Origin: Parapedobacter soli
GTDB lineage: Bacteria > Bacteroidota > Bacteroidia > Sphingobacteriales > Sphingobacteriaceae
NCBI RefSeq assembly: GCF_025460835.1
Contig: NZ_JAMXAY010000002.1
Span: 1 to 64,000 of the forward strand
Length of the DNA stretch: 64,000 nucleotides
Direction of reading: 5' to 3'
A program made the translations under genes and the position numbers. The notes beneath the pieces were generated by a model that saw only the letters and a list, made by a program, of their open reading frames with translations, had not been told where the DNA came from and did no database searches. How positions within the stretch are numbered: the first letter of the stretch is position 1; each line of letters opens with the position of its first letter. Positions 1-64,000 of this stretch are shown here, piece by piece.

Positions 1-87
1 TGGTTGATCAGCTAATTTAGCCATACAAATCGTCATAGAACCGTATTTTTTGATATTTTGTAACTTGCCACCATCAAAGTAAAGTAA

Positions 88-1860
88 ATGACCTACGGAG
101 AAAAGCTGGCTGCAATCCGCGGCCTGATGAAAGAAAAGCACATCGACGCCTACTTGATCCCCTCATCTGACCCGCATGTCAGTGAATATCTGCCAGATCG
201 TTATAAATGCATCGCTTGGGCATCGGGTTTCACGGGTTCGGCCGGTACTTTAGCCATAACCCAATCGTTTGCCGGTCTTTGGACCGATTCCCGGTATTTC
301 GTTCAAGCTCGCGAGCAGCTGGCGGGGAGTGGCTATGAGTTGGTAGAGTTAACTGTTCAACATGCGGCAGAGTATGCCGACTGGTTAGCGGAAAACTTAC
401 CCCGGGGTACTATTGTGGCTTTCGATGGGTGGTTAATGTCTGCTGCATTGGCTGCCGCAGTTCAGCAACGATTGCTTGTTGCTGGGATAGAAGTAATAAA
501 CGATATAGACCTGCTAACTCCGATCTGGCATAGTCGCCCCGCGTTACCCCAAAATCCGGTATATTTACTTGAAGAAACCATCACCGGTGAAACGACTGCT
601 TCTAAGCTTGCGAGGGTGCGTGTGGAAATAACGAAGAGCCATGTCGATGCCCACCTCATCTCGTCGCTGGACGATATCGCTTGGTTACTGAATATGAGGG
701 GTAGCGATGTTGTTTGTAACCCCGTGGCATTGGCATTCCTGCTGGTTACGCCGGCTGATGCGATATTATTTGTCGATCAGGTAAAGCTATCGCCAAGGGA
801 ACGTGCTGAGCTTCTTGCAGGGGGAGTTGAAATAGCCGATTATGCAGCGGTAGAAGGTTACCTGCGGCGTTTATCCGGTAAGACATTTCTGCTCGACCCC
901 AGGCGCACCTGCAGCCATGTGTATGACATATTGCTGCCCAATGTGCGGGAGTCGAGTAACCCCACCACACGCTTCAAGGCGGTGAAGAATGATGTGGAGA
1001 TAGCCCATATTCGCGAAACAATGGTGAAAGACGGGGTGGCACTCACACGCTTTTTCAAATGGTTGGAAGAGACCATGGGTAAGGAAGAAACTGTTACGGA
1101 ACTATCTATTGCTGAACGGTTGAGGCAATTCCGATCCGAGCAGAGTGGTTTCGTAGGCGAAAGCTTCGATACCATTGCCGGATACCGCGCCCATGGTGCA
1201 CTGCCGCATTATAAAGCCACCACTGCCAGCGACAGCGAATTGCAACCTAATGGTTTGTTGTTGATTGATTCAGGAGGACAGTACCGAACCGGTACGACCG
1301 ATATTACCCGCGTGGTATCGTTGGGTAATTGCACTGCTGAGGAACGGGTAGACTACACGCTTGTGCTCAAAGCGATGATTGAGGGGTGCACTGCGGTTTT
1401 CCCCCGTGGAACCCGGGGCTATCAGATTGATGCTATCACGCGGAAACCTCTTTGGGATGAGTTGCGCAATTACGGCCACGGCACGGGCCATGGCGTGGGC
1501 TTTTTCCTCAATGTGCATGAAGGGCCGCATACATTCAACGGGGCGGCTGTGGATGTGCCGGTGGAGCTAGGGATGGTGACGTCCATTGAGCCAGGTTTAT
1601 ACCGTGAGGGTGTTTATGGTATCCGTATCGAGAACCTGGTACTGAGTGTCGGCCATGCCGACACGTCGTTCGGATCCTTTGTGGCGTTTGAAACACTGAC
1701 TATCTGCTATATCGATACGCAGTTGGTGGATAGATCCCTGCTCGATACGAAGCATGTAACATGGTTGAATGCATACCATGAAATGGTTTATCGCCGCTTG
1801 GAACCTTATCTTACGGCGGAGGAGCAATTGTGGTTAGCGAAAAAAACAAAGGCTATTTAG
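88..1860 (+). CDS. Xaa-Pro aminopeptidase (aminopeptidase P, M24B)
   Basis: Removes an N-terminal residue that precedes proline. This is the long form of aminopeptidase P (590 aa): two creatinase-type N-terminal domains, then the pita-bread M24 catalytic domain and a short C-terminal extension. All five metal ligands are readable as D394, D405, H468, E501 and E515 (motifs IDSGG, TTDIT, GHGTGHGVG, SIEPGLY, IRIEN), so an active dinuclear enzyme is expected. No signal peptide is seen, so it should be cytoplasmic. It stands alone; the next gene is on the other strand about 350 bp away. The start is the ATG after an A-rich leader, giving the full creatinase domain. Confidence 0.95.
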   Translation: MTYGEKLAAIRGLMKEKHIDAYLIPSSDPHVSEYLPDRYKCIAWASGFTGSAGTLAITQSFAGLWTDSRYFVQAREQLAGSGYELVELTVQHAAEYADWLAENLPRGTIVAFDGWLMSAALAAAVQQRLLVAGIEVINDIDLLTPIWHSRPALPQNPVYLLEETITGETTASKLARVRVEITKSHVDAHLISSLDDIAWLLNMRGSDVVCNPVALAFLLVTPADAILFVDQVKLSPRERAELLAGGVEIADYAAVEGYLRRLSGKTFLLDPRRTCSHVYDILLPNVRESSNPTTRFKAVKNDVEIAHIRETMVKDGVALTRFFKWLEETMGKEETVTELSIAERLRQFRSEQSGFVGESFDTIAGYRAHGALPHYKATTASDSELQPNGLLLIDSGGQYRTGTTDITRVVSLGNCTAEERVDYTLVLKAMIEGCTAVFPRGTRGYQIDAITRKPLWDELRNYGHGTGHGVGFFLNVHEGPHTFNGAAVDVPVELGMVTSIEPGLYREGVYGIRIENLVLSVGHADTSFGSFVAFETLTICYIDTQLVDRSLLDTKHVTWLNAYHEMVYRRLEPYLTAEEQLWLAKKTKAI

Positions 1861-2210
1861 TTTCAGGTTAGCCCAAAAAATGGAAGAGCCGGTTACCGGG
1901 CGGCAACCAGCTTCTTCCTACCTATTAAAACAAACCAAAATCTTTGGTGGCCTGATGGCCGATATGTATCTTTACTTTATAAAAACAGTAGCTTTTGCAG
2001 ATGCTAAATCATTCCATCTACGGCCTGCCACTGCTGCAAACATATAATTAAAATTCAATTTCTCATAGTTAAAAAATGTTAAAATGTTTATTTTTTCATT
2101 TTATGACTTGTCATTTGAACCAACTGGTTTGAAGCATCATCGGCATATTTCAGTCTTTTTGTTTTGCTAATTCTATTTAGCATGCTGAGGTAGACAGTTT
2201 ATCCAGTAAT
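1861..2210. other. intergenic region with hairpin
   Basis: No gene is visible in this AT-rich gap between two converging genes. An imperfect hairpin at 1882-1918 (GGAAGAGCCGGTT pairing with AACCAGCTTCTTCC) lies just after the aminopeptidase stop. It has no T-run behind it, so it may be a processing or weak termination structure rather than a classical terminator. Confidence 0.5.
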
Positions 2211-3794
2211 TTATTTTTCCGGCCTATATTTATGCGATAGGGGGATAAATCGTGCAGATAAATCAGGATCTGCCATGTCTTTGTCAAACGGATACATGGG
2301 ACGGTTTATGCGTTTATAGGGCAGTCCTATCAAATTCTGGTCTACACCGCCGACAGTAAGTGCCATGACCCAGTCGCCGCGCATGTCGTAAAGTTCAGGT
2401 ACGAGGTAGCCGATTTTCACCATTAGGATATCGGCTTCCCGAGGGGTGAGGTCGAGGTCCGTAAAATCTTTTTCATAGTGATAAGGCTTACGTTTTTTGG
2501 TGACGATAATATAGTTGTTATCGATTTTTACGACGACTTCCACTTCGGCATCGCGATCGCCCGATTTGATAGCATGTACGATGCCTTTCAGCCGCAACGG
2601 GGGTGCAAATCGGTTATCTACGAGAGCGCCCACCATCCCGTCCACGGGGTTTCCTACGCCGGCCTGCAAAGCTTTTTCTATCAGGTCGGGCCCCGGAAGT
2701 GACGCATAGATAAAGGTGGGCCCATCTGCTGCTTTAAACGCCTTGTGCGCAAGTACGTCCATCAGTGTTTTGGTTACGTCCCCCGCACCGCCCGCCGTAG
2801 GGTTGTCGCCCATGTCGCTGATGATAAAGGGTTTTTTGTCGCTATTTGTGGCCATATCCAAAGCGTTTTCCAAGGTCGTCGTAGGTGCCACGAAGTCGAA
2901 GTCGTGGCGTGACTGCCAGAATTTTTCAGCCAGTTCTTCGGCCGTTTCTTTGACTTTGATACTATCATCGCCGACAGCCATGACATATCCGTGGTTGCGC
3001 GGTTCATCGGCCCACGGATATCCCATCCAAATGGCGGCATCTACCACACCTTCCTGCGCAGCAGCCGGTTCTACGGCAGCATAGAGGCTTTTCCCGGGTT
3101 CAATACGCGTGCTGGTCTGTTCGCCGGGCAGAAGGATAGGGATGGGGACCCATGCCTTGTAGGCAGGTTTTCCGGTACCCGCTATCAACCTATCCACCAG
3201 GTTTTGCGCGGCCCGTTGTTTGGTCTCCATGGCATCTTCATGAGGTGCCAGGCGGTAGCAGGTAATCAGGTCCGAGTATGCAGCAAGTGGTTCCGTGACA
3301 TGACCGTGTAAATCCATACTGGTCGAAATAACCGTTTGGGGTCCCACCACTTCGCGTATCCGTGTGATGAGATTGCCCTCGGCATCGTCGAGGCCGACGA
3401 CGCTCATGGCGCCATGAATATCAAGAAACAGGCCGTCATACGGTGTATGCCTCTTTAGCGAGTCCAGCATCTCGCTTACCAATGCCTCGTATGCTTCAGG
3501 GGTAACAGCGCCACCGGGGATTGCTTTTCCGGTAAGTGTGGGCACCCATTCGGCGGCATCGCGGAGTGCGGAGCCTTCGTGGAAAAACGGATAATAGTCA
3601 AATATTTCAGCGCCCCTCCTGGGGTGGAAGGCCGCCGCATCGGTAGTGGCTGGTGAGAAGGTGCTCGATTCGATGGCGAGCCCGGCAATGGCAATCTTGG
3701 GTTTTTTAGATTTATTGCCTGTATTTTGGCAGCCTACCCATGCCGAGGCCATGATGGCTGCAAAAATCAATCGGATGGCGGTGTTCGTTTTCAT
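2211..3794 (-). CDS. M81 family metallopeptidase (MlrC/microcystinase C-like), lipoprotein
   Basis: Member of the M81/MlrC family, zinc peptidases known from microcystin breakdown but widespread with unknown natural substrates. The protein (527 aa) has a lipoprotein signal ending WVGC, so it probably sits on the periplasmic side or the outer membrane. Histidine motifs typical of the family follow: DIHGAM (about residue 127), MDLHGHVT (about 162) and APHEDAMET (about 183). The C-terminal MlrC domain is present. It is the last of four same-strand genes (ROK, susC, susD, M81) but a strong terminator separates it from susD, so it may have its own promoter or depend on read-through. Substrate cannot be told from sequence. 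Confidence 0.88.
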   Translation of the reverse strand: MKTNTAIRLIFAAIMASAWVGCQNTGNKSKKPKIAIAGLAIESSTFSPATTDAAAFHPRRGAEIFDYYPFFHEGSALRDAAEWVPTLTGKAIPGGAVTPEAYEALVSEMLDSLKRHTPYDGLFLDIHGAMSVVGLDDAEGNLITRIREVVGPQTVISTSMDLHGHVTEPLAAYSDLITCYRLAPHEDAMETKQRAAQNLVDRLIAGTGKPAYKAWVPIPILLPGEQTSTRIEPGKSLYAAVEPAAAQEGVVDAAIWMGYPWADEPRNHGYVMAVGDDSIKVKETAEELAEKFWQSRHDFDFVAPTTTLENALDMATNSDKKPFIISDMGDNPTAGGAGDVTKTLMDVLAHKAFKAADGPTFIYASLPGPDLIEKALQAGVGNPVDGMVGALVDNRFAPPLRLKGIVHAIKSGDRDAEVEVVVKIDNNYIIVTKKRKPYHYEKDFTDLDLTPREADILMVKIGYLVPELYDMRGDWVMALTVGGVDQNLIGLPYKRINRPMYPFDKDMADPDLSARFIPLSHKYRPEK

Positions 3795-3833
3795 CTATGA
3801 TATAATTGAGTTTGTTGACTCCGTGCTGTAAAA

Positions 3834-3866
3834 AGAAAAGCCACCCACTGGCGGAGTGGCTTTTCT
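3834..3866 (-). terminator. intrinsic terminator after susD
   Basis: An 11-bp perfect stem (AGAAAAGCCAC paired with GTGGCTTTTCT) with an 11-nt loop lies between susD and the M81 gene. On the minus strand the stem is followed by more T residues, which fits a Rho-independent terminator for the susC-susD transcript. Confidence 0.8.
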
Positions 3867-3887
3867 AATCGCATGTTTGGGCAAGTA

Positions 3888-5456
3888 TCAATTAACGTCC
3901 CAGAAGAGTTTCGTGTTTACGTTATCATTTGCTTGGACAGCTTGGTAATTCGCACCGTTATAGGTAGGTTCAGACGTAGGCAGATTCCATTTTACAGGTA
4001 CTGTTTTCTGCATGTCAGAAGCGTCTACCCGGAATTCAAAAGTTGGAAAGTCCAAACGTCTATTCTCCGCCCATGATTCGAGGGGCTGTATGATGTTAAA
4101 ATGCAACCATTTTTGAGTGGCAATGAGTTGGATGATGTCTGTGCCCCACCCAATGTTGGAGATATAGGCGTTTATCGCAGCTGTGGTAGGCGCATCGGCA
4201 GCAGCAGTTGTGTTGTCGTTACTAACCGCTCTGATGTCTTGGACAAGTTGGATGGACTCTTTGATGCCTGTTTCAAACGTGTTCTTTGCGTTCGTGGTAT
4301 TCCCATTCCTAGCATAGTATTCCGATAGGAGGAAATTGACCTCTGAAGCCGTGATGATAATGCCCGGGAAGTATTGATTCCTAGAATACGTAGACCGGTT
4401 ATAGATGGAAATTACACCATCATTAATCAACGCGGACTGCACCGTATTTGTTAGTGATTGATCGAGCCCTTCAAATTCACCTTCAGCTTCAGCTCCCGGC
4501 TCGAAAATAAACGGAAGCCTAGGGTCCTCATTGGTTAACATGTGGTCAATCATCACTTTACCTGCGATGTTGGCATTCCAGCTTTCTATACCGTCGCGCA
4601 GTCCGTTGGAGTTAATACCTGTTTCATGGCTGAATATATCGATTTGGATATTGTCTTCATTCGTTAAAACCAACGGATTCGCAGACGGGTTGTTGACGAT
4701 ATCTGCTAGTTCCTGTTGCGCACGAGCAGAAAAGGAGGAAGCGTCAGATACCCGGGTCAGCATGCGTAACCTTAATGAGTTACAATATTTTTTCCACGAA
4801 TCCAAGTCTCCATTGTTGATAAGGTCTTGGGTTGAGAAGCTGTTTTGGATAGTGGAAGGGATGGTTAACGAATTCAGCTCCGTGCTGATTGCTTTCAGGT
4901 CATCCAACATCGTGTTATAGATGTCTTCTGCACTGTCGTATGCAGGGTAGGAAACCGTGTAGTCTCCACCGTTTGCATTCAATGTGCCCGCCTCCGTCCA
5001 GGGGATATCACCGTGGAGGTCGATAATCTGCTGGGTTTGGTCGTAGAAGAAAATCTTGGCAGCTAAGTAAAAAATACGTTTTTCTTGCTGTTCTTCCACG
5101 GGGGCATTATTATACACGTTCTCGAGTTCCCTGAATTGCGCTAGACCACTATAATAGGTTCCCCATCGGTCGGAAATTGCCGCAGCACCTGGCGAGAGTT
5201 GGTTCGCTTCATTTACCCAGCCAGTAGCCTGGACGTAACGAATAGCGGTTGTGCGCAGGATGACGAAATAATTCCAATAACTGGGGACAACAAGTTCGCG
5301 ATAGGAATAGAGCATTCCGGCAAATTGTTTGTCTATGGTAACTTCCGTTACTTTCGAGGGGTCGCGATAAAACTCATCAAAGGAGGATTTTTTACACGAC
5401 GTAATGATAATAGAAGAGACTGTGAATAGTCCTAATATGATAAGATACTTTTTCAT
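3888..5456 (-). CDS. SusD/RagB family outer-membrane lipoprotein
   Basis: Surface nutrient-binding partner of the SusC channel encoded just upstream. The 522-aa protein has a lipoprotein signal (lipobox IITSC near residue 20) and the helical SusD-like fold pattern: an N-terminal region with VTIDKQFAGMLYSYRE, TPR-like helices, and a C-terminal FxWD-free end typical of the SusD-like_2 subfamily. It forms a pair with the following SusC, separated by about 75 bp. The ligand cannot be inferred with confidence; an M81 peptidase downstream hints at a peptide-like substrate rather than a polysaccharide, since no glycoside hydrolase is adjacent. Confidence 0.93.
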   Translation of the reverse strand: MKKYLIILGLFTVSSIIITSCKKSSFDEFYRDPSKVTEVTIDKQFAGMLYSYRELVVPSYWNYFVILRTTAIRYVQATGWVNEANQLSPGAAAISDRWGTYYSGLAQFRELENVYNNAPVEEQQEKRIFYLAAKIFFYDQTQQIIDLHGDIPWTEAGTLNANGGDYTVSYPAYDSAEDIYNTMLDDLKAISTELNSLTIPSTIQNSFSTQDLINNGDLDSWKKYCNSLRLRMLTRVSDASSFSARAQQELADIVNNPSANPLVLTNEDNIQIDIFSHETGINSNGLRDGIESWNANIAGKVMIDHMLTNEDPRLPFIFEPGAEAEGEFEGLDQSLTNTVQSALINDGVISIYNRSTYSRNQYFPGIIITASEVNFLLSEYYARNGNTTNAKNTFETGIKESIQLVQDIRAVSNDNTTAAADAPTTAAINAYISNIGWGTDIIQLIATQKWLHFNIIQPLESWAENRRLDFPTFEFRVDASDMQKTVPVKWNLPTSEPTYNGANYQAVQANDNVNTKLFWDVN

Positions 5457-5531
5457 TTTATTGTTTTTTCTATGTGAGCTATGAGACTTGCATGAATGAG
5501 TCCAATCATGTAGGTCTCTTTTTGCTATTTC

Positions 5532-8500
5532 TTAGAAACTTGCGCGTAACATGGCACCAAATGTTCGGGTAGCGGGGCTCGTGCCTGCATTGGAAACCTG
5601 GTTAATCCAATTTGATCCGCCGGTCATCTGTTCTGGGTCGAGATCCTTTATAGAGCGATAAAGGAAAAAGAGGTTCCGTCCGAATATAGACAATTGCAGA
5701 TTTTCGGCTCCTAATTTTGCAGCTATCGACCTAGGCAAACGATACCCTAACGACAGTTCACGCATTTTGATGTAGTTATTTTTTTGTACATATAGTTCGT
5801 AGCGAGAATACGAATACTGTGGTCCCCCCCAGTTATAGGTGTTCGCATAATACGACACTTGTGATATGATATTTGTATTGGTAGTGCCGTCGGATAGTAC
5901 ACCATCCATCAACATGCCGTCGTGAAAGACTTTTTCGCCATTCGGACCGGAGGTGCCCGTGAAAGCGACACCTTTACCGTTAGCATCGACATAATAACTG
6001 ATGCCGCCGTGGGCCTCATCCATATAATTAAGGCTTTCTTCGGTTAAACCGCGGCTGGTCATCCAGTTTATGCCGGTCGGCATCACATGGCCACCCCATC
6101 GGAAGTCGATTAACGCGTCCAATGTGAGGTTCTTGTATGTGAATGTGTTGATAAAACCACCAACTACTTTCGGCATCGCATTCCCGGCTTTAATCCAAGA
6201 ATCCGCATCTAATTGATAGAGCCCGTTGTCCATCACAATTTTCCTGCCCTGTTCGTCGGTTGCAACGGGGTGAACCATGATATCCCCCATAGGCTCACCC
6301 ACTTTTGATATCAATTGTGCTGCGGCGCCGTCATAGTCCCGATGGAGTAACTCGCTTGCCCCGCCGGGTAATTCTTCAACGATATTGCGGTTCATGGCGA
6401 AGTTCAAGATCGAGTTCCATTGGAAGTCGCTGGTGCTTACGGGTGTGCCATTAATCACGAACTCCCAGCCTTTGTTACGTAGCGTGCCCACATTGGCCAG
6501 GATAGACGAAGCTCCGGTAGAGATGGGCAGGGTATAGTTGAGGATTTGATCCTTGATTTGCCCGTTGTAATAGTTGATTTCAAGGCCCAAGCGATAATTA
6601 AGCAAACGTGCCTCTAACCCAAATTCGACTTCTCGTTTGGTTTCCGGTTTTATGGTCTCATTGCCAAAGGAAGAGGTAGGCACATTGGTATAAAGCACGG
6701 CAGTGCCGGTGCCCTGGTTACCGAGTGTACTTTGTGAATAGCTCAAAGCACTTTGATAAATCGTTGGGTAATTACCCACAATACCCCAGGATCCCCGTAC
6801 CTTGACTTGGTCGAAGGCCGAAGGGAGCGTAAATGCATCAGACAGGATTAAGCTGGAGTTGACGGAAGGGTATACCACTACGTTGTTATCCGGGTGCATC
6901 GTCGAGATGCGCTCGCGCCGCACGGTACCTTCCACAAACCAGAAATCCTTCACATTGGCGCGGAGCATGCCGAAGACGGCGTCGCGGAGCATATTGCGGC
7001 GATAGTTATAACGAGAGTTGAACGATGTTAAGTTTACTGAAGCGTTCAAGTCGAACCAATCGCGTACACTAAGGCCGCCGTTGGTTTCCCGTTGGGAGTA
7101 GGCTTCCTCGTTTTTCGTAGCTGTATAGCCCGCCATGGCACCCATTTTCAGATCTGGAGTAATCTGTTTTTCGTATGTGGCGAGCAGGTCCGCATAGTAC
7201 ACGCTGCCGTTCATCTGGCCTAGGCCGAAATAGCCACTATTGCCATACGCCAACGGGATTCTGTTCGGTTCCTTGTCATCCGTTTTCATTGCGGTAAGGT
7301 CTGCCGAGAAACGGCCACGTACCGATAAGTCGGATGTGATTTGCCATGTATTGGTGAATGAGCCTATAAGACGATTGGAAAATTCGTTGTATTGTTTAGC
7401 CTTCACATGCCACATATAATCAAGTACATCACCCCGGTAACCATTATAAATGATATTTTCTTCGGGGGTTAAACTCTGGTCAGTTCCGGTAACGAACCGG
7501 TAGCCGAGGCTTGTTTGATACTTGTTGATATACCATTCGGGATTGTCAAATGTAGAAATCATCCCCGTAAAGTTGTTGATAAGCCTGTCTGTCAAAAACG
7601 GGCGATTGTACGTGTGCTGATTCACGAAGTTAACCATCACGTCTGTCGTGAACTTTTCTCCCAACTGGAATGTGCTGTTGAAATTGGCAATATTCCGTTT
7701 ATTGTATGAGTCAAGCGACGTCATCTGGTTATCTTGGCGTGTCACAGAAAAACGCGTATTGGAATTATCGGATGCGTGGCTCAGCGCAACATTCAGGATC
7801 GTATTGTTGGGGTTGTTGAAAAACTTGCTATATGCATTTTGTGCTTCATATGGCCTTATTTGACCATCCCAAGAGAGAATGGGCTCGCCATCGAATTTAG
7901 GGCCGAAATTCAGGCTGGTATTGGCCGGAGCCCTCGTTTCAGTGATGCCGTCACCATCTAAGTCGTAATAGAAAAACATATCGTCCGATTGTCCGATGTC
8001 GGCGTATGAAGGGTCGTATCCGGCACCTCTTACATCTTGGAAACGAGGCAGGTAAGCAATTTTATCATTGGTGTATGTTGCGTTGAAGTCAATGGAGAAC
8101 TGCTTGCCACCCTTGCCGGACTTGGTCGTTACCAGCACAACGCCGTTCATTGCTTCTGATCCATAAAGCGCTGCGGCAGAGGCTCCTTTTAATACACTGA
8201 TGGATTCGATATCTTCAGGGTTTAAGTCTTCAAGACCGTTGCCGCGTGCACGCTGGTCGCCCCAATAATCGGAATTGTTGAACGATGACTGCCGGATGGG
8301 CACGCCGTCAATGATAACCAAAGGCTGTGAATTGCCCGTGATGGAATTTGTGCCGCGAATGTTGATGTTGACAGCTGATGTAGCCCCACCTGGAGCCGCA
8401 GATATTCGTACGCCCGGTGCTTTGCCGTATAATGCACCGGCAAAATTCGGGCTACCCGTCTTGGTAAGCTCTTCGGCTTCAACAATACTCATGGCATATC

Positions 8501-8870
8501 CAAGTTCTTTGGGTGCGCGCTGTACGCCCAATGCTGTAACAACAACTTCATCCAGTTGGCTGGCATCTTCTTGAAGTGTCACGTTGATGGTGGAAGAGCC
8601 TCCAACCGTGATGGTTTGGCGTACATACCCGATAATGGAGAAAACGATGATTTCCCCTTGAGTAGCTTGGATGGAATAACGTCCATCCGTGTCAGTTTGT
8701 GTTCCCCGGGTGGTGCCCTGTATGGCGACGGTTACCCCGGGTACGGGACCATTTACATCCGTTACCACTCCAGTAACGGTTTGCTGTGCATGGGCGGCAA
8801 TCAGCATACTTGATAGGACGATGATTGCCATGCATAACTTTTTGTACAAAATTCTCATGTTCTGTGTCAT
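5532..8870 (-). CDS. SusC/RagA family TonB-linked outer-membrane transporter
   Basis: TonB-dependent outer-membrane channel of 1112 aa that works with the SusD lipoprotein downstream. Order of parts: signal peptide ending AHAQ, a carboxypeptidase-regulatory-like beta domain (about residues 29-105), the linker DEVVVTALGVQR, the plug domain with IRGTNSITG and VIIDGVP, and the beta-barrel ending in ATRTFGAMLRASF, a C-terminus ending in phenylalanine as expected for BAM insertion. There is no N-terminal signal-transduction (STN) domain, so it does not talk to an anti-sigma factor; control is more likely by the ROK protein. The third internal Met (MRILYKK) is an alternative start. Confidence 0.95.
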   Translation of the reverse strand: MTQNMRILYKKLCMAIIVLSSMLIAAHAQQTVTGVVTDVNGPVPGVTVAIQGTTRGTQTDTDGRYSIQATQGEIIVFSIIGYVRQTITVGGSSTINVTLQEDASQLDEVVVTALGVQRAPKELGYAMSIVEAEELTKTGSPNFAGALYGKAPGVRISAAPGGATSAVNINIRGTNSITGNSQPLVIIDGVPIRQSSFNNSDYWGDQRARGNGLEDLNPEDIESISVLKGASAAALYGSEAMNGVVLVTTKSGKGGKQFSIDFNATYTNDKIAYLPRFQDVRGAGYDPSYADIGQSDDMFFYYDLDGDGITETRAPANTSLNFGPKFDGEPILSWDGQIRPYEAQNAYSKFFNNPNNTILNVALSHASDNSNTRFSVTRQDNQMTSLDSYNKRNIANFNSTFQLGEKFTTDVMVNFVNQHTYNRPFLTDRLINNFTGMISTFDNPEWYINKYQTSLGYRFVTGTDQSLTPEENIIYNGYRGDVLDYMWHVKAKQYNEFSNRLIGSFTNTWQITSDLSVRGRFSADLTAMKTDDKEPNRIPLAYGNSGYFGLGQMNGSVYYADLLATYEKQITPDLKMGAMAGYTATKNEEAYSQRETNGGLSVRDWFDLNASVNLTSFNSRYNYRRNMLRDAVFGMLRANVKDFWFVEGTVRRERISTMHPDNNVVVYPSVNSSLILSDAFTLPSAFDQVKVRGSWGIVGNYPTIYQSALSYSQSTLGNQGTGTAVLYTNVPTSSFGNETIKPETKREVEFGLEARLLNYRLGLEINYYNGQIKDQILNYTLPISTGASSILANVGTLRNKGWEFVINGTPVSTSDFQWNSILNFAMNRNIVEELPGGASELLHRDYDGAAAQLISKVGEPMGDIMVHPVATDEQGRKIVMDNGLYQLDADSWIKAGNAMPKVVGGFINTFTYKNLTLDALIDFRWGGHVMPTGINWMTSRGLTEESLNYMDEAHGGISYYVDANGKGVAFTGTSGPNGEKVFHDGMLMDGVLSDGTTNTNIISQVSYYANTYNWGGPQYSYSRYELYVQKNNYIKMRELSLGYRLPRSIAAKLGAENLQLSIFGRNLFFLYRSIKDLDPEQMTGGSNWINQVSNAGTSPATRTFGAMLRASF

Positions 8871-8933
8871 TTAGTTGGTTAAAAAAAGGGTTATTGTATC
8901 ATTCTTAAGGTTTACTCTGTTAGCAATATCGTT

Positions 8934-10163
8934 TTAACTTGTTACGGCCTTCGGCTCCTTCTGCAAGCTTGTTTTCATTAATTGATGCGGTTTGCTATTT
9001 TCGATAATTAGGCTTGCAGCCCCTAGTAACTCAGCTTCATACCCTAGGTCAGAGACCACCACGGTTGTGTGTTCTACCAGCTTTGGGATACAGAATTCGT
9101 TAATCGCGCGCTGCACCGGGGGAAGGAGTAACTTGCCGATGGCTGCGCCTCTGCCACTTAAAACAATGCGCTCGGGATTCATGATATGGATGAGGGTAGC
9201 GATACCTTTGCCCATCATGAAGGCCGCATCGGAGATCGCTGAGATGGCCAGCTGGTCGCCTTTGCGTGCCGCATCAATCAGATGGTCGCCTTCCGATTTG
9301 GTAGGTGTGGCAAAAAGCCGTTGAAGGCTTGAAGTGGTGCCTTCGGCTATCGCTCGCTTAGCGTTTTCGACGGCAACGAGCAATGATGCGTCTACTTCCA
9401 TGCAGCCGCGCTTGCCGCAGGAACAAAGTTTATTGCTATGCGAGAGGGGGATGTGGCTAAATTCGCCCGCATAACCATTATGACCCCTGAACAGGCTTCC
9501 GTTTACGATCATGCCCAATCCTATTCCCCAGCCCATATTAACAACCATGACATCCCGCATACCTTTTGCGGCCCCGAAGTGTAGCTCCGCCATGGCGATT
9601 GCACTGGAATCATTTTCTATATATACCGGTAAGCCCAGCCGCTGTGTCAAGCGGTCGCGCAGGCCGAGGTGGTGCTCATCATTTAGAAATGAAGCGTTTA
9701 TTCCTTTCTCCACATCAATGAATCCGGGCATCGCAACGCCTACGCCCACAATGTGCTCGCGCTTTATGTTTGCCGAAGAGGCATACCGGTCAATCGCCAC
9801 ACATAATTGTTGGAAAGCCGCTGCATTATCCTGTAACGGTAAAGAAAAAGCCGTTTCCGGGTGTACCGCTTCGTTCGCCAAGTTATAAACAACGATCCGT
9901 GTGATGAATTGGTCCATCGCTACAGCAATAAAATAGGCTTTGACTTTTTTATTGAGCCGATACGTGACCGCACGCCGCCCCCCGGTAGATGGGGCAAGGC
10001 CATGTTCCACTGCATACCCATCTTTGAGCAATCCGCTGATGATGCTGGTAATATTGGGTACACTTTTATTGGTGTACATGCTCAACTCAGCTACGGAAAG
10101 TGCCCCGTGATAGTAAAGCAGTTTGAAAACGGCTTTTTTTAATTGATCTTGGCGAAGTTTCAC
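8934..10163 (-). CDS. ROK family transcriptional regulator
   Basis: NagC/XylR-type repressor of the ROK family (409 aa). Residues about 8-70 form a winged helix-turn-helix (LSVAELSMYTNKSVPNITSI), followed by the ROK actin-like sugar-binding fold with the zinc site CSCGKRGCME near residue 245 and the preceding GHNGYAGEFSH motif. It is first in the same-strand run ROK-susC-susD and only 63 bp upstream of susC, so it is probably cotranscribed and controls this uptake locus. ROK repressors respond to sugars or sugar phosphates, which argues for a sugar-related ligand even though a peptidase-like gene is last in the run. Confidence 0.93.
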   Translation of the reverse strand: MKLRQDQLKKAVFKLLYYHGALSVAELSMYTNKSVPNITSIISGLLKDGYAVEHGLAPSTGGRRAVTYRLNKKVKAYFIAVAMDQFITRIVVYNLANEAVHPETAFSLPLQDNAAAFQQLCVAIDRYASSANIKREHIVGVGVAMPGFIDVEKGINASFLNDEHHLGLRDRLTQRLGLPVYIENDSSAIAMAELHFGAAKGMRDVMVVNMGWGIGLGMIVNGSLFRGHNGYAGEFSHIPLSHSNKLCSCGKRGCMEVDASLLVAVENAKRAIAEGTTSSLQRLFATPTKSEGDHLIDAARKGDQLAISAISDAAFMMGKGIATLIHIMNPERIVLSGRGAAIGKLLLPPVQRAINEFCIPKLVEHTTVVVSDLGYEAELLGAASLIIENSKPHQLMKTSLQKEPKAVTS

Positions 10164-10420
10164 TGTGCTTGTAACTGCTTATAATGTAATTGTTAATGCA
10201 AACTTAATAAAAAGCAAACCTTCTTTTTTAAAACTTATTAAAAAAAAACATTAAGATGTTGTATAGTGCTTATAATCAGTACAATTAATTTTTATATTGA
10301 TTGTGTGATTGTAACCACGGGTGTTTGCCGGTCATTTTCTCGTACGATTTACCTATTTTTACTCCCCTTAATATAATTTATAACCAAATCAAGGCTATTC
10401 AATTCGGAATCGGATTGCTT

Positions 10421-11182
10421 ATGAGGTATCAGGACAGTATACAGCGGTTTTCACAACGGGCTGGAAACTATGATAGGTTTCGGCCGGATTACCCGCAGGC
10501 ACTCCTCTCATTCCTCCATGAAACCGTACCCATTACCCCCGGTTTGGTTATCGCCGACATTGCGGCGGGCACGGGCATATTCACAGAGCAGATCGCTTCG
10601 TGGGGTAGCCGGGTGTATGTGATAGAGCCCAATCCCTATATGCGCAGCATGGCACGTAGGCGGTTGAGCGCCTGCGGACGGTGTGTATTCTTGGATGGAA
10701 CTGCCGAGGCCACGGGGTTGCCAGACCGCTCGGTCGACCTTTTTGTCTCCGCCCAAGCTTTCCATTGGTTCGATTTGGCTAAGACAAAAGCAGAATTCGA
10801 ACGGACATCGCGTAGTTCGGCCCATGTAGCTGTCGTTTGGAACCTGCGGAATACACGCAGTGCTTTTGAGTCTGGTTATGAGTTGTTTATCCGAAGTTAC
10901 GCGACGGACTACCTCCAAGTGAGCCAACGCAAGATGGATACGGCGGATGTCCGTTCCTTTTTCGCACCATCGGTACCGAAATATCGTGTTTTCGGCCACG
11001 TGGATTCGCTGACTTATGAGCAACTGCTTGGCCGTACGCTATCTTATTCGTTCCTTCCGGATGAGCTGTCGCCTGTGTTGCCTGAGATGACAGCAGCGTT
11101 GGAAGCGTTGTTTAAGGCGCACCAACGGGAGGGGAGGGTGCGGTTATCGTACAAGGCACGGTTGTTCGTGGGGCAGATTTGA
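10421..11182 (+). CDS. class I SAM-dependent methyltransferase
   Basis: Soluble methyltransferase of 253 aa. The SAM-binding motif I is clear (VIADIAAGTGIFTEQ, about residue 45), with motif II (YVIEPNPYM) and the later DLFVSAQAFHWFD segment typical of the UbiE/BioC-like methyltransferase_11 group. A longer frame opens at 10301, but the 40 extra residues do not look like protein and the N-terminus of related proteins begins near MRYQDSIQRFS, so the internal ATG was chosen. It lies 25 bp before the next gene on the same strand. The substrate is unknown. Confidence 0.85.
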   Translation: MRYQDSIQRFSQRAGNYDRFRPDYPQALLSFLHETVPITPGLVIADIAAGTGIFTEQIASWGSRVYVIEPNPYMRSMARRRLSACGRCVFLDGTAEATGLPDRSVDLFVSAQAFHWFDLAKTKAEFERTSRSSAHVAVVWNLRNTRSAFESGYELFIRSYATDYLQVSQRKMDTADVRSFFAPSVPKYRVFGHVDSLTYEQLLGRTLSYSFLPDELSPVLPEMTAALEALFKAHQREGRVRLSYKARLFVGQI

Positions 11183-11207
11183 ACGCTGAAATTATGCATT
11201 GTCAACT

Positions 11208-12419
11208 ATGAAAAAACGTTATTATTCGCTTGATGTGTTCCGTGGGGCTACGGTAGCGCTGATGATTTTAGTAAACAATCCGGGGAGCTGGGCGCATCTT
11301 TTTTCACCACTGGGCCACGCGGAGTGGCATGGGCTTACGCCCACGGACCTGGTGTTCCCGTTTTTTCTGTTTGCTGTGGGCAACGCGATGGCATTTGTGA
11401 TCCCGCGCCTAAGGGAAGCTGGCGACTCCGCATTTTGGCGGAAAGTGCTGAAACGTACGGCATTGATTTTCGGTATCGGACTGTTGCTCAATTGGTGGCC
11501 TTTCGTGCGTTGGGAAGGGGATGCCCTGGTGTTTAAACATTGGGTTGATCCTGATGATCCGGAGCGGGGTATCCGAATTTTCGGAGTGCTGCAGCGTATC
11601 GCGCTGGCTTACTGCTTCGCATCCATCATCGTTTATTACCTTAAGGAAAGGTGGGTTATCACCATTTCGGCGGTATTGCTATTAGGCTATTGGGTGCTTT
11701 GCGCGGTATTTGGCGGTACTGATCCGTATAGTTTGGAAGGTTGGTTTGGAACCGCCGTAGATAAGGCGGTGCTGGGAACGGCGCACCTGTATCGCGGAGA
11801 GGGTGTCCCGTTTGATCCGGAAGGGCTGATGAGTACCTTGCCCGCTATTGTGCAGGTAGTGGTTGGCTACCTCACGGGGCAGTATATCCGGGCGCAGGGT
11901 CAGGTAAGCTGGCTGTGGCCGCGGCTGCAGGCACCGGCCGAACCGCTCTATAAAATGATGTCGGGCTTGTTCGTGGTGGCAGCGCTCCTGTCGTTGCTGG
12001 GTCTGTTCTGGGGGTTGGAGTTCCCCATCAATAAGAAAATATGGACGAGTTCTTACGTGCTTTATACCAGTGGCCTCGCGTTGTTTACCATCGGCGTTGT
12101 TATCTGGTTTTTAGAGGTGCTGGGTGTACGGAACGGCCTCACACGCTTCTTTGATGTTTTTGGTAAGAATCCGCTGTTCATTTTTGTACTTAGCGGTGCA
12201 CTGCCACGCTTGCTGGGGTTAATCCGTATCCCAATGGGAGTTGATGAATCAGGCGGAGCGCAGTATACCACGCCGCTTCGTTGGTTTTATACCGAGGTGT
12301 GCGCGCATGTGCCGGGGCCACCGGAAGTTGGGTCGTTTTGTTATGCGTTGGCATTTCTTGCGCTTTGTTGGTGTATTTGCTACGTATTGGATAGGAAGGG
12401 GATTTATATTAAGGTATAA
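11208..12419 (+). CDS. NagX-like membrane protein (DUF5009 / HGSNAT-type acyltransferase family)
   Basis: Polytopic inner-membrane protein of 403 aa related to heparan-alpha-glucosaminide N-acetyltransferase and bacterial NagX. The N-terminus carries the family motif SLDVFRGATVALMILVNNPG, then HGLTPTDLVFPFFLF, followed by about ten membrane helices. These proteins are linked to amino-sugar metabolism; the acetyl-acceptor here is not known. The frame also has a TTG 9 bp upstream, but the ATG giving MKKRYYSLDVFRG matches family N-termini. No same-strand gene follows; an accessory region begins directly after it. Confidence 0.87.
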   Translation: MKKRYYSLDVFRGATVALMILVNNPGSWAHLFSPLGHAEWHGLTPTDLVFPFFLFAVGNAMAFVIPRLREAGDSAFWRKVLKRTALIFGIGLLLNWWPFVRWEGDALVFKHWVDPDDPERGIRIFGVLQRIALAYCFASIIVYYLKERWVITISAVLLLGYWVLCAVFGGTDPYSLEGWFGTAVDKAVLGTAHLYRGEGVPFDPEGLMSTLPAIVQVVVGYLTGQYIRAQGQVSWLWPRLQAPAEPLYKMMSGLFVVAALLSLLGLFWGLEFPINKKIWTSSYVLYTSGLALFTIGVVIWFLEVLGVRNGLTRFFDVFGKNPLFIFVLSGALPRLLGLIRIPMGVDESGGAQYTTPLRWFYTEVCAHVPGPPEVGSFCYALAFLALCWCICYVLDRKGIYIKV

Positions 12420-12895
12420 GCACTTTGGTCTTCGACCGATTCTCGGTCGTGTACCGGTGGTTTTCTTATCCTTACCAAATCTGCCCAGTACCCAAGGCGT
12501 ACCACGATGCTATGTCGCCTGTACACTCCTCGCTCCACTTTCTTGCGGGATTGGCTTCTGGATGGCTTCGGTATGGCTTCGGAGCTTGGCTTGGACTTCA
12601 ACTGGACTTGTATTGGACTTCTACTGGATTTGGTTTGGACTCCTATTGGTTCCGCCTGTCGAAGCGTAGTGCAAGGCAGCATAGAGAGCAAACTTACCTC
12701 CGAAGCCGACCCCTAGCTGACTCAAACGCTACCCCGCCCTGACCCATTCCCTATCTGTTGTCCGTCCAAATATGCCTTTCTCCCATTATATGGCCGCTTA
12801 ACCTTCGTTGAAATGCCTCTGGCGAGGCCGTTTACCAAGGCATATGCGGGACACCAGGGGGTAGGGCCCGAAGGAAGGTTAATGGAAGGTAGGAT
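12420..12895. other. intergenic region with ~12-bp periodic degenerate repeat
   Basis: No convincing gene. Between about 12540 and 12660 the sequence is built from variations of TTGGACTTC/TACTGGA and ATGGCTTCGG words recurring roughly every 12 bp, giving low-complexity open frames in several phases that are not protein-like. It marks the left edge of the accessory island. Confidence 0.5.
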
Positions 12896-13026
12896 TTGAG
12901 GTAAGAGAAACTCCTTATTTCAATAGTGGTGTGCCGGGGTTCTCCAACATGCGAAGAGGGGTAATGGGTTACGTCCTGGCCGAGGCGCTTGACGTGTCGA
13001 TTGCTGATTTTTTTGAGTTTACGTAA
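12895..13026 (+). pseudogene. 3' remnant of an XRE-type regulator gene
   Basis: The last codons read YVLAEALDVSIADFFEFT then stop, closely matching the C-terminus YVLAGALNVPIAEFFEFT of the intact XRE gene at 17745-17969. Upstream residues (SNMRRGVMG) look like a decayed version of SRMEKGRVNPS with a small deletion, and the frame closes about 44 codons before the end, so only a fragment is left. The final 18 bp of coding sequence and the next 15 bp are identical to the intact copy, making a 33-bp direct repeat (13009-13041 and 17952-17984) that brackets the whole guide-RNA island. This suggests a duplication or recombination event formed the island boundaries. Confidence 0.75.
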
Positions 13027-13034
13027 TACATAGG

Positions 13035-13099
13035 AGCAAGGACGCAAGGAGCAAAGACAAAGGAATTGCGAACACCTTTCAAATGGGGTATGTAAGCAC
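13035..13099 (-). CRISPR. outlying degenerate repeat with guide-like segment behind tracrRNA copy B
   Basis: On the minus strand a diverged copy of the array repeat (core CATTTGAAAGGTGTTCGC) lies about 50 nt after the end of the second tracrRNA copy. It is followed by about 30 nt of guide-like sequence made of CTTTGCTCCTTGCGTCC words. Together with the tracrRNA this has the order of a natural single-guide RNA. The guide part matches the dispersed GGAGCAAGGACGTAA-type repeats, for example those upstream of rpsO. Confidence 0.5.
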
Positions 13100-13146
13100 T
13101 TAATTTGATTTCGCGAACGAGGCTCGGTTATATAGTATCGGTTGTA

Positions 13147-13209
13147 AAATAAAAGTATTTAGTGAGTGTCAACCCGACCTCACCCTACGGCTGTACAAGC
13201 AGCCTCTAA
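13147..13209 (-). ncRNA. second tracrRNA copy (copy B)
   Basis: Nearly the same 60-nt sequence as the tracrRNA next to the Cas12f-like gene. It keeps hairpin 1 (GGCTG, loop CTTGTA, CAGCC) and hairpin 2 (GTGAGGTC, loop GGGTT, GACACTCAC). Compared with copy A the hairpin 2 stem changes from GCC/GGC to GTC/GAC, a compensatory pair swap that keeps the stem and argues that the RNA structure is under selection. The anti-repeat ATACTTTT is also kept. It begins right at the stop codon of the deleted PIN toxin gene, so it may be transcribed with the antitoxin. Confidence 0.7.
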
Positions 13210-13319
13210 AGTAATAAGAAGTCAGACGCGTTTAAGATTGGGATTTGTCGAAACGGATTCATAACTAGCAAATCCTTGTCGATCAGCGTATTGGTGTCAA
13301 ACACAAAAAACTTATTCAT
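13206..13319 (-). pseudogene. PIN-domain toxin with large internal deletion
   Basis: Short frame of 37 codons beginning MNKFFVFDTNTLI, the N-terminus of PIN-family toxins with its first catalytic Asp, joined directly to DKDLLVMNPFRQIPIL, the C-terminal segment that normally lies about 100 residues later in the family. The middle of the PIN domain, with the remaining acidic residues, is gone, so the toxin should be inactive. Its ATG overlaps the antitoxin stop by 8 bp, the usual arrangement of toxin-antitoxin operons. Confidence 0.75.
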
Positions 13320-13542
13320 CCGATTTTAGGAGTTCCTGTAATTCGGTTTCGTTGAAGCCCTTAGCTTTCGCTTCGGCAGTTGCCTTGTTTATGATCTCAA
13401 ATAGCCGTTCATTGGCCGGCTGGCCTAAGAAATCGACAAGCCAAGCGTTGATATAAAGCTCAGCGGTCCTCTTCCGCTCGATATCAGCTTTTTCAAATGC
13501 ATCGGCCAAATTTGGTGGTACATTAATAGCTATCGTTTTCAT
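13312..13542 (-). CDS. antitoxin-like protein of a broken PIN toxin-antitoxin pair
   Basis: Small acidic protein of 76 aa. The N-terminal MKTIAINVPPNLADAFEKA resembles the beta strand and helix of ribbon-helix-helix antitoxins, followed by helices ending LLKSDE that would wrap a toxin. The start chosen has a good AAGGAAG site 6 nt upstream (unusual in this genome); a GTG/ATG further upstream would add eight residues. The toxin partner downstream is deleted internally, so this is now an orphan antitoxin, possibly kept for autoregulation or for driving the tracrRNA copy behind it. Confidence 0.75.
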   Translation of the reverse strand: MKTIAINVPPNLADAFEKADIERKRTAELYINAWLVDFLGQPANERLFEIINKATAEAKAKGFNETELQELLKSDE

Positions 13543-13973
13543 TACAACTTCCTTAGTAATAATCAAATGTTTTTGATGATACCGCTAGTTTAACAATCAT
13601 CCACCGATCGGTTTCTAGAAGATTTTATGTTCGCATACCTTCAAAAAGTGGTTAGTAACACACATCACGGACATCCCTAAAAAAACATTCTTGTTGCATA
13701 TACCTTTCAATTTGATTCCCTCTTGCCCCGATTGATGATGAAAGGAACAAAGATTAAGGATTACGACCACCGTTCAAATGGGCCGACAATAGCGAAACGT
13801 GATGGTTAATAGACACCCAGCCATTGGATATACTTTTCAAATTGATTCCCTCCATACCTCGATTAATGATGAAAGGAACAAAGAATAAAGACTACGCATT
13901 TAGAAAGGCGTAAGTCAACCCTTCGCGCAAGCACATCGCATAAGACCTGTGCCAGTTCGAGGTCTGTAACACC

Positions 13974-14266
13974 TTTTGGTATCTCGGAATACAGTAAACT
14001 TCTGTTGCACATACCTTTCAAAATGGGGTTACCCACACCTTGTCCCAACTGGCCATCATGATAATGACTGTTGCACATACCTTTCAAAATGGGGTTACCC
14101 ACACCGTTCGGTGATGAAGCCAGCTATTGGTGATAGTTGCACATACCTTTCAAAATGGGGTTACCCACACCACCTACGTTCATCAGGTGAAAACAATGCT
14201 GTTGCACATACCTTTCAAAATGGGGTTACCCACACCGTCGTTGGGTTTTATGAGCGATGTTCTGAC
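13974..14266 (-). CRISPR. CRISPR core: four identical 36-bp repeats with 29-30-bp spacers
   Basis: Four perfect repeats at 14004-14039, 14070-14105, 14136-14171 and 14201-14236. Spacers between them are 30, 30 and 29 bp, with 30-bp spacers also at 13974-14003 and 14237-14266 bounded by degenerate repeats. Orientation was chosen as minus because the repeat then begins GGTGTGGGTAACCCC and ends GAAAGGTATGTGCAAC, and ending in ATGCAAC/GTGCAAC next to the spacer is the pattern of Cas12f crRNAs; it also makes the array codirectional with the Cas12f-like gene and its tracrRNA. By eye none of the five unique spacers matches elsewhere in the window. Confidence 0.93.
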
Positions 14267-14534
14267 GTTGCATATATCTTTCAGATTTTGTCGCTGGCTC
14301 GCCCTAAGTAATGATGAAAGGAACAAAGATTAAGGATTTGCACGATACATTTCAAAATGACTTCCTCTTGCCCTGAGCAATGATGAAAAGAGCAAAGAAC
14401 AAGGACAGTACCGCAAATAGACCTGAATCCCGCTGTATACACTTTCCAAAATGGGGTTAGCGACATCTGAAGCGGGGCTTTTTTATTAGCCTATGCTGTT
14501 GTATATACCTTTCAAAATTGATGCCCGCTTGCCC

Positions 14535-14889
14535 TGAACAATGATGAAAAGAGCAAAGATTAAGGATTTGCATGTTGCCATTTAAATCGGATTATCCTCA
14601 TTGAGCTTTTTCTGATGTCTAGTGTCTAGCGTCTGATGTATCAAAATAATATACCTTTCAAAATGGGGTTAGTGACACCAATATTGCAAAGAACCCGAAA
14701 GATTAAGGAGTTGCATATACCTTTCAAACTATCCCCCTCTGCCCCGAATAATGATGAAAGGAGCAAAGATTAAGGATTTGCATGTCGCCATTTAAATCGG
14801 ATTATCCGCATTGAGCTTTTTCTGATGTCTAGTGTCTAGCGTCTGATGTCTCAAAATAATATATCTTTCAAAATGGGGTTAGTAACACT
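14535..14889. repeat. tandem segmental duplication inside the array (2 x ~145 bp)
   Basis: The segment 14568-14679 recurs at 14778-14889 with 6 mismatches in 112 bp, and similarity continues about 30 bp to the left of each. Each copy holds two repeat-spacer units, including the 40-bp spacer with words such as GATGTCTAGTGTCTAGCG. A third partial copy of that spacer is at 15088-15128. This shows growth of the array by duplication rather than by new spacer capture. Confidence 0.8.
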
Positions 14890-15390
14890 AAAAATTACTG
14901 CAAAGACAAAGTTCAATCGTTGTATATGCCTTTCAAAATGGAGTAGGTAATACCTATTCGGGTTCGAGAAAACATCGTTCATCAGTTATATATACCTTCC
15001 AAAATTGATGCCCGCTTGCCCTGAACAATGATGAAAGGAGCAAGGACAAAGGGTTGCCGCCACTTTTCAAAAGGGGTTACCCACACCGAGCTTTTTCTGA
15101 TGTCTAGTGTCTGGCGTCTGTTGTCTCAAAATAATATACCTTTCAAGATCGATCCCTGCTTGCCCTGAGTAATGATGAAAGGAGCAAGGAATAAGAACAC
15201 TACCTGGGCCAGTTTCTGTATGCTCCGATTTACGATAGAACCGTTGCCTATACCAAATTCAATCATTGTCCCCGAAAAGACTGACGATTGTATATGCTTT
15301 TTTGCTCGTGGCTCCGCATTGTACACATTAATCACAACCGCAAGTTGACCATCGTATATACCCATTTTCAAACTCTCAGACTCTTGTGGC

Positions 15391-15463
15391 AAATAAAAAA
15401 GTATTCAGTGAGTGCCAATCCGGCCTCACCCTACGGCTGTACAAGCAGCCTCAAAATTTTCAA
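15391..15463 (-). ncRNA. tracrRNA of the Cas12f-like system (copy A)
   Basis: Starts about 50 bp after the stop of the Cas12f-like gene on the same strand. Visible parts in order: hairpin 1 GGCTG-CTTGTA-CAGCC (15450 to 15435), the same stem and CUUG loop start as the hairpin in known Cas12f tracrRNAs; hairpin 2 GTGAG-GCC-GGATT-GGC-A-CTCAC (15429 to 15408); then an anti-repeat ATACTTTTT (15404 to 15396). The anti-repeat pairs over 9 positions, two of them G-U, with GAAAGGTAT, the most conserved part of the array repeat. The sequence is conserved in a second copy at 13147-13209 with a compensatory change in hairpin 2. Transcript ends are not defined. Confidence 0.82.
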
Positions 15464-15509
15464 AGAACTATCTTAGTCGTAAGCCACCAGTCATCAGTCA
15501 ACTCGCCAC

Positions 15510-16604
15510 TTACTCCTCAATCACGTTAATCCCGGCCTTCTTCGCCTTGTAGGCAATCTTTTCCTTCAACCCATAATAACTCCAGTTGCGGAGCAGGAAC
15601 TCCTCCTCCTTGGCTACTTCCTCCTTTTGCTGCTGGTTAACCAATAGCAGGGTCCCCGCTTCGGACTTTATACACAGGTCGATCAGCCGGCGGCTGTACA
15701 GGTGCAGCCGGCTGTCCACATATTGCCTTTCTTTCGCATCCCAGTCGTCCAAGCTTTTCAGCTTACGCTGGCGGCCCTTACCGGATCGGTTGTACGTAGA
15801 CCCGCGTTGCAGGCGGTGCCGCGCAGCCTGTATGGCCAGCCGCCGGTGCAGGAATTCCTCCTTGTTGCCGATCTGGAACTGCGCCTTCCCCACGTTCACC
15901 ACAATGGGGTGCTCGATGGAGAGCGATGCCTCGGCAATGACCGAGTCCTTCAGCTGATGCGCGTCGCGCTCCATCTCAAAGGCCGCCAGCAGGTACAGCT
16001 TGCCCTTGTCGATTTTCAGCGAACTGGCGCAGAGTTTCAACTTACCCGCGATGTTGCGCTGTATCAGTACCCGCTTATCCGTTTTGTCTTTGCCGAGGTA
16101 GGTCTTGAACGGGATTTTGAATAACGTAAACCGGAATTCGCGGTGTTTCTCGTCGGCCACGAATTTCAGCGACTTGCCCGAAAAGGGCAGCGGAATATTG
16201 CGCTTGTAGTTGCGTAGCGATTTCTCCCCCTTCCAGTACGCGGTCCGCTCGGCATTGTATACACTGGTGAGTGAATTGTTCAGGTTGGAAAAGATGTCGG
16301 ACGGCATCTTACCCAGCAGCTTGCTCGACAGCACGCGGTAGGTGGTATTCATCCGTGAGGTATTGAGGATGCCGTCTTCATCCTTGGCACGGTCGGCCAG
16401 CTTCACCTTCACCTCGTCGGTAAAATAAATCAGGTCTTTTACCCGATCCTGCACATACAGGTTGGTGAAAATGAGGTTGGCGGCCTGAAAGGCCAGAAAC
16501 TGCCATTCATACAGCTGCTTGTAGTGGGCGTCTTTCTGCGCTTTGTCTTCGCAGTCCACATATACCTGTATTTTCCGTGTGAGGATGATGGTTTCCTTTT
16601 CCAT
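15510..16604 (-). CDS. dcas12f: nuclease-dead Cas12f/TnpB-like RNA-guided DNA-binding protein
   Basis: 364-aa protein. The N-terminal half (about 1-225) corresponds to the REC/wedge part; from about 226 it follows the RuvC fold of Cas12f and TnpB: RuvC-I HPIVVNVGKAQF, a basic bridge segment (RHRLQRGSTYNRSGKGRQRK, 263-282), KERQYVDSRLHLYSRRLIDL (291-310), and RuvC-II GTLLLVNQQQ. The catalytic Asp of RuvC-I is N237 and the Glu of RuvC-II is N323. The chain stops at GINVIEE, before the zinc ribbon and the RuvC-III Asp, so DNA cleavage should be impossible. It starts 3 nt after the sigma-like gene stop (coupled translation) and is followed by a tracrRNA and array. Inferred role: guide-directed DNA binding that positions the partner sigma factor. 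A TnpB-derived repressor is the alternative, but the array and tracrRNA favour Cas12f. Confidence 0.88.
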   Translation of the reverse strand: MEKETIILTRKIQVYVDCEDKAQKDAHYKQLYEWQFLAFQAANLIFTNLYVQDRVKDLIYFTDEVKVKLADRAKDEDGILNTSRMNTTYRVLSSKLLGKMPSDIFSNLNNSLTSVYNAERTAYWKGEKSLRNYKRNIPLPFSGKSLKFVADEKHREFRFTLFKIPFKTYLGKDKTDKRVLIQRNIAGKLKLCASSLKIDKGKLYLLAAFEMERDAHQLKDSVIAEASLSIEHPIVVNVGKAQFQIGNKEEFLHRRLAIQAARHRLQRGSTYNRSGKGRQRKLKSLDDWDAKERQYVDSRLHLYSRRLIDLCIKSEAGTLLLVNQQQKEEVAKEEEFLLRNWSYYGLKEKIAYKAKKAGINVIEE

Positions 16605-16607
16605 GGT

Positions 16608-17432
16608 TTAGGCCGATTGTTTCGCTTTGTTTTTATTAATGACGGCATAAGCTTGCACAAACAGCGACTTCACCCGTGTGTCGTCGAGTTGCAGCGCCGC
16701 GGCGATTTCCTCAAAGGAATACTGCAGGTCGTAGCGCATAGCCAGTACCTGCGCCTGCTCTTCAGTGAGCATGCCTTCGGCGATGAGCGGTTTGGTGCGT
16801 GTGGCGCTATCCAGCTTGGTCGTATCGGCGAGGGCAGCCCTCAGGTGGGCAATGCATTGCTCCACGCGCTGGGCAACCTCGTAATCCGAGATGCCGCCGA
16901 GGTGGTAGGCTATCCGGTCGTAGTTAAAGCTGTATCGCAGGCATAGCCGGAGAAATAGCTGCTGCTGGTCGGTCAGGTTGGGCAATAGCCGGTTGACCTG
17001 CTCCAGTTGCCGTTGTTTTTCCGCCTCCAGCTGTTCGAGGTATACGGCATCCTCCTCGGCTTCGTCCTCCAGTTCGTAACCCAGCATAAACTCTTGGAAA
17101 TCCTCGATGCCATCCAGCCGCAGCATGCTGCGGTGGAAACGGTTGAGACTCTTGCGGTAGTAGGCCATGCCCGCTTCGTGGAGTTGCTGGCTGAGGAACT
17201 CATGCAGATTGTCCGTGTCTCGGATAACTTCCCGCATGAGCCAAAGCCGGAGGAATGCTTCCTGGGCGATGATATTGGCCACCAGATCGTCTTTTACAAA
17301 ACGTTCGGCGCGATAGACATAGTGAGGGTAATATATGCGGTAAAAGTAGGCCAGTCCGGCCTCATCGCCGGCTTTGAAGCGGTGGAATGCTTCGGTGGTG
17401 TCTTTTCGGGTTTGGTAATTGGTTTTCGCCAT
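16608..17432 (-). CDS. ECF-like sigma factor partner of dCas12f
   Basis: 274-aa protein with an ECF sigma layout. Residues about 10-95 match a sigma-2 region (EAFHRFKAGDEAGLAYFYRI, then AQEAFLRLWLMREVI). An acidic linker (about 110-140, YELEDEAEEDAVYLEQLEAE) leads to a sigma-4-like helix-turn-helix (LLPNLTDQQQLFLRLCLRY then IAYHLGGISDYEVAQRV). A second, similar module follows (GMLTEEQAQVLAMRYDLQYS then EEIAAALQLDDTRVKSLFVQ), so the C-terminus is longer than a normal ECF factor (about 190 aa). No anti-sigma gene is adjacent. It is first in the operon with dcas12f, from a housekeeping-type promoter with a leader of about 230 nt. Inferred role: recruits RNA polymerase core to sites chosen by the guide RNA; which contacts replace promoter recognition is unknown. 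Confidence 0.82.
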   Translation of the reverse strand: MAKTNYQTRKDTTEAFHRFKAGDEAGLAYFYRIYYPHYVYRAERFVKDDLVANIIAQEAFLRLWLMREVIRDTDNLHEFLSQQLHEAGMAYYRKSLNRFHRSMLRLDGIEDFQEFMLGYELEDEAEEDAVYLEQLEAEKQRQLEQVNRLLPNLTDQQQLFLRLCLRYSFNYDRIAYHLGGISDYEVAQRVEQCIAHLRAALADTTKLDSATRTKPLIAEGMLTEEQAQVLAMRYDLQYSFEEIAAALQLDDTRVKSLFVQAYAVINKNKAKQSA

Positions 17433-17670
17433 AAAACAACGGGTTTGAGTCTGAAAATTTTAAAAAATATCTCTCCCCTTAGCAATGTCGAATCGCTACT
17501 ACGGGTCTAAGCTCCCGGTATTGCCGGGTGATTTGTCTTGGTAACGGGGTTGCCCTATTCAGGCGAACACTTTACATTGGCTAACAGGCTCCAGAAGTGC
17601 CGATGTGTTTTTGATGGATAGTCCGATTGTTTACTCATGTTGTGCTATAATCTGGTTCTCTTTGGTAAAA

Positions 17671-17702
17671 CAAAGATAGGAGTTTTATTTTTATTAAACA
17701 AA
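17671..17702 (-). promoter_or_regulatory. promoter of the sigma-dcas12f operon
   Basis: On the minus strand TTTG (17702-17699), exactly 20 nt, then TATCTTTG (17678-17671). This is a perfect match to the -33 TTTG / -7 TAnnTTTG promoter of the Bacteroidota primary sigma factor. Transcription would start near 17665, leaving a leader of about 230 nt before the sigma gene. Confidence 0.8.
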
Positions 17703-17710
17703 TATGTTTA
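17695..17710. promoter_or_regulatory. palindrome, candidate XRE operator
   Basis: TAAACA-AATA-TGTTTA, a perfect 6-bp inverted repeat. It covers the -33 element of the sigma-dcas12f promoter and sits about where transcription of the XRE gene would begin (TTTG at 17661, TATTTTTA at 17686 on the plus strand). A protein bound here could repress both directions. Binding by the adjacent XRE protein is inferred. Confidence 0.55.
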
Positions 17711-17744
17711 GCATGAATTTCAGACATTTCCCGTGTTTGGCTGA

Positions 17745-17969
17745 ATGGCAATAGATATTCAGGCATTCAAAATAAAGTTGGGCCAGCGTATCCGCGTGCT
17801 TCGGGAGCGTGGCGGGCTTACGCAGATGGAATTGGGGGCGCTGGTCGGCAAAGATTTCCAAGCTATCAGCCGCATGGAAAAGGGCCGGGTGAACCCATCG
17901 GCATACCAGCTATATGTGTTGGCCGGAGCACTCAACGTGCCGATAGCTGAGTTTTTTGAGTTTACGTAA
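17745..17969 (+). CDS. small XRE/Cro-family transcriptional regulator
   Basis: 74-aa single-domain helix-turn-helix protein: LGQRIRVLRERGGLTQMELG, then GKDFQAISRMEKGRVNPS, then the dimer-side helices ending FFEFT. It is divergent from the sigma-dcas12f operon and shares its control region with a palindrome there, so it is a good candidate to control that operon and itself. A decayed copy of its 3' end lies on the far side of the island at 12895-13026. There is no extra effector domain. Confidence 0.88.
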   Translation: MAIDIQAFKIKLGQRIRVLRERGGLTQMELGALVGKDFQAISRMEKGRVNPSAYQLYVLAGALNVPIAEFFEFT

Positions 17970-17976
17970 TACATAG

Positions 17977-18115
17977 GAGCAAGGGCGTAAGGAGCAAGGA
18001 ACAGGGACGCAAGGGCGTAAGGAACAAGGGCGTAAGGAACAAGGACGTAAGGAGCAAGGACGTAAGGAGCAAGGACGTAAGGAGCAAGGACGTAAGGACG
18101 TAAGGAGCAAGGAAC
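17977..18115. repeat. tandem GGAGCAAGGACGTAA-type repeats
   Basis: About nine copies of a roughly 15-bp unit (GGAGCAAGGACGTAA with variants such as GGAACAAGGGCGTAA) fill the gap between the XRE gene and the rpsO promoter. Related words occur at 13031-13063, in recurrent array spacers and at 45908-46009. Open frames across it are artefacts. Confidence 0.85.
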
Positions 18116-18120
18116 AAAAA

Positions 18121-18164
18121 AGGTACACCAATTTGCACTGTAATTAAAATTGGTGTACCTTTGC
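18121..18164 (+). promoter_or_regulatory. rpsO promoter inside a 14-bp perfect inverted repeat
   Basis: Arms AGGTACACCAATTT and AAATTGGTGTACCT flank a 12-nt loop. A promoter TTTG (18132-18135), 21 nt, TACCTTTG (18157-18164) uses sequence from both arms, so the inverted repeat spans the -33 and -7 elements. It may be an operator. The start point would lie about 35 nt before the rpsO ATG. Confidence 0.65.
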
Positions 18165-18205
18165 GGCCGTTAATTTATTATTTACGCTTTAATATTATTC
18201 AAGTA

Positions 18206-18484
18206 ATGTATTTAAGTAAAGAGTACAAGGCGGATATTTTCGCCGAATTTGCAGGAAATGCAACCAATACCGGTTCTGCCGAAGGACAGGTGGCTTTATT
18301 TACCAAGCGGATTGCCCACCTGACGGGGCATCTGAAATCAAACCGTAAAGATTTCGCGACCCAACGGTCTTTGCAGAAGCTGGTAGGTAAACGCCGTGCG
18401 TTGTTGAAATACCTTTTCCATAAAGATATCGAGCGCTACCGTGCCATCATCAAAGCCTTGGGACTGCGCGACATCATCAAATAG
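18206..18484 (+). CDS. rpsO: 30S ribosomal protein S15
   Basis: Small-subunit protein that binds 16S rRNA in the central domain. The 92-aa sequence has the S15 signature (GQVALFTKRIAHLTGHLKSN, then RSLQKLVGKRRALLKYL). The frame is open further upstream, but MYLSKEYKADIF matches S15 N-termini, and the extra upstream residues overlap the promoter. pnp follows 250 bp downstream, the order seen in many bacteria, but a strong terminator separates them. Confidence 0.96.
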   Translation: MYLSKEYKADIFAEFAGNATNTGSAEGQVALFTKRIAHLTGHLKSNRKDFATQRSLQKLVGKRRALLKYLFHKDIERYRAIIKALGLRDIIK

Positions 18485-18500
18485 TTCAGGTGAAATTTTC

Positions 18501-18536
18501 AAAAAGGCCATCCGCCGACTGGCGGATGGCCTTTTT
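18501..18536 (+). terminator. intrinsic terminator after rpsO
   Basis: Perfect 11-bp stem GGCCATCCGCC / GGCGGATGGCC with loop GACT, followed by TTTTT and preceded by AAAAA, so it could work in both directions. Confidence 0.93.
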
Positions 18537-18633
18537 GCGTTTTATTGGTGGCCATGCTATGCCGGGTCAGACCAATTTTTATTCCGATGGCAGGCGCTTG
18601 TGGATAAGCAGCGGTGTGTAAGGTGATTAATAC

Positions 18634-18664
18634 TTGCATATACACGGCTGTTTGTCTACTTTTG
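18634..18664 (+). promoter_or_regulatory. pnp promoter
   Basis: TTG (18634-18636, in ACTTGCATA), 20 nt, then TACTTTTG (18657-18664), fitting the Bacteroidota -33/-7 pattern. It lies between the rpsO terminator and the pnp start, giving a leader of about 65 nt. Confidence 0.65.
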
Positions 18665-18737
18665 CACGCAAAGTAAAAGTCTATACAATCATGGTGTGCC
18701 GCCTAAAGACGAATAGCACACCGAATCGAAACAACAA

Positions 18738-20876
18738 ATGAGTTACAACGAAATCAAAACAACAATCGATATCGGCGCGGGTCGCGAAATCGAGATTTCC
18801 ACCGGGAAAATGGCCAAGCAGGCAGATGGCTCGGTGGTGGTCAAGCAAGGGAAAACCATGCTGTTGGCCACGGTGGTTTCCGCACAGGAACCTAAACCGG
18901 GAGCAGACTTCCTGCCCCTTTCGGTAGATTATCAAGAAAAATATGCTTCCACGGGCCGTATCCCTGGCGGTTTTTTGCGCCGGGAAGCGCGGCTGTCCGA
19001 CTACGAGATCCTTATCTCCCGGTTGGTCGACCGGGCGTTGCGGCCGTTGTTCCCCGAGGACTACCACGCTGATACGCAGGTAATGATTACCCTGATATCC
19101 GCAGACAAAGACATCATGCCCGATGCGCTGGCTGGATTGGCGGCCTCGGCAGCCATAGCCGTATCCGATATCCCTTTCAACGGACCCATATCGGAAGTCC
19201 GTGTTGCTAAAATCGACGGCCAGCTGGTGATCAATCCGTTACTGAGCGAGCTCGAGAATGCGACACTGGAGTTTATCGTGGCAGGGTCTGCCAACGATAT
19301 CGTGATGGTGGAAGGCGAAGCCAAGGAAATTTCCGAATCGGAGATGGTGGAAGCCATCGAGTTTGCCCATCAGACCATCAAAAAACAAGTGCAGGCACAG
19401 GTGGAACTTGCCCAATTAGTCGGAAAGACGACCAAACGGGAGTATAGCCACGAGCCGACCAATCCGGAGCTGCGTGACCAGATTTTTGCAGCTACCTACG
19501 ACAAGGTGTATGCCGTTGCGAAATCTGCATCGGCTAAACACGAGCGTACCGAGCAGTTCAAGCAAATCGGCGATGCGTTCATAGAAGCGACGTTTGGCGA
19601 AGAAGAGCTTGATGACGATACCGCATTCCTGGTTAAGAAATATTACCATGATGTTCAGTATGAAGCTGTCCGCAACTTGATACTCAACGAAGGTATACGG
19701 CTTGACGGCCGCGATGTGCGCACGGTTCGCCCGATATGGAGCGAGGTGGATTACCTTCCTGCAGCCCATGGGTCGGCGGTCTTCACCCGTGGTGAAACCC
19801 AGTCGCTCACCTCGGTGACACTCGGGGCGAAAGACGACGAGCAGATGATTGACGGCGCATTCATCCACGGTTATAATAAGTTCCTGCTCCATTATAATTT
19901 CCCTGCATTCTCAACCGGTGAAGTACGACCGAATCGTGGACCGGGCCGCCGGGAAGTTGGCCACGGTAACCTCGCCATGCGCTCGTTGAAGCAGGTGCTG
20001 CCTACCGGCGATGACAATCCTTATACCATCCGTGTAGTCTCGGATATCCTGGAGTCGAACGGCTCGTCGTCCATGGCCACGGTCTGCGCGGGCGCATTGG
20101 CACTCATGGATGCGGGTGTGAAGATCAAAGCACCTGTGTCAGGTATCGCTATGGGGTTGATTACCGACGAGAAAAGTGGCAAATATGCGATATTGAGTGA
20201 TATCCTGGGTGATGAAGATCATTTGGGCGATATGGATTTTAAGGTGACCGGTACCGAAAAGGGAATAGTGGGTTGCCAGATGGACTTAAAAATCAATGGA
20301 CTGAAATGGGAAGTACTTACCCAGGCATTGGAGCAGGCAAAAGAAGCGCGGCTACATATCCTCAACGAGATGAAGAAGACGCTTGCCGAACCACGTGCTG
20401 ATTACAAGCCACATGCCCCACGTATTATTAGCTTCTCTATCGACAAGGAATTTATCGGTGCCGTGATCGGGCCGGGTGGCAAGATAATCCAGGAGATGCA
20501 ACGCGAAACCGGAGCCACCATCGCTATCGATGAGGTGGACAACAAAGGCGTGGTACAGGTGTTTGCAGATGACAAAGCGTCTATCGACGAAGCTGTACGC
20601 CGCATCAAGGCTATCGCTGCCAAACCCGAAGTGGGTGAAGTGTACGAAGGTAAAGTAAAATCTATCATGCCATTCGGTGCTTTCATCGAAATCATCCCTG
20701 GTAAGGACGGGTTGCTCCATATCTCCGAAATCGACTGGAAACGGTTCGAGAACATGGACGGTATCTTCAACGTCGGCGATATCGTGAAGGTGAAGTTGTT
20801 GGATATCGATAAACAAGGCAAGTTGAAGCTATCCCGCAAGGCCCTGATCCCAAGGCCGGAGCGGAATGAAGCGTAA
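18738..20876 (+). CDS. pnp: polyribonucleotide nucleotidyltransferase (PNPase)
   Basis: Phosphorolytic 3'-5' exoribonuclease of mRNA decay, forming a ring trimer. The 712-aa protein has the full domain order: first RNase PH domain (with [21 protein letters not shown]), helical linker, second RNase PH domain ([10 protein letters not shown]-like region, then [15 protein letters not shown] and [18 protein letters not shown]), KH domain ([17 protein letters not shown], about 578) and S1 domain ([20 protein letters not shown], about 635). Length and motifs match the family, and it should be functional. It has its own promoter and terminator. Confidence 0.98.
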
Positions 20877-20920
20877 TTTCTGGGCGTAAGTAGATACGTT
20901 CTTACGTATCTGATGGAAAA

Positions 20921-20953
20921 GCCGGACATCAGTCAACTGATGTCCGGCTTTTT
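20921..20953 (+). terminator. intrinsic terminator after pnp
   Basis: 13-bp perfect stem GCCGGACATCAGT / ACTGATGTCCGGC with a 2-nt loop spacer, followed by TTTTT. A smaller hairpin (AGATACG/CGTATCT) precedes it near 20892-20911. Confidence 0.93.
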
Positions 20954-21015
20954 ATATGCTTGTCGAGAGAGGCTGCGTGCTTAATGCTGGGCCATAAGAC
21001 GTTAGTTGAGGCGAG

Positions 21016-23253
21016 TTAGTTACCGGGCCACGTTTCCGGTTTCCGGCCGTATCTTTTGCTGGGTTTAGGCCCCATTTTGAAAACGAGTTCGCCACCCTTA
21101 AGTAACTCGTCATGGCGGATATAGGTTTTGTCGTACGGCTCTCCATTGAGTGTCGCTGACTGGATATAGGGGTTCTCTGCACCTTTGCCCAATGCACGGA
21201 TAATAAACGATTTGCCGTTTGGCAGGGAGAATGTTGTTTCTTCAGCAGTGGGGCTGCCGAAGACATATTCGCCACTGGCAGGATTTACCGGGTAAAGCCC
21301 GGCGATGCTCCACACCGCCCAAGCGCTCATCTGGCCGGCATCTTCGTTGCCCGCATAGCCATCGGGTCCATCGTGATACATGGAGTCTACGATTTGGCGT
21401 ACGCGCGCCTGTGTTTTCGGCGCTTCCCCGATGTAGCTATACATGTAGGCTATATGGTGGCTCGGCTCGTTCCCATGCGCGTATTGCCCTATAAAGCCAC
21501 TGGCATCGGGAGAAATATTATCGCCGTGCATTACCGAGGGGGCTGCGAATAGTTCATCCAGTTTCGCACTCAGTGCATTATTACCTCCGTATAACGCGGC
21601 TAGTCCGCTTATATCGTGGGGCACGAAGAAGGAATGCTGCCATGCATTGCCTTCTATGTATTGGCTTTTGTCGAAGTCGTGTTCCGACCAAAACGGGTCG
21701 AACGGCTCCACGAATTGCCCATCCGACAATTTCGCACGCATAAAACCCGTTTGCGGGTCGAATAGGTGGGTGTATGATTTTGCACGGTTCATAAAAGTGG
21801 CATAGTCTGCCGTTTTGCCGAGCTTTTTAGCCACTTGGGCAATGCACCAATCGTCGAAAGCATATTCCAATGTAATGGTTACACTCCCGCCCGCTTTGTC
21901 TTGCGGAAGGTAGCCGTGTTCGATGTAATCAGGCACTCCGCGTATGTCTTGATGTGCGCTTTTCAGCATTGCCTGGTATGCCCGTTCGGCATCCAGTCCG
22001 GGCCAGTTCTTCAGAATGGCGTCTGCCAAAACGGGAATGGCATGGTATCCGGTCATCGTGTTGGTTTCCCATGTGCTGAGGTCCCATACCGGGAGCAGGC
22101 CATTTTCGTCATGGAAGGCAAGCATGCTGTTGAGCATGTCGGTATAGCGGTCGGGCTGTGTGAGTGTGAAAAGCGGGTTCAACGCACGGAAGGTATCCCA
22201 CAGTGAAAACAGGGTGTATCGATTAGCGCGGCCTGGCAGGGTATGCGTATCGCCGTGGGCATTCTGGTATTCGCCATCCGCGTCCGAGTAAAGCGTGGGG
22301 GCTATTGCGGTATGGTAAAGCGCGGTATAGAAAATTCGCTTCAGAGACGTATCGGGCGACGTTATCCGGATTTTTTGCAGTTCGTGTTCCCATTGGTTCC
22401 GGGCCGACGTATGAATACGGTCAAAATCCCAGCCTTGGATTTCGCTGAGTGCGGCCAATGCCTTCTGATAGCTGGTGGTGGACAACGCCACTTTCAGCAT
22501 TATCGGAGCGCCGGTAATGTCTTCGAAGAGGAGCTGTGTGGCAACGCCGGTACCCCTGTCGTAAGTTTCAGCCATATCGGTCATATCCGACGCCGACTGG
22601 CCGTCGTAGAGGATTGCTCGCGTAATAGGGACAGACGTTCTGGCAGCGAAATAAATTCGTTGCACGCCGGCCCAACCGGAAGAAAAGCGATATCCAACCA
22701 ATGTACTGTCATTGAGGATGCTGGTATGGGTCTCTGTAGGTGTGTCCCAATTTTGATGGAATGCGAGGTCGAGGCGTATAGTAGGTATACTGCCTTGGGG
22801 GAAGGTATAGCGATGCAGGCCGCACCGTGCCGTAGCCGTGAGGTCGACGTGGATCCCGTTGTCTAGCGTCACCCCGTAGTATCCGGGGGAAGCCACCTCA
22901 TTAGCGTGTTTAAACGGGGTTTTGGGTGTATCCACAGTGTCTACGAGCGGTGCGGTCAGCGGCATAACCGAAATATCCAGCCAGTCGCCGATGCCCGTCC
23001 CGCTGAGGTGTGTGTGGCTGAACCCCGCAATAAGGCTGTCGCTGTAGTGATAGCCGCTGCACCAGTCCCAACCGTTCCGGCCATTATCGGGACTGAGTTG
23101 CACCATTCCGAAGGGTACCGTGGCGCCGGGGAAAGTATGCCCGTGGCCACCCGTGCCGATGAAGGGGTCAACATATGAAACCAGTGAATCTTGCGACCAA
23201 CAAAATGTATAAGATAGCGTGAGTGCTACAGAGATGCTTAAACGCGTTAGCAT
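21016..23253 (-). CDS. GH92 family alpha-mannosidase, secreted
   Basis: Calcium-dependent exo-acting alpha-mannosidase of family GH92 (745 aa). Signal peptide to about residue 21, then the N-terminal beta-sandwich opening YVDPFIGTGGHGHTFPGA and the (alpha/alpha)6 barrel. Family motifs are GWDWCSGYHYSD and GFSHTHLSG early, SLWDTFRALNPL in the middle, and NEPSHHIAYMYSY and GNEDAGQMSAWAVWS late; the last contains acidic residues of the active site. Function is trimming of mannose from N-glycans or mannans, probably in the periplasm. A LacI-type regulator is divergent 147 bp away and probably controls it. Confidence 0.95.
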   Translation of the reverse strand: MLTRLSISVALTLSYTFCWSQDSLVSYVDPFIGTGGHGHTFPGATVPFGMVQLSPDNGRNGWDWCSGYHYSDSLIAGFSHTHLSGTGIGDWLDISVMPLTAPLVDTVDTPKTPFKHANEVASPGYYGVTLDNGIHVDLTATARCGLHRYTFPQGSIPTIRLDLAFHQNWDTPTETHTSILNDSTLVGYRFSSGWAGVQRIYFAARTSVPITRAILYDGQSASDMTDMAETYDRGTGVATQLLFEDITGAPIMLKVALSTTSYQKALAALSEIQGWDFDRIHTSARNQWEHELQKIRITSPDTSLKRIFYTALYHTAIAPTLYSDADGEYQNAHGDTHTLPGRANRYTLFSLWDTFRALNPLFTLTQPDRYTDMLNSMLAFHDENGLLPVWDLSTWETNTMTGYHAIPVLADAILKNWPGLDAERAYQAMLKSAHQDIRGVPDYIEHGYLPQDKAGGSVTITLEYAFDDWCIAQVAKKLGKTADYATFMNRAKSYTHLFDPQTGFMRAKLSDGQFVEPFDPFWSEHDFDKSQYIEGNAWQHSFFVPHDISGLAALYGGNNALSAKLDELFAAPSVMHGDNISPDASGFIGQYAHGNEPSHHIAYMYSYIGEAPKTQARVRQIVDSMYHDGPDGYAGNEDAGQMSAWAVWSIAGLYPVNPASGEYVFGSPTAEETTFSLPNGKSFIIRALGKGAENPYIQSATLNGEPYDKTYIRHDELLKGGELVFKMGPKPSKRYGRKPETWPGN

Positions 23254-23400
23254 AGTTGTTTCAATAATGTCGCTATTATTTATACGGTAAAGCTAATTGA
23301 TTATTTCAGAAACACGAATTTTTAGTGCATTATTTTAGCCTATTTCATGAAAAAATACATAGGTTTGCACCTTTGCTAAACATTAAGCTTTTTTGCTAAA

Positions 23401-24408
23401 ATGAAGAAAAAAATACTCATAAGTGACATCGCTAGGGATTTAGGGGTGTCGGTTACCACGATATCGTTTATTCTGAATGGCAAAGCGAAAGAAAAACGCA
23501 TCAGTGAGGGGCTGACAAAAAGGGTGCTTGAGCATGTGCAGAAAGTGGGTTATAAGCCCAATGAATTGGCAAAGAGCCTCCGTACCGGTAAAACGAAGAT
23601 TATCGGTTTGGTCATCGAAGATATTTCCAATCCGTTCTTTGCTAATATCGCCCGTCTCATTGAAGCCAAAGCCTACAGCAGGGGCTACCGGATTATCTAT
23701 TGCAGCACCGATAACCAACCTGATAAGGCTGTTGAACTAATACAGCTTTTCCGCGACCGGCATGTTGACGGCTACATCATCACGCCCTCTGAAGGGGTGC
23801 GGGATACGATTGCGTCACTCTTGAACAGCCAGTTGCCGGTGGTATTGTTTGACCGGTACATCCCCGGCTTGGATGCCAGCCATGTGATCACAGACAATGT
23901 AAGGGGGGCGTATGATGCAACGGCACACCTTGCGCAGCAAGGGTACCGCCGCATTGCAATGGTGACACTCTATTCGTCGCAGACACAGATGCGCGATCGG
24001 ATGGACGGCTACATGCGCGCCATTGACAGCTACCAGCTGCAACCTTACGTAAAAAAGGTGAATTTGGGTGATAATGAACAAACCGCCATTGCTGATTTCC
24101 ATTCTTTTCTGGTTGACCAGCAACCCGATGCCATTTTTTTCGCGACTAACTATCTGGCGATCGCGGGCCTGAAAGCATTGAAGCAATATAAACTACCGTT
24201 CCCCGCCGTTGTTTCTTATGATGACCACACGTTGTTTAAGCTGTTTACACCCACTATCACGGCGGTATCCCAGCCCATAGAAGCGATTGCAGGAGAGGTG
24301 ATCAATATCTTGCTAAACCAGCTTGATGGTAAGGAGAAAGGATCAAAACAGGTGGTGTTGCCATCGGAGCTGGTCATTAGGGAATCGTCGCTCGCGGTTT
24401 CCGGTTAG
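23401..24408 (+). CDS. LacI family transcriptional regulator
   Basis: 335-aa repressor. LacI-type helix-turn-helix at residues 5-30 (ISDIARDLGVSVTTISFILNG), hinge helix near NELAKSLRTG, and a periplasmic-binding-protein-like effector domain (GLVIEDISNPFFANIARLIE onwards). The control region shared with GH92 has a possible -7 element TAGGTTTG at 23360 and two TTTGCTAAA words at 23373 and 23391, just before the start, which may be binding sites. Probable role: sugar-dependent control of the adjacent GH92 gene. Confidence 0.93.
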   Translation: MKKKILISDIARDLGVSVTTISFILNGKAKEKRISEGLTKRVLEHVQKVGYKPNELAKSLRTGKTKIIGLVIEDISNPFFANIARLIEAKAYSRGYRIIYCSTDNQPDKAVELIQLFRDRHVDGYIITPSEGVRDTIASLLNSQLPVVLFDRYIPGLDASHVITDNVRGAYDATAHLAQQGYRRIAMVTLYSSQTQMRDRMDGYMRAIDSYQLQPYVKKVNLGDNEQTAIADFHSFLVDQQPDAIFFATNYLAIAGLKALKQYKLPFPAVVSYDDHTLFKLFTPTITAVSQPIEAIAGEVINILLNQLDGKEKGSKQVVLPSELVIRESSLAVSG

Positions 24409-24522
24409 GCGAGTCCGGCGTATGAGTCCGGCCGATCGCAGAAATTCCCCTATCCCCCTAGACCAAGCTACGTGGTTCAGCATGCTGCGCATTTCCTGGC
24501 CAGCAACGCCTTTTCCTTCGGT

Positions 24523-26631
24523 TTATTTCAGCACAAAATAGCCTTTTTTGTGCTTCCACTGACCGTTGTCGTTGATTTCGACAAGGTAGAAGTAGGTACC
24601 CATTGGCACGGTCAGTCCACCTGTGCTGATGCCGCGGAACGCTTTAGTGGTGCCGTTGTCATAACCGGTGGCTTCGTAGATGAGGGTGCCGTTTCTGTTG
24701 AAGATGGTTACTTTGTTCTCTGGATAGTCGCGTATCCCTTCGATCATCAGGAAGTCGTTGATGCCGTCGGCATTGGGCGATACGGCCGGGTGTACCCGTA
24801 TGGAGAACTCTTCGGTAGGGTCAACCACGGTGACGGTGATGGTCACTGGCGCTGCGGCGAGGTGGTTGGCGTCGCCGGCCTGCCTGGCGGTGATGCGCAC
24901 GGTACCGAGCCTAAGCACGTTGAGCGTGGTGCTGCTGACGGTAGCTACCTGCTCATCGTCTACGCTGAGCGAGACGGGGAGTCCGCTGCTGCTGCCCACT
25001 TGCAGGGATATGCTGCCCGCGTCGCGGCGGAGCTCGCCCGGAGGGATAAATGTGATGATCTGGGTCGCCTGTGCTACCACAACACGCACGGTGGCTTTAA
25101 CCGCCTGCGTATTGGTGGTGTGTTCGGCGGGTATGATGGTTCCGGAGAGCACGTAGGTGCCAACGCCGTCCCCGAACGTGGAGCGATCCCAGGTAATGGC
25201 TGCATTGGCTGAGGTACCATCGGTATACACCACCCCGACTTGTTCGGGGAGCGGCAGCTGTGCGGCAGGGATACCATAGGTTGTGGCCACGTCGGCAAGG
25301 TCTGCTGCCGCCGCCACGTCGCGGCCCACGTCTACGGTGGCCGTCGTTGCGGCGGTGTTGCCTACGGCGTCGGTCACGGTGAGCGTGACGGTCCGGCGGC
25401 CCGTTTCGTTGCGGTTGAACACTGTCTTGTCGAGCGACAGCGTGACGGCTCCACCGGCATCGGCGCTGCCATCATCTACCTGCTGCGGCGTAATGGTGAC
25501 CGTGCCGCTGGTACCGAGGGTTACCCGGATATCCTTGGCCTTGGCCACAGGGGGTACACGGTCGATGACGTAGGCTTCACCCGAGGCGAAGGTCCGCACG
25601 GCATGTGGACGGATGCCTGCAGTATCGACGAAATCGAGGCGTAATGCTCCCTGACCGGCTACGGCCGACACCGGTACGGTCCATACCGACCCAATGCCGG
25701 TGGGTACTCCGATGGTGGCGGTGGCACTGCCCGAGGTTGTCAGGGCGAAATCCGCGGCATCCACACCCGCAACCGGCGAGGCGAAGGTAACCGTATAGGT
25801 CAGTTGTTCCGCGTTGGTCGGTGACCCGGCGCTGCGGGTGATGGATGCAACCGCCGTGAGCGTTTGCGCACTGCCTCCGGGCGATTGGAGGGTCGCTCCG
25901 CCGGCGTCGACCAACCGGATCCGGAAGTGGTAGTCCGTTCCGGGGCTGAGACCCGTCGCCACGGCAGCGGTGTTCGCCACGGTTCGGCTTTCGTAGCCGT
26001 CCATAAATGTGGAAAAATCCACTGATTGGGAGACGTCGAGTTGGTAGGATTCCGCGCCGATGACCTCAGGCCAAGCCAGCGCGAAGCCGCCATCGGTAAT
26101 CTCGGATGCGGTGGGTCGCTGAGGCGTGAGGGCGTACCCCAACGCCGTGGGGTCAGCGATGGTCAGTGCAACGAAGGAACGGTCTTCCAAATCGGCCTCC
26201 ACGTACCTATCGCTACCGGTGTGGCTGGTGCTGCCCATGATGGGCTTGAACGGCTCGTCATCGGTGGCCTGGGCAAAAAGCAATAGGGTTGCTTCATCGT
26301 GCTGGCCCAATTCGGCGGTGTGGTAGCGCACACGCACACGGCCGGTGAAGGCCACGGGGCCAGAGAGCCGGTACACCCGGGGCAACGAGTTACCCGTGCC
26401 GATCGATACGGGCGAAGGGCGGAAGGCAAGCGTTTTGCCCCGCATCACCAGCGGTGCGCCGCTGGCGGGCAGCAGTGCCAGGCGTTCGTAGGAAAACCAC
26501 AACCCCGGGAGCGCCTTTATACCGTCGTCCTGCACGGTGAGTTGGCCATGTGCGGCGGCAGCCCACAGGATGGCCCCCGCCAGCATGCCCAACCGGCGCG
26601 CGGAGAAAGGAAGCCTGTTTTTCAGTTTCAT
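24523..26631 (-). CDS. secreted Ig/FN3-type protein with type IX (type B) sorting domain
   Basis: 702-aa surface or secreted protein. Signal peptide to about 29; fibronectin-like module near 195-265 (GFALAWPEVIGAESYQLDVS, then TDYHFRIRLVDAGG); several Ig-like repeats (VTFASPVAGVDAADFALT; DDGSADAGGAVTLSLDKT; a Big-like domain near 540-615); and a gliding-motility-type C-terminal domain from about 620 (VSPNADGINDFLMIEGI, TIFNRNGTLIYEA, GTYFYLVEI) ending KKGYFVLK. That domain marks cargo of the type IX secretion system. It lies 18 bp after the collagen-like gene, so the two are likely coexpressed. Its binding target is unknown. Confidence 0.88.
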   Translation of the reverse strand: MKLKNRLPFSARRLGMLAGAILWAAAAHGQLTVQDDGIKALPGLWFSYERLALLPASGAPLVMRGKTLAFRPSPVSIGTGNSLPRVYRLSGPVAFTGRVRVRYHTAELGQHDEATLLLFAQATDDEPFKPIMGSTSHTGSDRYVEADLEDRSFVALTIADPTALGYALTPQRPTASEITDGGFALAWPEVIGAESYQLDVSQSVDFSTFMDGYESRTVANTAAVATGLSPGTDYHFRIRLVDAGGATLQSPGGSAQTLTAVASITRSAGSPTNAEQLTYTVTFASPVAGVDAADFALTTSGSATATIGVPTGIGSVWTVPVSAVAGQGALRLDFVDTAGIRPHAVRTFASGEAYVIDRVPPVAKAKDIRVTLGTSGTVTITPQQVDDGSADAGGAVTLSLDKTVFNRNETGRRTVTLTVTDAVGNTAATTATVDVGRDVAAAADLADVATTYGIPAAQLPLPEQVGVVYTDGTSANAAITWDRSTFGDGVGTYVLSGTIIPAEHTTNTQAVKATVRVVVAQATQIITFIPPGELRRDAGSISLQVGSSSGLPVSLSVDDEQVATVSSTTLNVLRLGTVRITARQAGDANHLAAAPVTITVTVVDPTEEFSIRVHPAVSPNADGINDFLMIEGIRDYPENKVTIFNRNGTLIYEATGYDNGTTKAFRGISTGGLTVPMGTYFYLVEINDNGQWKHKKGYFVLK

Positions 26632-26649
26632 GCCTACGGTAGTTGGGGG

Positions 26650-28563
26650 TTATCGGATTGCTAAACCTGCGCTGACGTAACCATTGACCGCGGTAGCTAT
26701 CGGTGAGCCGATAGTTGAAACATATACGACGAGCAATATCCGCGTGCCGGCGGTTACCGGAATGGATAAGCCGCTTGCCTGGCCGTTACGCGTATCGCCA
26801 ATATTGACGAATCCATCAAGCTTGGGAAGCGTCACCTCGGCGTTTTCGATGGGTGTAAAGATGTTATTTGGGGTGGTAGACTGGTACAATTGGGCATGGA
26901 TAGTTAACGGCTCAAAGAGGGTGATCCCGGTCGTGGCACTGAAGAATGCCGAAAGATCTGTAATCGTACCGTCTCGAGGCATGGTGAAAGCCATGTTAGG
27001 ACTAGTTGTTAAGTCAATGGTCGAACCTAGTATGCTTAACAATTGTGCATTGTTGCCAAAGCCAACCACCGAGGGTGTGCCCGTTAATCCGCCGATTAAT
27101 GTCGTCATGGAAACCGGTGCGCCAGACGAAAAAGGGATGATTGCTCCACCGCCGTCGGATCCCGCTGGACCGTAGGGACCAGCGGGTCCCGGATCGCCTT
27201 GGTCTCCTTTTACGGCAACCAATGCATAATCTCCGCTGACGTCTGGAGTGATGGGAAGGGTCGGAGTGGTAATAACGACATAAGTAGAACCGTCGTAATG
27301 GACGACTTGGCCGGGCAGGTAGCTAGAGGAGCTGGGGGCGTCGAAAGTAACCATAGACGTGAACGTTGCGTTTGCTCCGGTGTCGCCTTTCGGTCCTTGC
27401 GGCCCCTCAGGCCCCGCTGGCCCGGTATCACCCTGCGGTCCTTGCGGCCCGGTATCACCCTGCGGTCCTTGCGGCCCGGTGTCGCCCTGCGGTCCTTGCG
27501 GTCCGGTGTCGCCCTGCGGTCCTTGCGGTCCGGTATCACCCTGCGGTCCTTGCGGCCCGGTATCACCCTGCGGTCCTTGCGGCCCGGTATCACCCTGCGG
27601 TCCTTGCGGCCCGGTGTCGCCCTGTGGTCCTTGCGGTCCGGTATCACCTTGCGGTCCTTGCGGTCCGGTATTACCCTGCGGTCCTTTCGGTCCTTGCGGC
27701 CCCTCAGGCCCCGCTGGCCCGGTATCACCCTGCGGTCCTTGCGGCCCGGGATCACCCTGCGGTCCTTGCGGCCCGGTGTCGCCCTGTGGTCCTTGCGGTC
27801 CGGTATCACCTTGCGGTCCTTGCGGTCCGGTATTACCCTGCGGTCCTGAGCCACGAGTTAGTACTAGGGCGCCACGAGTTAGGGTATCACCCTGTATCCC
27901 TTGCGGTCCGGTGTCGCCCTGTGGTCCTTGTGGGCCGGTTGCTCCGGTATCGCCTTTGATGCCCTGTACCCCTTGCGGTCCGGTGTCGCCCTGTGGTCCT
28001 TGCAATCCCGTCGCACCGGTATCACCTTTGGGTCCTTGTGGCCCCTCTGGCCCCGCAGCTCCCGTATCGCCTTGTGGCCCCAGCGGTCCGGGCAAACCTT
28101 GTGGCCCCGTAATTCCGGCGTTGCCGTCGGCTCCGCGTGCCACCAGCAGGAGGTAGTCCCCGACGTCGGGTGTTCCGGCCGGACCATTTTTATCGGCCCG
28201 GTACACACTGCCGTTGTAGGTAACCAACTGGCCGGCCTCATAGTTTGTAGCGTCTCCTGCATCGTATGCCACTGCTGCTGCAAATGGATTTTCGCCCGTA
28301 TATTGGATACGCAACCAGGCTGAACCGCTGTAGTAGTAGAAACCGGGCGTATTGTCGGTTTGGTAGATTAACAGACCCGTTGCCGGATTGGTGGGCCGTT
28401 CAGCGGCACCCATGCGGGGAATCAATAATCCCTTGCCGTTTGCTGTGATTTCCAACTGTGCCGATGGATCGGGCTGTTCCACGCCAATACCGACCTGGGC
28501 GAGCGCTATGCAAGGAGCGATTGCCAAAAACAAGATGATGAGGTTTACGTACGTTTTTTTCAT
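26650..28563 (-). CDS. collagen-like repeat surface protein
   Basis: 637-aa secreted protein. Signal peptide ending ALAQ, an N-terminal region ([16 protein letters not shown] and [18 protein letters not shown]) typical of Bacteroidota proteins that precede fibre regions, then about 300 residues of Gly-X-Y triplets dominated by GPQGPQGDT, and a C-terminal globular part with beta-rich sequence from about 490. The triplet run should form a collagen-like triple helix. The triplets are broken by a 12-residue insert ([13 protein letters not shown] region) from 36 bp of unrelated DNA near 27847-27885. Reverse-strand frames over the repeat are artefacts. Confidence 0.9.
27420..28070. repeat. tandem 27-bp (GPQGPQGDT) coding repeats
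   Basis: Mostly identical 27-bp units within the collagen-like gene, including two long near-identical blocks around 27404-27690 and 27700-27850. Such runs expand and contract easily, so copy number may differ between isolates or be collapsed in assembly. Confidence 0.85.
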
Positions 28564-28860
28564 GTTATAAAGGTTATAATATGGTATCCGGTTAGGATGG
28601 TATATTGGAAGGCAGTATCAATTCATATCGCCGGGTTTCGGTTACTAGTCATGATATGTTGTCTTTCCTTATGAATTGAAAATATTTAATCTCGGATAGA
28701 ATATACCCAAAGTAACGTAATTTTTTTGAAATATAAGCCCCATGGGTAGCTATGTATTATTTTAACATCCCATTTTTAGGTGCCATATAACCAGGCATCA
28801 TGCCAGATTACTAAGCGCCATATCGATAGCTTTACGGGCTGGCGGAAAGCCGCTGTAAGG
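28564..28860. other. upstream region of the collagen-like gene
   Basis: AT-rich gap between two same-strand genes, the msrB gene lying upstream. No open frame or clear terminator is seen. It presumably carries the promoter for the two surface-protein genes, but no exact -33/-7 match was found. Confidence 0.4.
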
Positions 28861-29358
28861 TTAGGGGGTAGTTGCCACAAACTTCATTGACAGGGAATTG
28901 ACGCAGTGACGCGTGTTCTTAGGTGTGAACCGCTCTCCAATGAAGACATGGCCTAAGTGGCCGCCGCAGTTGGCACATAAGATTTCCGTACGACGCCCAT
29001 CAGCATCGGGAACATGTTTTACGGCCCCGTCTATTTCGTCATCGAAACTAGGCCACCCGCAATGCGATTCGAATTTGTCTTCCGACCGGTAAAGGGGCGC
29101 GTCACAGCGCTTGCAGACGTATGTGCCGTGTGCTTTATTGTTGAGTAGCGCGCCGGTGAACGGCCTTTCGGTTCCCTTATGTAGAATGATATACTCTTCC
29201 TCTGCAGTCAGTTTGTTGTATTTTGATGTATCCATTTTACTTGTCGTTGTGTAATGTCTGATGTACTCCGTGTCTCGATGGCTATCCTGCTGTCGAGCAC
29301 TTTGCCCGCATGCAGTCTGTAGCGATAAGCATGCGAGTATGAATCCGATGTAACGCAT
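28861..29358 (-). CDS. msrB: peptide-methionine (R)-S-oxide reductase, exported
   Basis: Reduces the R form of methionine sulfoxide in damaged proteins. The 165-aa chain begins with a lipoprotein-type signal (SLQTACGQ), so it acts outside the cytoplasm. The MsrB domain follows: zinc ligands in CKRCDAPLY and [10 protein letters not shown], the substrate motif [11 protein letters not shown], and the catalytic cysteine in RHCVNSLSM near the C-terminus. All key residues are present. It is a single gene facing away from the respiratory operon. Confidence 0.95.
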
Positions 29359-29771
29359 AATTATTTATTTCGTCGGGGTGTGGCCATAACCCGTCTTCCT
29401 CCGTTACGCGAATATACGCCATTTGCAGTGAAAATGTTTTCATCCGTATGTAAAATTAAATCCGGATGAGTACTGCGGTATATTTTGTAATAGGTCCTAT
29501 CAAATAAGAGAAATAATTTCAAACTACCAAATTTATGGATATAACGACAGCGGATGGGCAGTTGTGATTTTTTGATCAAAACGCGTCGTATAAACTCTAA
29601 TCGCTTATTTTGATCAATTTAGAACGATTATAAATTATTAAATTCAGTCATCGTTTTGTCATCCATACGGCAATAAATCATACTTTTGTGGCAATATTAA
29701 AAGGGTGTAGTTCCATTGATTCAGATAGCCCAAATTTTAACATTTATCATAATCAGTATAACGTGCTCAAT
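29359..29771. other. control region upstream of the respiratory operon
   Basis: AT-rich region between divergent msrB and actA. It holds a promoter candidate at 29655-29688. Short open frames here show no protein-like composition. Confidence 0.6.
29655..29688 (+). promoter_or_regulatory. promoter candidate of the actABCDEF-cox operon
   Basis: TTTG (29655-29658) and TACTTTTG (29681-29688) with 22 nt between, close to the Bacteroidota consensus though the gap is slightly long. Transcription would begin near 29694, about 80 nt before the actA start. Confidence 0.5.
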
Positions 29772-31067
29772 ATGAGACATATCTCGTTAATTTTTGAAAG
29801 AGTTGCCAAGCCGATATCCGTTGCGTTGGTGTTGTTGTTTGCGGTTTCTTCATTGCAAGCTCAAGATGCGAAAGAGGGCGAGACGCTCTTCAAAGCCAAT
29901 TGCTCCACTTGTCACAAGGTATTCGGTAAGTTTTTGGGGCCTGAGTTAGCCGGCGTAAACGAGCGGCGCGAAGAAGATTGGTTGTTGAAGTGGATCCACA
30001 ATGCTCCTTCGATGGTTGCGGCAGGTGATCCGATTGCGTTGGAATTGGATGCCCAATTCCCGACCAGTATGATGACGGCTTTCCCGCAGCTCTCGGAAAC
30101 CCAGATAAAGAGCATACTCTTATACGTCAAGTCGGAAGAAGATAAGAAGGCTGCTGCGGATGCCGGTGGTGGTGCTGCCGGTGGTGGTTCAGGTGCTGTG
30201 GCAGCCGCAAGCGGTGACGCAAGTAATTTTATGATTCTTGGCCTTGTGGCAGTAATTATCCTGGCTTTCGCGGTCATCTTGGTGCTTAATAAGGTAATCC
30301 GTACGCTGGAGCGGGTAATCGATAACAACAAGGAGCTGATACCTGCCGAAGGTGAGGATGAAGAGGGGCCGCGCAAAGACTACTTGGGTAAGCTTAAAAA
30401 GCTGGCCAAAAATAAGAAACTGGTGTTTTTTGCAGTATTGATGGTTGCCATCTTCCTTGGTTCTGCTGGCTGGAAAACGATGTGGAATGTAGGTGTTCAT
30501 CAGGGGTATAAGCCTGTCCAGCCTATCAAGTTTTCCCATCAGCTGCATGCTGGGGTCAACCAAATCGAATGCCAGTATTGCCATGGGGGAGCTTACAAAT
30601 CAAAAAACGCTTCTATCCCATCGGCCAATGTGTGTATGAATTGCCATAAAGCCATTACCGCAAGTGATAAATACGGTGGTGAGCTGTCGCCGGAGATTGC
30701 TAAGATTTACCGGGCATTGGATTACGATCCCGAAACAATGGAATACGGCCCGGACCAGCGGCCCATCGAGTGGATCCGTATCCATAATTTGCCTGATTTT
30801 GCTTACTTCAATCACTCGCAGCACGTGGTGGTGGCGGGCGTGGAATGCCAGACGTGCCACGGTCCGATTGAAACCATGGCCGAAGTATACCAATACTCGC
30901 CGCTTACTATGAAATGGTGTATAGACTGCCATAAGGAAACCGAGGTGAACCATGAAGGCAACGCCTACTATGACCAACTGATTGCTGCACATGAGCAATT
31001 GAAAAAAGGAGAGAAGGTAACAGCAGCCGTGTTGGGTGGATTGGAATGTGGTAAGTGCCACTATTAA
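29772..31067 (+). CDS. actA: alternative complex III subunit A: multiheme cytochrome c
   Basis: First subunit of alternative complex III, a quinol:electron-acceptor oxidoreductase that replaces the bc1 complex. Six CxxCH heme sites are visible: CSTCHK in an N-terminal monoheme cytochrome domain, then CQYCHG, CMNCHK, CQTCHG, CIDCHK and CGKCHY in the pentaheme part. Signal peptide ends near SLQAQ; a transmembrane helix (about residues 155-175) links the two parts. This N-terminal cytochrome fusion is common in Bacteroidota. The upstream frame is open for 28 more codons, but MRHISLIFERVAKP precedes the signal sequence and is the likely start. Confidence 0.93.
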   Translation: MRHISLIFERVAKPISVALVLLFAVSSLQAQDAKEGETLFKANCSTCHKVFGKFLGPELAGVNERREEDWLLKWIHNAPSMVAAGDPIALELDAQFPTSMMTAFPQLSETQIKSILLYVKSEEDKKAAADAGGGAAGGGSGAVAAASGDASNFMILGLVAVIILAFAVILVLNKVIRTLERVIDNNKELIPAEGEDEEGPRKDYLGKLKKLAKNKKLVFFAVLMVAIFLGSAGWKTMWNVGVHQGYKPVQPIKFSHQLHAGVNQIECQYCHGGAYKSKNASIPSANVCMNCHKAITASDKYGGELSPEIAKIYRALDYDPETMEYGPDQRPIEWIRIHNLPDFAYFNHSQHVVVAGVECQTCHGPIETMAEVYQYSPLTMKWCIDCHKETEVNHEGNAYYDQLIAAHEQLKKGEKVTAAVLGGLECGKCHY

Positions 31068-31116
31068 TAACATACGACGTAATTACTAGACTACGCAATC
31101 TTTATATATAGCTTAA

Positions 31117-34100
31117 ATGGAGAGCAACAAGCAATATTGGAAAGGTTTGGAAGAGTTGCAACAAACACCAGCTTTCGTGAAGGAAAGCAAAGGTGAGTTT
31201 GCCGAGCCGATTCCTGTTGAAGATGTTTTGAATGAGGCCGGTTTAAGCACCAGAACACCGCGCCGGGATTTCCTGAAAGCCCTGGGCTTCGGGGTTGGTG
31301 CCGTTACGCTAGCTGCTTGTAACCGTACGCCTGTACATAAAGCGGTGCCTTATCTGATTAAGCCGGAGGAAATTACTCCTGGTATCCCCAATTTTTACGC
31401 ATCCAGTTACAAAGGACAGAGCGTATTGGTTAGGACGCGCGAAGGACGGCCCATCCTGTTGGAAGCTAACCCGTCGGCCGTGGGGTTGAACTGTGGTACC
31501 GATGCGGGCACGCAAGCTGCAGTGCTCGATCTGTATGACCAATCCAAGCTGAAAGGCCCTAAGCTCAATGGTGCCGATGTTTCGTGGGATGAGCTGGATA
31601 CCCATGTGGCAGCAGCCCTGAATGCTGCCCAAGCGGCCGGCAAACAGATACGTATCGTGTCGTCTACTATTAACAGCCCATCGACGATTGCGGCAATAGC
31701 ACGGTTCACTGAAAAGTACCCAACCACGAAATTGGTTGAGGTGGACGCCGTTTCCTATAGCGGTATTATCAAAGCTAACGGCCGTAGTTTCGGTAAAGCG
31801 GTGGTACCGCACTACCGGTTTGACAATGCCGATGTCATCGTGAGTATAGCAGCGGATTTCCTGGGTACGTGGCTTAATGGCGAGGAACATACCCAGCAAT
31901 ACATCGGCAACCGCGATTACAAGAGCTTGGAGAAAGGCAAAATGTCACGCCACATCCAGTTTGAAAGTGGCCTGAGCATGACCGGCACAAACGCCGACGT
32001 TCGCGTTGCCATCAAGCCATCGGAAGAAGGACCGCTATTGATTGCATTGTATAATGCGATTACCGGCGAAAGCCTTCCCGGAGCAATCAGTACCAACCAG
32101 AAAGCACAAACCGCACTGAAACTGGTAGCCCAGGAGCTTCAGCAGGCCCGTGGCCGTGCTGTAGTGGTGTCGGGGTCTAACGACGTAGCGATACAAACCT
32201 TGACCAATGCAATCAATGCGGCACTCCAAAGCTATGGCACGACCATCGACTTAGACAACCCATCTTACCAGTACAAAGGGGATGACGAGGCATTCGAGAC
32301 ATTTTTAGCGGAGGTAGGCCGTGGTGAAGTGGATGTGGTGTTTTTCTTGAATACCAACCCGCTCTACGAGTATACTAACGCCGGGGCATTAGCCGAGGCA
32401 CTCGGTAAAATCAAGTTCAAACTGTCGTTTGCCGACCGTGAGGATGAGACCGCTTCAGAGTTGGATGCTATTGCACCCAACCATAATTTCTTGGAATCAT
32501 GGGGCGACGCACAGCCGCGGGGCGGATATTACACTATTGTGCAGCCTACGATCAATCCCGTATACAATACCCGCCAGGCAGAACAAAGCTTGCTGTTGTG
32601 GGCGGGTGACAAAACCGATTACTACACGTTCGTAAAAGATTATTGGGAGCAGCAAATCCTGGCAGGAAGCAGTAAGACATGGAAAGATGTATTGCAAACC
32701 GGATTTGAATTCAAAGGTGATCAGCCTGCATCGCCGTATAGTTTCGATACGTCAGGTTTGGGAACCGTTGCCCAAACAATAGCCGCCCAAAGTAAAACAT
32801 TGGCCAAAGACGTTGAAGTGCAGCTTTATCAGAGCGTAGCGATTAAAGACGGTAAGCAAGCCAACAACGCCTATTTGCAAGAATTGCCCGACCCGGTATC
32901 AAAGGTAACCTGGGATAATTATGCTGCGCTGAACCCAAAGTTTGCGGAATCATTGGGCTTAGGCGAGAACAGCCTCGTAGAAGTAGCGGGGGAAAACGGA
33001 TATACAATAACGTTACCCGTGCTCATGCAGCCCGGACAGGCAATGGGTACGGTGTCTATAGCTGTAGGTTATGGCCGTACGAAAGCCGGTAAAGCAGGGA
33101 ACGGCGTGGGTAAAAACGCTTATCCATTTGCGAAGCTACAAAACGGCACCATGCAGTACAATACATCGGCCACGCTATCAAAAGCGCGCGGCTCGTACGA
33201 ATTGGCGCAAACGCAAACCCACCATACCATTGAGGGGCGTAATATTATCCGCGAAACGAGTTTTGCGAAATACAAGGAAAATCCTGGGCACAATGCTGAC
33301 CGGTTTGCCGACAAGCACAAGACCTACGATCTGTGGAATAAATACGAGCAGCCCGGACATAAATGGGTGATGGCAATCGACCTCAACGCCTGTACCGGCT
33401 GCGGAGCCTGTATTGTAGCTTGTAACCTTGAAAACAATATTCCGGTGGTGGGTCGCGATGAGGTGCGCCGGCGCCGTGAGATGCACTGGATACGTATCGA
33501 CCGGTATTATTCCATTGAACAAGGCGGTCAAGCATATACTGAAGAGGACGAGATCCGTCACTTGGATGATATGGAAAATGTATCCGTGGTGCACCAGCCG
33601 ATGATGTGCCAGCACTGCGAACACGCCCCTTGTGAAACGGTATGCCCCGTATTGGCTACCGTGCACTCCTCCGAAGGGTTAAACCACATGGCTTACAACC
33701 GGTGCTTCGGGACACGTTATTGTGCCAATAACTGCCCGTATAAAGTTCGTCGTTTCAACTGGTTCAACTATTGGAATGATTCGCGTTTTGATAACTACCT
33801 GAATAACGAGTTCACCCATTTGGTGCTGAATCCTGATGTTGTTTCGCGCTCACGCGGTGTGATGGAAAAATGCTCGATGTGTATCCAGCGTATCCAGGCC
33901 GGAAAGTTGCAGGCGAAGATAGAGAAACGGACATTGAAAGACGGCGATATCAAGTTGGCGTGCGCATCTGCATGTTCGGCGAATGCAATCATCTTCGGTG
34001 ATGCAAATGACCCTGAATCGGAGGTGTCGAAAGCACTGAAAAACGAGCGTGTTTACTATGTGCTCGAGGAGATCAACGTACAGCCAGGTATCGGGTACAT

Positions 34101-34131
34101 GACAAAGGTGAGGAATACGTACGAGGCTTAA
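31117..34131 (+). CDS. actB: alternative complex III subunit B: molybdopterin-like / iron-sulfur protein
   Basis: 1004-aa periplasmic subunit. An N-terminal twin-arginine-like motif (TPRRDFLKALGFG) and a lipobox-like LAAC precede a molybdopterin-oxidoreductase-type domain that in this family lacks the cofactor. The C-terminal part is a ferredoxin-like domain with cysteine clusters CTGCGACIVAC, CQHCEHAPCETVC, CFGTRYCANNC and CSMCIQ plus CASAC, enough for four iron-sulfur clusters. It passes electrons from the quinol site towards the ActA hemes. Gene order and spacing (49 bp after actA) fit one transcript. Confidence 0.95.
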   Translation: MESNKQYWKGLEELQQTPAFVKESKGEFAEPIPVEDVLNEAGLSTRTPRRDFLKALGFGVGAVTLAACNRTPVHKAVPYLIKPEEITPGIPNFYASSYKGQSVLVRTREGRPILLEANPSAVGLNCGTDAGTQAAVLDLYDQSKLKGPKLNGADVSWDELDTHVAAALNAAQAAGKQIRIVSSTINSPSTIAAIARFTEKYPTTKLVEVDAVSYSGIIKANGRSFGKAVVPHYRFDNADVIVSIAADFLGTWLNGEEHTQQYIGNRDYKSLEKGKMSRHIQFESGLSMTGTNADVRVAIKPSEEGPLLIALYNAITGESLPGAISTNQKAQTALKLVAQELQQARGRAVVVSGSNDVAIQTLTNAINAALQSYGTTIDLDNPSYQYKGDDEAFETFLAEVGRGEVDVVFFLNTNPLYEYTNAGALAEALGKIKFKLSFADREDETASELDAIAPNHNFLESWGDAQPRGGYYTIVQPTINPVYNTRQAEQSLLLWAGDKTDYYTFVKDYWEQQILAGSSKTWKDVLQTGFEFKGDQPASPYSFDTSGLGTVAQTIAAQSKTLAKDVEVQLYQSVAIKDGKQANNAYLQELPDPVSKVTWDNYAALNPKFAESLGLGENSLVEVAGENGYTITLPVLMQPGQAMGTVSIAVGYGRTKAGKAGNGVGKNAYPFAKLQNGTMQYNTSATLSKARGSYELAQTQTHHTIEGRNIIRETSFAKYKENPGHNADRFADKHKTYDLWNKYEQPGHKWVMAIDLNACTGCGACIVACNLENNIPVVGRDEVRRRREMHWIRIDRYYSIEQGGQAYTEEDEIRHLDDMENVSVVHQPMMCQHCEHAPCETVCPVLATVHSSEGLNHMAYNRCFGTRYCANNCPYKVRRFNWFNYWNDSRFDNYLNNEFTHLVLNPDVVSRSRGVMEKCSMCIQRIQAGKLQAKIEKRTLKDGDIKLACASACSANAIIFGDANDPESEVSKALKNERVYYVLEEINVQPGIGYMTKVRNTYEA

Positions 34132-34152
34132 TCAAATTGAAATACCATATTT

Positions 34153-35634
34153 ATGTCATCGCATAACGAATCAATAATAAGGGAACCTTTAGTAACGGGC
34201 AAAGACATCACCTATGCCAAGGTGACTGACGACATTCTGTTGCCGGTGGAGAATAAACCTAACAAGGCGTGGTGGATTGGTTTTACCATGGCTGCATTAG
34301 GCGCTTTGCTGTGGGTGTTCAGTGTAGGTTACACGTTCTGGACCGGTATCGGTGCCTGGGGGCTAAACAAGACCGTAGGCTGGGCGTGGGATATTACCGA
34401 CTTTGTATGGTGGGTAGGTATCGGTCACGCCGGTACGCTGATTTCTGCGGTACTATTGATATTCCGCCAAAACTGGCGTAACTCCATCAACCGCTCTGCG
34501 GAGGCAATGACTATCTTCGCGGTGATTTGTGCTGCCACCTATGTCGTTGCCCACATGGGCCGCCCCTGGTTGGCTTACTGGATTTTCCCGCTACCCAACC
34601 AATTCGGTTCGCTATGGGTGAACTTCAACTCGCCGCTGGTATGGGACGCATTCGCCATCTCGACTTATTTTACCGTATCGCTGGTATTCTGGTATTGCGG
34701 TTTGCTTCCGGATATTGCTTCGGTGCGTGACCGTGCTGCGGGATTGAAACGGCGGATTTATTCCATCCTGTCTTTCGGATGGAACGGGTCGGTGAAGACG
34801 TGGCAGCGGTTTGAGATTGTCTCATTAATTCTTGCCGGTATTTCCACGCCGCTGGTACTTTCCGTACACACTATCGTATCCATGGACTTTGCCACATCGG
34901 TGATTCCGGGTTGGCACACTACCATATTCCCGCCTTACTTTGTGGCTGGAGCCATCTTCTCGGGCTTTGCCATGGTACAAACGCTGTTGCTGGTGATGCG
35001 TAAGGTGCTCAACTTCGAGAACTATATCACGATGTTCCACATCGAGTCGATGAACAAGATCATCTTAGCGACGGGTTCGATTGTTGGTATTGCCTATTTG
35101 ACCGAGCTGTTCATCGCTTGGTATTCCGGGTCTGAGTATGAAATGTACGCGTTTTCCAACCGGATCGCCGGACCTTATTGGTGGGCTTATTGGACGATGA
35201 TGACGTGCAACGTTATCTCTCCCCAGCTGTTCTGGTTTAAGCGTATCCGTACCAGTATTCCGATTTCATGGGTGCTTTCCATTGTGGTCAATATCGGGAT
35301 GTGGTTTGAGCGTTTCGTCATTATTGTCACTTCCCTGCATCGCGATTACCTGCCATCAAGCTGGGCGATGTTTTACCCGTCGTGGGTGGATGTCGGCGTG
35401 TTCGTTGGATCGGTAGGGCTGTTCTTCACGCTGTTTCTGTTATTTTTGCGCTTCCTGCCCGGCATCGCTATTGCCGAAGTGAAACTGCTGCTGAAGAGCG
35501 CGAGCCTGCAACAGAAATCCAAGTTGATCAAGGAAGGCCATCTGGACAGCGAACAGGTTGAGTTTTTCAGGAATACGCTGACGAAATATGACTCGGTAAC
35601 CGACGAAGAAATTAAAGAACTAGAAACGAAATAG
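34153..35634 (+). CDS. actC: alternative complex III subunit C: NrfD-like quinol-binding membrane protein
   Basis: 493-aa integral membrane protein of the NrfD/PsrC family with about ten transmembrane helices; it carries a quinol oxidation site in alternative complex III. Recognisable helices include [39 protein letters not shown] and [20 protein letters not shown]. It follows actB by 21 bp and is followed by actD after 4 bp, so translation is probably coupled. Confidence 0.95.
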
Positions 35635-35638
35635 CGCA

Positions 35639-36175
35639 ATGAGCAATATTAAGTATATCCTTGGCAGTTTTGCCGATCCGGACGAGATGATGGACGGAAT
35701 CGATAAACTTCAAGCCAACAACATCAGCATCTACGATTGCTTCACCCCAATGCCAATCCATGGTATTGAAGCGAAGTTGGGCGTCAAGCCTTCGCGCTTG
35801 CCGATTGCAGCGTTTTGCTTTGGGATTACGGGTACATTCCTTGGTTTTAGTCTGCTGTATTATACAATGACCTACGATTGGCCGATCAATATCGGTGGCA
35901 AGCCATCGCTACCTTTACCGGCTTTTGTACCGGTTACGTTTGAGGTAACGATCCTGCTGTGCGCATTGGGTATGGTGGCGACCTTTTTCTACCGTAACCA
36001 TTTGTTCCCGGGCCGTGCTCCACGTGTGATGGACCTGCGGGCTACCGACGACCGGTTTATCATTGCTATCGATGCGAAAGATAATGGGGACCATGAGAAG
36101 ATTGAAAGCCTGTTAAAGTCAGCAGGAGCGGTTGAAGTGAAGTATAACGAACGAAAATATGTTAGCTATGAATAA
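35639..36175 (+). CDS. actD: alternative complex III subunit D (DUF3341)
   Basis: 178-aa subunit with two transmembrane helices (about 60-85 and 100-125) between a soluble N-terminal domain (FADPDEMMDGIDKLQANNIS) and a C-terminal domain (VMDLRATDDRFIIAID). DUF3341 proteins are structural subunits of alternative complex III. The stop region overlaps the start region of actE. Confidence 0.93.
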   Translation: MSNIKYILGSFADPDEMMDGIDKLQANNISIYDCFTPMPIHGIEAKLGVKPSRLPIAAFCFGITGTFLGFSLLYYTMTYDWPINIGGKPSLPLPAFVPVTFEVTILLCALGMVATFFYRNHLFPGRAPRVMDLRATDDRFIIAIDAKDNGDHEKIESLLKSAGAVEVKYNERKYVSYE

Positions 36176-36791
36176 AATGAAACTTCTAAGCGCTGTAGGT
36201 GCTGCCGTCGCTATTGCGGCCGTGGTGACTTCCTGCGGAGACGGCACAACGCGTAGCCGGGGCTGGGAGTTTTCGCGGAATATGTATGATCCATTGGGTT
36301 ACAATCCCGACCAGCCTAATCCGAATTTTGCAGATGGGAAAACAGCCCAGACACCACCGGCAGGTACGGTGCCGGTCGGGTTTGAGCGGTTCGATTATGC
36401 TAACACGACAGACGACTACATTCGCGCGGGTGAGGAGTTGGTGAACCCGCTAGAACGCAATGAGGCTAACCTCGCAAAGGGTGAAGCGCTTTACCATGTC
36501 TATTGCGCAGTGTGCCACGGACCGGAAGGACGTGGTGACGGCTCGATTACAAAAGATAGGACATTGGAAGCCGAATCGCGGCAACTGGAGAACTTCCCCC
36601 CGCCACCGTCCTACGCGCAGTCAGATGGCATCAACTCTTCACGTGGCGGGACGATGGCCGAGCTTAGCGACGGGAAAATATACCATACCATTGTCTATGG
36701 GCTAAACATGATGGGATCCCACGCGTCGCAGCTCTCACCTGAAGAACGTTGGCAAGTGGTTATGTACGTTAGAGAATTACAAAAGAAATAA
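36168..36791 (+). CDS. actE: alternative complex III subunit E: monoheme cytochrome c lipoprotein
   Basis: About 207-aa lipoprotein (lipobox VVTSC) with one heme site CAVCHG and a distal Met expected in the GLNMMGSHASQL segment. It is the electron-exit cytochrome of alternative complex III, handing electrons to the downstream oxidase. Several in-frame ATGs (36159, 36168, 36177) could start it; the middle one, overlapping the actD stop, was taken. Confidence 0.92.
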   Translation: MNKMKLLSAVGAAVAIAAVVTSCGDGTTRSRGWEFSRNMYDPLGYNPDQPNPNFADGKTAQTPPAGTVPVGFERFDYANTTDDYIRAGEELVNPLERNEANLAKGEALYHVYCAVCHGPEGRGDGSITKDRTLEAESRQLENFPPPPSYAQSDGINSSRGGTMAELSDGKIYHTIVYGLNMMGSHASQLSPEERWQVVMYVRELQKK

Positions 36792-36811
36792 TATTATATC
36801 AGCTATATTAA

Positions 36812-38047
36812 ATGGGAACTCACAATCATCATAACGATTATAACTTCAGCGAACAGTTTACTTTCACTGGAAGGGCGAAAGTGGTGAGTTTGGTCGCACT
36901 TGCTATAGGCATCGTGACCATCGCCATTGGCTTACTCTCCAATGACCACGTCACCGTGGAGCGTACGTATGCCAACCTATTGCTGATGGGATATTATTTC
37001 ACCGGCGTATGTGCTGCCGGCGGGTGTTTTTTAGCCATCCAATACGTTACCCAGGCAGGGTGGCCCTCGGGGTTGATACGGATTCCGCAAGCGATGGCAT
37101 ATATATTGCCCGTTGCATCGTTGATTTTACTTCTTATCATCGTTGGGGGGCTATTTTCACACAACCTCTATCACCATTGGTTCGGCGAAGGGCTTACCGA
37201 TCCGGATAGTCCTAGTTACGATGCGATCATTGCCGGCAAATCTTCTTTTCTGAATGCCCCTGGCTTTTTGCTGAGGCAAGTGGCTTTTATGGGAACATAT
37301 AGTATCTGTGCATGGATGTTAGCACGTTATTCCTACAGCGAAGACCTTCATGGCGGCCTCAATTCTTATAAGAAGAGCTTTAAGCTGTCGGCTATATTCC
37401 TGGTGATTTTCGGGTTTACGTCGCCGATTTGGATGTTCGATACTATCATGTCGTTAGAAGCCCATTGGTTTTCCACCATGTTCGGCTGGTATAACTTTGC
37501 CGCGATATTTGTAAGTGGCCTATGTGTGATTACGTTGATTGTTATCCTCTTGAAGAAGTCAGGGTACTTGGCTTGGGTCAACGAAAACCATCTCCATGAT
37601 CTAGGGAAATTGATTTTCGGCTTCTCTATTTTTTGGACATATGTTTGGTTTGCCCAATTTATGTTGATCTGGTATGCGAATATCCCCGAGGAAACGGTTT
37701 ATTTTTACAAACGTTGGGAACCGGAATACAAACCTTGGTTTTGGATCAATGTATTTATTAATTTTGTAATCCCGGTATTGGTGCTGGTAAACCGTGACTT
37801 CGTGCGCAACAGCAAGATCCTAGCAGCGGTCTGTATTGTATTGCTATTAGGCCACTGGCTCGACTTCTATATCATGGTGATGCCGGGTACCGTGGAAACA
37901 CACCGGGCTTTTGGCTGGGTAGAGATTGGTTCGGCACTTGGTTTCACGGGGCTGTTTGCTTTCTTGGTACTCAACAAACTGAGCAAACATGCACTGGCGC
38001 CGGCGAAGCATCCGTTCTTGGAAGAGAGCTTGCACCATCAAATATGA
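36812..38047 (+). CDS. actF: alternative complex III subunit F: membrane subunit
   Basis: 411-aa polytopic membrane protein, a second NrfD-like quinol-domain subunit of alternative complex III, with about ten helices. A histidine-rich start (MGTHNHHNDYNF) precedes the first helix. It closes the act gene block and is 70 bp upstream of the oxidase genes, so complex III and oxidase are probably made together and may form a supercomplex. Confidence 0.93.
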   Translation: MGTHNHHNDYNFSEQFTFTGRAKVVSLVALAIGIVTIAIGLLSNDHVTVERTYANLLLMGYYFTGVCAAGGCFLAIQYVTQAGWPSGLIRIPQAMAYILPVASLILLLIIVGGLFSHNLYHHWFGEGLTDPDSPSYDAIIAGKSSFLNAPGFLLRQVAFMGTYSICAWMLARYSYSEDLHGGLNSYKKSFKLSAIFLVIFGFTSPIWMFDTIMSLEAHWFSTMFGWYNFAAIFVSGLCVITLIVILLKKSGYLAWVNENHLHDLGKLIFGFSIFWTYVWFAQFMLIWYANIPEETVYFYKRWEPEYKPWFWINVFINFVIPVLVLVNRDFVRNSKILAAVCIVLLLGHWLDFYIMVMPGTVETHRAFGWVEIGSALGFTGLFAFLVLNKLSKHALAPAKHPFLEESLHHQI

Positions 38048-38117
38048 GATAGGTCGGGTTGACGGGCGGAAGTTTGGGAAACGAAACACTAAATAAGGAA
38101 AATCGTTATAAAAAGAA

Positions 38118-39467
38118 ATGGGCTTTATAAATAATAGCAAGTTTAGGGCAGTCGTTGTACTGGCATTTATTGTGGGAATGGGGCTGGCTAACCAAGCGTT
38201 TTCGCAAGAGGTTGTAGATACAGCTGGACAGGCAGTCGACACGGCGGTTGTTACAGCTGCTGATACGGCAACGGTTAGTGATACAACAGCCGCGGCTGGC
38301 GGTGCGACCGCGGCCGACAGTGGCACTACAACTGCTGCTGCACCGGCAGCTGCGACTACGGGTACTGCCGTAGCAGCTGCTGAAGAGAGTGGGTCTACCA
38401 TAGATCCGCAGGTGTATATGAACTTCTTTTACGGCGTGTTGCTGGTATTCCTGATCTGCGTGCTCGTAGGTGTTATCGGGAAAATCATCCAGATATATGA
38501 ATTGACCCGCCGGATGAACGGTAAGGATACTACACTTTACGCCCGTAATTTCAACGCACAGCTATTTGTACTTGCACTCGTTTTGGGATTGTACGGGGTA
38601 TATTGGTCGTATGTGCACCACGGTGGGCAGGCTTTCCGGGCAGCGGTTACCGAACATGGGAAGAGTATCGATAACATGTTTATCATTACAACGGTGATTT
38701 GTACGGTGGTATTGGTGCTGACACACATTGCCCTGTTTATGTTCGCTTATATCTATCGCGCGCAACCCAAACGGAAAGCATACTTTTACCCACACAATAA
38801 TACGCTGGAGAAAATTTGGACAATCGTCCCGGCAACAACGTTGACCATACTCGTGCTCTTCGGCTTCTTTACCTGGCGTTCTATCACCAATGTATCTGAA
38901 GAAGCCAAACAGGAAGCTATTTTGATTGAAGTAGTGGGTGAGCAGTTTGCGTGGACAGTGAGGTATCCCGGCCGGGATGGTAAAATTGGTGAACGGAATT
39001 ATCGGCTCACGACACCACTCAACGGGCTCGGTATCGATTTTAACGATAAGAACAGTTGGGACGATCAGTTGGGAAGCGAAATCGTGATCCCCGTGAATAA
39101 GCCGGTCCGTTTCCAAATCGGCTCGAAAGATATTTTGCATAGTTTCTACATCCCTGATTTCAGGGTACAGATGAACGCTGTACCAGGTATGAAAACGTAT
39201 TTCCAGTTTACCGCCACCATGACTACCGAAGAAATGCGCGAGAAGATGGATGATTATAATTACGATTTTGTAATGCTGTGTAACAAGATATGTGGTGGGG
39301 GCCACTATAATATGCAGAAAAAAGTACGTGTGGTTACTGAAGAGGAGTACACCGCTTGGCTTAATGAACAGCCGTACTTCTTTACCGAGGATTTGCGGAA
39401 AGAATTCCAGCTATCACAAGCTACCGACGAACAAGAGGATGCCAAGTTATTGGCCCAAGCGAACTAA
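38118..39467 (+). CDS. coxB: cytochrome c oxidase subunit II
   Basis: 449-aa subunit with an intact CuA site: CNKICGGGHYNM provides the two Cys, His and Met, with the earlier His in DILHSFYIPDFR. Unlike the standard two-helix form it has an Ala/Thr-rich exported-looking segment (about 30-85) and roughly four transmembrane helices before the cupredoxin domain, a layout common in Bacteroidota. No fused cytochrome c domain is present, so electrons come from the act cytochromes. Next to coxA by 33 bp. Confidence 0.95.
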   Translation: MGFINNSKFRAVVVLAFIVGMGLANQAFSQEVVDTAGQAVDTAVVTAADTATVSDTTAAAGGATAADSGTTTAAAPAAATTGTAVAAAEESGSTIDPQVYMNFFYGVLLVFLICVLVGVIGKIIQIYELTRRMNGKDTTLYARNFNAQLFVLALVLGLYGVYWSYVHHGGQAFRAAVTEHGKSIDNMFIITTVICTVVLVLTHIALFMFAYIYRAQPKRKAYFYPHNNTLEKIWTIVPATTLTILVLFGFFTWRSITNVSEEAKQEAILIEVVGEQFAWTVRYPGRDGKIGERNYRLTTPLNGLGIDFNDKNSWDDQLGSEIVIPVNKPVRFQIGSKDILHSFYIPDFRVQMNAVPGMKTYFQFTATMTTEEMREKMDDYNYDFVMLCNKICGGGHYNMQKKVRVVTEEEYTAWLNEQPYFFTEDLRKEFQLSQATDEQEDAKLLAQAN

Positions 39468-39500
39468 ATATTGAGGAAATAACGTATTTAATACAGAGAC

Positions 39501-41393
39501 ATGTCAAGTATAGCAAGCGCAGGCACACATGGTTTAGAGCACCACGCTGAACATGGGCATCACCATGAATCATTTTGGACTAAATATGTATTTAGTCAGG
39601 ACCACAAAATGATTGCGAAGCAATTTTTGATTACCGGTATTATCATGGCAGTTTTTGCCTTGATACTATCCATATTATTCAGGCTCCAATTGGCTTGGCC
39701 AGATAAGGAATTTCCTATTTTGGAAGTGCTTTTGGGTAGTAAATGGGCCGAAGGGGGTCGCATTAATCCCGAGTTTTTCTTAGCATTGGTAACCATACAC
39801 GGCACCATAATGGTGTTTTTCGTACTTACTGCGGGACTTAGCGGTACCTTTAGTAACTTATTGATCCCCTATCAGTTGGGTGCACGTGATATGGCTTCAC
39901 CTTTCATGAACATGCTGTCGTATTGGTTTTTCCTTGGAGCATGTGTGGTCATGGTTTCTTCTTTCTTTGTGGAAAGTGGGCCTGCAAGTGCGGGTTGGAC
40001 GGTTTATCCACCATTGTCCGCAGTGCCGAAAGCGATTAGCGGTTCCGGCTTGGGGATGACTTTGTGGTTGGTCAGTATGGTGATGTTTATCATATCGCAG
40101 GTACTCGGCGGCACCAATTACATCAGTACGATATTGAACCTGCGGACCAAAGGGATGGATCTTTGGAAAATGCCGCTGACCATTTGGGCTTTTTTCCTCA
40201 CCGCAATCGTGGGATTGCTCTCTTTCCCGGTGTTGGTTTCAGCCGTAGTATTGCTTTTCTTTGACCGTAGTGTAGGTACGAGTTTCTACCTGTCTGATTT
40301 GGTTATCCAAGGGCAGATTTTACCCAACGAAGGGGGTAGCCCCATTTTGTTCCAACACCTGTTTTGGTTCTTGGGACACCCCGAAGTTTATATCGTTTTG
40401 ATGCCTGCGTTGGGACTTACTTCTGAGATTATTTCAACCAATTCGCGTAAGCCCATCTTCGGTTACCATGCAATGGTATACTCGCTGGTAGGTATTACGG
40501 TACTATCGTTTATCGTTTGGGGGCACCACATGTTCGTAACCGGGATGAACCCGTTTTTGGGTGGGGTGTTCATGATTACCACATTGATTATCGCGGTGCC
40601 ATCGGCGGTTAAATCGTTTAATTACCTAGCGACGCTTTGGCGGGGGAATATCAGATTCACTCCAGCCATGATGTTTGCCATCGGGATGGTTTCGTTTTTC
40701 ATTTCCGGCGGATTGACCGGGTTGTATGTCGGTAACTCTGCGATAGACATCCACGTGCATGATACCTATTTCGTGGTGGCCCACTTCCACTTAGTGATGG
40801 GCTCGGCATCCATATTTGGTATGTTGGCGGGGGTTTACCATTGGTATCCGAAGATGTTCGGGCGGATGATGGATGAGAAACTAGGGTACCTCCATTTTTG
40901 GTTGACCTTCGTCGCCGCATATTTTGTATTCTTCCCCATGCACTTCATGGGAATAGACGGCGTACCCCGTAGGTACTATGCCTTTACTGAATTCCCGTTC
41001 ATGGAAAAGTGGATGTCGGTAAACGTATTTATCACATGGTCGGCAATTGTGGCCGGAGTGGCACAGATTGCATTCCTCTGGAATTTCTTCTCCTCAATCC
41101 GGTTTGGCAAGGTCGCTCCCCAAAACCCTTGGGGTGCCAATACATTGGAATGGACCACACCGGTGAAGCACATTCACGGCAACTGGCCGGGTGAGATACC
41201 GACCGTATACCGGTGGCCGTATGATTACAGCAAACCCGGGCATCACGAAGATTTCATTCCGCAGAATGTGCCGTTCTCTGAAACGATGAGTTCGAACCTG
41301 CCGCACGATTTCGAGGGCAATCCAGAGGCCGAGCGTATCCAACGGGAATGGGAGTTGGCAAATAGCCCACAGGCGGAAAAGGAGACGGAATAA
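39501..41393 (+). CDS. coxA: cytochrome c oxidase subunit I
   Basis: 630-aa heme-copper oxidase catalytic subunit with 12 or more helices. The CuB ligand and cross-linked Tyr motif is visible (FWFLGHPEVYIVLMP), as are GHHMFVTGM (CuB histidines) and HDTYFVVAHFHLVMG (heme a3 and heme a ligands). The aa3-type proton channel region around the E/Y motif looks standard. A His-rich N-terminus precedes the first helix. It should be the proton-pumping terminal oxidase of this operon. Confidence 0.97.
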   Translation: MSSIASAGTHGLEHHAEHGHHHESFWTKYVFSQDHKMIAKQFLITGIIMAVFALILSILFRLQLAWPDKEFPILEVLLGSKWAEGGRINPEFFLALVTIHGTIMVFFVLTAGLSGTFSNLLIPYQLGARDMASPFMNMLSYWFFLGACVVMVSSFFVESGPASAGWTVYPPLSAVPKAISGSGLGMTLWLVSMVMFIISQVLGGTNYISTILNLRTKGMDLWKMPLTIWAFFLTAIVGLLSFPVLVSAVVLLFFDRSVGTSFYLSDLVIQGQILPNEGGSPILFQHLFWFLGHPEVYIVLMPALGLTSEIISTNSRKPIFGYHAMVYSLVGITVLSFIVWGHHMFVTGMNPFLGGVFMITTLIIAVPSAVKSFNYLATLWRGNIRFTPAMMFAIGMVSFFISGGLTGLYVGNSAIDIHVHDTYFVVAHFHLVMGSASIFGMLAGVYHWYPKMFGRMMDEKLGYLHFWLTFVAAYFVFFPMHFMGIDGVPRRYYAFTEFPFMEKWMSVNVFITWSAIVAGVAQIAFLWNFFSSIRFGKVAPQNPWGANTLEWTTPVKHIHGNWPGEIPTVYRWPYDYSKPGHHEDFIPQNVPFSETMSSNLPHDFEGNPEAERIQREWELANSPQAEKETE

Positions 41394-41399
41394 AATAAC

Positions 41400-42458
41400 A
41401 TGCTGCCCCCCGCTGAACGACGGTTTTTAAGGATTAACAAGGTAGCGATTGTTTCGATATTCATTGTGATCTTGGCAGGGGGGGTGGTGCGTAGTACAGG
41501 GTCGGGGATGGGATGCCCTGATTGGCCCAAATGCTTTGACCGGCTGGTGCCGCCTACGGATGTATCCCAATTGCCAGCGGGCTACGAAGAAAAATATATA
41601 GCTGGTAGAAAGGCGAAAAACGAGCGGTTCGCCAATATGCTGGATCGGTTCGGAGCCAAAGAGCTGGCAGACCGTATTCGCCACGACGAGAGTATTCTCC
41701 AACATGAGGAGTTCAATGCTGCAAAGACGTGGACCGAATACATTAACCGGCTTGCCGGGGCCACGACGGGGATAGTGGTGTTTCTTTGTGCCGTTTTCTC
41801 CATTACGTTCTTTAAAACAAAGCGATCCATTTTCGTTTGGAGTGTGATCAACGTATTTGTCCTTGGGTATCAAGCTTGGTTGGGATCAATAGTGGTATCT
41901 ACCAATCTGATGCCTTGGATTATCACGGTGCACATGTTATTGGCATTGGTTATCTTGGCGATCAGTATCTATACCTATTTTAAGGTGAGATCGGTGCGCG
42001 ACAAGGACTTGCTGATTAATCATACGTCGCACTGGTTGAAGCCACTGGCTATTTTTTCCCTGCTGCTGATTGTGGCGCAGGTAGCTATCGGCACCGGCGT
42101 GCGGGAAGAAATTGATATCATCGCGGCATCCGGGAATTGGCCCGACCGGGGAGAATGGTTGGCACAGGTAAGTGACGTATTTCAGATACACCGTAGTTTG
42201 GCTTGGTTATCCATTATCGTGATCGTAGCACTGTTTTTCATTGTGCGCTCGCGGTTTGCTGCTAATACGCATCAAAGCCGGTTCACCAACTTACTGGTAG
42301 TGTTGCTCGTGCTACAGTTGGTAAGTGCCTTGATATTGGCGTATCTGGACATGCCGGCATACGCGCAGACGACCCACTTGATGCTCGCCTGCTTGTTGTT
42401 CGGTACCCAGTATTACTTAATGTTGTTATTGGGTACTGTGTCGCGGAAGAACGCTTGA
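41400..42458 (+). CDS. ctaA: heme A synthase (COX15/CtaA)
   Basis: Converts heme O to heme A for the oxidase. 352-aa protein with about eight helices and paired heme-binding histidines (INRLAGATTGIVVFL, ITVHMLLALVI, FQIHRSLAWLSIIV, TTHLMLACLLFG). The N-terminal GGVVRSTGSGMGCPDWPKCFDR motif is diagnostic. It starts 6 bp after the coxA stop. Confidence 0.95.
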   Translation: MLPPAERRFLRINKVAIVSIFIVILAGGVVRSTGSGMGCPDWPKCFDRLVPPTDVSQLPAGYEEKYIAGRKAKNERFANMLDRFGAKELADRIRHDESILQHEEFNAAKTWTEYINRLAGATTGIVVFLCAVFSITFFKTKRSIFVWSVINVFVLGYQAWLGSIVVSTNLMPWIITVHMLLALVILAISIYTYFKVRSVRDKDLLINHTSHWLKPLAIFSLLLIVAQVAIGTGVREEIDIIAASGNWPDRGEWLAQVSDVFQIHRSLAWLSIIVIVALFFIVRSRFAANTHQSRFTNLLVVLLVLQLVSALILAYLDMPAYAQTTHLMLACLLFGTQYYLMLLLGTVSRKNA

Positions 42459-42479
42459 CAATTTTTGAATAGTGAGTGA

Positions 42480-43469
42480 ATGAATATATCGAATAGTGAC
42501 ATACGAGCCAGGAAACAGGGGGATGCCGTCGTACAAAGGCACCACCGCGGGGCGGTACTGGCGGAAGTAAAGCAGTTTGTTGGCGATTTGAAGAAGTTGG
42601 TCAAAATGCGGCTGACGATGACGGTGGTGTTTTCAGCATCCATCGCTTTCTTGATCGGTAGTAAACAGCAGGGCGATATCAATTGGATCAACTGGCTGGT
42701 TTTGACTTTGGGTGGTTTCTTGGTGACTGGTTCTGCTAACGGGTTTAATGAGATCATAGAGCGCGATCTGGATAAGTTGATGAAGCGCACAGCCGATCGG
42801 CCGATCCCCGCAGGCCGGATGACTACCGGACAAGCATTGGTACTGAGCTTATTGATGGGTATCCTAGGTACGTATACGTTGGTGACGCTTAATTTCGTAG
42901 CCGGGTTGCTTTCGGTTTTTTCTATCATATTGTACGCTTTTATTTATACGCCAATAAAGCGCAAGTCACCGATTGCCGTATTCGTAGGTGCATTCCCGGG
43001 GGCGTTGCCGCCATTGATTGGATACTATGCGGCTTTTAGCCAGGACGATCTGGCGCTATATAGCCAGTCTAACGCAGCCGCAATCGTCGTTATTCCACTG
43101 GTATTGTTTATCATCCAATTTGTGTGGCAGTTTCCCCATTTCTGGGGTATAGCGTGGGTACTTGACGAAGATTATAAGCGAGCAGGTTTCCGTCTGTTGC
43201 CCACTACACGCCGTGACAAATTCTCGGCATTCATGGTGCTGTTTTCAACCGTGTTGATGGTGCCTGTGAGCTTGCTCCCGTATTATTTCGGTTTTGGAGG
43301 TATTGTGGTTTCATTGGTGTCCGTTGCTGGGGCGTTACTATTCAGCTGGTACGGTTTACAACTGTTTTTGAAGCGCGATATGGCATCTGCTAAGAAAGTG
43401 ATGTTTACCTCTTTTTTCTACTTACCGCTGATCCAATTGGTATTACTTTTTGATTTTGTAGCGTTATGA
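42480..43469 (+). CDS. ctaB: protoheme IX farnesyltransferase (heme O synthase)
   Basis: Adds farnesyl to heme B to give heme O, the substrate of CtaA. 329-aa UbiA-family membrane prenyltransferase with about nine helices. The conserved loop NGFNEIIERDLDKLMKRTADRP contains the diphosphate-binding acidic and basic residues, and YTPIKRKSPIAVFVGA is the second loop. ATG overlap with the next gene suggests coupling. Confidence 0.95.
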   Translation: MNISNSDIRARKQGDAVVQRHHRGAVLAEVKQFVGDLKKLVKMRLTMTVVFSASIAFLIGSKQQGDINWINWLVLTLGGFLVTGSANGFNEIIERDLDKLMKRTADRPIPAGRMTTGQALVLSLLMGILGTYTLVTLNFVAGLLSVFSIILYAFIYTPIKRKSPIAVFVGAFPGALPPLIGYYAAFSQDDLALYSQSNAAAIVVIPLVLFIIQFVWQFPHFWGIAWVLDEDYKRAGFRLLPTTRRDKFSAFMVLFSTVLMVPVSLLPYYFGFGGIVVSLVSVAGALLFSWYGLQLFLKRDMASAKKVMFTSFFYLPLIQLVLLFDFVAL

Positions 43470-44056
43470 TAGCCATGGCACAGTACACCCAAAATAAAGA
43501 AGAGTTAGCGCAGCAAAAGGCGAAGAAGTTCAATCTTTGGCTGGGAATGATCGGTATGTTCATGATGTTTGCCGCATTATCCAGCGGTTTCATCGTGTAC
43601 ACTGCTGGTGGGGCCGATCGTGGTATCAAAACCATATTGCCTGATGCGTTCATCTATAGCACAATACTGATCGTAGTTAGCAGTATAACCATGCAGCTTG
43701 CTTATGTTGCTGCAAAGAAGACCCAGTTTTCACAGCAGAAATTGCTATTGTTGGCAACGGTTCTTCTTGGCATTGGTTTTTTCATTGTGCAAGTATATGC
43801 ATGGAGCATATTAACGAGTAGGGGCGTGGTGTTTGTCAATACCAATGCTTCCCAATCGTTTATCTATATTTTCACTGGTATGCACCTTGCCCACATTCTG
43901 GCAGGGATTATCGTGTTAGTCCGGGCGTTGGTGGGGCGCGTTCAAGGTATCAGCCAGGTCAATAATGTGTTCCGGATGGATTTAGCAACGTTATTCTGGC
44001 ATTTTCTAGGCTTTTTGTGGATTTATATTTATGTTTTTTTACTTTTGAACCAATAA
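43466..44056 (+). CDS. coxC: cytochrome c oxidase subunit III (first copy)
   Basis: 196-aa, five-helix subunit III of the heme-copper oxidase. It shows QSFIYIFTGMHLAHILAGI and the C-terminal FWHFLGFLWIYIYVFLLL typical of the family. The start overlaps the ctaB stop (ATGA); the ATG 9 bp downstream (MAQYTQN) is an alternative. Two subunit III genes in a row are usual in this operon type. Confidence 0.92.
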   Translation: MIAMAQYTQNKEELAQQKAKKFNLWLGMIGMFMMFAALSSGFIVYTAGGADRGIKTILPDAFIYSTILIVVSSITMQLAYVAAKKTQFSQQKLLLLATVLLGIGFFIVQVYAWSILTSRGVVFVNTNASQSFIYIFTGMHLAHILAGIIVLVRALVGRVQGISQVNNVFRMDLATLFWHFLGFLWIYIYVFLLLNQ

Positions 44057-44065
44057 CACTGAACA

Positions 44066-44794
44066 ATGAGTACAACTGTAACGGAATTAGATAAGGTTAA
44101 AACCGGACGATGGAACGGTGGTAGATCGCCTTTCAATGTAGAGTACGGTAAAATCATGATGTGGTTTTTCCTTACGTCCGATGCATTCACGTTTTCGGCC
44201 TTTTTGATTTATTATGGCTCGCAGCGGTTTGCCCATATGACGTGGCCCGACCCGGATAAATTATTTCAGTCGATCCCCTTTGTGGCCGATTACGGTTATC
44301 CGTTGGTATTTGTGGGCATCATGACCTTTATCCTCATCATGAGTTCGGTGACGATGGTACTGGCGGTAGAAGCGGGGCATCGTATGGCGAAAAAGGAAGT
44401 CGTGGGTTGGATGATAGCAACGATTATCGGTGGTCTAATGTTCATCGGTTGCCAAGCCTTAGAGTGGACGCACCTTAATCATGCCGGTTTTTGGTGGGGA
44501 AGTATTCCATCACAAGAGGGGGTGTCGCCGGAGGTCACACTTGCACCGTATTTCTCAAAAGAGATTTCGGAGGTCTCGGCATTGCAGTTTGCCAACCTCT
44601 TCTTTACCATCACCGGATTTCACGGATTCCACGTATCTATCGGTATCCTGCTGAATATTATCGTATTGGGTATGACCCTCGCCAATGTTTTTGAACGCCG
44701 GGGCAGCTACCTTATGGTAGAAAAAGTCGGGCTCTATTGGCACTTTGTGGACTTGGTATGGGTATTTGTGTTCACGTTCTTTTATTTGGTATAA
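44066..44794 (+). CDS. cytochrome c oxidase subunit III (second copy)
   Basis: 242-aa subunit III homologue, larger than the first, with FFLTSDAFTFSAFLIYYGSQRF near the start, FTITGFHGFHVSIGILLNI in the middle and LYWHFVDLVWVFVFTFFYLV at the end. All are subunit III signatures. It is 10 bp downstream of the first copy; the two probably contribute different parts of the enzyme or a paired subunit. Confidence 0.92.
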   Translation: MSTTVTELDKVKTGRWNGGRSPFNVEYGKIMMWFFLTSDAFTFSAFLIYYGSQRFAHMTWPDPDKLFQSIPFVADYGYPLVFVGIMTFILIMSSVTMVLAVEAGHRMAKKEVVGWMIATIIGGLMFIGCQALEWTHLNHAGFWWGSIPSQEGVSPEVTLAPYFSKEISEVSALQFANLFFTITGFHGFHVSIGILLNIIVLGMTLANVFERRGSYLMVEKVGLYWHFVDLVWVFVFTFFYLV

Positions 44795-44818
44795 ACAATT
44801 AAAGCAGTTATCGAAATT

Positions 44819-45202
44819 ATGGCTTCTCAACATCTAGATCAGACGGTAGAGCACACGGAAGGGCAACACCAAGAGGGAATGACCAAGGGTAAGATCTGGC
44901 GGGTCTTTTTTTACCTCCTAGCGCTCACGGCACTCGAATTTTTCATAGCCTTGGTGCTGGTTCATGGAGGGGTAATCGAAAAGACCATGGCAGTGAACGT
45001 AGTTTATATCGTACTTACGCTGCTTAAAGCATACTATATTATTGCATATTTTATGCACTTGAAGTTCGAAACGTTCGGCTTCATCATGTCGGTCGCTATC
45101 GCGTTTGTGCTGATTATTTATTTCATCGTACTGATGCTCACTGAAGGCGGATACCTCAATACGCACTACAATCCGTTCCCTCATTGGGACAATCCGCAAT
45201 GA
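44819..45202 (+). CDS. cytochrome c oxidase subunit IV (CyoD-like)
   Basis: 127-aa, three-helix protein with a hydrophilic His/Glu-rich N-terminus (QHLDQTVEHTEGQHQEG) and the helix pattern of prokaryotic oxidase subunit IV (TALEFFIALVLVHGG, VYIVLTLLKAYYIIAYFMHL). It is expected to assist assembly around subunits I and III. Its stop overlaps the next start (ATGA). Confidence 0.9.
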   Translation: MASQHLDQTVEHTEGQHQEGMTKGKIWRVFFYLLALTALEFFIALVLVHGGVIEKTMAVNVVYIVLTLLKAYYIIAYFMHLKFETFGFIMSVAIAFVLIIYFIVLMLTEGGYLNTHYNPFPHWDNPQ

Positions 45203-45909
45203 CAGGTATTGTAAATACCAGTGGTATAAAGAAAATTATGATCCTGGCAGCAATTCTAATCCTGCCAGGATTTTTATATTTCCTACTGGAACGAAAAGCG
45301 GAGAACCGCTATCAGAACCTACCGATTTATGGAGAGAAGGTGTTGACCGGTACCTCCACCAGCCGGATGGGGAAGCAAGTACCAGATACCTTATTCCACC
45401 AGATTACCCCTTTTTCGCTGACCAACCAGATAGGGGTGCCCGTGTCAGTATTGCAGGAAGATACGACCATATCGGTAGTCAATTTCTTTTACACGCGGTG
45501 TACTACCTTTTGCAAGCACATGAACGACGAAATGAACCGGGTAGCGGATCGATTTGCCAATAATCAGATGGTAAACTTCTATACCATCACTGTTGATACA
45601 GCCTATGACACCCCGGAAGTCTTACAGGCATACGCGAAAGACTACCGGCCCGAAACAAAGAAATGGCATTTCCTTACCGGCGGTAAGGATGATGTGTATA
45701 ATGTTGCACGGAATGGTTTCTTGGTCGATGCAGTAGAAGATACCACACGAGATGCCCACTTCATCCATAGCTCGTCACTGATATTGGTTGATTCCAAACG
45801 GCGTATACGGGGGTATTACGATGTCAACCAGAAAAAGGAGGTGGACCGGCTGATCGACGAACTGAAGCTGTTACTTGTGCAGGAAATCAGGGAACATAGC
45901 CCTTATTGA
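45199..45909 (+). CDS. SCO1/SenC family copper chaperone
   Basis: Membrane-anchored thioredoxin-fold protein (about 236 aa) that delivers copper to the CuA site of CoxB. One N-terminal helix, then the copper motif CTTFCKHM (CxxxC) and the distal His in DAHFIHSSSLILVD. The start was set at the ATG overlapping the subunit IV stop; the frame is open slightly further up. A tandem repeat starts right at its stop codon. Confidence 0.92.
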   Translation: MTGIVNTSGIKKIMILAAILILPGFLYFLLERKAENRYQNLPIYGEKVLTGTSTSRMGKQVPDTLFHQITPFSLTNQIGVPVSVLQEDTTISVVNFFYTRCTTFCKHMNDEMNRVADRFANNQMVNFYTITVDTAYDTPEVLQAYAKDYRPETKKWHFLTGGKDDVYNVARNGFLVDAVEDTTRDAHFIHSSSLILVDSKRRIRGYYDVNQKKEVDRLIDELKLLLVQEIREHSPY

Positions 45910-46009
45910 GGATTGAGGAGCAAGGATTTAAGGAGCAAGGATTTGAGGATTGAGGAGCAAGGATTTAAGGAGCAAGGATTTGAGGATTAAGGATTTGAGG
46001 ATTAAGGAG
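45908..46009. repeat. tandem GAGGATTGAGGAGCAAGGATTTAA-type repeat
   Basis: Two full 37-bp units (45908-45944 and 45945-45981) plus a partial third, made of GGAGCAAGGATTT and GAGGATT words. It overlaps the last bases of the sco gene and its final AAGGAG lies 5-6 nt before the next start, so the repeat provides a Shine-Dalgarno-like site. It belongs to the same word family as repeats at 17977-18115 and recurrent array spacers. Confidence 0.88.
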
Positions 46010-46011
46010 TA

Positions 46012-46542
46012 ATGCGGAAAACGGATAAATACAATAGGTGGATTATTATACTCTCCGTTGCCATTCCATTGGTCGTGGCAATGCTGTTCGGTGTTAACCT
46101 GCGGGACCTGGGATACGACGTCAAGCCGCTTACTTTTTTGCCGCCTATTTACGCTACGATCAACGGGATTACGGCGGTATTATTGGTCGCCGCGGTGATA
46201 GCAATCAAAAACGGGAACAGGCAGGTACATGAGAGATTGGTGAAGATATGTATCGGTTGCTCCGCTGCATTCCTCTTGATGTATGTTGCGTATCACATGA
46301 CGGCCGAGTCGACGCCTTTCGGCGGTGAGGGTACAATCCGCTACATCTATTTCTTTATCCTAATTTCTCATATCTTACTTTCAATCGTTGTTATTCCCTT
46401 TGTATTGGTTACGTTCGTCCGGGGCTTATCGGGCGATTTTGCGCGCCATCGGAAATTGGCCAAGTACACATTTCCCCTTTGGTTGTACGTGGCGGTCTCG
46501 GGGGTGGTCGTATACCTGATGATTTCGCCATATTACACTTAA
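46012..46542 (+). CDS. DUF420 family membrane protein
   Basis: 176-aa membrane protein with about five helices, of the DUF420 family often found at the end of cytochrome oxidase operons; some relatives (CtaM-like) help oxidase maturation, which is the likely role here. Conserved histidines are seen in QVHERLVKICIG, VAYHMTAES and ISHILLSIVVIPFV. It is separated from sco only by the tandem repeat. Confidence 0.85.
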   Translation: MRKTDKYNRWIIILSVAIPLVVAMLFGVNLRDLGYDVKPLTFLPPIYATINGITAVLLVAAVIAIKNGNRQVHERLVKICIGCSAAFLLMYVAYHMTAESTPFGGEGTIRYIYFFILISHILLSIVVIPFVLVTFVRGLSGDFARHRKLAKYTFPLWLYVAVSGVVVYLMISPYYT

Positions 46543-46560
46543 AACCGTAACTTTGTCTTC

Positions 46561-47016
46561 ATGCAACGGATTTGGATATATCAAGCTGATCGGCAAATGA
46601 CCGTGGCTGATAAAGTGAAAGTACTCGACAAATTAGCGCTTTTTACAGCGGAATGGAAGGCCCATGGCAGGCCATTGGCAGCGAATGCGGAGGTACGCTA
46701 TGATCGCTTTATTATCCTGATGGTGGACGATGCTATTGCACCCCCAACAGGATGTTCTATTGATAAGTCCGTATACCTTTTAAAAGAAATTGAGAAAGAA
46801 ACCGGGCTCGACCTATTCGACCGCTTGCAAATAGCCTACCGAAAAAAAGAAAGGATCGAAGTTGTGCCGCGCGATGAATTTGAACGTCTTATTGCCGCCG
46901 GCGAGATTACCGAGGATACCATCGTATTCAACAATCTTATTACATCCTACCCCGAATTGGAAACCCATTGGGAGGTGCCGTTAAAAGAAAGCTGGCACGC
47001 ACAGGTTTTTTTATAA
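46561..47016 (+). CDS. conserved hypothetical protein of Bacteroidota
   Basis: 151-aa soluble protein that begins MQRIWIYQADRQMTVADKVK, with VRYDRFIILMVDDAIAPPTGCSIDKSVYLLKEIE in the middle. Related proteins are often labelled ABC transporter ATPase in databases, but no Walker motifs are present here and that name is not supported. The pattern of a short conserved core with GCSID suggests a small enzyme-like or binding fold. It lies 18 bp after the DUF420 gene, possibly in the same transcript. Confidence 0.8.
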   Translation: MQRIWIYQADRQMTVADKVKVLDKLALFTAEWKAHGRPLAANAEVRYDRFIILMVDDAIAPPTGCSIDKSVYLLKEIEKETGLDLFDRLQIAYRKKERIEVVPRDEFERLIAAGEITEDTIVFNNLITSYPELETHWEVPLKESWHAQVFL

Positions 47017-47019
47017 TCA

Positions 47020-47721
47020 TCAAGGTATTTTACTGTGCCCCATATACCGTACAATTGTATTGGCTTTACGGTTGATAAAGGCCGTCGGTTTGGCGGGCGA
47101 CCAGCGACGCGGATTGGGCAGTACGGCGATAATCAATGCTGCTTGCCGCTTGGTAAGGCTCCGTGCCGACTTACCAAAGTAATGCTGGGCAGCAGCCTCG
47201 GCACCGTATAGTCCATCACCCGTTTCAATCACGTTGAGGTAGACTTCGAGAATCCGTTTTTTGCTCCAGAATAGTTCGATCAGTATGGTGAAATAGGTCT
47301 CGAAGCCTTTCCTTACCCAGGATCGGTGGGGCCATAGGAAAACGTTCTTTGCCGTCTGCTGACTGATGGTGCTGCCGCCACGCAACCTGCCCCCGTCTTT
47401 GTTACGTTGGTAAGCATCAGCAATGGCTTCACGGTCGAACCCCCAGTGTTCCATGAAGCGGGCGTCTTCGCCGGCTATGGCGGCGCGCTTCAGGTTATCC
47501 GAAAGATCCCCGTAACGTATCCACTTCTTCGTGATTTCCCGTCCCTTGCCATCGGTTTTCCGTTCGATGCCACGTTGCACCATGAGCCACGTAATCGGCG
47601 GATTGATAAAACGGAGTAAAATAACCCAAGAAATCGTGATAGCAAAAAAATAACAGAGTATCCGTAATGTCCACTTAAGATACACGTTTCTCTTCTTTCT
47701 GCGTTTTCGTTTGGTTGCCAT
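47020..47721 (-). CDS. mtgA: monofunctional peptidoglycan glycosyltransferase
   Basis: GT51-family enzyme that polymerises lipid II into glycan strands, without a transpeptidase domain. About 233 aa with a basic N-terminus, one membrane anchor (LRILCYFFAITISWVILL) and the catalytic region: EDARFMEHWGFD with the first glutamate, then GGSTISQQTAKN and KRILEVYLNVIETGDGLYGAEAAA with the second. The frame is open 13 codons further up, but MATKRKRRKKRN is the better start. It is divergent from mutS. Confidence 0.94.
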   Translation of the reverse strand: MATKRKRRKKRNVYLKWTLRILCYFFAITISWVILLRFINPPITWLMVQRGIERKTDGKGREITKKWIRYGDLSDNLKRAAIAGEDARFMEHWGFDREAIADAYQRNKDGGRLRGGSTISQQTAKNVFLWPHRSWVRKGFETYFTILIELFWSKKRILEVYLNVIETGDGLYGAEAAAQHYFGKSARSLTKRQAALIIAVLPNPRRWSPAKPTAFINRKANTIVRYMGHSKIP

Positions 47722-47823
47722 GTCGTCCGATATGCGAATATACAAATAGAAACTTGCCAAAACGCCCCATTAATCCTATTTTTCCCCGGTACAACTTTTT
47801 TCTCAATGGCCGGGGAGAGACCA

Positions 47824-47877
47824 ATAAATTCCCCGTTATATGCAACGCGAATAAATTGCATATAAAGGGGAATTTAT
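47824..47877. promoter_or_regulatory. 22-bp inverted repeat with mutS promoter
   Basis: Arms 47824-47845 and 47856-47877 pair over 22 positions with a single mismatch (ATAAATTCCCC and TTATATGCAA words against their complements) around a 10-nt loop. A promoter candidate for mutS uses TTG at the start of the right arm (47856) and TAAGTTTA (47879-47886), 20 nt apart. The element could be an operator or a transcript hairpin shared by divergent mtgA and mutS. Confidence 0.75.
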
Positions 47878-47909
47878 CTAAGTTTACGACCATTTAAAAA
47901 AATCGGACG

Positions 47910-50519
47910 GTGGCAAAGACAGCGAAGAAAGAAACCCCATTGATGCAGCAATACAACAGTATCAAGGTGAAATACCCGGGTGCGTTATTGCTTTTCCGTG
48001 TAGGTGATTTTTACGAAACATTTGGTGAAGATGCAGTAAAGGCCGCCGGTATCCTGGGTATTGTGCTAACCAAGCGGGGCAATGGCAGTGAATCCGAGAC
48101 GGCATTGGCGGGTTTCCCCCACCATTCGCTCGAAACATACCTGCCCAAATTGGTGCGAGCGGGCCAACGTGTGGCAATATGCGACCAATTGGAAGACCCC
48201 AAGACCACCAAAACCATTGTAAAGCGGGGCGTCACCGAATTGGTAACGCCCGGTGTCTCCTACAACGATAACATTGTCCAACAGAAATCAAATAATTACC
48301 TAGCTTCGATTTATTTCGACAAACAGGCCGTCGGCATTTCGTTCCTCGATATCTCCACCGGCGAATTCTTGGTGGCCCAAGGCAGTGTAGCATACATCGA
48401 TAAACTGCTCCAAGGTTTCAAGCCAACGGAAGTAATTATGGGCAAGCGCCAATACAAGATGTTTGTTGACCAATTCGGAAACCAGTTCTATACCTATACG
48501 CTCGATGAGTGGGCGTATACAGGCGACTATACCACAGAGACACTGCTCAAGCATTTCGAGGTCAAGTCGCTCAAGGGATTCGGCATCGACCGATTGCCAT
48601 TAGGTATCGTGGCAGCAGGCGTAGCACTGCACTACCTCAATGAGACAGAGCACCGTAACCTACAGCACATTTCCACCATATCGCGTATCGAAGAAGACCG
48701 TTACATGTGGCTCGACCGCTTCACCATACGTAACCTGGAACTGGTATCTTCAACCAATGAACAAGCTGCGACGCTTGCCGATGTGATGGACCATACGGCA
48801 TCGCCGATGGGGGCCCGCCTGCTGAAACGCTGGATGGTAATGCCATTGAAAGATAAAAAGGCGATTACCGAGCGGCTGGAGGTTGTTGACTTCCTATACC
48901 GGAATGCTGACCTCCGTGACGAGTTGATACGTGATATCAAACACATCGGCGATCTGGAGCGGCTCATCAGTAAAATTGGCCTGCAAAAGGCCAATCCCCG
49001 GGAAGTTGTCCAACTGAAACGGGCGTTACAAGCAGTTGAACATCTGAAGACACTCATCGGTAGTGCACCGGTGCATGCACTTAATATCATTGCCGAGCAA
49101 CTAAACGTCTGTACACTGATCCGTGGGCGTATCGAAGCGGAGCTGCAGCCGGAGCCACCCGTAGCCATAAATAAAGGGAACGTCATTGCCGATGGGGTAA
49201 GCGATGAACTGGACAAGTTGCGCCAGATTGCCTATGGCGGAAAAGATTACCTACTCGCCATCCAAAAGCGCGAGGCGGAAGCTACGGGTATCCCTTCGCT
49301 CAAAATTGCTTTCAACAACGTGTTTGGCTATTACCTGGAAGTGACCAATGCCCACAAGGATAAGGTTCCCGCGGAATGGGTGCGTAAGCAAACACTGGTA
49401 AATGCCGAGCGATATATAACCGAAGAGCTGAAAACCTATGAAGAACAGATACTTGGTGCCGAAGAGAAGATACAGGCATTGGAGGCCAAGTTATACGGCG
49501 AGCTCGTAACAGCTGTTGCCGAATACATCAAACCGATACAGCTCAACGCCCAGCTGGTTGCCCGGCTCGATGTGTTGCTTAATTTTGCCGTGATCGCCCA
49601 CCGGAACCATTACGTTAAGCCGGTGATCGACCTAGCCAACGCTATCGATATCAAAGGCGGCCGCCACCCGGTCATTGAGCAGCACCTGCCGGTAGATGAA
49701 GATTATATCACCAACGATGTTTTCCTCGATAGCGACTCCCAGCAGATCATCATCATCACCGGGCCCAACATGGCGGGTAAGTCCGCTTTGCTCCGGCAAA
49801 CCGCGCTGATTGTACTCATGGCACAGATGGGTAGCTTCGTGCCGGCCACAGAAGCACGTATTGGCCTGGTTGACAAAATATTCACCCGTGTGGGGGCCTC
49901 CGACAACCTATCGTCGGGCGAGTCGACATTCATGGTCGAAATGAACGAGACAGCCAGTATCATGAACAATCTGTCTGAGCGTAGCCTTATCCTGCTCGAT
50001 GAGATCGGGCGGGGCACCAGCACTTATGATGGCATATCCATCGCCTGGGCTATTGCCGAGTTTCTTCATAACCACCCTACAGCGCGCGCAAAGACACTTT
50101 TCGCCACCCACTACCACGAGCTGAACGAGCTCGCCGCTTCTTTTCCGCGGATCAAGAATTTCAATGTTTCGGTAAAGGAAGTCGCAAACAAAGTGATTTT
50201 CCTGCGTAAATTGGTGCCGGGAGGTAGTGAACATAGCTTTGGCATCCATGTGGCCAAGCTTGCGGGAATGCCTCCCAAGTTATTGCAACGCGCCAACGAG
50301 ATACTGAAACGGCTGGAGCAGGAACGTACCGGCGGTGAGCACATCAAAGACAGCATCAAGAAAATCCAGAAACAAGCTTATCAACTGCAGATGTTTTCTA
50401 TCGACGATCCCATTTTGGTGAAAATCCGGGATATGCTCAACAATCTCGATGTGAATACCCTGACTCCAGTGGAAGCGTTGATGAAACTCGATGAGATACA
50501 GCGGTTGTTGAAGAATTGA
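47910..50519 (+). CDS. mutS: DNA mismatch repair protein MutS
   Basis: 869-aa mismatch recognition ATPase. Mismatch-binding motif FYE at [17 protein letters not shown] (residues about 28-44), connector, lever and clamp domains, then the ATPase with Walker [14 protein letters not shown] (about 615), Walker [17 protein letters not shown] (about 690) and the helix-turn-helix dimer region near the end. Length and motifs match MutS1. The start is GTG, giving [19 protein letters not shown], in line with family N-termini. Confidence 0.97.
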
Positions 50520-50722
50520 ACCGTTCACCGATTGTCGCTAAGAACGTAGCGGCCGAACTCCTTGCCGAAAAGACATATATTAACCCGAGTGGCCGTGTGG
50601 ATAGCAGTGAGTTTTACATTGTGGTGCCTAATGCCTGCAACGAACAGGTGAAAACCGACGGACAAGTACACGTTACTTATACTTACCTGCGGCAGATCGA
50701 ATCTGGTAATGCCGATGTGTAA
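50516..50722 (+). CDS. possible small protein overlapping the mutS stop
   Basis: A frame of 68 codons with a TTG start overlapping the mutS stop. Codon use (many G/C third positions) and a beta-like stretch ([15 protein letters not shown] and [12 protein letters not shown]) look protein-like, but no family is recognised and a TTG start is weak. It could be a real coupled gene or the decayed tail of a lost one. Confidence 0.35.
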
Positions 50723-50735
50723 CCTTAACGGTTAT

Positions 50736-50766
50736 CTGTATATTAAAGCAACTTTAGCTAAGTTTG
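50736..50766 (+). promoter_or_regulatory. promoter candidate of dihydroorotase gene
   Basis: CTG (50736-50738), 20 nt, then TAAGTTTG (50759-50766), an exact TAnnTTTG -7 element. The -33 half is weak. It lies about 17 bp before the gene start. Confidence 0.5.
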
Positions 50767-50783
50767 TAAAAAAAGGGTAACGA

Positions 50784-52130
50784 ATGTCTAAAACTATTAT
50801 TAAAGCAGCGACCGTTGTCAACGAAGGACAAACAAATGTATTCGATGTATTGCTAAGTGGTGGGCGTATCGAAAAAATCGCACCGGAAATCAATACACCA
50901 GCCAACGTGGAGATTGATGCCGAAGGGCTGCACCTGTTGCCCGGCCTCATCGATGACCAGGTGCACTTCCGCGAGCCCGGCCTTACCCACAAAGCGGATA
51001 TCTGGCATGAAAGCCGCGCAGCGGTAGCCGGCGGCATTACATCGTTCATGGAAATGCCTAATACAGTGCCTAATACACTGACCCAAGAACTGCTGCAAGA
51101 TAAGTACGATATCGCTTCGAGCCGGTCACTGGCAAACTATTCCTTTTATATGGGAGCGGCCAACGATAATCTCGATGAAGTACTCCGCACCGACCCGCAT
51201 CGGGTATGTGGGGTCAAAGTGTTTATGGGATCATCCACCGGGAATATGCTGGTGGACGACGAGTACACGCTTGAAGGTATATTTGCCAATTCGCCATTGC
51301 TTATCGCTACGCATTGCGAGGATGAACGGACCATTAGGCAGAACCTGGCGATGTATACGGGCATGCACGGCGAAGACGGGCTGACCATTGATATGCATCC
51401 CCTCATCCGATCGGCAGAAGCGTGCTACATCTCATCGTCACGTGCGGTCGACTTGGCACGGAAGCACGGCACCCGGTTGCATGTGCTGCATATTTCCACG
51501 ACTGAGGAGACCGGCCTGTTTGAAAATAATACCCCACTCCCACTGGCCGAAAAACGGATTACCGCTGAAGCATGTGTACACCACTTATGGTTCACCGATG
51601 CAGACTATGCACAGAAAGGTAATCTCATCAAATGGAACCCGGCGGTGAAGACAGCAGCAGACCGCAAAGGGATATTGGAAGCGGTGCTCGATGGGCGTAT
51701 AGACATAATCGCCACCGACCATGCGCCCCATACATTGGCAGAGAAGCTTCAGCCTTATGCCAAAGCGCCATCGGGCGGGCCACTGGTGCAACATGCACTG
51801 CTGGCGTTACTGGACATGCATCATGATGGCAGGCTTACACTCGAACAGCTGGTAGAAAAAACAGCACACCATGTGGCCACCTGTTTTCAAGTGGAGCAGC
51901 GCGGCTTTATACGCGAAGGGTATTGGGCAGACCTGGTACTGGTCGACCTGAATAAACCTTACACCGTGAGCCGGGATAACATTTTGTCGAAATGCGGCTG
52001 GTCCCCCTTCGAGGGACACACATTTAAGTCTACCGTCACCCATACATGGGTATCGGGCAATTTGGCATATAAGCAAGGAAAAATCGTGGAACAGGGTAGC
52101 GGCCAACGGCTGTCGTTCCAACGGCTGTAA
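50784..52130 (+). CDS. pyrC: dihydroorotase (class I)
   Basis: Pyrimidine synthesis enzyme closing carbamoyl aspartate to dihydroorotate. 448-aa amidohydrolase: metal-site segment LLPGLIDDQVHFREPG, CGVKVFMGSS with the lysine expected to be carboxylated, LIATHCEDE, LHVLHIST, EACVHHLW, and IATDHAPHTLAEK with the catalytic Asp. The usual HxH at the first strand reads QVH, so the first metal-ligand histidine is Gln; I believe this form is common in Bacteroidota dihydroorotases. Allantoinase is the main alternative but the REPGLTHKADI context fits dihydroorotase. Confidence 0.9.
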   Translation: MSKTIIKAATVVNEGQTNVFDVLLSGGRIEKIAPEINTPANVEIDAEGLHLLPGLIDDQVHFREPGLTHKADIWHESRAAVAGGITSFMEMPNTVPNTLTQELLQDKYDIASSRSLANYSFYMGAANDNLDEVLRTDPHRVCGVKVFMGSSTGNMLVDDEYTLEGIFANSPLLIATHCEDERTIRQNLAMYTGMHGEDGLTIDMHPLIRSAEACYISSSRAVDLARKHGTRLHVLHISTTEETGLFENNTPLPLAEKRITAEACVHHLWFTDADYAQKGNLIKWNPAVKTAADRKGILEAVLDGRIDIIATDHAPHTLAEKLQPYAKAPSGGPLVQHALLALLDMHHDGRLTLEQLVEKTAHHVATCFQVEQRGFIREGYWADLVLVDLNKPYTVSRDNILSKCGWSPFEGHTFKSTVTHTWVSGNLAYKQGKIVEQGSGQRLSFQRL

Positions 52131-52146
52131 TGAGCGTAAAAAGAAT

Positions 52147-53163
52147 ATGGATAAACGTACCTTTATCAAGACCTTAAGTTTGGGTATGGCATCGTTGCCT
52201 ATTGCCACCGGTGGCCCCACAACCGTACGTCACTACCGGCCTTCCATTCACCCGCCGACCATCAAAAAGGGTGATGTCGTAGGCGTAATTACGCCATCAT
52301 CGGCATTGGTAGATGACGAAGGGTATTCGATTGCCGAAGCGAATTTTGAGACGCTGGGCCTTCGGTTGCGCTGGGGTAAACATGTGGGCAAGCGATACGG
52401 CTACCTAGCCGGCAAAGACGACGAGCGGCTTGCCGACCTGCATGATATGTTCGCTGACCCCAGTGTAAAGGCCATCGTGTGCCTGCGGGGAGGGTCGGGC
52501 GCCGCGAGGCTGCTCGATAAGCTGGATTATGGACTCATCGCCCGCAATCCGAAGATTTTCTTGGGATACAGCGATATCACCGCGTTCCACCAAGCCATCC
52601 ATACCCAAACGGGGATGATTACCTTCCACGGTGCCGTGGCAAACAGCAAGTGGACCCCTATGGTATTTAACCAGTTCGAACAGCTGTTTTTCGAGGGTAA
52701 GCCACCCGTGTACTCCGATAACCAACGGCCGGTACGTACGTTGGCGCGTGGCACAGCTGACGGGAAACTATTGGGTGGGAACCTCACTGTCTTAACAGGT
52801 ATAGCGGGCTCCCGTTATTATCCCGATTTTACCGGCAGTATCTTGTTTTTGGAAGATATCGGGGAGGAACCCTATCGGATCGACCGGATGTTCAGCCAGT
52901 TGGAACTATCCGGCGCATTGAAGCGCATCAACGGCTTTGTTTTTGGCCGATGCTCGGACTGTGAAGCATCGAGTCCGCGCAACTCATTGACATTGGATCA
53001 GATTTTGGATCATTATATCAAGCCACTGGGTATCCCAGCTTATCAGGGAGCATTGATTGGGCACATGGATGAGCAATTTATCCTACCGGTAGGTGCCCGG
53101 GTGCGTATGGATGCAAATAAGGGTGCCATCACGGTGTTGGAAAACATTTTTGCTGCCGGTTAG
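52147..53163 (+). CDS. LD-carboxypeptidase (S66 family), exported
   Basis: 338-aa serine peptidase related to LdcA/MccF that trims the terminal D-amino acid from murein tetrapeptides or cleaves related amides. The N-terminus has a Tat-like or signal stretch (MDKRTFIKTLSLGMASLPIA). Motifs: VKAIVCLRGGSGAARLLDKLDY, the nucleophile elbow GYSDITAFH with the catalytic serine, SILFLEDIGEEPYRIDRMF with the glutamate, and the late histidine in GALIGHMDEQFILPVG. It follows the dihydroorotase gene by 16 bp and may share its transcript. Confidence 0.92.
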   Translation: MDKRTFIKTLSLGMASLPIATGGPTTVRHYRPSIHPPTIKKGDVVGVITPSSALVDDEGYSIAEANFETLGLRLRWGKHVGKRYGYLAGKDDERLADLHDMFADPSVKAIVCLRGGSGAARLLDKLDYGLIARNPKIFLGYSDITAFHQAIHTQTGMITFHGAVANSKWTPMVFNQFEQLFFEGKPPVYSDNQRPVRTLARGTADGKLLGGNLTVLTGIAGSRYYPDFTGSILFLEDIGEEPYRIDRMFSQLELSGALKRINGFVFGRCSDCEASSPRNSLTLDQILDHYIKPLGIPAYQGALIGHMDEQFILPVGARVRMDANKGAITVLENIFAAG

Positions 53164-53175
53164 TTAATTGTAACG

Positions 53176-54651
53176 ATGAAGCATATCATCCATTTGTTTA
53201 CAATTGTCTTGGTTTCGGCTGCCTGCAATGGGGTGGGCCAAAGCCGGATTACTTATGTGCCGGATACGGCCATGCTGGGGAATGCTTTTGAAACCTACCG
53301 TGAGCCAACCATTGCCACCCGCCGTTTCAAGCATGCCGATATTGAGCCGCTTATCCTCAAAAGAAAGGGTAGTGGTGTGTTCGATGTTGTGCAATTGGGT
53401 ATTTCGGTACTTAAGAAGCCGATCTATCAGCTTAAGTATGGCGATGGCCCGAAGCGGGTGATGCTATGGTCGCAGATGCATGGCAATGAGCCCACGGCCA
53501 CGATGGCACTGATGGATCTGTTCAACTTCCTCGAAGCATCGGGAGACGGCATGGATAGTATCCGCAACCTGTTGAAGGAGCAAACCAGCCTGTATTTCAT
53601 CCCGATGCTTAACCCCGATGGTGCGGATGTGTATACCCGCCGCAATGCGATGGACATCGACCTCAACCGGGATGCACGGTCGGGGGCCACAGTCGAAGGG
53701 CGGATCTTAATCAATGCGGCTAAGACTGTACAGCCCGATTATGGGTTCAATTTGCATGATATGCACGTTTACTATAATGTGCCCGGTACACCTGCACCCG
53801 TAACCATCGGCCTGCTGGCGCCGGCTTACAATAAAGAACGCGAAGTTAATGATGTCCGGGGTGATGCGATGAAAATCACCGCAGGTATCAACAAATTGCT
53901 GCAAGGGTATGTGCCCGGAGGCGTTGCCAAGTATGACGATACCTATTCTCCGCGGGCGTTTGGTGATAATTTTCAAAGCTGGGGAGTCCGTACCGTACTA
54001 ATCGAGTCAGGTGGCTACAAAGGAGACCCCGAGAAACAATTCATCCGTAAGCTCAATTTCATCATTATCCTTAACTCGCTCATTGAAATAGCACAAGGCA
54101 GTTATGCGCAGTACGATGTCGAAGCGTATGAGGCTATGCCCTTCAGCGATTCAAAACTTTCCGATGTATTGCTGCGGCATGTCAGTGTTGCTCGCGACTC
54201 GATGGATTATACCGTGGACTTGTCCATCAACCGCAATGAGTATACCGTAGGCAGCGATTACTATGTGCAGTCGCGCATTACCGATGTTGGCGACCTGGCT
54301 GAGAATTTCGGCTACGCCGAACTGGATGCCGTAGGTCTCCACTTCATGGCAGGGAAGATTTATCCCACCGTGTTTGACCATGTTGATGACATATCGTTGG
54401 AGCGGGCGTTAGCATTATTGCGGGAAGGCTATTGTGCTGTCCAGTTAGCGCAGATGCCCGACAACAGGCACCACGGGTTACCATTGGTAGCCTTCTACCA
54501 GCAAGCCCCCAACACTGCAAGCCCACATTTAGGTAGGGCGGCCAACTTCTTCCTGGCGCGGGATGGCAAGCCGGTATATGCGGTAATCAATGGGTACTTG
54601 CTCGACCTCTCCACCATGCCGCAGGAGATATTTAAGAATTATGTCCAGTGA
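53176..54651 (+). CDS. M14 family zinc carboxypeptidase, lipoprotein
   Basis: 491-aa exported metallopeptidase with a lipoprotein signal (VLVSAACNG). The M14 zinc site is visible: SQMHGNEPTATMALMDLF (HxxE) and the third ligand in FNLHDMHVYYN; the catalytic glutamate is expected in RTVLIESGGYKGD. A C-terminal region of about 170 residues has no recognised function. It is 12 bp after the LD-carboxypeptidase, which suggests joint work on peptides, perhaps murein-derived. Confidence 0.9.
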   Translation: MKHIIHLFTIVLVSAACNGVGQSRITYVPDTAMLGNAFETYREPTIATRRFKHADIEPLILKRKGSGVFDVVQLGISVLKKPIYQLKYGDGPKRVMLWSQMHGNEPTATMALMDLFNFLEASGDGMDSIRNLLKEQTSLYFIPMLNPDGADVYTRRNAMDIDLNRDARSGATVEGRILINAAKTVQPDYGFNLHDMHVYYNVPGTPAPVTIGLLAPAYNKEREVNDVRGDAMKITAGINKLLQGYVPGGVAKYDDTYSPRAFGDNFQSWGVRTVLIESGGYKGDPEKQFIRKLNFIIILNSLIEIAQGSYAQYDVEAYEAMPFSDSKLSDVLLRHVSVARDSMDYTVDLSINRNEYTVGSDYYVQSRITDVGDLAENFGYAELDAVGLHFMAGKIYPTVFDHVDDISLERALALLREGYCAVQLAQMPDNRHHGLPLVAFYQQAPNTASPHLGRAANFFLARDGKPVYAVINGYLLDLSTMPQEIFKNYVQ

Positions 54652-54755
54652 TTGGTATCGGGGTAATCAAGAACTAGGGCAATTTTAGTATAACGGTTGA
54701 ATACCCTCTAAATCGCCGAAAAGGCCATTTTGATAATCAAAAAAACATGGACAAT

Positions 54756-54772
54756 ATCCAAACCGGTTGGAT
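54756..54772. promoter_or_regulatory. inverted repeat upstream of the PmoA-like gene
   Basis: ATCCAAACCGGTTGGAT, a near-perfect palindrome followed by TTTTT. It may terminate the M14 peptidase transcript or be an operator for the downstream four-gene run; its position about 45 bp before the gene allows both. Confidence 0.4.
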
Positions 54773-54817
54773 TTTTGATAACTTTATGGTTGAATTAGTT
54801 GTAAATCTATCGAATCA

Positions 54818-55789
54818 ATGTTCAAGAGAATAGTACCGGTTTTTTGTGTATGTGTTTGGGCACTCTCGGCGTCAGGCCAGCCATTTGATAGCGACCAGCC
54901 GTATTCAGCGGTGAAAGGGAAAGATGAGCTGGTGTTAAGTAATCGGCAGGGACAGCCATTGCTCACCTACCGATACACCGTGAAAGCCCCGCCCCAAGGG
55001 GTAAGTGCCGCTTATGGCCGTTCGGGATACATACACCCATTACAAACATTGGGCGGGAAAACACTCACCACTATCCAACCGGCGGACCACTACCATCATT
55101 ATGGTCTGTGGAACCCCTGGACCCGTGTGGAATATGATGGTAAATTGTACGATTTATGGAATATCGGCGATAAACAAGGGACAGTCCGCTTTGTGGATTT
55201 TGCCGAAATCTTCCAGGATAACAAACATGCAGGCTTCGAAGCGGTGCACCACCACGTTATCTTTAACGAAGGCGAGGAGACTACCATCATGAAGGAAAAT
55301 TGGCGCATCGCCATTTCACAGCTGGATGCCAATAAATATGCTGTAGACATCCGCTCTACGTTAGCCCCGATAACTGATATCGATGTCATATTGAAGGAAT
55401 ATCGTTACGCCGGACTGGGCTTTCGTGCAACTCCCGAATGGACCAATACGAATAGCGGTGTGCTGACGTCAACTGGCAAAACCCGCAAGGATGCAGACGG
55501 TTCGCTTGAGCGCTGGACAATCATGTTTGGTCAGCTGGGGAATGGTGAAGGAGGTGTGCTTTTTCTTTCCCATCCCCAAAATTACAATTTTCCCGAGCCG
55601 GTGCGGATATGGCCCGAAGATGCCAACGGCGGCCGTGGAGACCAATTCTTCAATTTTTCGCCGACCAAAAACAAAGATTGGATTTTGGAAGCGGGAAAAG
55701 AATATACCCTCCAATATCGACTCATTGTTTTTGATGGCACATTATCGGCAGGTGAGGCGGAACAGCTTTGGCAGTCTTTTGCCAATTGA
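54818..55789 (+). CDS. PmoA family protein (DUF6807), exported
   Basis: 323-aa protein with a signal peptide ending SASGQ. The core PADHYHHYGLWNPWTRVEYDG and later HHHVIFNEGEE and GVLFLSHPQNYNFPEP match the DUF6807 (PmoA) family, beta-sandwich proteins common in Bacteroidota and planctomycetes next to sugar-oxidation genes. Enzymatic function is not established. It heads a same-strand run with ThuA and two Gfo/Idh/MocA proteins. Confidence 0.85.
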   Translation: MFKRIVPVFCVCVWALSASGQPFDSDQPYSAVKGKDELVLSNRQGQPLLTYRYTVKAPPQGVSAAYGRSGYIHPLQTLGGKTLTTIQPADHYHHYGLWNPWTRVEYDGKLYDLWNIGDKQGTVRFVDFAEIFQDNKHAGFEAVHHHVIFNEGEETTIMKENWRIAISQLDANKYAVDIRSTLAPITDIDVILKEYRYAGLGFRATPEWTNTNSGVLTSTGKTRKDADGSLERWTIMFGQLGNGEGGVLFLSHPQNYNFPEPVRIWPEDANGGRGDQFFNFSPTKNKDWILEAGKEYTLQYRLIVFDGTLSAGEAEQLWQSFAN

Positions 55790-55831
55790 TAGAACTCTGG
55801 GTGGCTGAAGTGATAATTTTTTAAGACAATT

Positions 55832-56677
55832 ATGAAACTCAACTTTCTTTTGCGGCTTAGCCGTGCAACGCTAATTGCACTACCATTTTTTCTGTTTGCA
55901 GGAGCAGCAATTGCACAGTCTGTAAACTGGAAAAAGATTAATGTATTGGTATATACCAAAAATGGTGTCGGGTTTGTACACGACAACATCGAGAACTCGG
56001 TCATCGCTTTGAAAGCACTGGGCGATCAACATGGCTTCTCTGTCGATGCCACCGACGACCCGTCTGTATTCACCGACGAGAATCTCCAGAAATACGACGC
56101 GCTGGTTTTTTCAAACACCAATAATGATGTTTTTGACACCGACGCACAACGTGTGGCTTTGATGCGTTATATACAAGCGGGCGGTGGCTTCGTGGGAATC
56201 CATTCGGCTTCGGGCACCGAGCGCAAATGGAAATGGTTCAAACAGCTATTGGGCGCAACCTTTTATTGGCACGACAAATACCAGCCGTTTACTGTCGATA
56301 TCATTGACGCGAAGCATCCTTCGGTAACCCACTTGCCCCGAAGATGGGTGCGGGTAAAAGGCGACGAGTTTTACTACCTGAAGCAAATGAGTGTCAACCT
56401 CCACGTGGTGGCCGTAAACGATGCCAAGACATTGAAAGGAGAAGATGACCGCCGTTTGGACACCTTTGGTGATGTCTTCCCATCCGTATGGTGCCACGAG
56501 TTTGATGGCGGCAGGTCGTGGTACACGTCGCTTGGCCACAGTAAAGAGGATTATATGGATGAGGAATTCAGGAGACATATCCTCGGCGGTATAGAATGGG
56601 TGGTAACCGGAGCTAAGAAGCGAGATTATAGCAAGGCTTATGCATCTACGCCGCAAGACGAGGTGAGAGAACGCTAA
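55832..56677 (+). CDS. ThuA domain protein, exported
   Basis: 281-aa protein with a signal peptide ending AAIAQ and a ThuA domain (class I glutamine amidotransferase-like fold): NVLVYTKNGVGFVHDNIE, the segment YIQAGGGFVGIHSASGTER and SVWCHEFDGGRSWYTSLGHS. ThuA proteins are linked to trehalose and other disaccharide use, and often pair with Gfo/Idh/MocA oxidoreductases as here. The exact reaction is not known. Confidence 0.9.
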   Translation: MKLNFLLRLSRATLIALPFFLFAGAAIAQSVNWKKINVLVYTKNGVGFVHDNIENSVIALKALGDQHGFSVDATDDPSVFTDENLQKYDALVFSNTNNDVFDTDAQRVALMRYIQAGGGFVGIHSASGTERKWKWFKQLLGATFYWHDKYQPFTVDIIDAKHPSVTHLPRRWVRVKGDEFYYLKQMSVNLHVVAVNDAKTLKGEDDRRLDTFGDVFPSVWCHEFDGGRSWYTSLGHSKEDYMDEEFRRHILGGIEWVVTGAKKRDYSKAYASTPQDEVRER

Positions 56678-56708
56678 TCGATTAATTAAACCTTAAAAAT
56701 AGTACATC

Positions 56709-58127
56709 ATGGATACTCCACGTAAGCAATTAGATAGACGAACGTTCATTAAACAGTCGGCCGGTGGGGCTGCCCTGTTGGCTGCGGCATCCGCATTTCC
56801 AACCATCGTTCCGGCATCGGTATTCGGCAAAAACGCGCCAAGTAACCGCATCCATATCGGGCAGATCGGTTTTGGCCGTATCGCTAAATCACACGACCTA
56901 CCGGAGGTATTGAAGCACGATTATGTGCGCATCATGGCCGTGGCCGACGTGGACCGTAACCGGGCCGCAGCGGGCAAGGAGTGGTTGGAACAAGAGCAGG
57001 CAAAGAAAAACGGAGGGAAATCACCCGTAGACGTAAAAACGTATGGTGACTACCGTGATTTGATTGCCGATAAAAATATCGACGCCGTAGTAATCAGCAC
57101 GCCGGACCATTGGCACGCACAACCGGCGATGGAAGCCGCGATAGCGGGGAAACACATTTATTTGCAGAAGCCCACCTCGCTAACCATCCAGGAGGGGCGT
57201 ATGATGGCCGATACCGTAGCGCGAAAAGGCGTTGTGTTCCAATTGGGTAGCCAGCAACGCTCGGTACACCCCTGGCCTCAGTTCAAACGGACATGCGAAC
57301 TGGTGCGTAATGGCCGGATCGGTACGGTGAAACGGGTTATCGTTGGGCTCCCGGGCGACCCCGCAGGGGGGAACCCTGCCGAAATGCCTATACCGGATAA
57401 CCTCGATTACGACCGCTGGTTGGGCTCTACGCCGCTGGTGCCTTACACACTCGATAGGGTCCACTCACAAACAGATATTTACGACCGGCCTGGGTGGTTG
57501 CGGTGCGAGCAATTTGGTGCGGGCATGATTACGGGATGGGGCTCACATCACCTGGATATCGCACACTGGGGGTTGGATACCGAGTTGAGTGGGCCACTTG
57601 AAGCCGAAGGTTGGGCTACGTTCCCGACGGAGGGCTTGTGGAACGTACATGGTGACTTCGAAGTGCAGATGCTATATCCGGGAGATGTGGTCATGCAAAT
57701 CAGTGGAAAATATCCGAACGGTGTCCGGTTTGAAGGAACGGAAGGCTGGATATTCGTGTCGCGGGGTAATGTAGGGGTTACCGCTACCGACCCCGGTGCA
57801 GCCGATGGTAAGGAGAACGAGGCGTTCAAAGCGAGCGACAATAAGATACTCCAATCGGTGATCGGCGAAAATGAAACTAAGCTTTATGAAAGCCCCGAGC
57901 AGCATCAGAATTGGCTAGAATGTATCCGCAATGGTAAGCAAACCATCAGCCATGTCGAAATCGCACACCGTTCAGGATCGGCCTGCCTAATTGCCCATGC
58001 CGCGATGAAACTGGGGCGCAAACTGCGGTGGGACGCCAGTAAAGAACAGTTCATTGGCGATGACGAAGCGAATGCACTGCTCTCGCGCCCGCAGCGATTC
58101 CCCTATGGGACGTCGTATGTTGGGTAG
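56709..58127 (+). CDS. Gfo/Idh/MocA family oxidoreductase, Tat-exported
   Basis: 472-aa NAD(P)-type sugar oxidoreductase. A twin-arginine-like start (LDRRTFIKQSAGGAALLAAA) points to export with bound cofactor. The dinucleotide motif is IGQIGFGRIAKSHDLPE, followed by VADVDRNR and the catalytic-lysine region HIYLQKPTSLTIQEG. A C-terminal domain has GAGMITGWGSHHLDIAHWGL. It probably oxidises a 3-position or C1 hydroxyl of a glycoside in the periplasm; neighbours ThuA and PmoA-like support 3-keto-sugar chemistry. Confidence 0.92.
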   Translation: MDTPRKQLDRRTFIKQSAGGAALLAAASAFPTIVPASVFGKNAPSNRIHIGQIGFGRIAKSHDLPEVLKHDYVRIMAVADVDRNRAAAGKEWLEQEQAKKNGGKSPVDVKTYGDYRDLIADKNIDAVVISTPDHWHAQPAMEAAIAGKHIYLQKPTSLTIQEGRMMADTVARKGVVFQLGSQQRSVHPWPQFKRTCELVRNGRIGTVKRVIVGLPGDPAGGNPAEMPIPDNLDYDRWLGSTPLVPYTLDRVHSQTDIYDRPGWLRCEQFGAGMITGWGSHHLDIAHWGLDTELSGPLEAEGWATFPTEGLWNVHGDFEVQMLYPGDVVMQISGKYPNGVRFEGTEGWIFVSRGNVGVTATDPGAADGKENEAFKASDNKILQSVIGENETKLYESPEQHQNWLECIRNGKQTISHVEIAHRSGSACLIAHAAMKLGRKLRWDASKEQFIGDDEANALLSRPQRFPYGTSYVG

Positions 58128-58150
58128 TCATAAGTCGTAAGTCATAAGTT
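58126..58150. repeat. short AGTCATAAG / AGTCGTAAG direct repeats
   Basis: Three near-identical 9-mers in the gap between the two oxidoreductase genes. Similar low-complexity words (CAGTCATCAGTCA) lie at 15488-15500. They look like a dispersed intergenic repeat type. Confidence 0.5.
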
Positions 58151-58174
58151 AAATATCCAAATAGCGAAGAATAG

Positions 58175-59566
58175 ATGAAGAAAAAATACGGGCTGGTCTC
58201 ATGTATAGCGATTGCCTGCCTTGCAGCATGCAGCACAAGCCATAATGATATGCATCGGAAAGATATCCAATTAATTACCGTAGCACCGGGACATTTCCAC
58301 GCGGCATTGGTGCAAAAGACCATGTATCCGCAAGTGGATAGCGTAGTGCATGTGTACGCGCCGGAGGGAAGTGAGTTGCAAGCTCACCTAGCACTGATAG
58401 ACCAATATAATACACGCGACACCGACCCAACTCGTTGGGATGAGGTTGTGTATTCGGGGCCTGATTTTCTGAAGAAAATGTTGGCAGAGCGGAAAGGTAA
58501 TGTCGTTGTGCTGGCAGGCAATAACCGCGATAAAATTGATTACATCACCCAATCTATCGATGCCGGATTGAACGTGCTTGCCGATAAGCCCATGGCAATC
58601 AATCCCGCAGGCTTTTCAAAATTGGTCGATGCTTTTGCTAAGGCAGAAGAGAATAATGTGCTGCTATATGACATCATGACCGAGCGCTACGAAATCAACA
58701 CGATGTTGCAAAAAGAGCTATCGCAAATCCCCGATTTTTTTGGTGAGCTTGAAAAAGGCACTGCGGAAAACCCGGCCATCACGAAGGAGAGCGTACACCA
58801 TTTCTTCAAGGAAGTATCGGGCAAGCCGTTGGTACGACCCACGTGGTTTTATGATACGCAGCAGCAGGGCGAAGGGCTGGTTGATGTAACTACCCATTTG
58901 GTAGACCTGGTGCAGTGGGAAAGCTTCCCAGGTGAGATTATTGACTATGAGGGGGATATTGAGCTGATAACGGCCAGGCGGTGGCCAACGGTGCTAACCC
59001 CTGCCCAGTTCCAGCGTTCGACGGGGCAGCAGGAGATACCTGGGTTCCTTACCGAAGTAGTCAACCAAGATGGTAACCTCGCGGTATTCGCTAATGGTGA
59101 AATCAATTATAAGTTGAAAGGAGTGCACGCGAAGGTGTCTGTGATCTGGAATTTTGAGGCGCCGCAAGGTACGGGCGATACCCACTACTCGATTATGCGC
59201 GGGACGTATGCTAACTTGATTATCAAGCAAGGGGCTGAGGAGAGTTATAAGCCCGTGCTGTATGTGGAGTCTACAGGCGCGCGTGACGAGGCTGCATTCG
59301 AAACCGCCTTGGCTCAGGCTATGGACCAATTGGAAAATACTTATAACGGTTTGGGATTCGAGCGGTTGGCTCCAGGCCGGTATCGGATCAGCGTAAGCCC
59401 CTCGCTGGTTACTACGCATGAAGAGCATTTCGCACAAGTGGCTGAAAAATACCTGGGCTTCCTGCATGCGGGTGCGATGCCTGAATGGGAAGTTCCCAAT
59501 ATGATCGCTAAGTATTATTTAACAACGAAGGCACTTACGGAAGCTGAGACTGTCGCCGCACCGTAA
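58175..59566 (+). CDS. Gfo/Idh/MocA-like oxidoreductase lipoprotein
   Basis: 463-aa lipoprotein (lipobox CLAACSTS) of the oxidoreductase family with a putative-oxidoreductase C-terminal domain (EDDxTTHLVDL-like QQQGEGLVDVTTHLVDLVQWE). N-terminal part has LITVAPGHFHAALVQKTMYP in place of a clear glycine-rich motif, so cofactor binding is uncertain; ADKPMAINPAGF keeps the lysine-proline of the family. It follows its partner after a 47-bp gap that holds short AGTCATAAGTCGTAAGTCAT repeats. Likely part of the same sugar pathway. Confidence 0.87.
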   Translation: MKKKYGLVSCIAIACLAACSTSHNDMHRKDIQLITVAPGHFHAALVQKTMYPQVDSVVHVYAPEGSELQAHLALIDQYNTRDTDPTRWDEVVYSGPDFLKKMLAERKGNVVVLAGNNRDKIDYITQSIDAGLNVLADKPMAINPAGFSKLVDAFAKAEENNVLLYDIMTERYEINTMLQKELSQIPDFFGELEKGTAENPAITKESVHHFFKEVSGKPLVRPTWFYDTQQQGEGLVDVTTHLVDLVQWESFPGEIIDYEGDIELITARRWPTVLTPAQFQRSTGQQEIPGFLTEVVNQDGNLAVFANGEINYKLKGVHAKVSVIWNFEAPQGTGDTHYSIMRGTYANLIIKQGAEESYKPVLYVESTGARDEAAFETALAQAMDQLENTYNGLGFERLAPGRYRISVSPSLVTTHEEHFAQVAEKYLGFLHAGAMPEWEVPNMIAKYYLTTKALTEAETVAAP

Positions 59567-59582
59567 CAGGCAGCGCGACGGT

Positions 59583-60629
59583 CTATCCGTTCAGCCGGAT
59601 TCCGATACCCGGTGTATCGGGCAAGATTACTTTACCTTTTACCACTTCCATGCCGCGGTAAATATCATTGCTGGTGAGGAGCGCGCCATCCAGGTCAGCC
59701 CAATCGACTACTGGCGACAACTGTGCCGCGGCGGAAATGGCGCACGATGTCTCGGTCATACAACCCAGCATCACTTTCATATCGAGCGCGCGCGCCAGTT
59801 CGGCCATCCGGTGGGCTTCGCGCATGCCGGTGCATTTCATCAGCTTGATATTGATGCCACTGTACACACCAAATGCACGGCGGACGTCTTCCAGTCGTTG
59901 TACGGCTTCATCCCCTACAGTCGGTATCGGGCTGTTTTCGGTAAGCCATGCATTGTCGTCCACCTGCTCTTTTGGCATGGGTTGTTCGAGGAATACAACG
60001 CCGCGTTCGGCTAGCCAATGGGCCATTTCCAGTCCTTCCTCCCTTTGTTTCCATCCTTGGTTCACGTCGGCGCACAATGGTTTGTCCGTGACCTCTCGGA
60101 TTGTTTCGATCATCATCTTATCGGTATCAAGACCCAGTTTCACTTTGAGTATTTTATAAGGTGCTGCTTCGAGCACTTTCTGCCGTACTACATCTGCCTT
60201 GTCTATGCCGATGGTAAAGGAAGTGTTTGGCGTATCTGCCGGATTGTATCCCCATATCCGATACCACGGTTGGTTCATGAGTTTCCCCAAAAGGTCGTGA
60301 AGTGCAATATCGACCGATGCTTTAGCTGCGGTATTCTTGGGTGCAAGTTCGTCGATATAAGTTAGAATATCGGCAGTATGGAAGGGGTCGTTGAATCCCG
60401 AAAGGTCCACCCGGTCTAGGAATGCCGATACACTTTGATGGGACTCGCCGAGGTACGGTGGCATCGATGCCTCGCCATAACCGACGGTTCCATCGTATTC
60501 CAATTCGGTGAGAACAACCGGTGTCGTGCTACGCGAGCCTGCCGCAATGGTAAACACATGGCGGAGCTCGAGGGTATATGGGCGGTATCTCAACGTAAAT
60601 TTTCCGAATTTCCGTGTGATGGCTTGCAT
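59583..60629 (-). CDS. dipeptide epimerase (enolase superfamily)
   Basis: 348-aa enzyme of the L-Ala-D/L-Glu epimerase group that acts on murein-derived or other dipeptides. Barrel motifs are visible: KVKLG (KxK base) near 170, the metal ligands in ADVNQGW, FLEQP and VGDEAVQ, and the second base lysine in INIKLMKCTG. The capping domain occupies residues 1-120. It is 2 bp downstream of the NlpC/P60 hydrolase gene on the same strand, a pairing known from murein peptide recycling. Exact dipeptide specificity is not readable. Confidence 0.92.
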   Translation of the reverse strand: MQAITRKFGKFTLRYRPYTLELRHVFTIAAGSRSTTPVVLTELEYDGTVGYGEASMPPYLGESHQSVSAFLDRVDLSGFNDPFHTADILTYIDELAPKNTAAKASVDIALHDLLGKLMNQPWYRIWGYNPADTPNTSFTIGIDKADVVRQKVLEAAPYKILKVKLGLDTDKMMIETIREVTDKPLCADVNQGWKQREEGLEMAHWLAERGVVFLEQPMPKEQVDDNAWLTENSPIPTVGDEAVQRLEDVRRAFGVYSGINIKLMKCTGMREAHRMAELARALDMKVMLGCMTETSCAISAAAQLSPVVDWADLDGALLTSNDIYRGMEVVKGKVILPDTPGIGIRLNG

Positions 60630-60631
60630 GG

Positions 60632-61888
60632 TTATTTTCTTTTTTTATCGGTGGCTGAAAGATAAAAAGGATTCGATGAAATAGCTTGGAGGGCCGGGTC
60701 TTCCTGACCGACGTAGCGGCGTGCACTCACCAACGTTCGCGACTGGAAATCGCTGTAGTTCGGTGCGTCCGGTAACATGCTGTTGATTCGTACTGTTCCC
60801 GCAGAATGGATGAATTCGCCGTTGCCCAAGTACAGCGCCACGTGCGTAATCCTGGCGTCGGGCGACCGCCCTTTGCCGGATGCGAAAAAGAGTAAGTCGG
60901 CCGGTCGCAGGTTCCGCAGGGCCTTATCGGTGTCTAACGTGTCGGCCGATAATATATCGATGGGCTCACCCACAAGCACCTGTTGAGATGCATCCCGCGG
61001 GATGATGATGCCATTCATAAAATAGGCGGTTTTGGTGAAACCACTGCAATCCACGCCTTTTACCGACGTGCCACCCCAAAGATAGGGGACACCCATCATG
61101 GATTTTGCAATGGCTAGTATGTTTTCGCCGGTTAGATCCCTGGTGCCCAACCATTCGTCGAAAGGACGGACCAACGCCTGGTCGATATAAGCAAGGCGCC
61201 CATCCGGATATTTAACATGGTAGAATCCGCCGGTTTGCCCCAATGCAACCAGTAAGTCGCCCATAACCAGATCAGACACACGTAACGACGTGGCATCAGC
61301 CTGTGTATGGGAGTGCCCGAAGTCGGCGGTGAAGATGACCTTTTTGGCCGATTTCCACTCCTCAGCCCCTTCGATAGGAACGGGAGTGATGGAAGAAGTG
61401 CTCACCCAAGCAATATAGCCTTCCGGTGTCCGAACCCGATAGTATCCATTTTGCTGCTGGAGTAAATCGACCGTCGTACCCAATAATACCTGCGAAGCTA
61501 GCTCAGCCTGGTTGCGCGGTGATACGCGCAAATTTGCCACCGAAAGGTTGACAATACCCTGAATATTCTTCCCCACACTGCTGTCGGGCAATAGATTTAT
61601 CGTTATCTTTGTTTCGGAGACACCAGCGTTGGCAAGCGACCGGCGGAAAGCATCCCGAGCCTCCGGTTCTGTAGTGATTATGCTATACTGCTGGAAGGGG
61701 GCCTCTGGTATATGCAGCTCAAAAAGGGCTGTGCGCGCATCGGGGGCGTATTGGATTTTTATATCTTCGACAGTGTGCTTGATTTTATAGTACTCGGCAG
61801 AATCCTGCAAATGGGTATGGGCATTGGCCGATAAACCGACAATACAGAAAAATGGTGATAACAGGCGTATATAAAGGGCTTTCATCAT
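60632..61888 (-). CDS. C40 (NlpC/P60) murein peptide hydrolase with SH3 domains
   Basis: 418-aa exported protein: signal peptide ending SANAH, an N-terminal domain to about 120, two bacterial SH3 segments (about 125-175 and 195-245), then NlpC/P60 with the catalytic Cys in GGTSVKGVDCSGFTKTAYF, His in ITHVALYLGNGEFIHSAG and polar third residue after it. This is the layout of YkfC-type gamma-D-glutamyl-diamino-acid endopeptidases, which release L-Ala-D-Glu for the epimerase encoded next. The second Met is an alternative start. Confidence 0.92.
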   Translation of the reverse strand: MMKALYIRLLSPFFCIVGLSANAHTHLQDSAEYYKIKHTVEDIKIQYAPDARTALFELHIPEAPFQQYSIITTEPEARDAFRRSLANAGVSETKITINLLPDSSVGKNIQGIVNLSVANLRVSPRNQAELASQVLLGTTVDLLQQQNGYYRVRTPEGYIAWVSTSSITPVPIEGAEEWKSAKKVIFTADFGHSHTQADATSLRVSDLVMGDLLVALGQTGGFYHVKYPDGRLAYIDQALVRPFDEWLGTRDLTGENILAIAKSMMGVPYLWGGTSVKGVDCSGFTKTAYFMNGIIIPRDASQQVLVGEPIDILSADTLDTDKALRNLRPADLLFFASGKGRSPDARITHVALYLGNGEFIHSAGTVRINSMLPDAPNYSDFQSRTLVSARRYVGQEDPALQAISSNPFYLSATDKKRK

Positions 61889-62015
61889 GGGATATGTTTC
61901 CTACGAAGTTAGGTTATAAATCGTTACTGTACAATTTTTATGGTAAAATCATTCGTTGATACTGTAATGTCGCACGAATATGCAAGGCGCCTGGCGTGAA
62001 ACAAGAAAATAGGGA

Positions 62016-63041
62016 ATGATTAACAGACGGTTATTTATAAAGGCCGGGGCACTGGGGGCTTCTGCTCTTTCGGTTGTCGGCTTGGCATCGGCGCGTAACG
62101 AAAAGTCACGTTCGAACGCCAGAACCAATAAGCCCATCGTAATAGCTACTTGGGATTTCGGTGTAGCTGCCAATCAAGCGGCTTGGACGGTATTGGCGAG
62201 CGGGGGGCGTGCATTGGATGCTGTAGAGACAGGCGTGCGTGTGCCGGAAGCGGACTTGGCCAACCCAACAGTCGGGAAAGGCGGGTATCCCGATCGTGAT
62301 GGGCATGTCACACTTGATGCATGTATCATGGACGATAAAGGCAACTGTGGTTCCGTCGCCGCGTTGGAGCATATTGCCCATCCCATTTCCGTGGCGCGAC
62401 TGGTGATGGAAAAGACACCTCATGTGATGCTTGTCGGTGAAGGTGCGCTGCAGTTTGCCCTGGCAAACGGTTTTGAGCAGGAGAAACTCCTTACGCCCGA
62501 AAGCGAAGCTGCTTGGAAGGCTTGGCTGAAGAAAGGTAAATATGAGCCCGTTATCAATATTGAAAATAAGTCGTTTACCAGCGATAGGCTACCGGGCAAC
62601 CGATACAACCACGATACCATCGGTATGCTGGCGTTGGATAGCAGCGGCAATCTTTCCGGCGCCTGTACCACGAGTGGTATGGCGTTCAAGATGCGGGGCC
62701 GGGTGGGCGATAGCCCCATTATCGGTGCGGGCCTTTACGTGGATAATGAAGTGGGTGGAGCTACGGCCACTGGGGTAGGCGAGGAGGTAATCCGTACGGT
62801 GGGCAGTTTTCTGGTCGTTGAGTTGATGCGCCAAGGGATGTCGCCCCGCGAGGCGTGCCGCGAGGCGGTAGTACGCATCATCAAAAAGAAGCCCGAAACC
62901 GCAAAGAAAATCCAGGTCGGCTTTCTGGCCTTGAATAAGCAAGGCGAGTATGGTGCATTTTCATTGCAAAAAGGCTTTTCTTATGCTGTTTGCGATGCAA
63001 AGCAGCAGGATCTGCTGATGGATGGAGAGAGCGTGTATTGA
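62016..63041 (+). CDS. N4-(beta-N-acetylglucosaminyl)-L-asparaginase family hydrolase, exported
   Basis: 341-aa Ntn hydrolase of the glycosylasparaginase/isoaspartyl peptidase family. A Tat-like or signal start (MINRRLFIKAGALGASAL) indicates export. The self-cleavage site is NHDTIGMLALD, where Thr becomes the new N-terminus and nucleophile; GACTTSGMAFKMRGRVGDSP and GAGLYVDNEVGGATATG form the substrate site. It probably splits GlcNAc-Asn left from N-glycans, which would fit the GH92 mannosidase elsewhere in the window. Divergent from the NlpC/P60 gene. Confidence 0.92.
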   Translation: MINRRLFIKAGALGASALSVVGLASARNEKSRSNARTNKPIVIATWDFGVAANQAAWTVLASGGRALDAVETGVRVPEADLANPTVGKGGYPDRDGHVTLDACIMDDKGNCGSVAALEHIAHPISVARLVMEKTPHVMLVGEGALQFALANGFEQEKLLTPESEAAWKAWLKKGKYEPVINIENKSFTSDRLPGNRYNHDTIGMLALDSSGNLSGACTTSGMAFKMRGRVGDSPIIGAGLYVDNEVGGATATGVGEEVIRTVGSFLVVELMRQGMSPREACREAVVRIIKKKPETAKKIQVGFLALNKQGEYGAFSLQKGFSYAVCDAKQQDLLMDGESVY

Positions 63042-63156
63042 TTTGAAGGGCAAAGCGCAAAAAGCAACGTGCTGAAACTCCAAAAGTTTCTAAAAAACCA
63101 GGTCGATTTGCTGAAGCGTTGGCAAATTTGTTAACTTTGGGCCGCTTCTACTCGCC

Positions 63157-64000
63157 ATGGGGAATGCTAAACCAGATAAACGAATAAGGAATCGGGCGCT
63201 ATGTATGCTGATGTTAATGCTGATGACGGCAATCCGTCTTGATGCATCGCCCTATCGCCATGCCCAGGTGCTTCCCGGCGTAGACAAGCATCACACCATG
63301 ATACAAAGGGCTACCAAAGATCCCTTTGGCATGGTATGGATGCTTTCCGGTGGCCTGATTTCGAGGTTTGACGGTGTTTCTGTCACCCCGTTGGCAAAAC
63401 TTTACGGAAAGGAACTGCCGTTTTACGAAGCTGATGATCTGCATGCCGACCCGTGGGGGCGCCTGTGGATCAGTACGCGCAACGGACTTAAGATTTTTGA
63501 CTTGAATACGTGGTCGTTCGCTGGCCGCGACCATCCCATGGAGGAGCTGGCGGGACGGCAGGTGGTTTCTTTTTTCGCAGCCGATGATGTGTTTTACATG
63601 GCGGATAGGCGTGGCAATGTATGGCTGGTCGGTGAGCGTGACGCGCGGTTGCTTTTCCGGTTCGATCCCTATGCAGTTTTCGAGCGCCGTCCGGTGGGCA
63701 GGCTTCTCGTGGCCGATCGTGACGGGGTGTGGCTGGCCTTCGGCGACAACTTGTATGGATATGACCTCGCGACGGGCAAGCAGACCGTTTCAAGGTTCCC
63801 TGACGGTCTATTCAGTCGCATGGAAGATTTACTGCCAGTTGACAACGGTGTCCTGATCCGCATTTATTCGCAGGGTTATTACGTGTATGACGGGGCAGCG
63901 TTCCGTGCCCTGCCACGTCCCATTTTTCCCACACGTGATTTTACTAACTGGAACCACTGGTCGTTTGAAACGGACGATAAGGTGGTCATTTTTCACGAGA
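63157..64000 (+). CDS. two-component-type propeller sensor, N-terminal part (runs off the window)
   Basis: Open frame with no stop before the window end. It begins MGNAKPDKRIRNR, a signal-like hydrophobic stretch (LCMLMLMLMTAIRL) and then beta-propeller repeats with reg_prop-like motifs (PFGMVWMLSGGLISRFDG, PWGRLWISTRNGLKIFD, DGVWLAFGDNLYGYD). This is the periplasmic sensor of hybrid two-component or similar regulators common in Bacteroidota. The output domain lies outside the window, so its class cannot be told. An ATG at 63157 is taken as start; no homologous reference was available. Confidence 0.8.
   Translation, partial: MGNAKPDKRIRNRALCMLMLMLMTAIRLDASPYRHAQVLPGVDKHHTMIQRATKDPFGMVWMLSGGLISRFDGVSVTPLAKLYGKELPFYEADDLHADPWGRLWISTRNGLKIFDLNTWSFAGRDHPMEELAGRQVVSFFAADDVFYMADRRGNVWLVGERDARLLFRFDPYAVFERRPVGRLLVADRDGVWLAFGDNLYGYDLATGKQTVSRFPDGLFSRMEDLLPVDNGVLIRIYSQGYYVYDGAAFRALPRPIFPTRDFTNWNHWSFETDDKVVIFHE

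Follow-up and report, generated by a model that had tools for sequence, protein, structure and literature searches.

RNA-guided transcription by a nuclease-dead Cas12f (dCas12f) and a sigma factor, sigmaE, was reportedly described in 2025 (PDB 9n9c, 9n9m, 9n9o, and 9n9q), and the dCas12f and sigma genes of that system are said to be adjacent. Our literature search, with preprints and most subscription journals outside its scope, returned no paper on dCas12f-sigma, which does not imply absence from print. Comparison was also made with type V-F CRISPR-Cas12f and with TldR, a TnpB-derived nuclease-dead RNA-guided repressor that regulates flagellin (PMC13418256). We analysed a stretch of 64,000 nucleotides from Parapedobacter soli (contig NZ_JAMXAY010000002.1, positions 1 to 64,000), called the window below. 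Its features of interest were as follows.

17671..17702, minus strand: promoter-like pair 5' of the sigma gene, TTTG (17702-17699) and TATCTTTG (17678-17671), from the sequence
16608..17432, minus strand: ECF-type sigma factor, 274 aa, from Pfam, TIGR02937, and PDB matches
15510..16604, minus strand: dCas12f, 364 aa, from PDB, PADLOC, and a RuvC alignment
15458..15468, minus strand: boxA-like GTTCTTTGAAA, 16 nt before the tracrRNA, from its recurrence before tracrRNA copies
15396..15452, minus strand: tracrRNA, two hairpins and then ATACTTTTTT, from a covarying alignment of 53 sequences
About 15370-13628, minus strand: CRISPR array; its repeat GGTGTGGGTAACCCCATTTTGAAAGGTATGTGCAAC occurs in four perfect copies, next to some 14 degenerate units
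14236-14201, 14171-14136, 14105-14070, and 14039-14004, minus strand: the four identical repeats, from the sequence
14955..14984, minus strand: spacer S4, own-genome target 28/30
14680..14709, minus strand: spacer S7, sister-species target 27/30
14468..14497, minus strand: spacer S9, own-genome targets 26/30 and 23/30
14237..14266, minus strand: spacer S12, own-genome target 29/30
13312..13566, minus strand: small gene in the array region, antitoxin-like by eye, from the ORF list
13150..13206, minus strand: second tracrRNA copy at the far array end, 92% identical to the first, row 2 of the alignment

The promoter-like pair, the sigma gene, the Cas12f-like gene, the tracrRNA, and the CRISPR array followed one another on the minus strand. 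The initial annotation had described this order, and every part of it was found, including the start of the Cas12f-like gene 3 nt past the sigma stop (16604 versus 16608). The upstream pair was called promoter-like on the basis of TTTG/TAnnTTTG, which we take to be the Bacteroidota promoter consensus. Both the sigma and dCas12f ORFs were intact. The sigma protein matched Pfam Sigma70_r4 (3.6e-9), TIGR02937 (2.1e-14), and, nearly full length over residues 16 to 269, the RpoE chain 9n9q_C (1e-35). The dCas12f protein matched 9n9c_A, named Nuclease-deactivated Cas12f, over residues 2 to 362 of 364 (E 9.9e-129), and a chain of 9n9q, also nearly full length (1e-128); PADLOC called it Cas12f (7.6e-55). 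Because chains matching both proteins occur side by side in PDB 9n9q, the locus can be assigned to the dCas12f-sigma systems already known, as the initial annotation had suggested. The sigma gene adjoined dCas12f in 21 of the 22 named relatives, the exception being L028.

A serine of the window protein aligned with the first RuvC aspartate (RuvC-I Asp of 9nzo), and this position was Ser, Ala, or Thr in all 21 aligned members, the window included. By eye, no RuvC-II Glu was seen and the chain stopped before RuvC-III. Judged from this alignment, the earlier prediction that the protein is unable to cut probably holds. The absence of interference and adaptation genes, also claimed earlier, was confirmed at the locus: no further cas genes were seen among the listed ORFs between 8000 and 24000, and the sole Cas1 match in the genome (C90:130020) lay outside the window on the same contig, about 115 kb away, adjoining an apparent Cas9 and Cas2, the Cas9-like gene having a different repeat.

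The locus resembles the dCas12f-sigmaE system in the near full-length homology of both proteins, the adjacent genes, the lost RuvC residues, and the dedicated guide RNA, and it may differ in that its guides lie in a tracrRNA plus a multi-spacer array with 36-nt repeats. It shares the effector family, the tracrRNA, and the repeat/spacer anatomy with type V-F CRISPR-Cas12f; unlike that system, it lacks the cutting residues and a cas1 gene in the locus and has a sigma partner and self targets upstream of genes. Neither an active RuvC nuclease nor adaptation genes, as expected of type V-F immunity, were found at the locus. With TldR, the locus shares a dead-RuvC, RNA-guided transcription factor acting on a surface structure (flagellin for TldR), whereas TldR represses and derives from TnpB (PMC13418256). 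Cas12f chains ranked best for the window protein in the PDB, with TnpB chains lower, and the sigma gene was conserved, which does not fit a TnpB-derived system without sigma.

The tracrRNA placed at 15452-15396 by the initial annotation proved correct, since it aligned with the copies of relatives and covaried with them. The alignment comprised the window copy, the second window copy, and 51 copies from relatives; 93.1% of its cells were paired, both sides had changed in 8 of 14 pairs, and none of 500 shuffles scored equally high by any measure. By eye, its ATACTTTTTT is able to base-pair with the repeat's GAAAGGTAT. A boxA-like match with at most one change stood within 200 nt before 11 of the 17 tested tracrRNA copies, dCas12f-proximal ones included, and GTTCTTTGAAA is presumably a boxA. 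An Rfam search gave nothing at gathering score. This covarying tracrRNA common to relatives and the multi-spacer arrays retained in Parapedobacter are new here.

The array had repeats of 36 nt and spacers mostly of 29 to 30 nt, with many degenerate units on a 66-nt beat. It was present as annotated, but the end given at 13628 was wrong, as a tracrRNA copy (13206-13150) and a repeat remnant (near 13100-13065) were found further on. The region was interrupted by dispersed intergenic repeats and by the small antitoxin-like gene, whose DNA was an 83% match for an insert of the P. koreensis array and which had no Pfam family above the cut-off. The first letters of S7 resembled a dispersed repeat of its own genome, and the sequence of S9 was terminator-like and somewhat simple. 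Repeat decay fell mostly in the 5' half: positions 1 to 15 were 58% conserved and positions 16 to 36 85%, a figure inflated because units were chosen by their 3' part. The array had been called decayed. This stood for the 5' repeat halves but not as plain decay, given that the 3' handle half was retained, four window spacers had good targets, and five sister species kept arrays, with spacer content varying between species. The best reading of these sequences is that the array would serve as a guide bank.

The initial annotation had proposed searching the spacers against the whole genome for sites upstream of genes. Genomes were searched by BLAST with about 78 array units, and matches outside arrays were accepted at E <= 0.05. 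The L013 and L024 arrays were compared only with 23 fetched receptor upstream regions rather than whole genomes, and L016 with these regions and, through its guide region, with its own genome. Hits were sorted by hand, and those in repeats or other arrays, in array gene inserts or flanks, with a spacer overlap of <20 letters, or in intergenic repeats of the dispersed type (approximate query positions 316-344, 380-418, 655-690, 945-976, and 1106-1136) were dropped. Nineteen spacers remained, and no target was found for most units in the genomes searched; the strong matches were mostly in sister species. Fifteen of the 19 lay upstream of SusC/TlpA-type receptor operons (14 of them within 3 kb), all 15 on the operon strand. 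Ten of these targets were 0.7 to 8.2 kb upstream, a distance greater than a simple promoter would require, and many of them fell within accessory genes or divergently oriented regulator genes; there were also targets in the receptor leader itself, 59 to 385 bp from the start codon. The other four matched metE (28/30), an HTH gene whose neighbouring SusC/SusD pair was on the wrong side, an accessory gene where no receptor was seen, and recX (L017_0, E 0.014, weak and probably due to chance, though kept in the count).

Four window spacers were among the 15. At a TlpA/SusC locus (G000 C144), the S4 target preceded the ATG of the shared signal sequence by 798 bp. The S7 target (E 0.003) was in a sister species (G087 C25), where a SusC-type gene began 322 bp downstream of it. 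S9 matched C158 at 26/30 (E 0.005), 227 bp upstream, and C144 at 23/30 (E 0.19) in two tandem copies at 331 and 232 bp. The S12 target, within an apparent IS3 transposase remnant, preceded the C109 locus by 1775 bp; by eye, this locus has the shared signal sequence, a metalloprotease-like gene, and then a TlpA-like gene; no SusC occurred within the stretch of this operon that was fetched. Spacer targets within the window were rejected: for 16 spacers, each searched by its first 20 letters, the best places outside the array region reached 16/20; an 18/20 match of S3 at 13063 was ruled out as a dispersed repeat.

The 5' flank of the targets read YYR; for 16 of 18 spacers, both the -3 and the -2 base were pyrimidines. 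The -1 base was A in 9, G in 5, T in 3, and C in 1, so that there was no fixed -1 G, unlike the 5' G flank that reportedly rules in the characterised dCas12f-sigma system. In the 23 receptor upstream regions, the majority of which had been selected by a spacer match, 23 of 109 spacer-like 30-mers reached at least 24/30 on the operon strand (21 without identical duplicates) and none on the other, while 0 of 545 shuffled controls did so on either strand. Six of these spacers were held out, having played no part in choosing regions; all six matched the operon strand, and all six had the YY flank.

With the 9n9q homology and the conserved sigma adjacency, these targets support the initial proposal that guides place the sigma factor at chosen sites. 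We consider it quite likely that the locus is an array-bearing dCas12f-sigma RNA-guided transcription system aimed at SusC/TlpA-type outer-membrane receptor operons. The distance of ten of the 15 targets, the majority of units with no target found, the four spacers matching elsewhere, the low share of -1 G, and the predominance of sister species among the strong matches weigh against this. A single operon would yield both proteins, with the tracrRNA and array downstream; the repeat 3' part would pair with the tracrRNA to form the dCas12f guide complex, which would bind DNA beside the YYR flank without cutting. The sigma subunit carried on this complex may recruit RNA polymerase, so that transcription would begin on the downstream side of the R-loop and run in the orientation of the protospacer strand. 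Since the targets are upstream regions of SusC/TlpA-type operons, chosen receptor loci would be turned on. As far as sequence can tell, the gene set probably activates nutrient-receptor genes by RNA guidance rather than fighting viruses.

Ordinary CRISPR memory against mobile DNA, such as insertion sequences and defence-type islands by receptors, is, judged by the comparison with genomes, improbable as an explanation. The dCas12f-sigma pair would be a relic or a DNA-binding block, and the receptor location would reflect where mobile DNA sits. S12 matches the apparent IS3 remnant, and both it and S4 were first thought to be plain anti-transposon spacers; the L015_7 and L015_33 targets are in PDDEXK-type genes listed as defence candidates, many matches are in sister species, and the YYR flank resembles PAM-selected acquisition. 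However, memory would not lead one to expect the strand bias (15 of 15, and 6 of 6 held out) or targets within the receptor leader. RNA-guided repression, in which dCas12f blocks regulator genes or the receptor leader and sigma is accessory, as in a TldR-like system, is highly unlikely. TldR is not known to have a sigma partner or an array. Several targets do lie inside divergent HTH-type genes, which a guided polymerase would read antisense, but pure repression requires no sigma, which is beside dCas12f in 21 of 22 named loci and part of the solved 9n9q set, and leaves the strand bias unexplained. A dead system, with the array as junk alongside a sigma factor acting alone, is the least probable: the degenerate 5' repeat halves, the dispersed repeats that invaded the array, the broken dCas12f frame of P. 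indicus, and the lack of a found target for most spacers would fit it, but the window ORFs are intact, the dCas12f frame is open in five sister species, the handle and tracrRNA are conserved, and spacer content differs among arrays.

Receptor activation would link RNA-guided transcription to the SusC/TlpA receptors, the uptake doors of Bacteroidota, and would provide candidates for its natural targets along with rules for flank and strand. Tentatively, CRISPR memory could have been turned into adaptive regulation, with PAM-selected spacers retained solely if oriented toward a receptor gene. If so, a growing guide bank would let dCas12f-sigma switch on a shuffling receptor repertoire, including loci from relatives, which raises the question of whether CRISPR adaptation supplies new regulatory targets. 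Parapedobacter, with arrays, and Pedobacter, with a fused single guide, represent two states of a single system, so the path from array to fixed guide is open to study.

Among array-less relatives, 48 guide regions shared 14 14-mers on the same strand with the 23 receptor upstream regions (2 of the 14 from regions chosen by that guide) versus 1 on the opposite strand; at 13 nt, the counts were 17 versus 9. These shared words point weakly toward receptor targeting on the same strand. Neither the L016 nor the L018 guide region clearly matched a site in its own genome, and a GGGCTGCTGT guide pattern led nowhere, its extra site not being upstream of a receptor. For the Pedobacter single guide, the matches lying upstream of a receptor lacked significance by themselves (E 4.4), and a stronger match (17/17, E 0.2) was inside an unrelated gene. 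The two weak Pedobacter single-guide sites had a G flank.

The gene order claimed in the initial annotation was borne out by the sequence. All of the following features lie on the minus strand, and the CRISPR array comes after the last of them.

17702-17671, minus strand, promoter-like pair TTTG/TATCTTTG (from the sequence)
17432-16608, minus strand, sigma factor of 274 aa (ORF)
16604-15510, minus strand, Cas12f-like protein of 364 aa (ORF)
15452-15396, minus strand, tracrRNA (from alignment with relatives)

The Cas12f-like protein (dCas12f) matched PDB entry 9n9c, "Nuclease-deactivated Cas12f," over residues 2-362 (E 9.9e-129). Entry 9n9q contains the same dCas12f sequence, and its chain C, "RpoE," matched the window sigma factor over residues 16-269 (E 1e-35). 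We take both to be entries of a published RNA-guided transcription system; no paper on dCas12f-sigma was found in the literature searched, whose scope left out preprints and most subscription journals. An alignment with 9nzo placed Ser at the RuvC-I Asp position of the window protein, and this position was Ser, Ala or Thr in all 21 aligned dCas12f members (the window and 20 relatives, with L024 and L028 excluded). By eye, no RuvC-II Glu was seen in these 21 members, and the chain terminated ahead of RuvC-III in aligned members. dCas12f was found in 70 of 301 family genomes (E <= 1e-30), being 85-95% identical to the window's in six named Parapedobacter loci and 63% in a seventh, SGR-10. Of 22 named loci, 21 have the sigma gene adjoining dCas12f in the same orientation; the sole exception is L028, without a sigma match. 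In Parapedobacter indicus (L024), the dCas12f frame is broken into two overlapping pieces; sigma, tracrRNA and array are still present.

Homologues of the tracrRNA were found in the window (two copies), other Parapedobacter, Sphingobacterium and Pedobacter, located upstream of sigma in Sphingobacterium and directly after dCas12f in Pedobacter. We tested covariation on 53 sequences, with a two-hairpin structure that we specified and 500 shuffles. In this structure, 93.1% of cells were paired and both sides had changed in 8 of 14 pairs, and none of the 500 shuffles reached any measure; two pairs of the first hairpin were broken, in 15 and 23 of the 53 sequences. RNAalifold recovered 12 of the 14 pairs. 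By eye, tracrRNA ATACTTTTTT is complementary to repeat GAAAGGTAT, making pairing possible. In three Pedobacter loci (L029, L030 and L033), the tracrRNA, the handle (3' part of the repeat) and a 21-nt guide, identical in all three, are fused as one short RNA. The locus has the protein and RNA features of dCas12f-sigma. A boxA-like element (GTTCTTTGAAA with <=1 change, or GCTCTTTAAAA) precedes 11 of the 17 tracrRNA copies tested by at most 200 nt, usually by 16-17 nt and by 150 nt in two; all six copies lacking it are second or third ones. BoxA shields long arrays from transcription termination. The element was also present in L016 and L041, both without a clear array.

In the window array, four repeats of 36 nt are identical and about 14 further units are degenerate; most spacers measure 29-30 nt. 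Arrays lie downstream of dCas12f in the window, L013, L014, L015, L017 and L024. L016 had only traces at that place, and 16 other named loci, from Sphingobacterium, Pedobacter and others, showed no array of this type. Within four arrays, with units picked via the 3' part of the repeat, conservation was 85-92% at positions 16-36 and 58-73% at positions 1-15. Several arrays are interrupted by inserts and second tracrRNA copies. The window array region contains an antitoxin-like gene (13312-13566, minus strand) followed by a shortened PIN-toxin-like frame (13180-13320; both by eye), and the P. koreensis array carries an insert related to the former (83% DNA identity). Near 13000, the last part of an XRE gene (17745-17969, plus strand) appears again together with the AGGAGCAAGGACGTA repeats that flank it (regions 17745-18110 and 12995-13048), as if the locus were situated within a duplication. 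Immediately after dCas12f, L019 and L028 carry a tandem repeat of 63 nt (TTTGCAAAAACTCCTTAAGGGTATTTACTTTCCCC...), which is unlike a CRISPR array because entire units repeat.

As claimed earlier, no adaptation gene accompanies the locus, which lacks cas1. Cas1 matches occurred in five of nine genus genomes, and Cas1 of the window's genome adjoins a Cas9-like gene whose array unit is 76 nt, against 66 nt in the dCas12f array. A stretch of the window's contig (L128; C90, 120500-140000) holds genes reading as Cas9 (1435 aa), Cas1 and Cas2 and an array of about 100 repeats.

The initial annotation had proposed searching the spacers against the genome. We searched the window array against its own genome (5.17 Mb, 177 contigs) and the genus, and the arrays of L015, L014 and L017 against nine genus genomes, about 78 unit-like places in total (window 17, L015 33, L014 13, L017 15), some being false units. 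Matches in repeats, other arrays, dispersed intergenic repeats, and inserted or flanking genes were removed by hand. Nineteen spacers then matched outside arrays at E <= 0.05, and 15 of them (S4, S7, S9 and S12 of the window; L014_6, 8 and 9; L015_1, 4, 7, 13, 18, 24, 30 and 33) lay, in the fetched stretches, upstream of an operon beginning with a TlpA-like or SusC-type gene. These operons usually share a signal sequence, MKRxLRxGxxYALxK..., often with a divergent HTH-type gene. The protospacer was on the operon strand in all 15 cases. Of ten proteins scanned, nine matched models of receptors, of HTH proteins or of thioredoxin-like proteins (two of the last kind scoring under the curated cut-off), and the tenth, the L097 accessory gene, is a GNAT acetyltransferase; genes outside these ten were assigned by eye. 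Two of the 15 contexts are less clear-cut. At the S12 target (contig C109), the first gene is metalloprotease-like and the second TlpA-like (by eye), with no SusC within the fetched stretch; at the S4 target (C144), the signal-sequence ORF ends ahead of the TlpA-like gene. The other four spacers matched metE (L015_22, 28/30), an HTH gene downstream of a nearby SusC/SusD pair (L017_4), a gene homologous to a neighbour of the L097 receptor, with no receptor seen near it (L017_9, 29/30), and, weakly, recX (L017_0). Own-genome matches were those of S4, S9, S12, L014_8, L015_4, L015_30 (E 0.052), L017_9 and L017_7 (25/30).

Among 18 spacers, leaving out L017_0, the target flank had a pyrimidine at -3 in 18, a pyrimidine at -2 in 16 and a purine at -1 in 14. 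This motif was picked after inspection, and a held-out check therefore matters. Seven loci supplied 109 spacer-like 30-mers, which we matched against 23 upstream regions. At >=24/30, 23 of the 30-mers (21 without identical duplicates) matched the operon strand and none the opposite one, and none of 545 shuffled copies matched either; at 22/30, the counts were 24 versus 1, with one shuffled copy. Because most regions were fetched owing to spacer matches there, the match count is partly circular, which does not apply to the strand. Six of these 23 spacers (L013_3, L015_5, L015_12, L015_26, L017_7 and L024_4) had never been used for choosing regions, and all six matched the operon strand with YY at -3/-2. 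YYR was near balance in the upstream regions (8524 versus 7788) and so does not account for the preferred strand.

RNA-guided transcription of receptor operons is the simplest reading of the dCas12f-sigma system; we infer the guided-transcription step from homology and target logic. For five targets (S7, S9, L014_6, L015_4 and L015_30), the distance to the start codon is 59-385 bp, and at such distances (<400 bp) guided transcription of the operon would be direct. Nine of the 15 lie 0.7-2.7 kb upstream, and that of L015_33 about 8.2 kb away. Transcription guided from a distant target would run antisense through the divergent regulator genes; it might silence the regulator and then read through into the operon, or the cassettes may have been relocated. 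What is new is an array-bearing form of dCas12f-sigma whose targets, identified computationally, form a coherent class.

Evidence on receptor targeting from array-less relatives was weaker. In P. foliorum, the fused Pedobacter guide matched two sites (CGTTATGGGCTCTATTG), each at 16/17 and E 4.4 with G as the 5' base. The first precedes a SusC gene by about 320 bp and shares its strand; the second is in a leader of similar type, and no receptor was identified downstream of it. In P. panaciterrae, the guide matched 17/17 (E 0.2) within an unrelated gene. We counted words shared by 48 guide regions and the upstream regions of 23 receptors: on the same versus the opposite strand, they numbered 17 versus 9 (13-mers), 14 versus 1 (14-mers; two of the 14 from regions picked by that guide, and one guide common to several rows) and 8 versus 0 (15-mers). 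Some cross genera, such as those of the S. wenxiniae (L018) guide and a P. defluvii leader. Neither L016 nor L018 yielded a clear match between its guide region and its own genome. By eye, L016 (8268-8540), L018 (4648) and L041 (1391) apparently carry two consecutive guides, each behind a short RCAAY handle, and these pairs resemble two adjacent sites in receptor leaders.

In the window's genome, six contigs (C158, C144, C109, C163, C136 and C97; fetched as L003, L002, L116, L090, L091 and L092) carry a family of loci that have one signal sequence in common and are related in their upstream leader. At C144, C158 and C109, duplicated pieces flank an N, which suggests recombination or an assembly join, and such N-joined stretches may hint at shuffling within the family. 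Some of the leaders contain a small ORF, inverted repeats and a divergent HTH gene.
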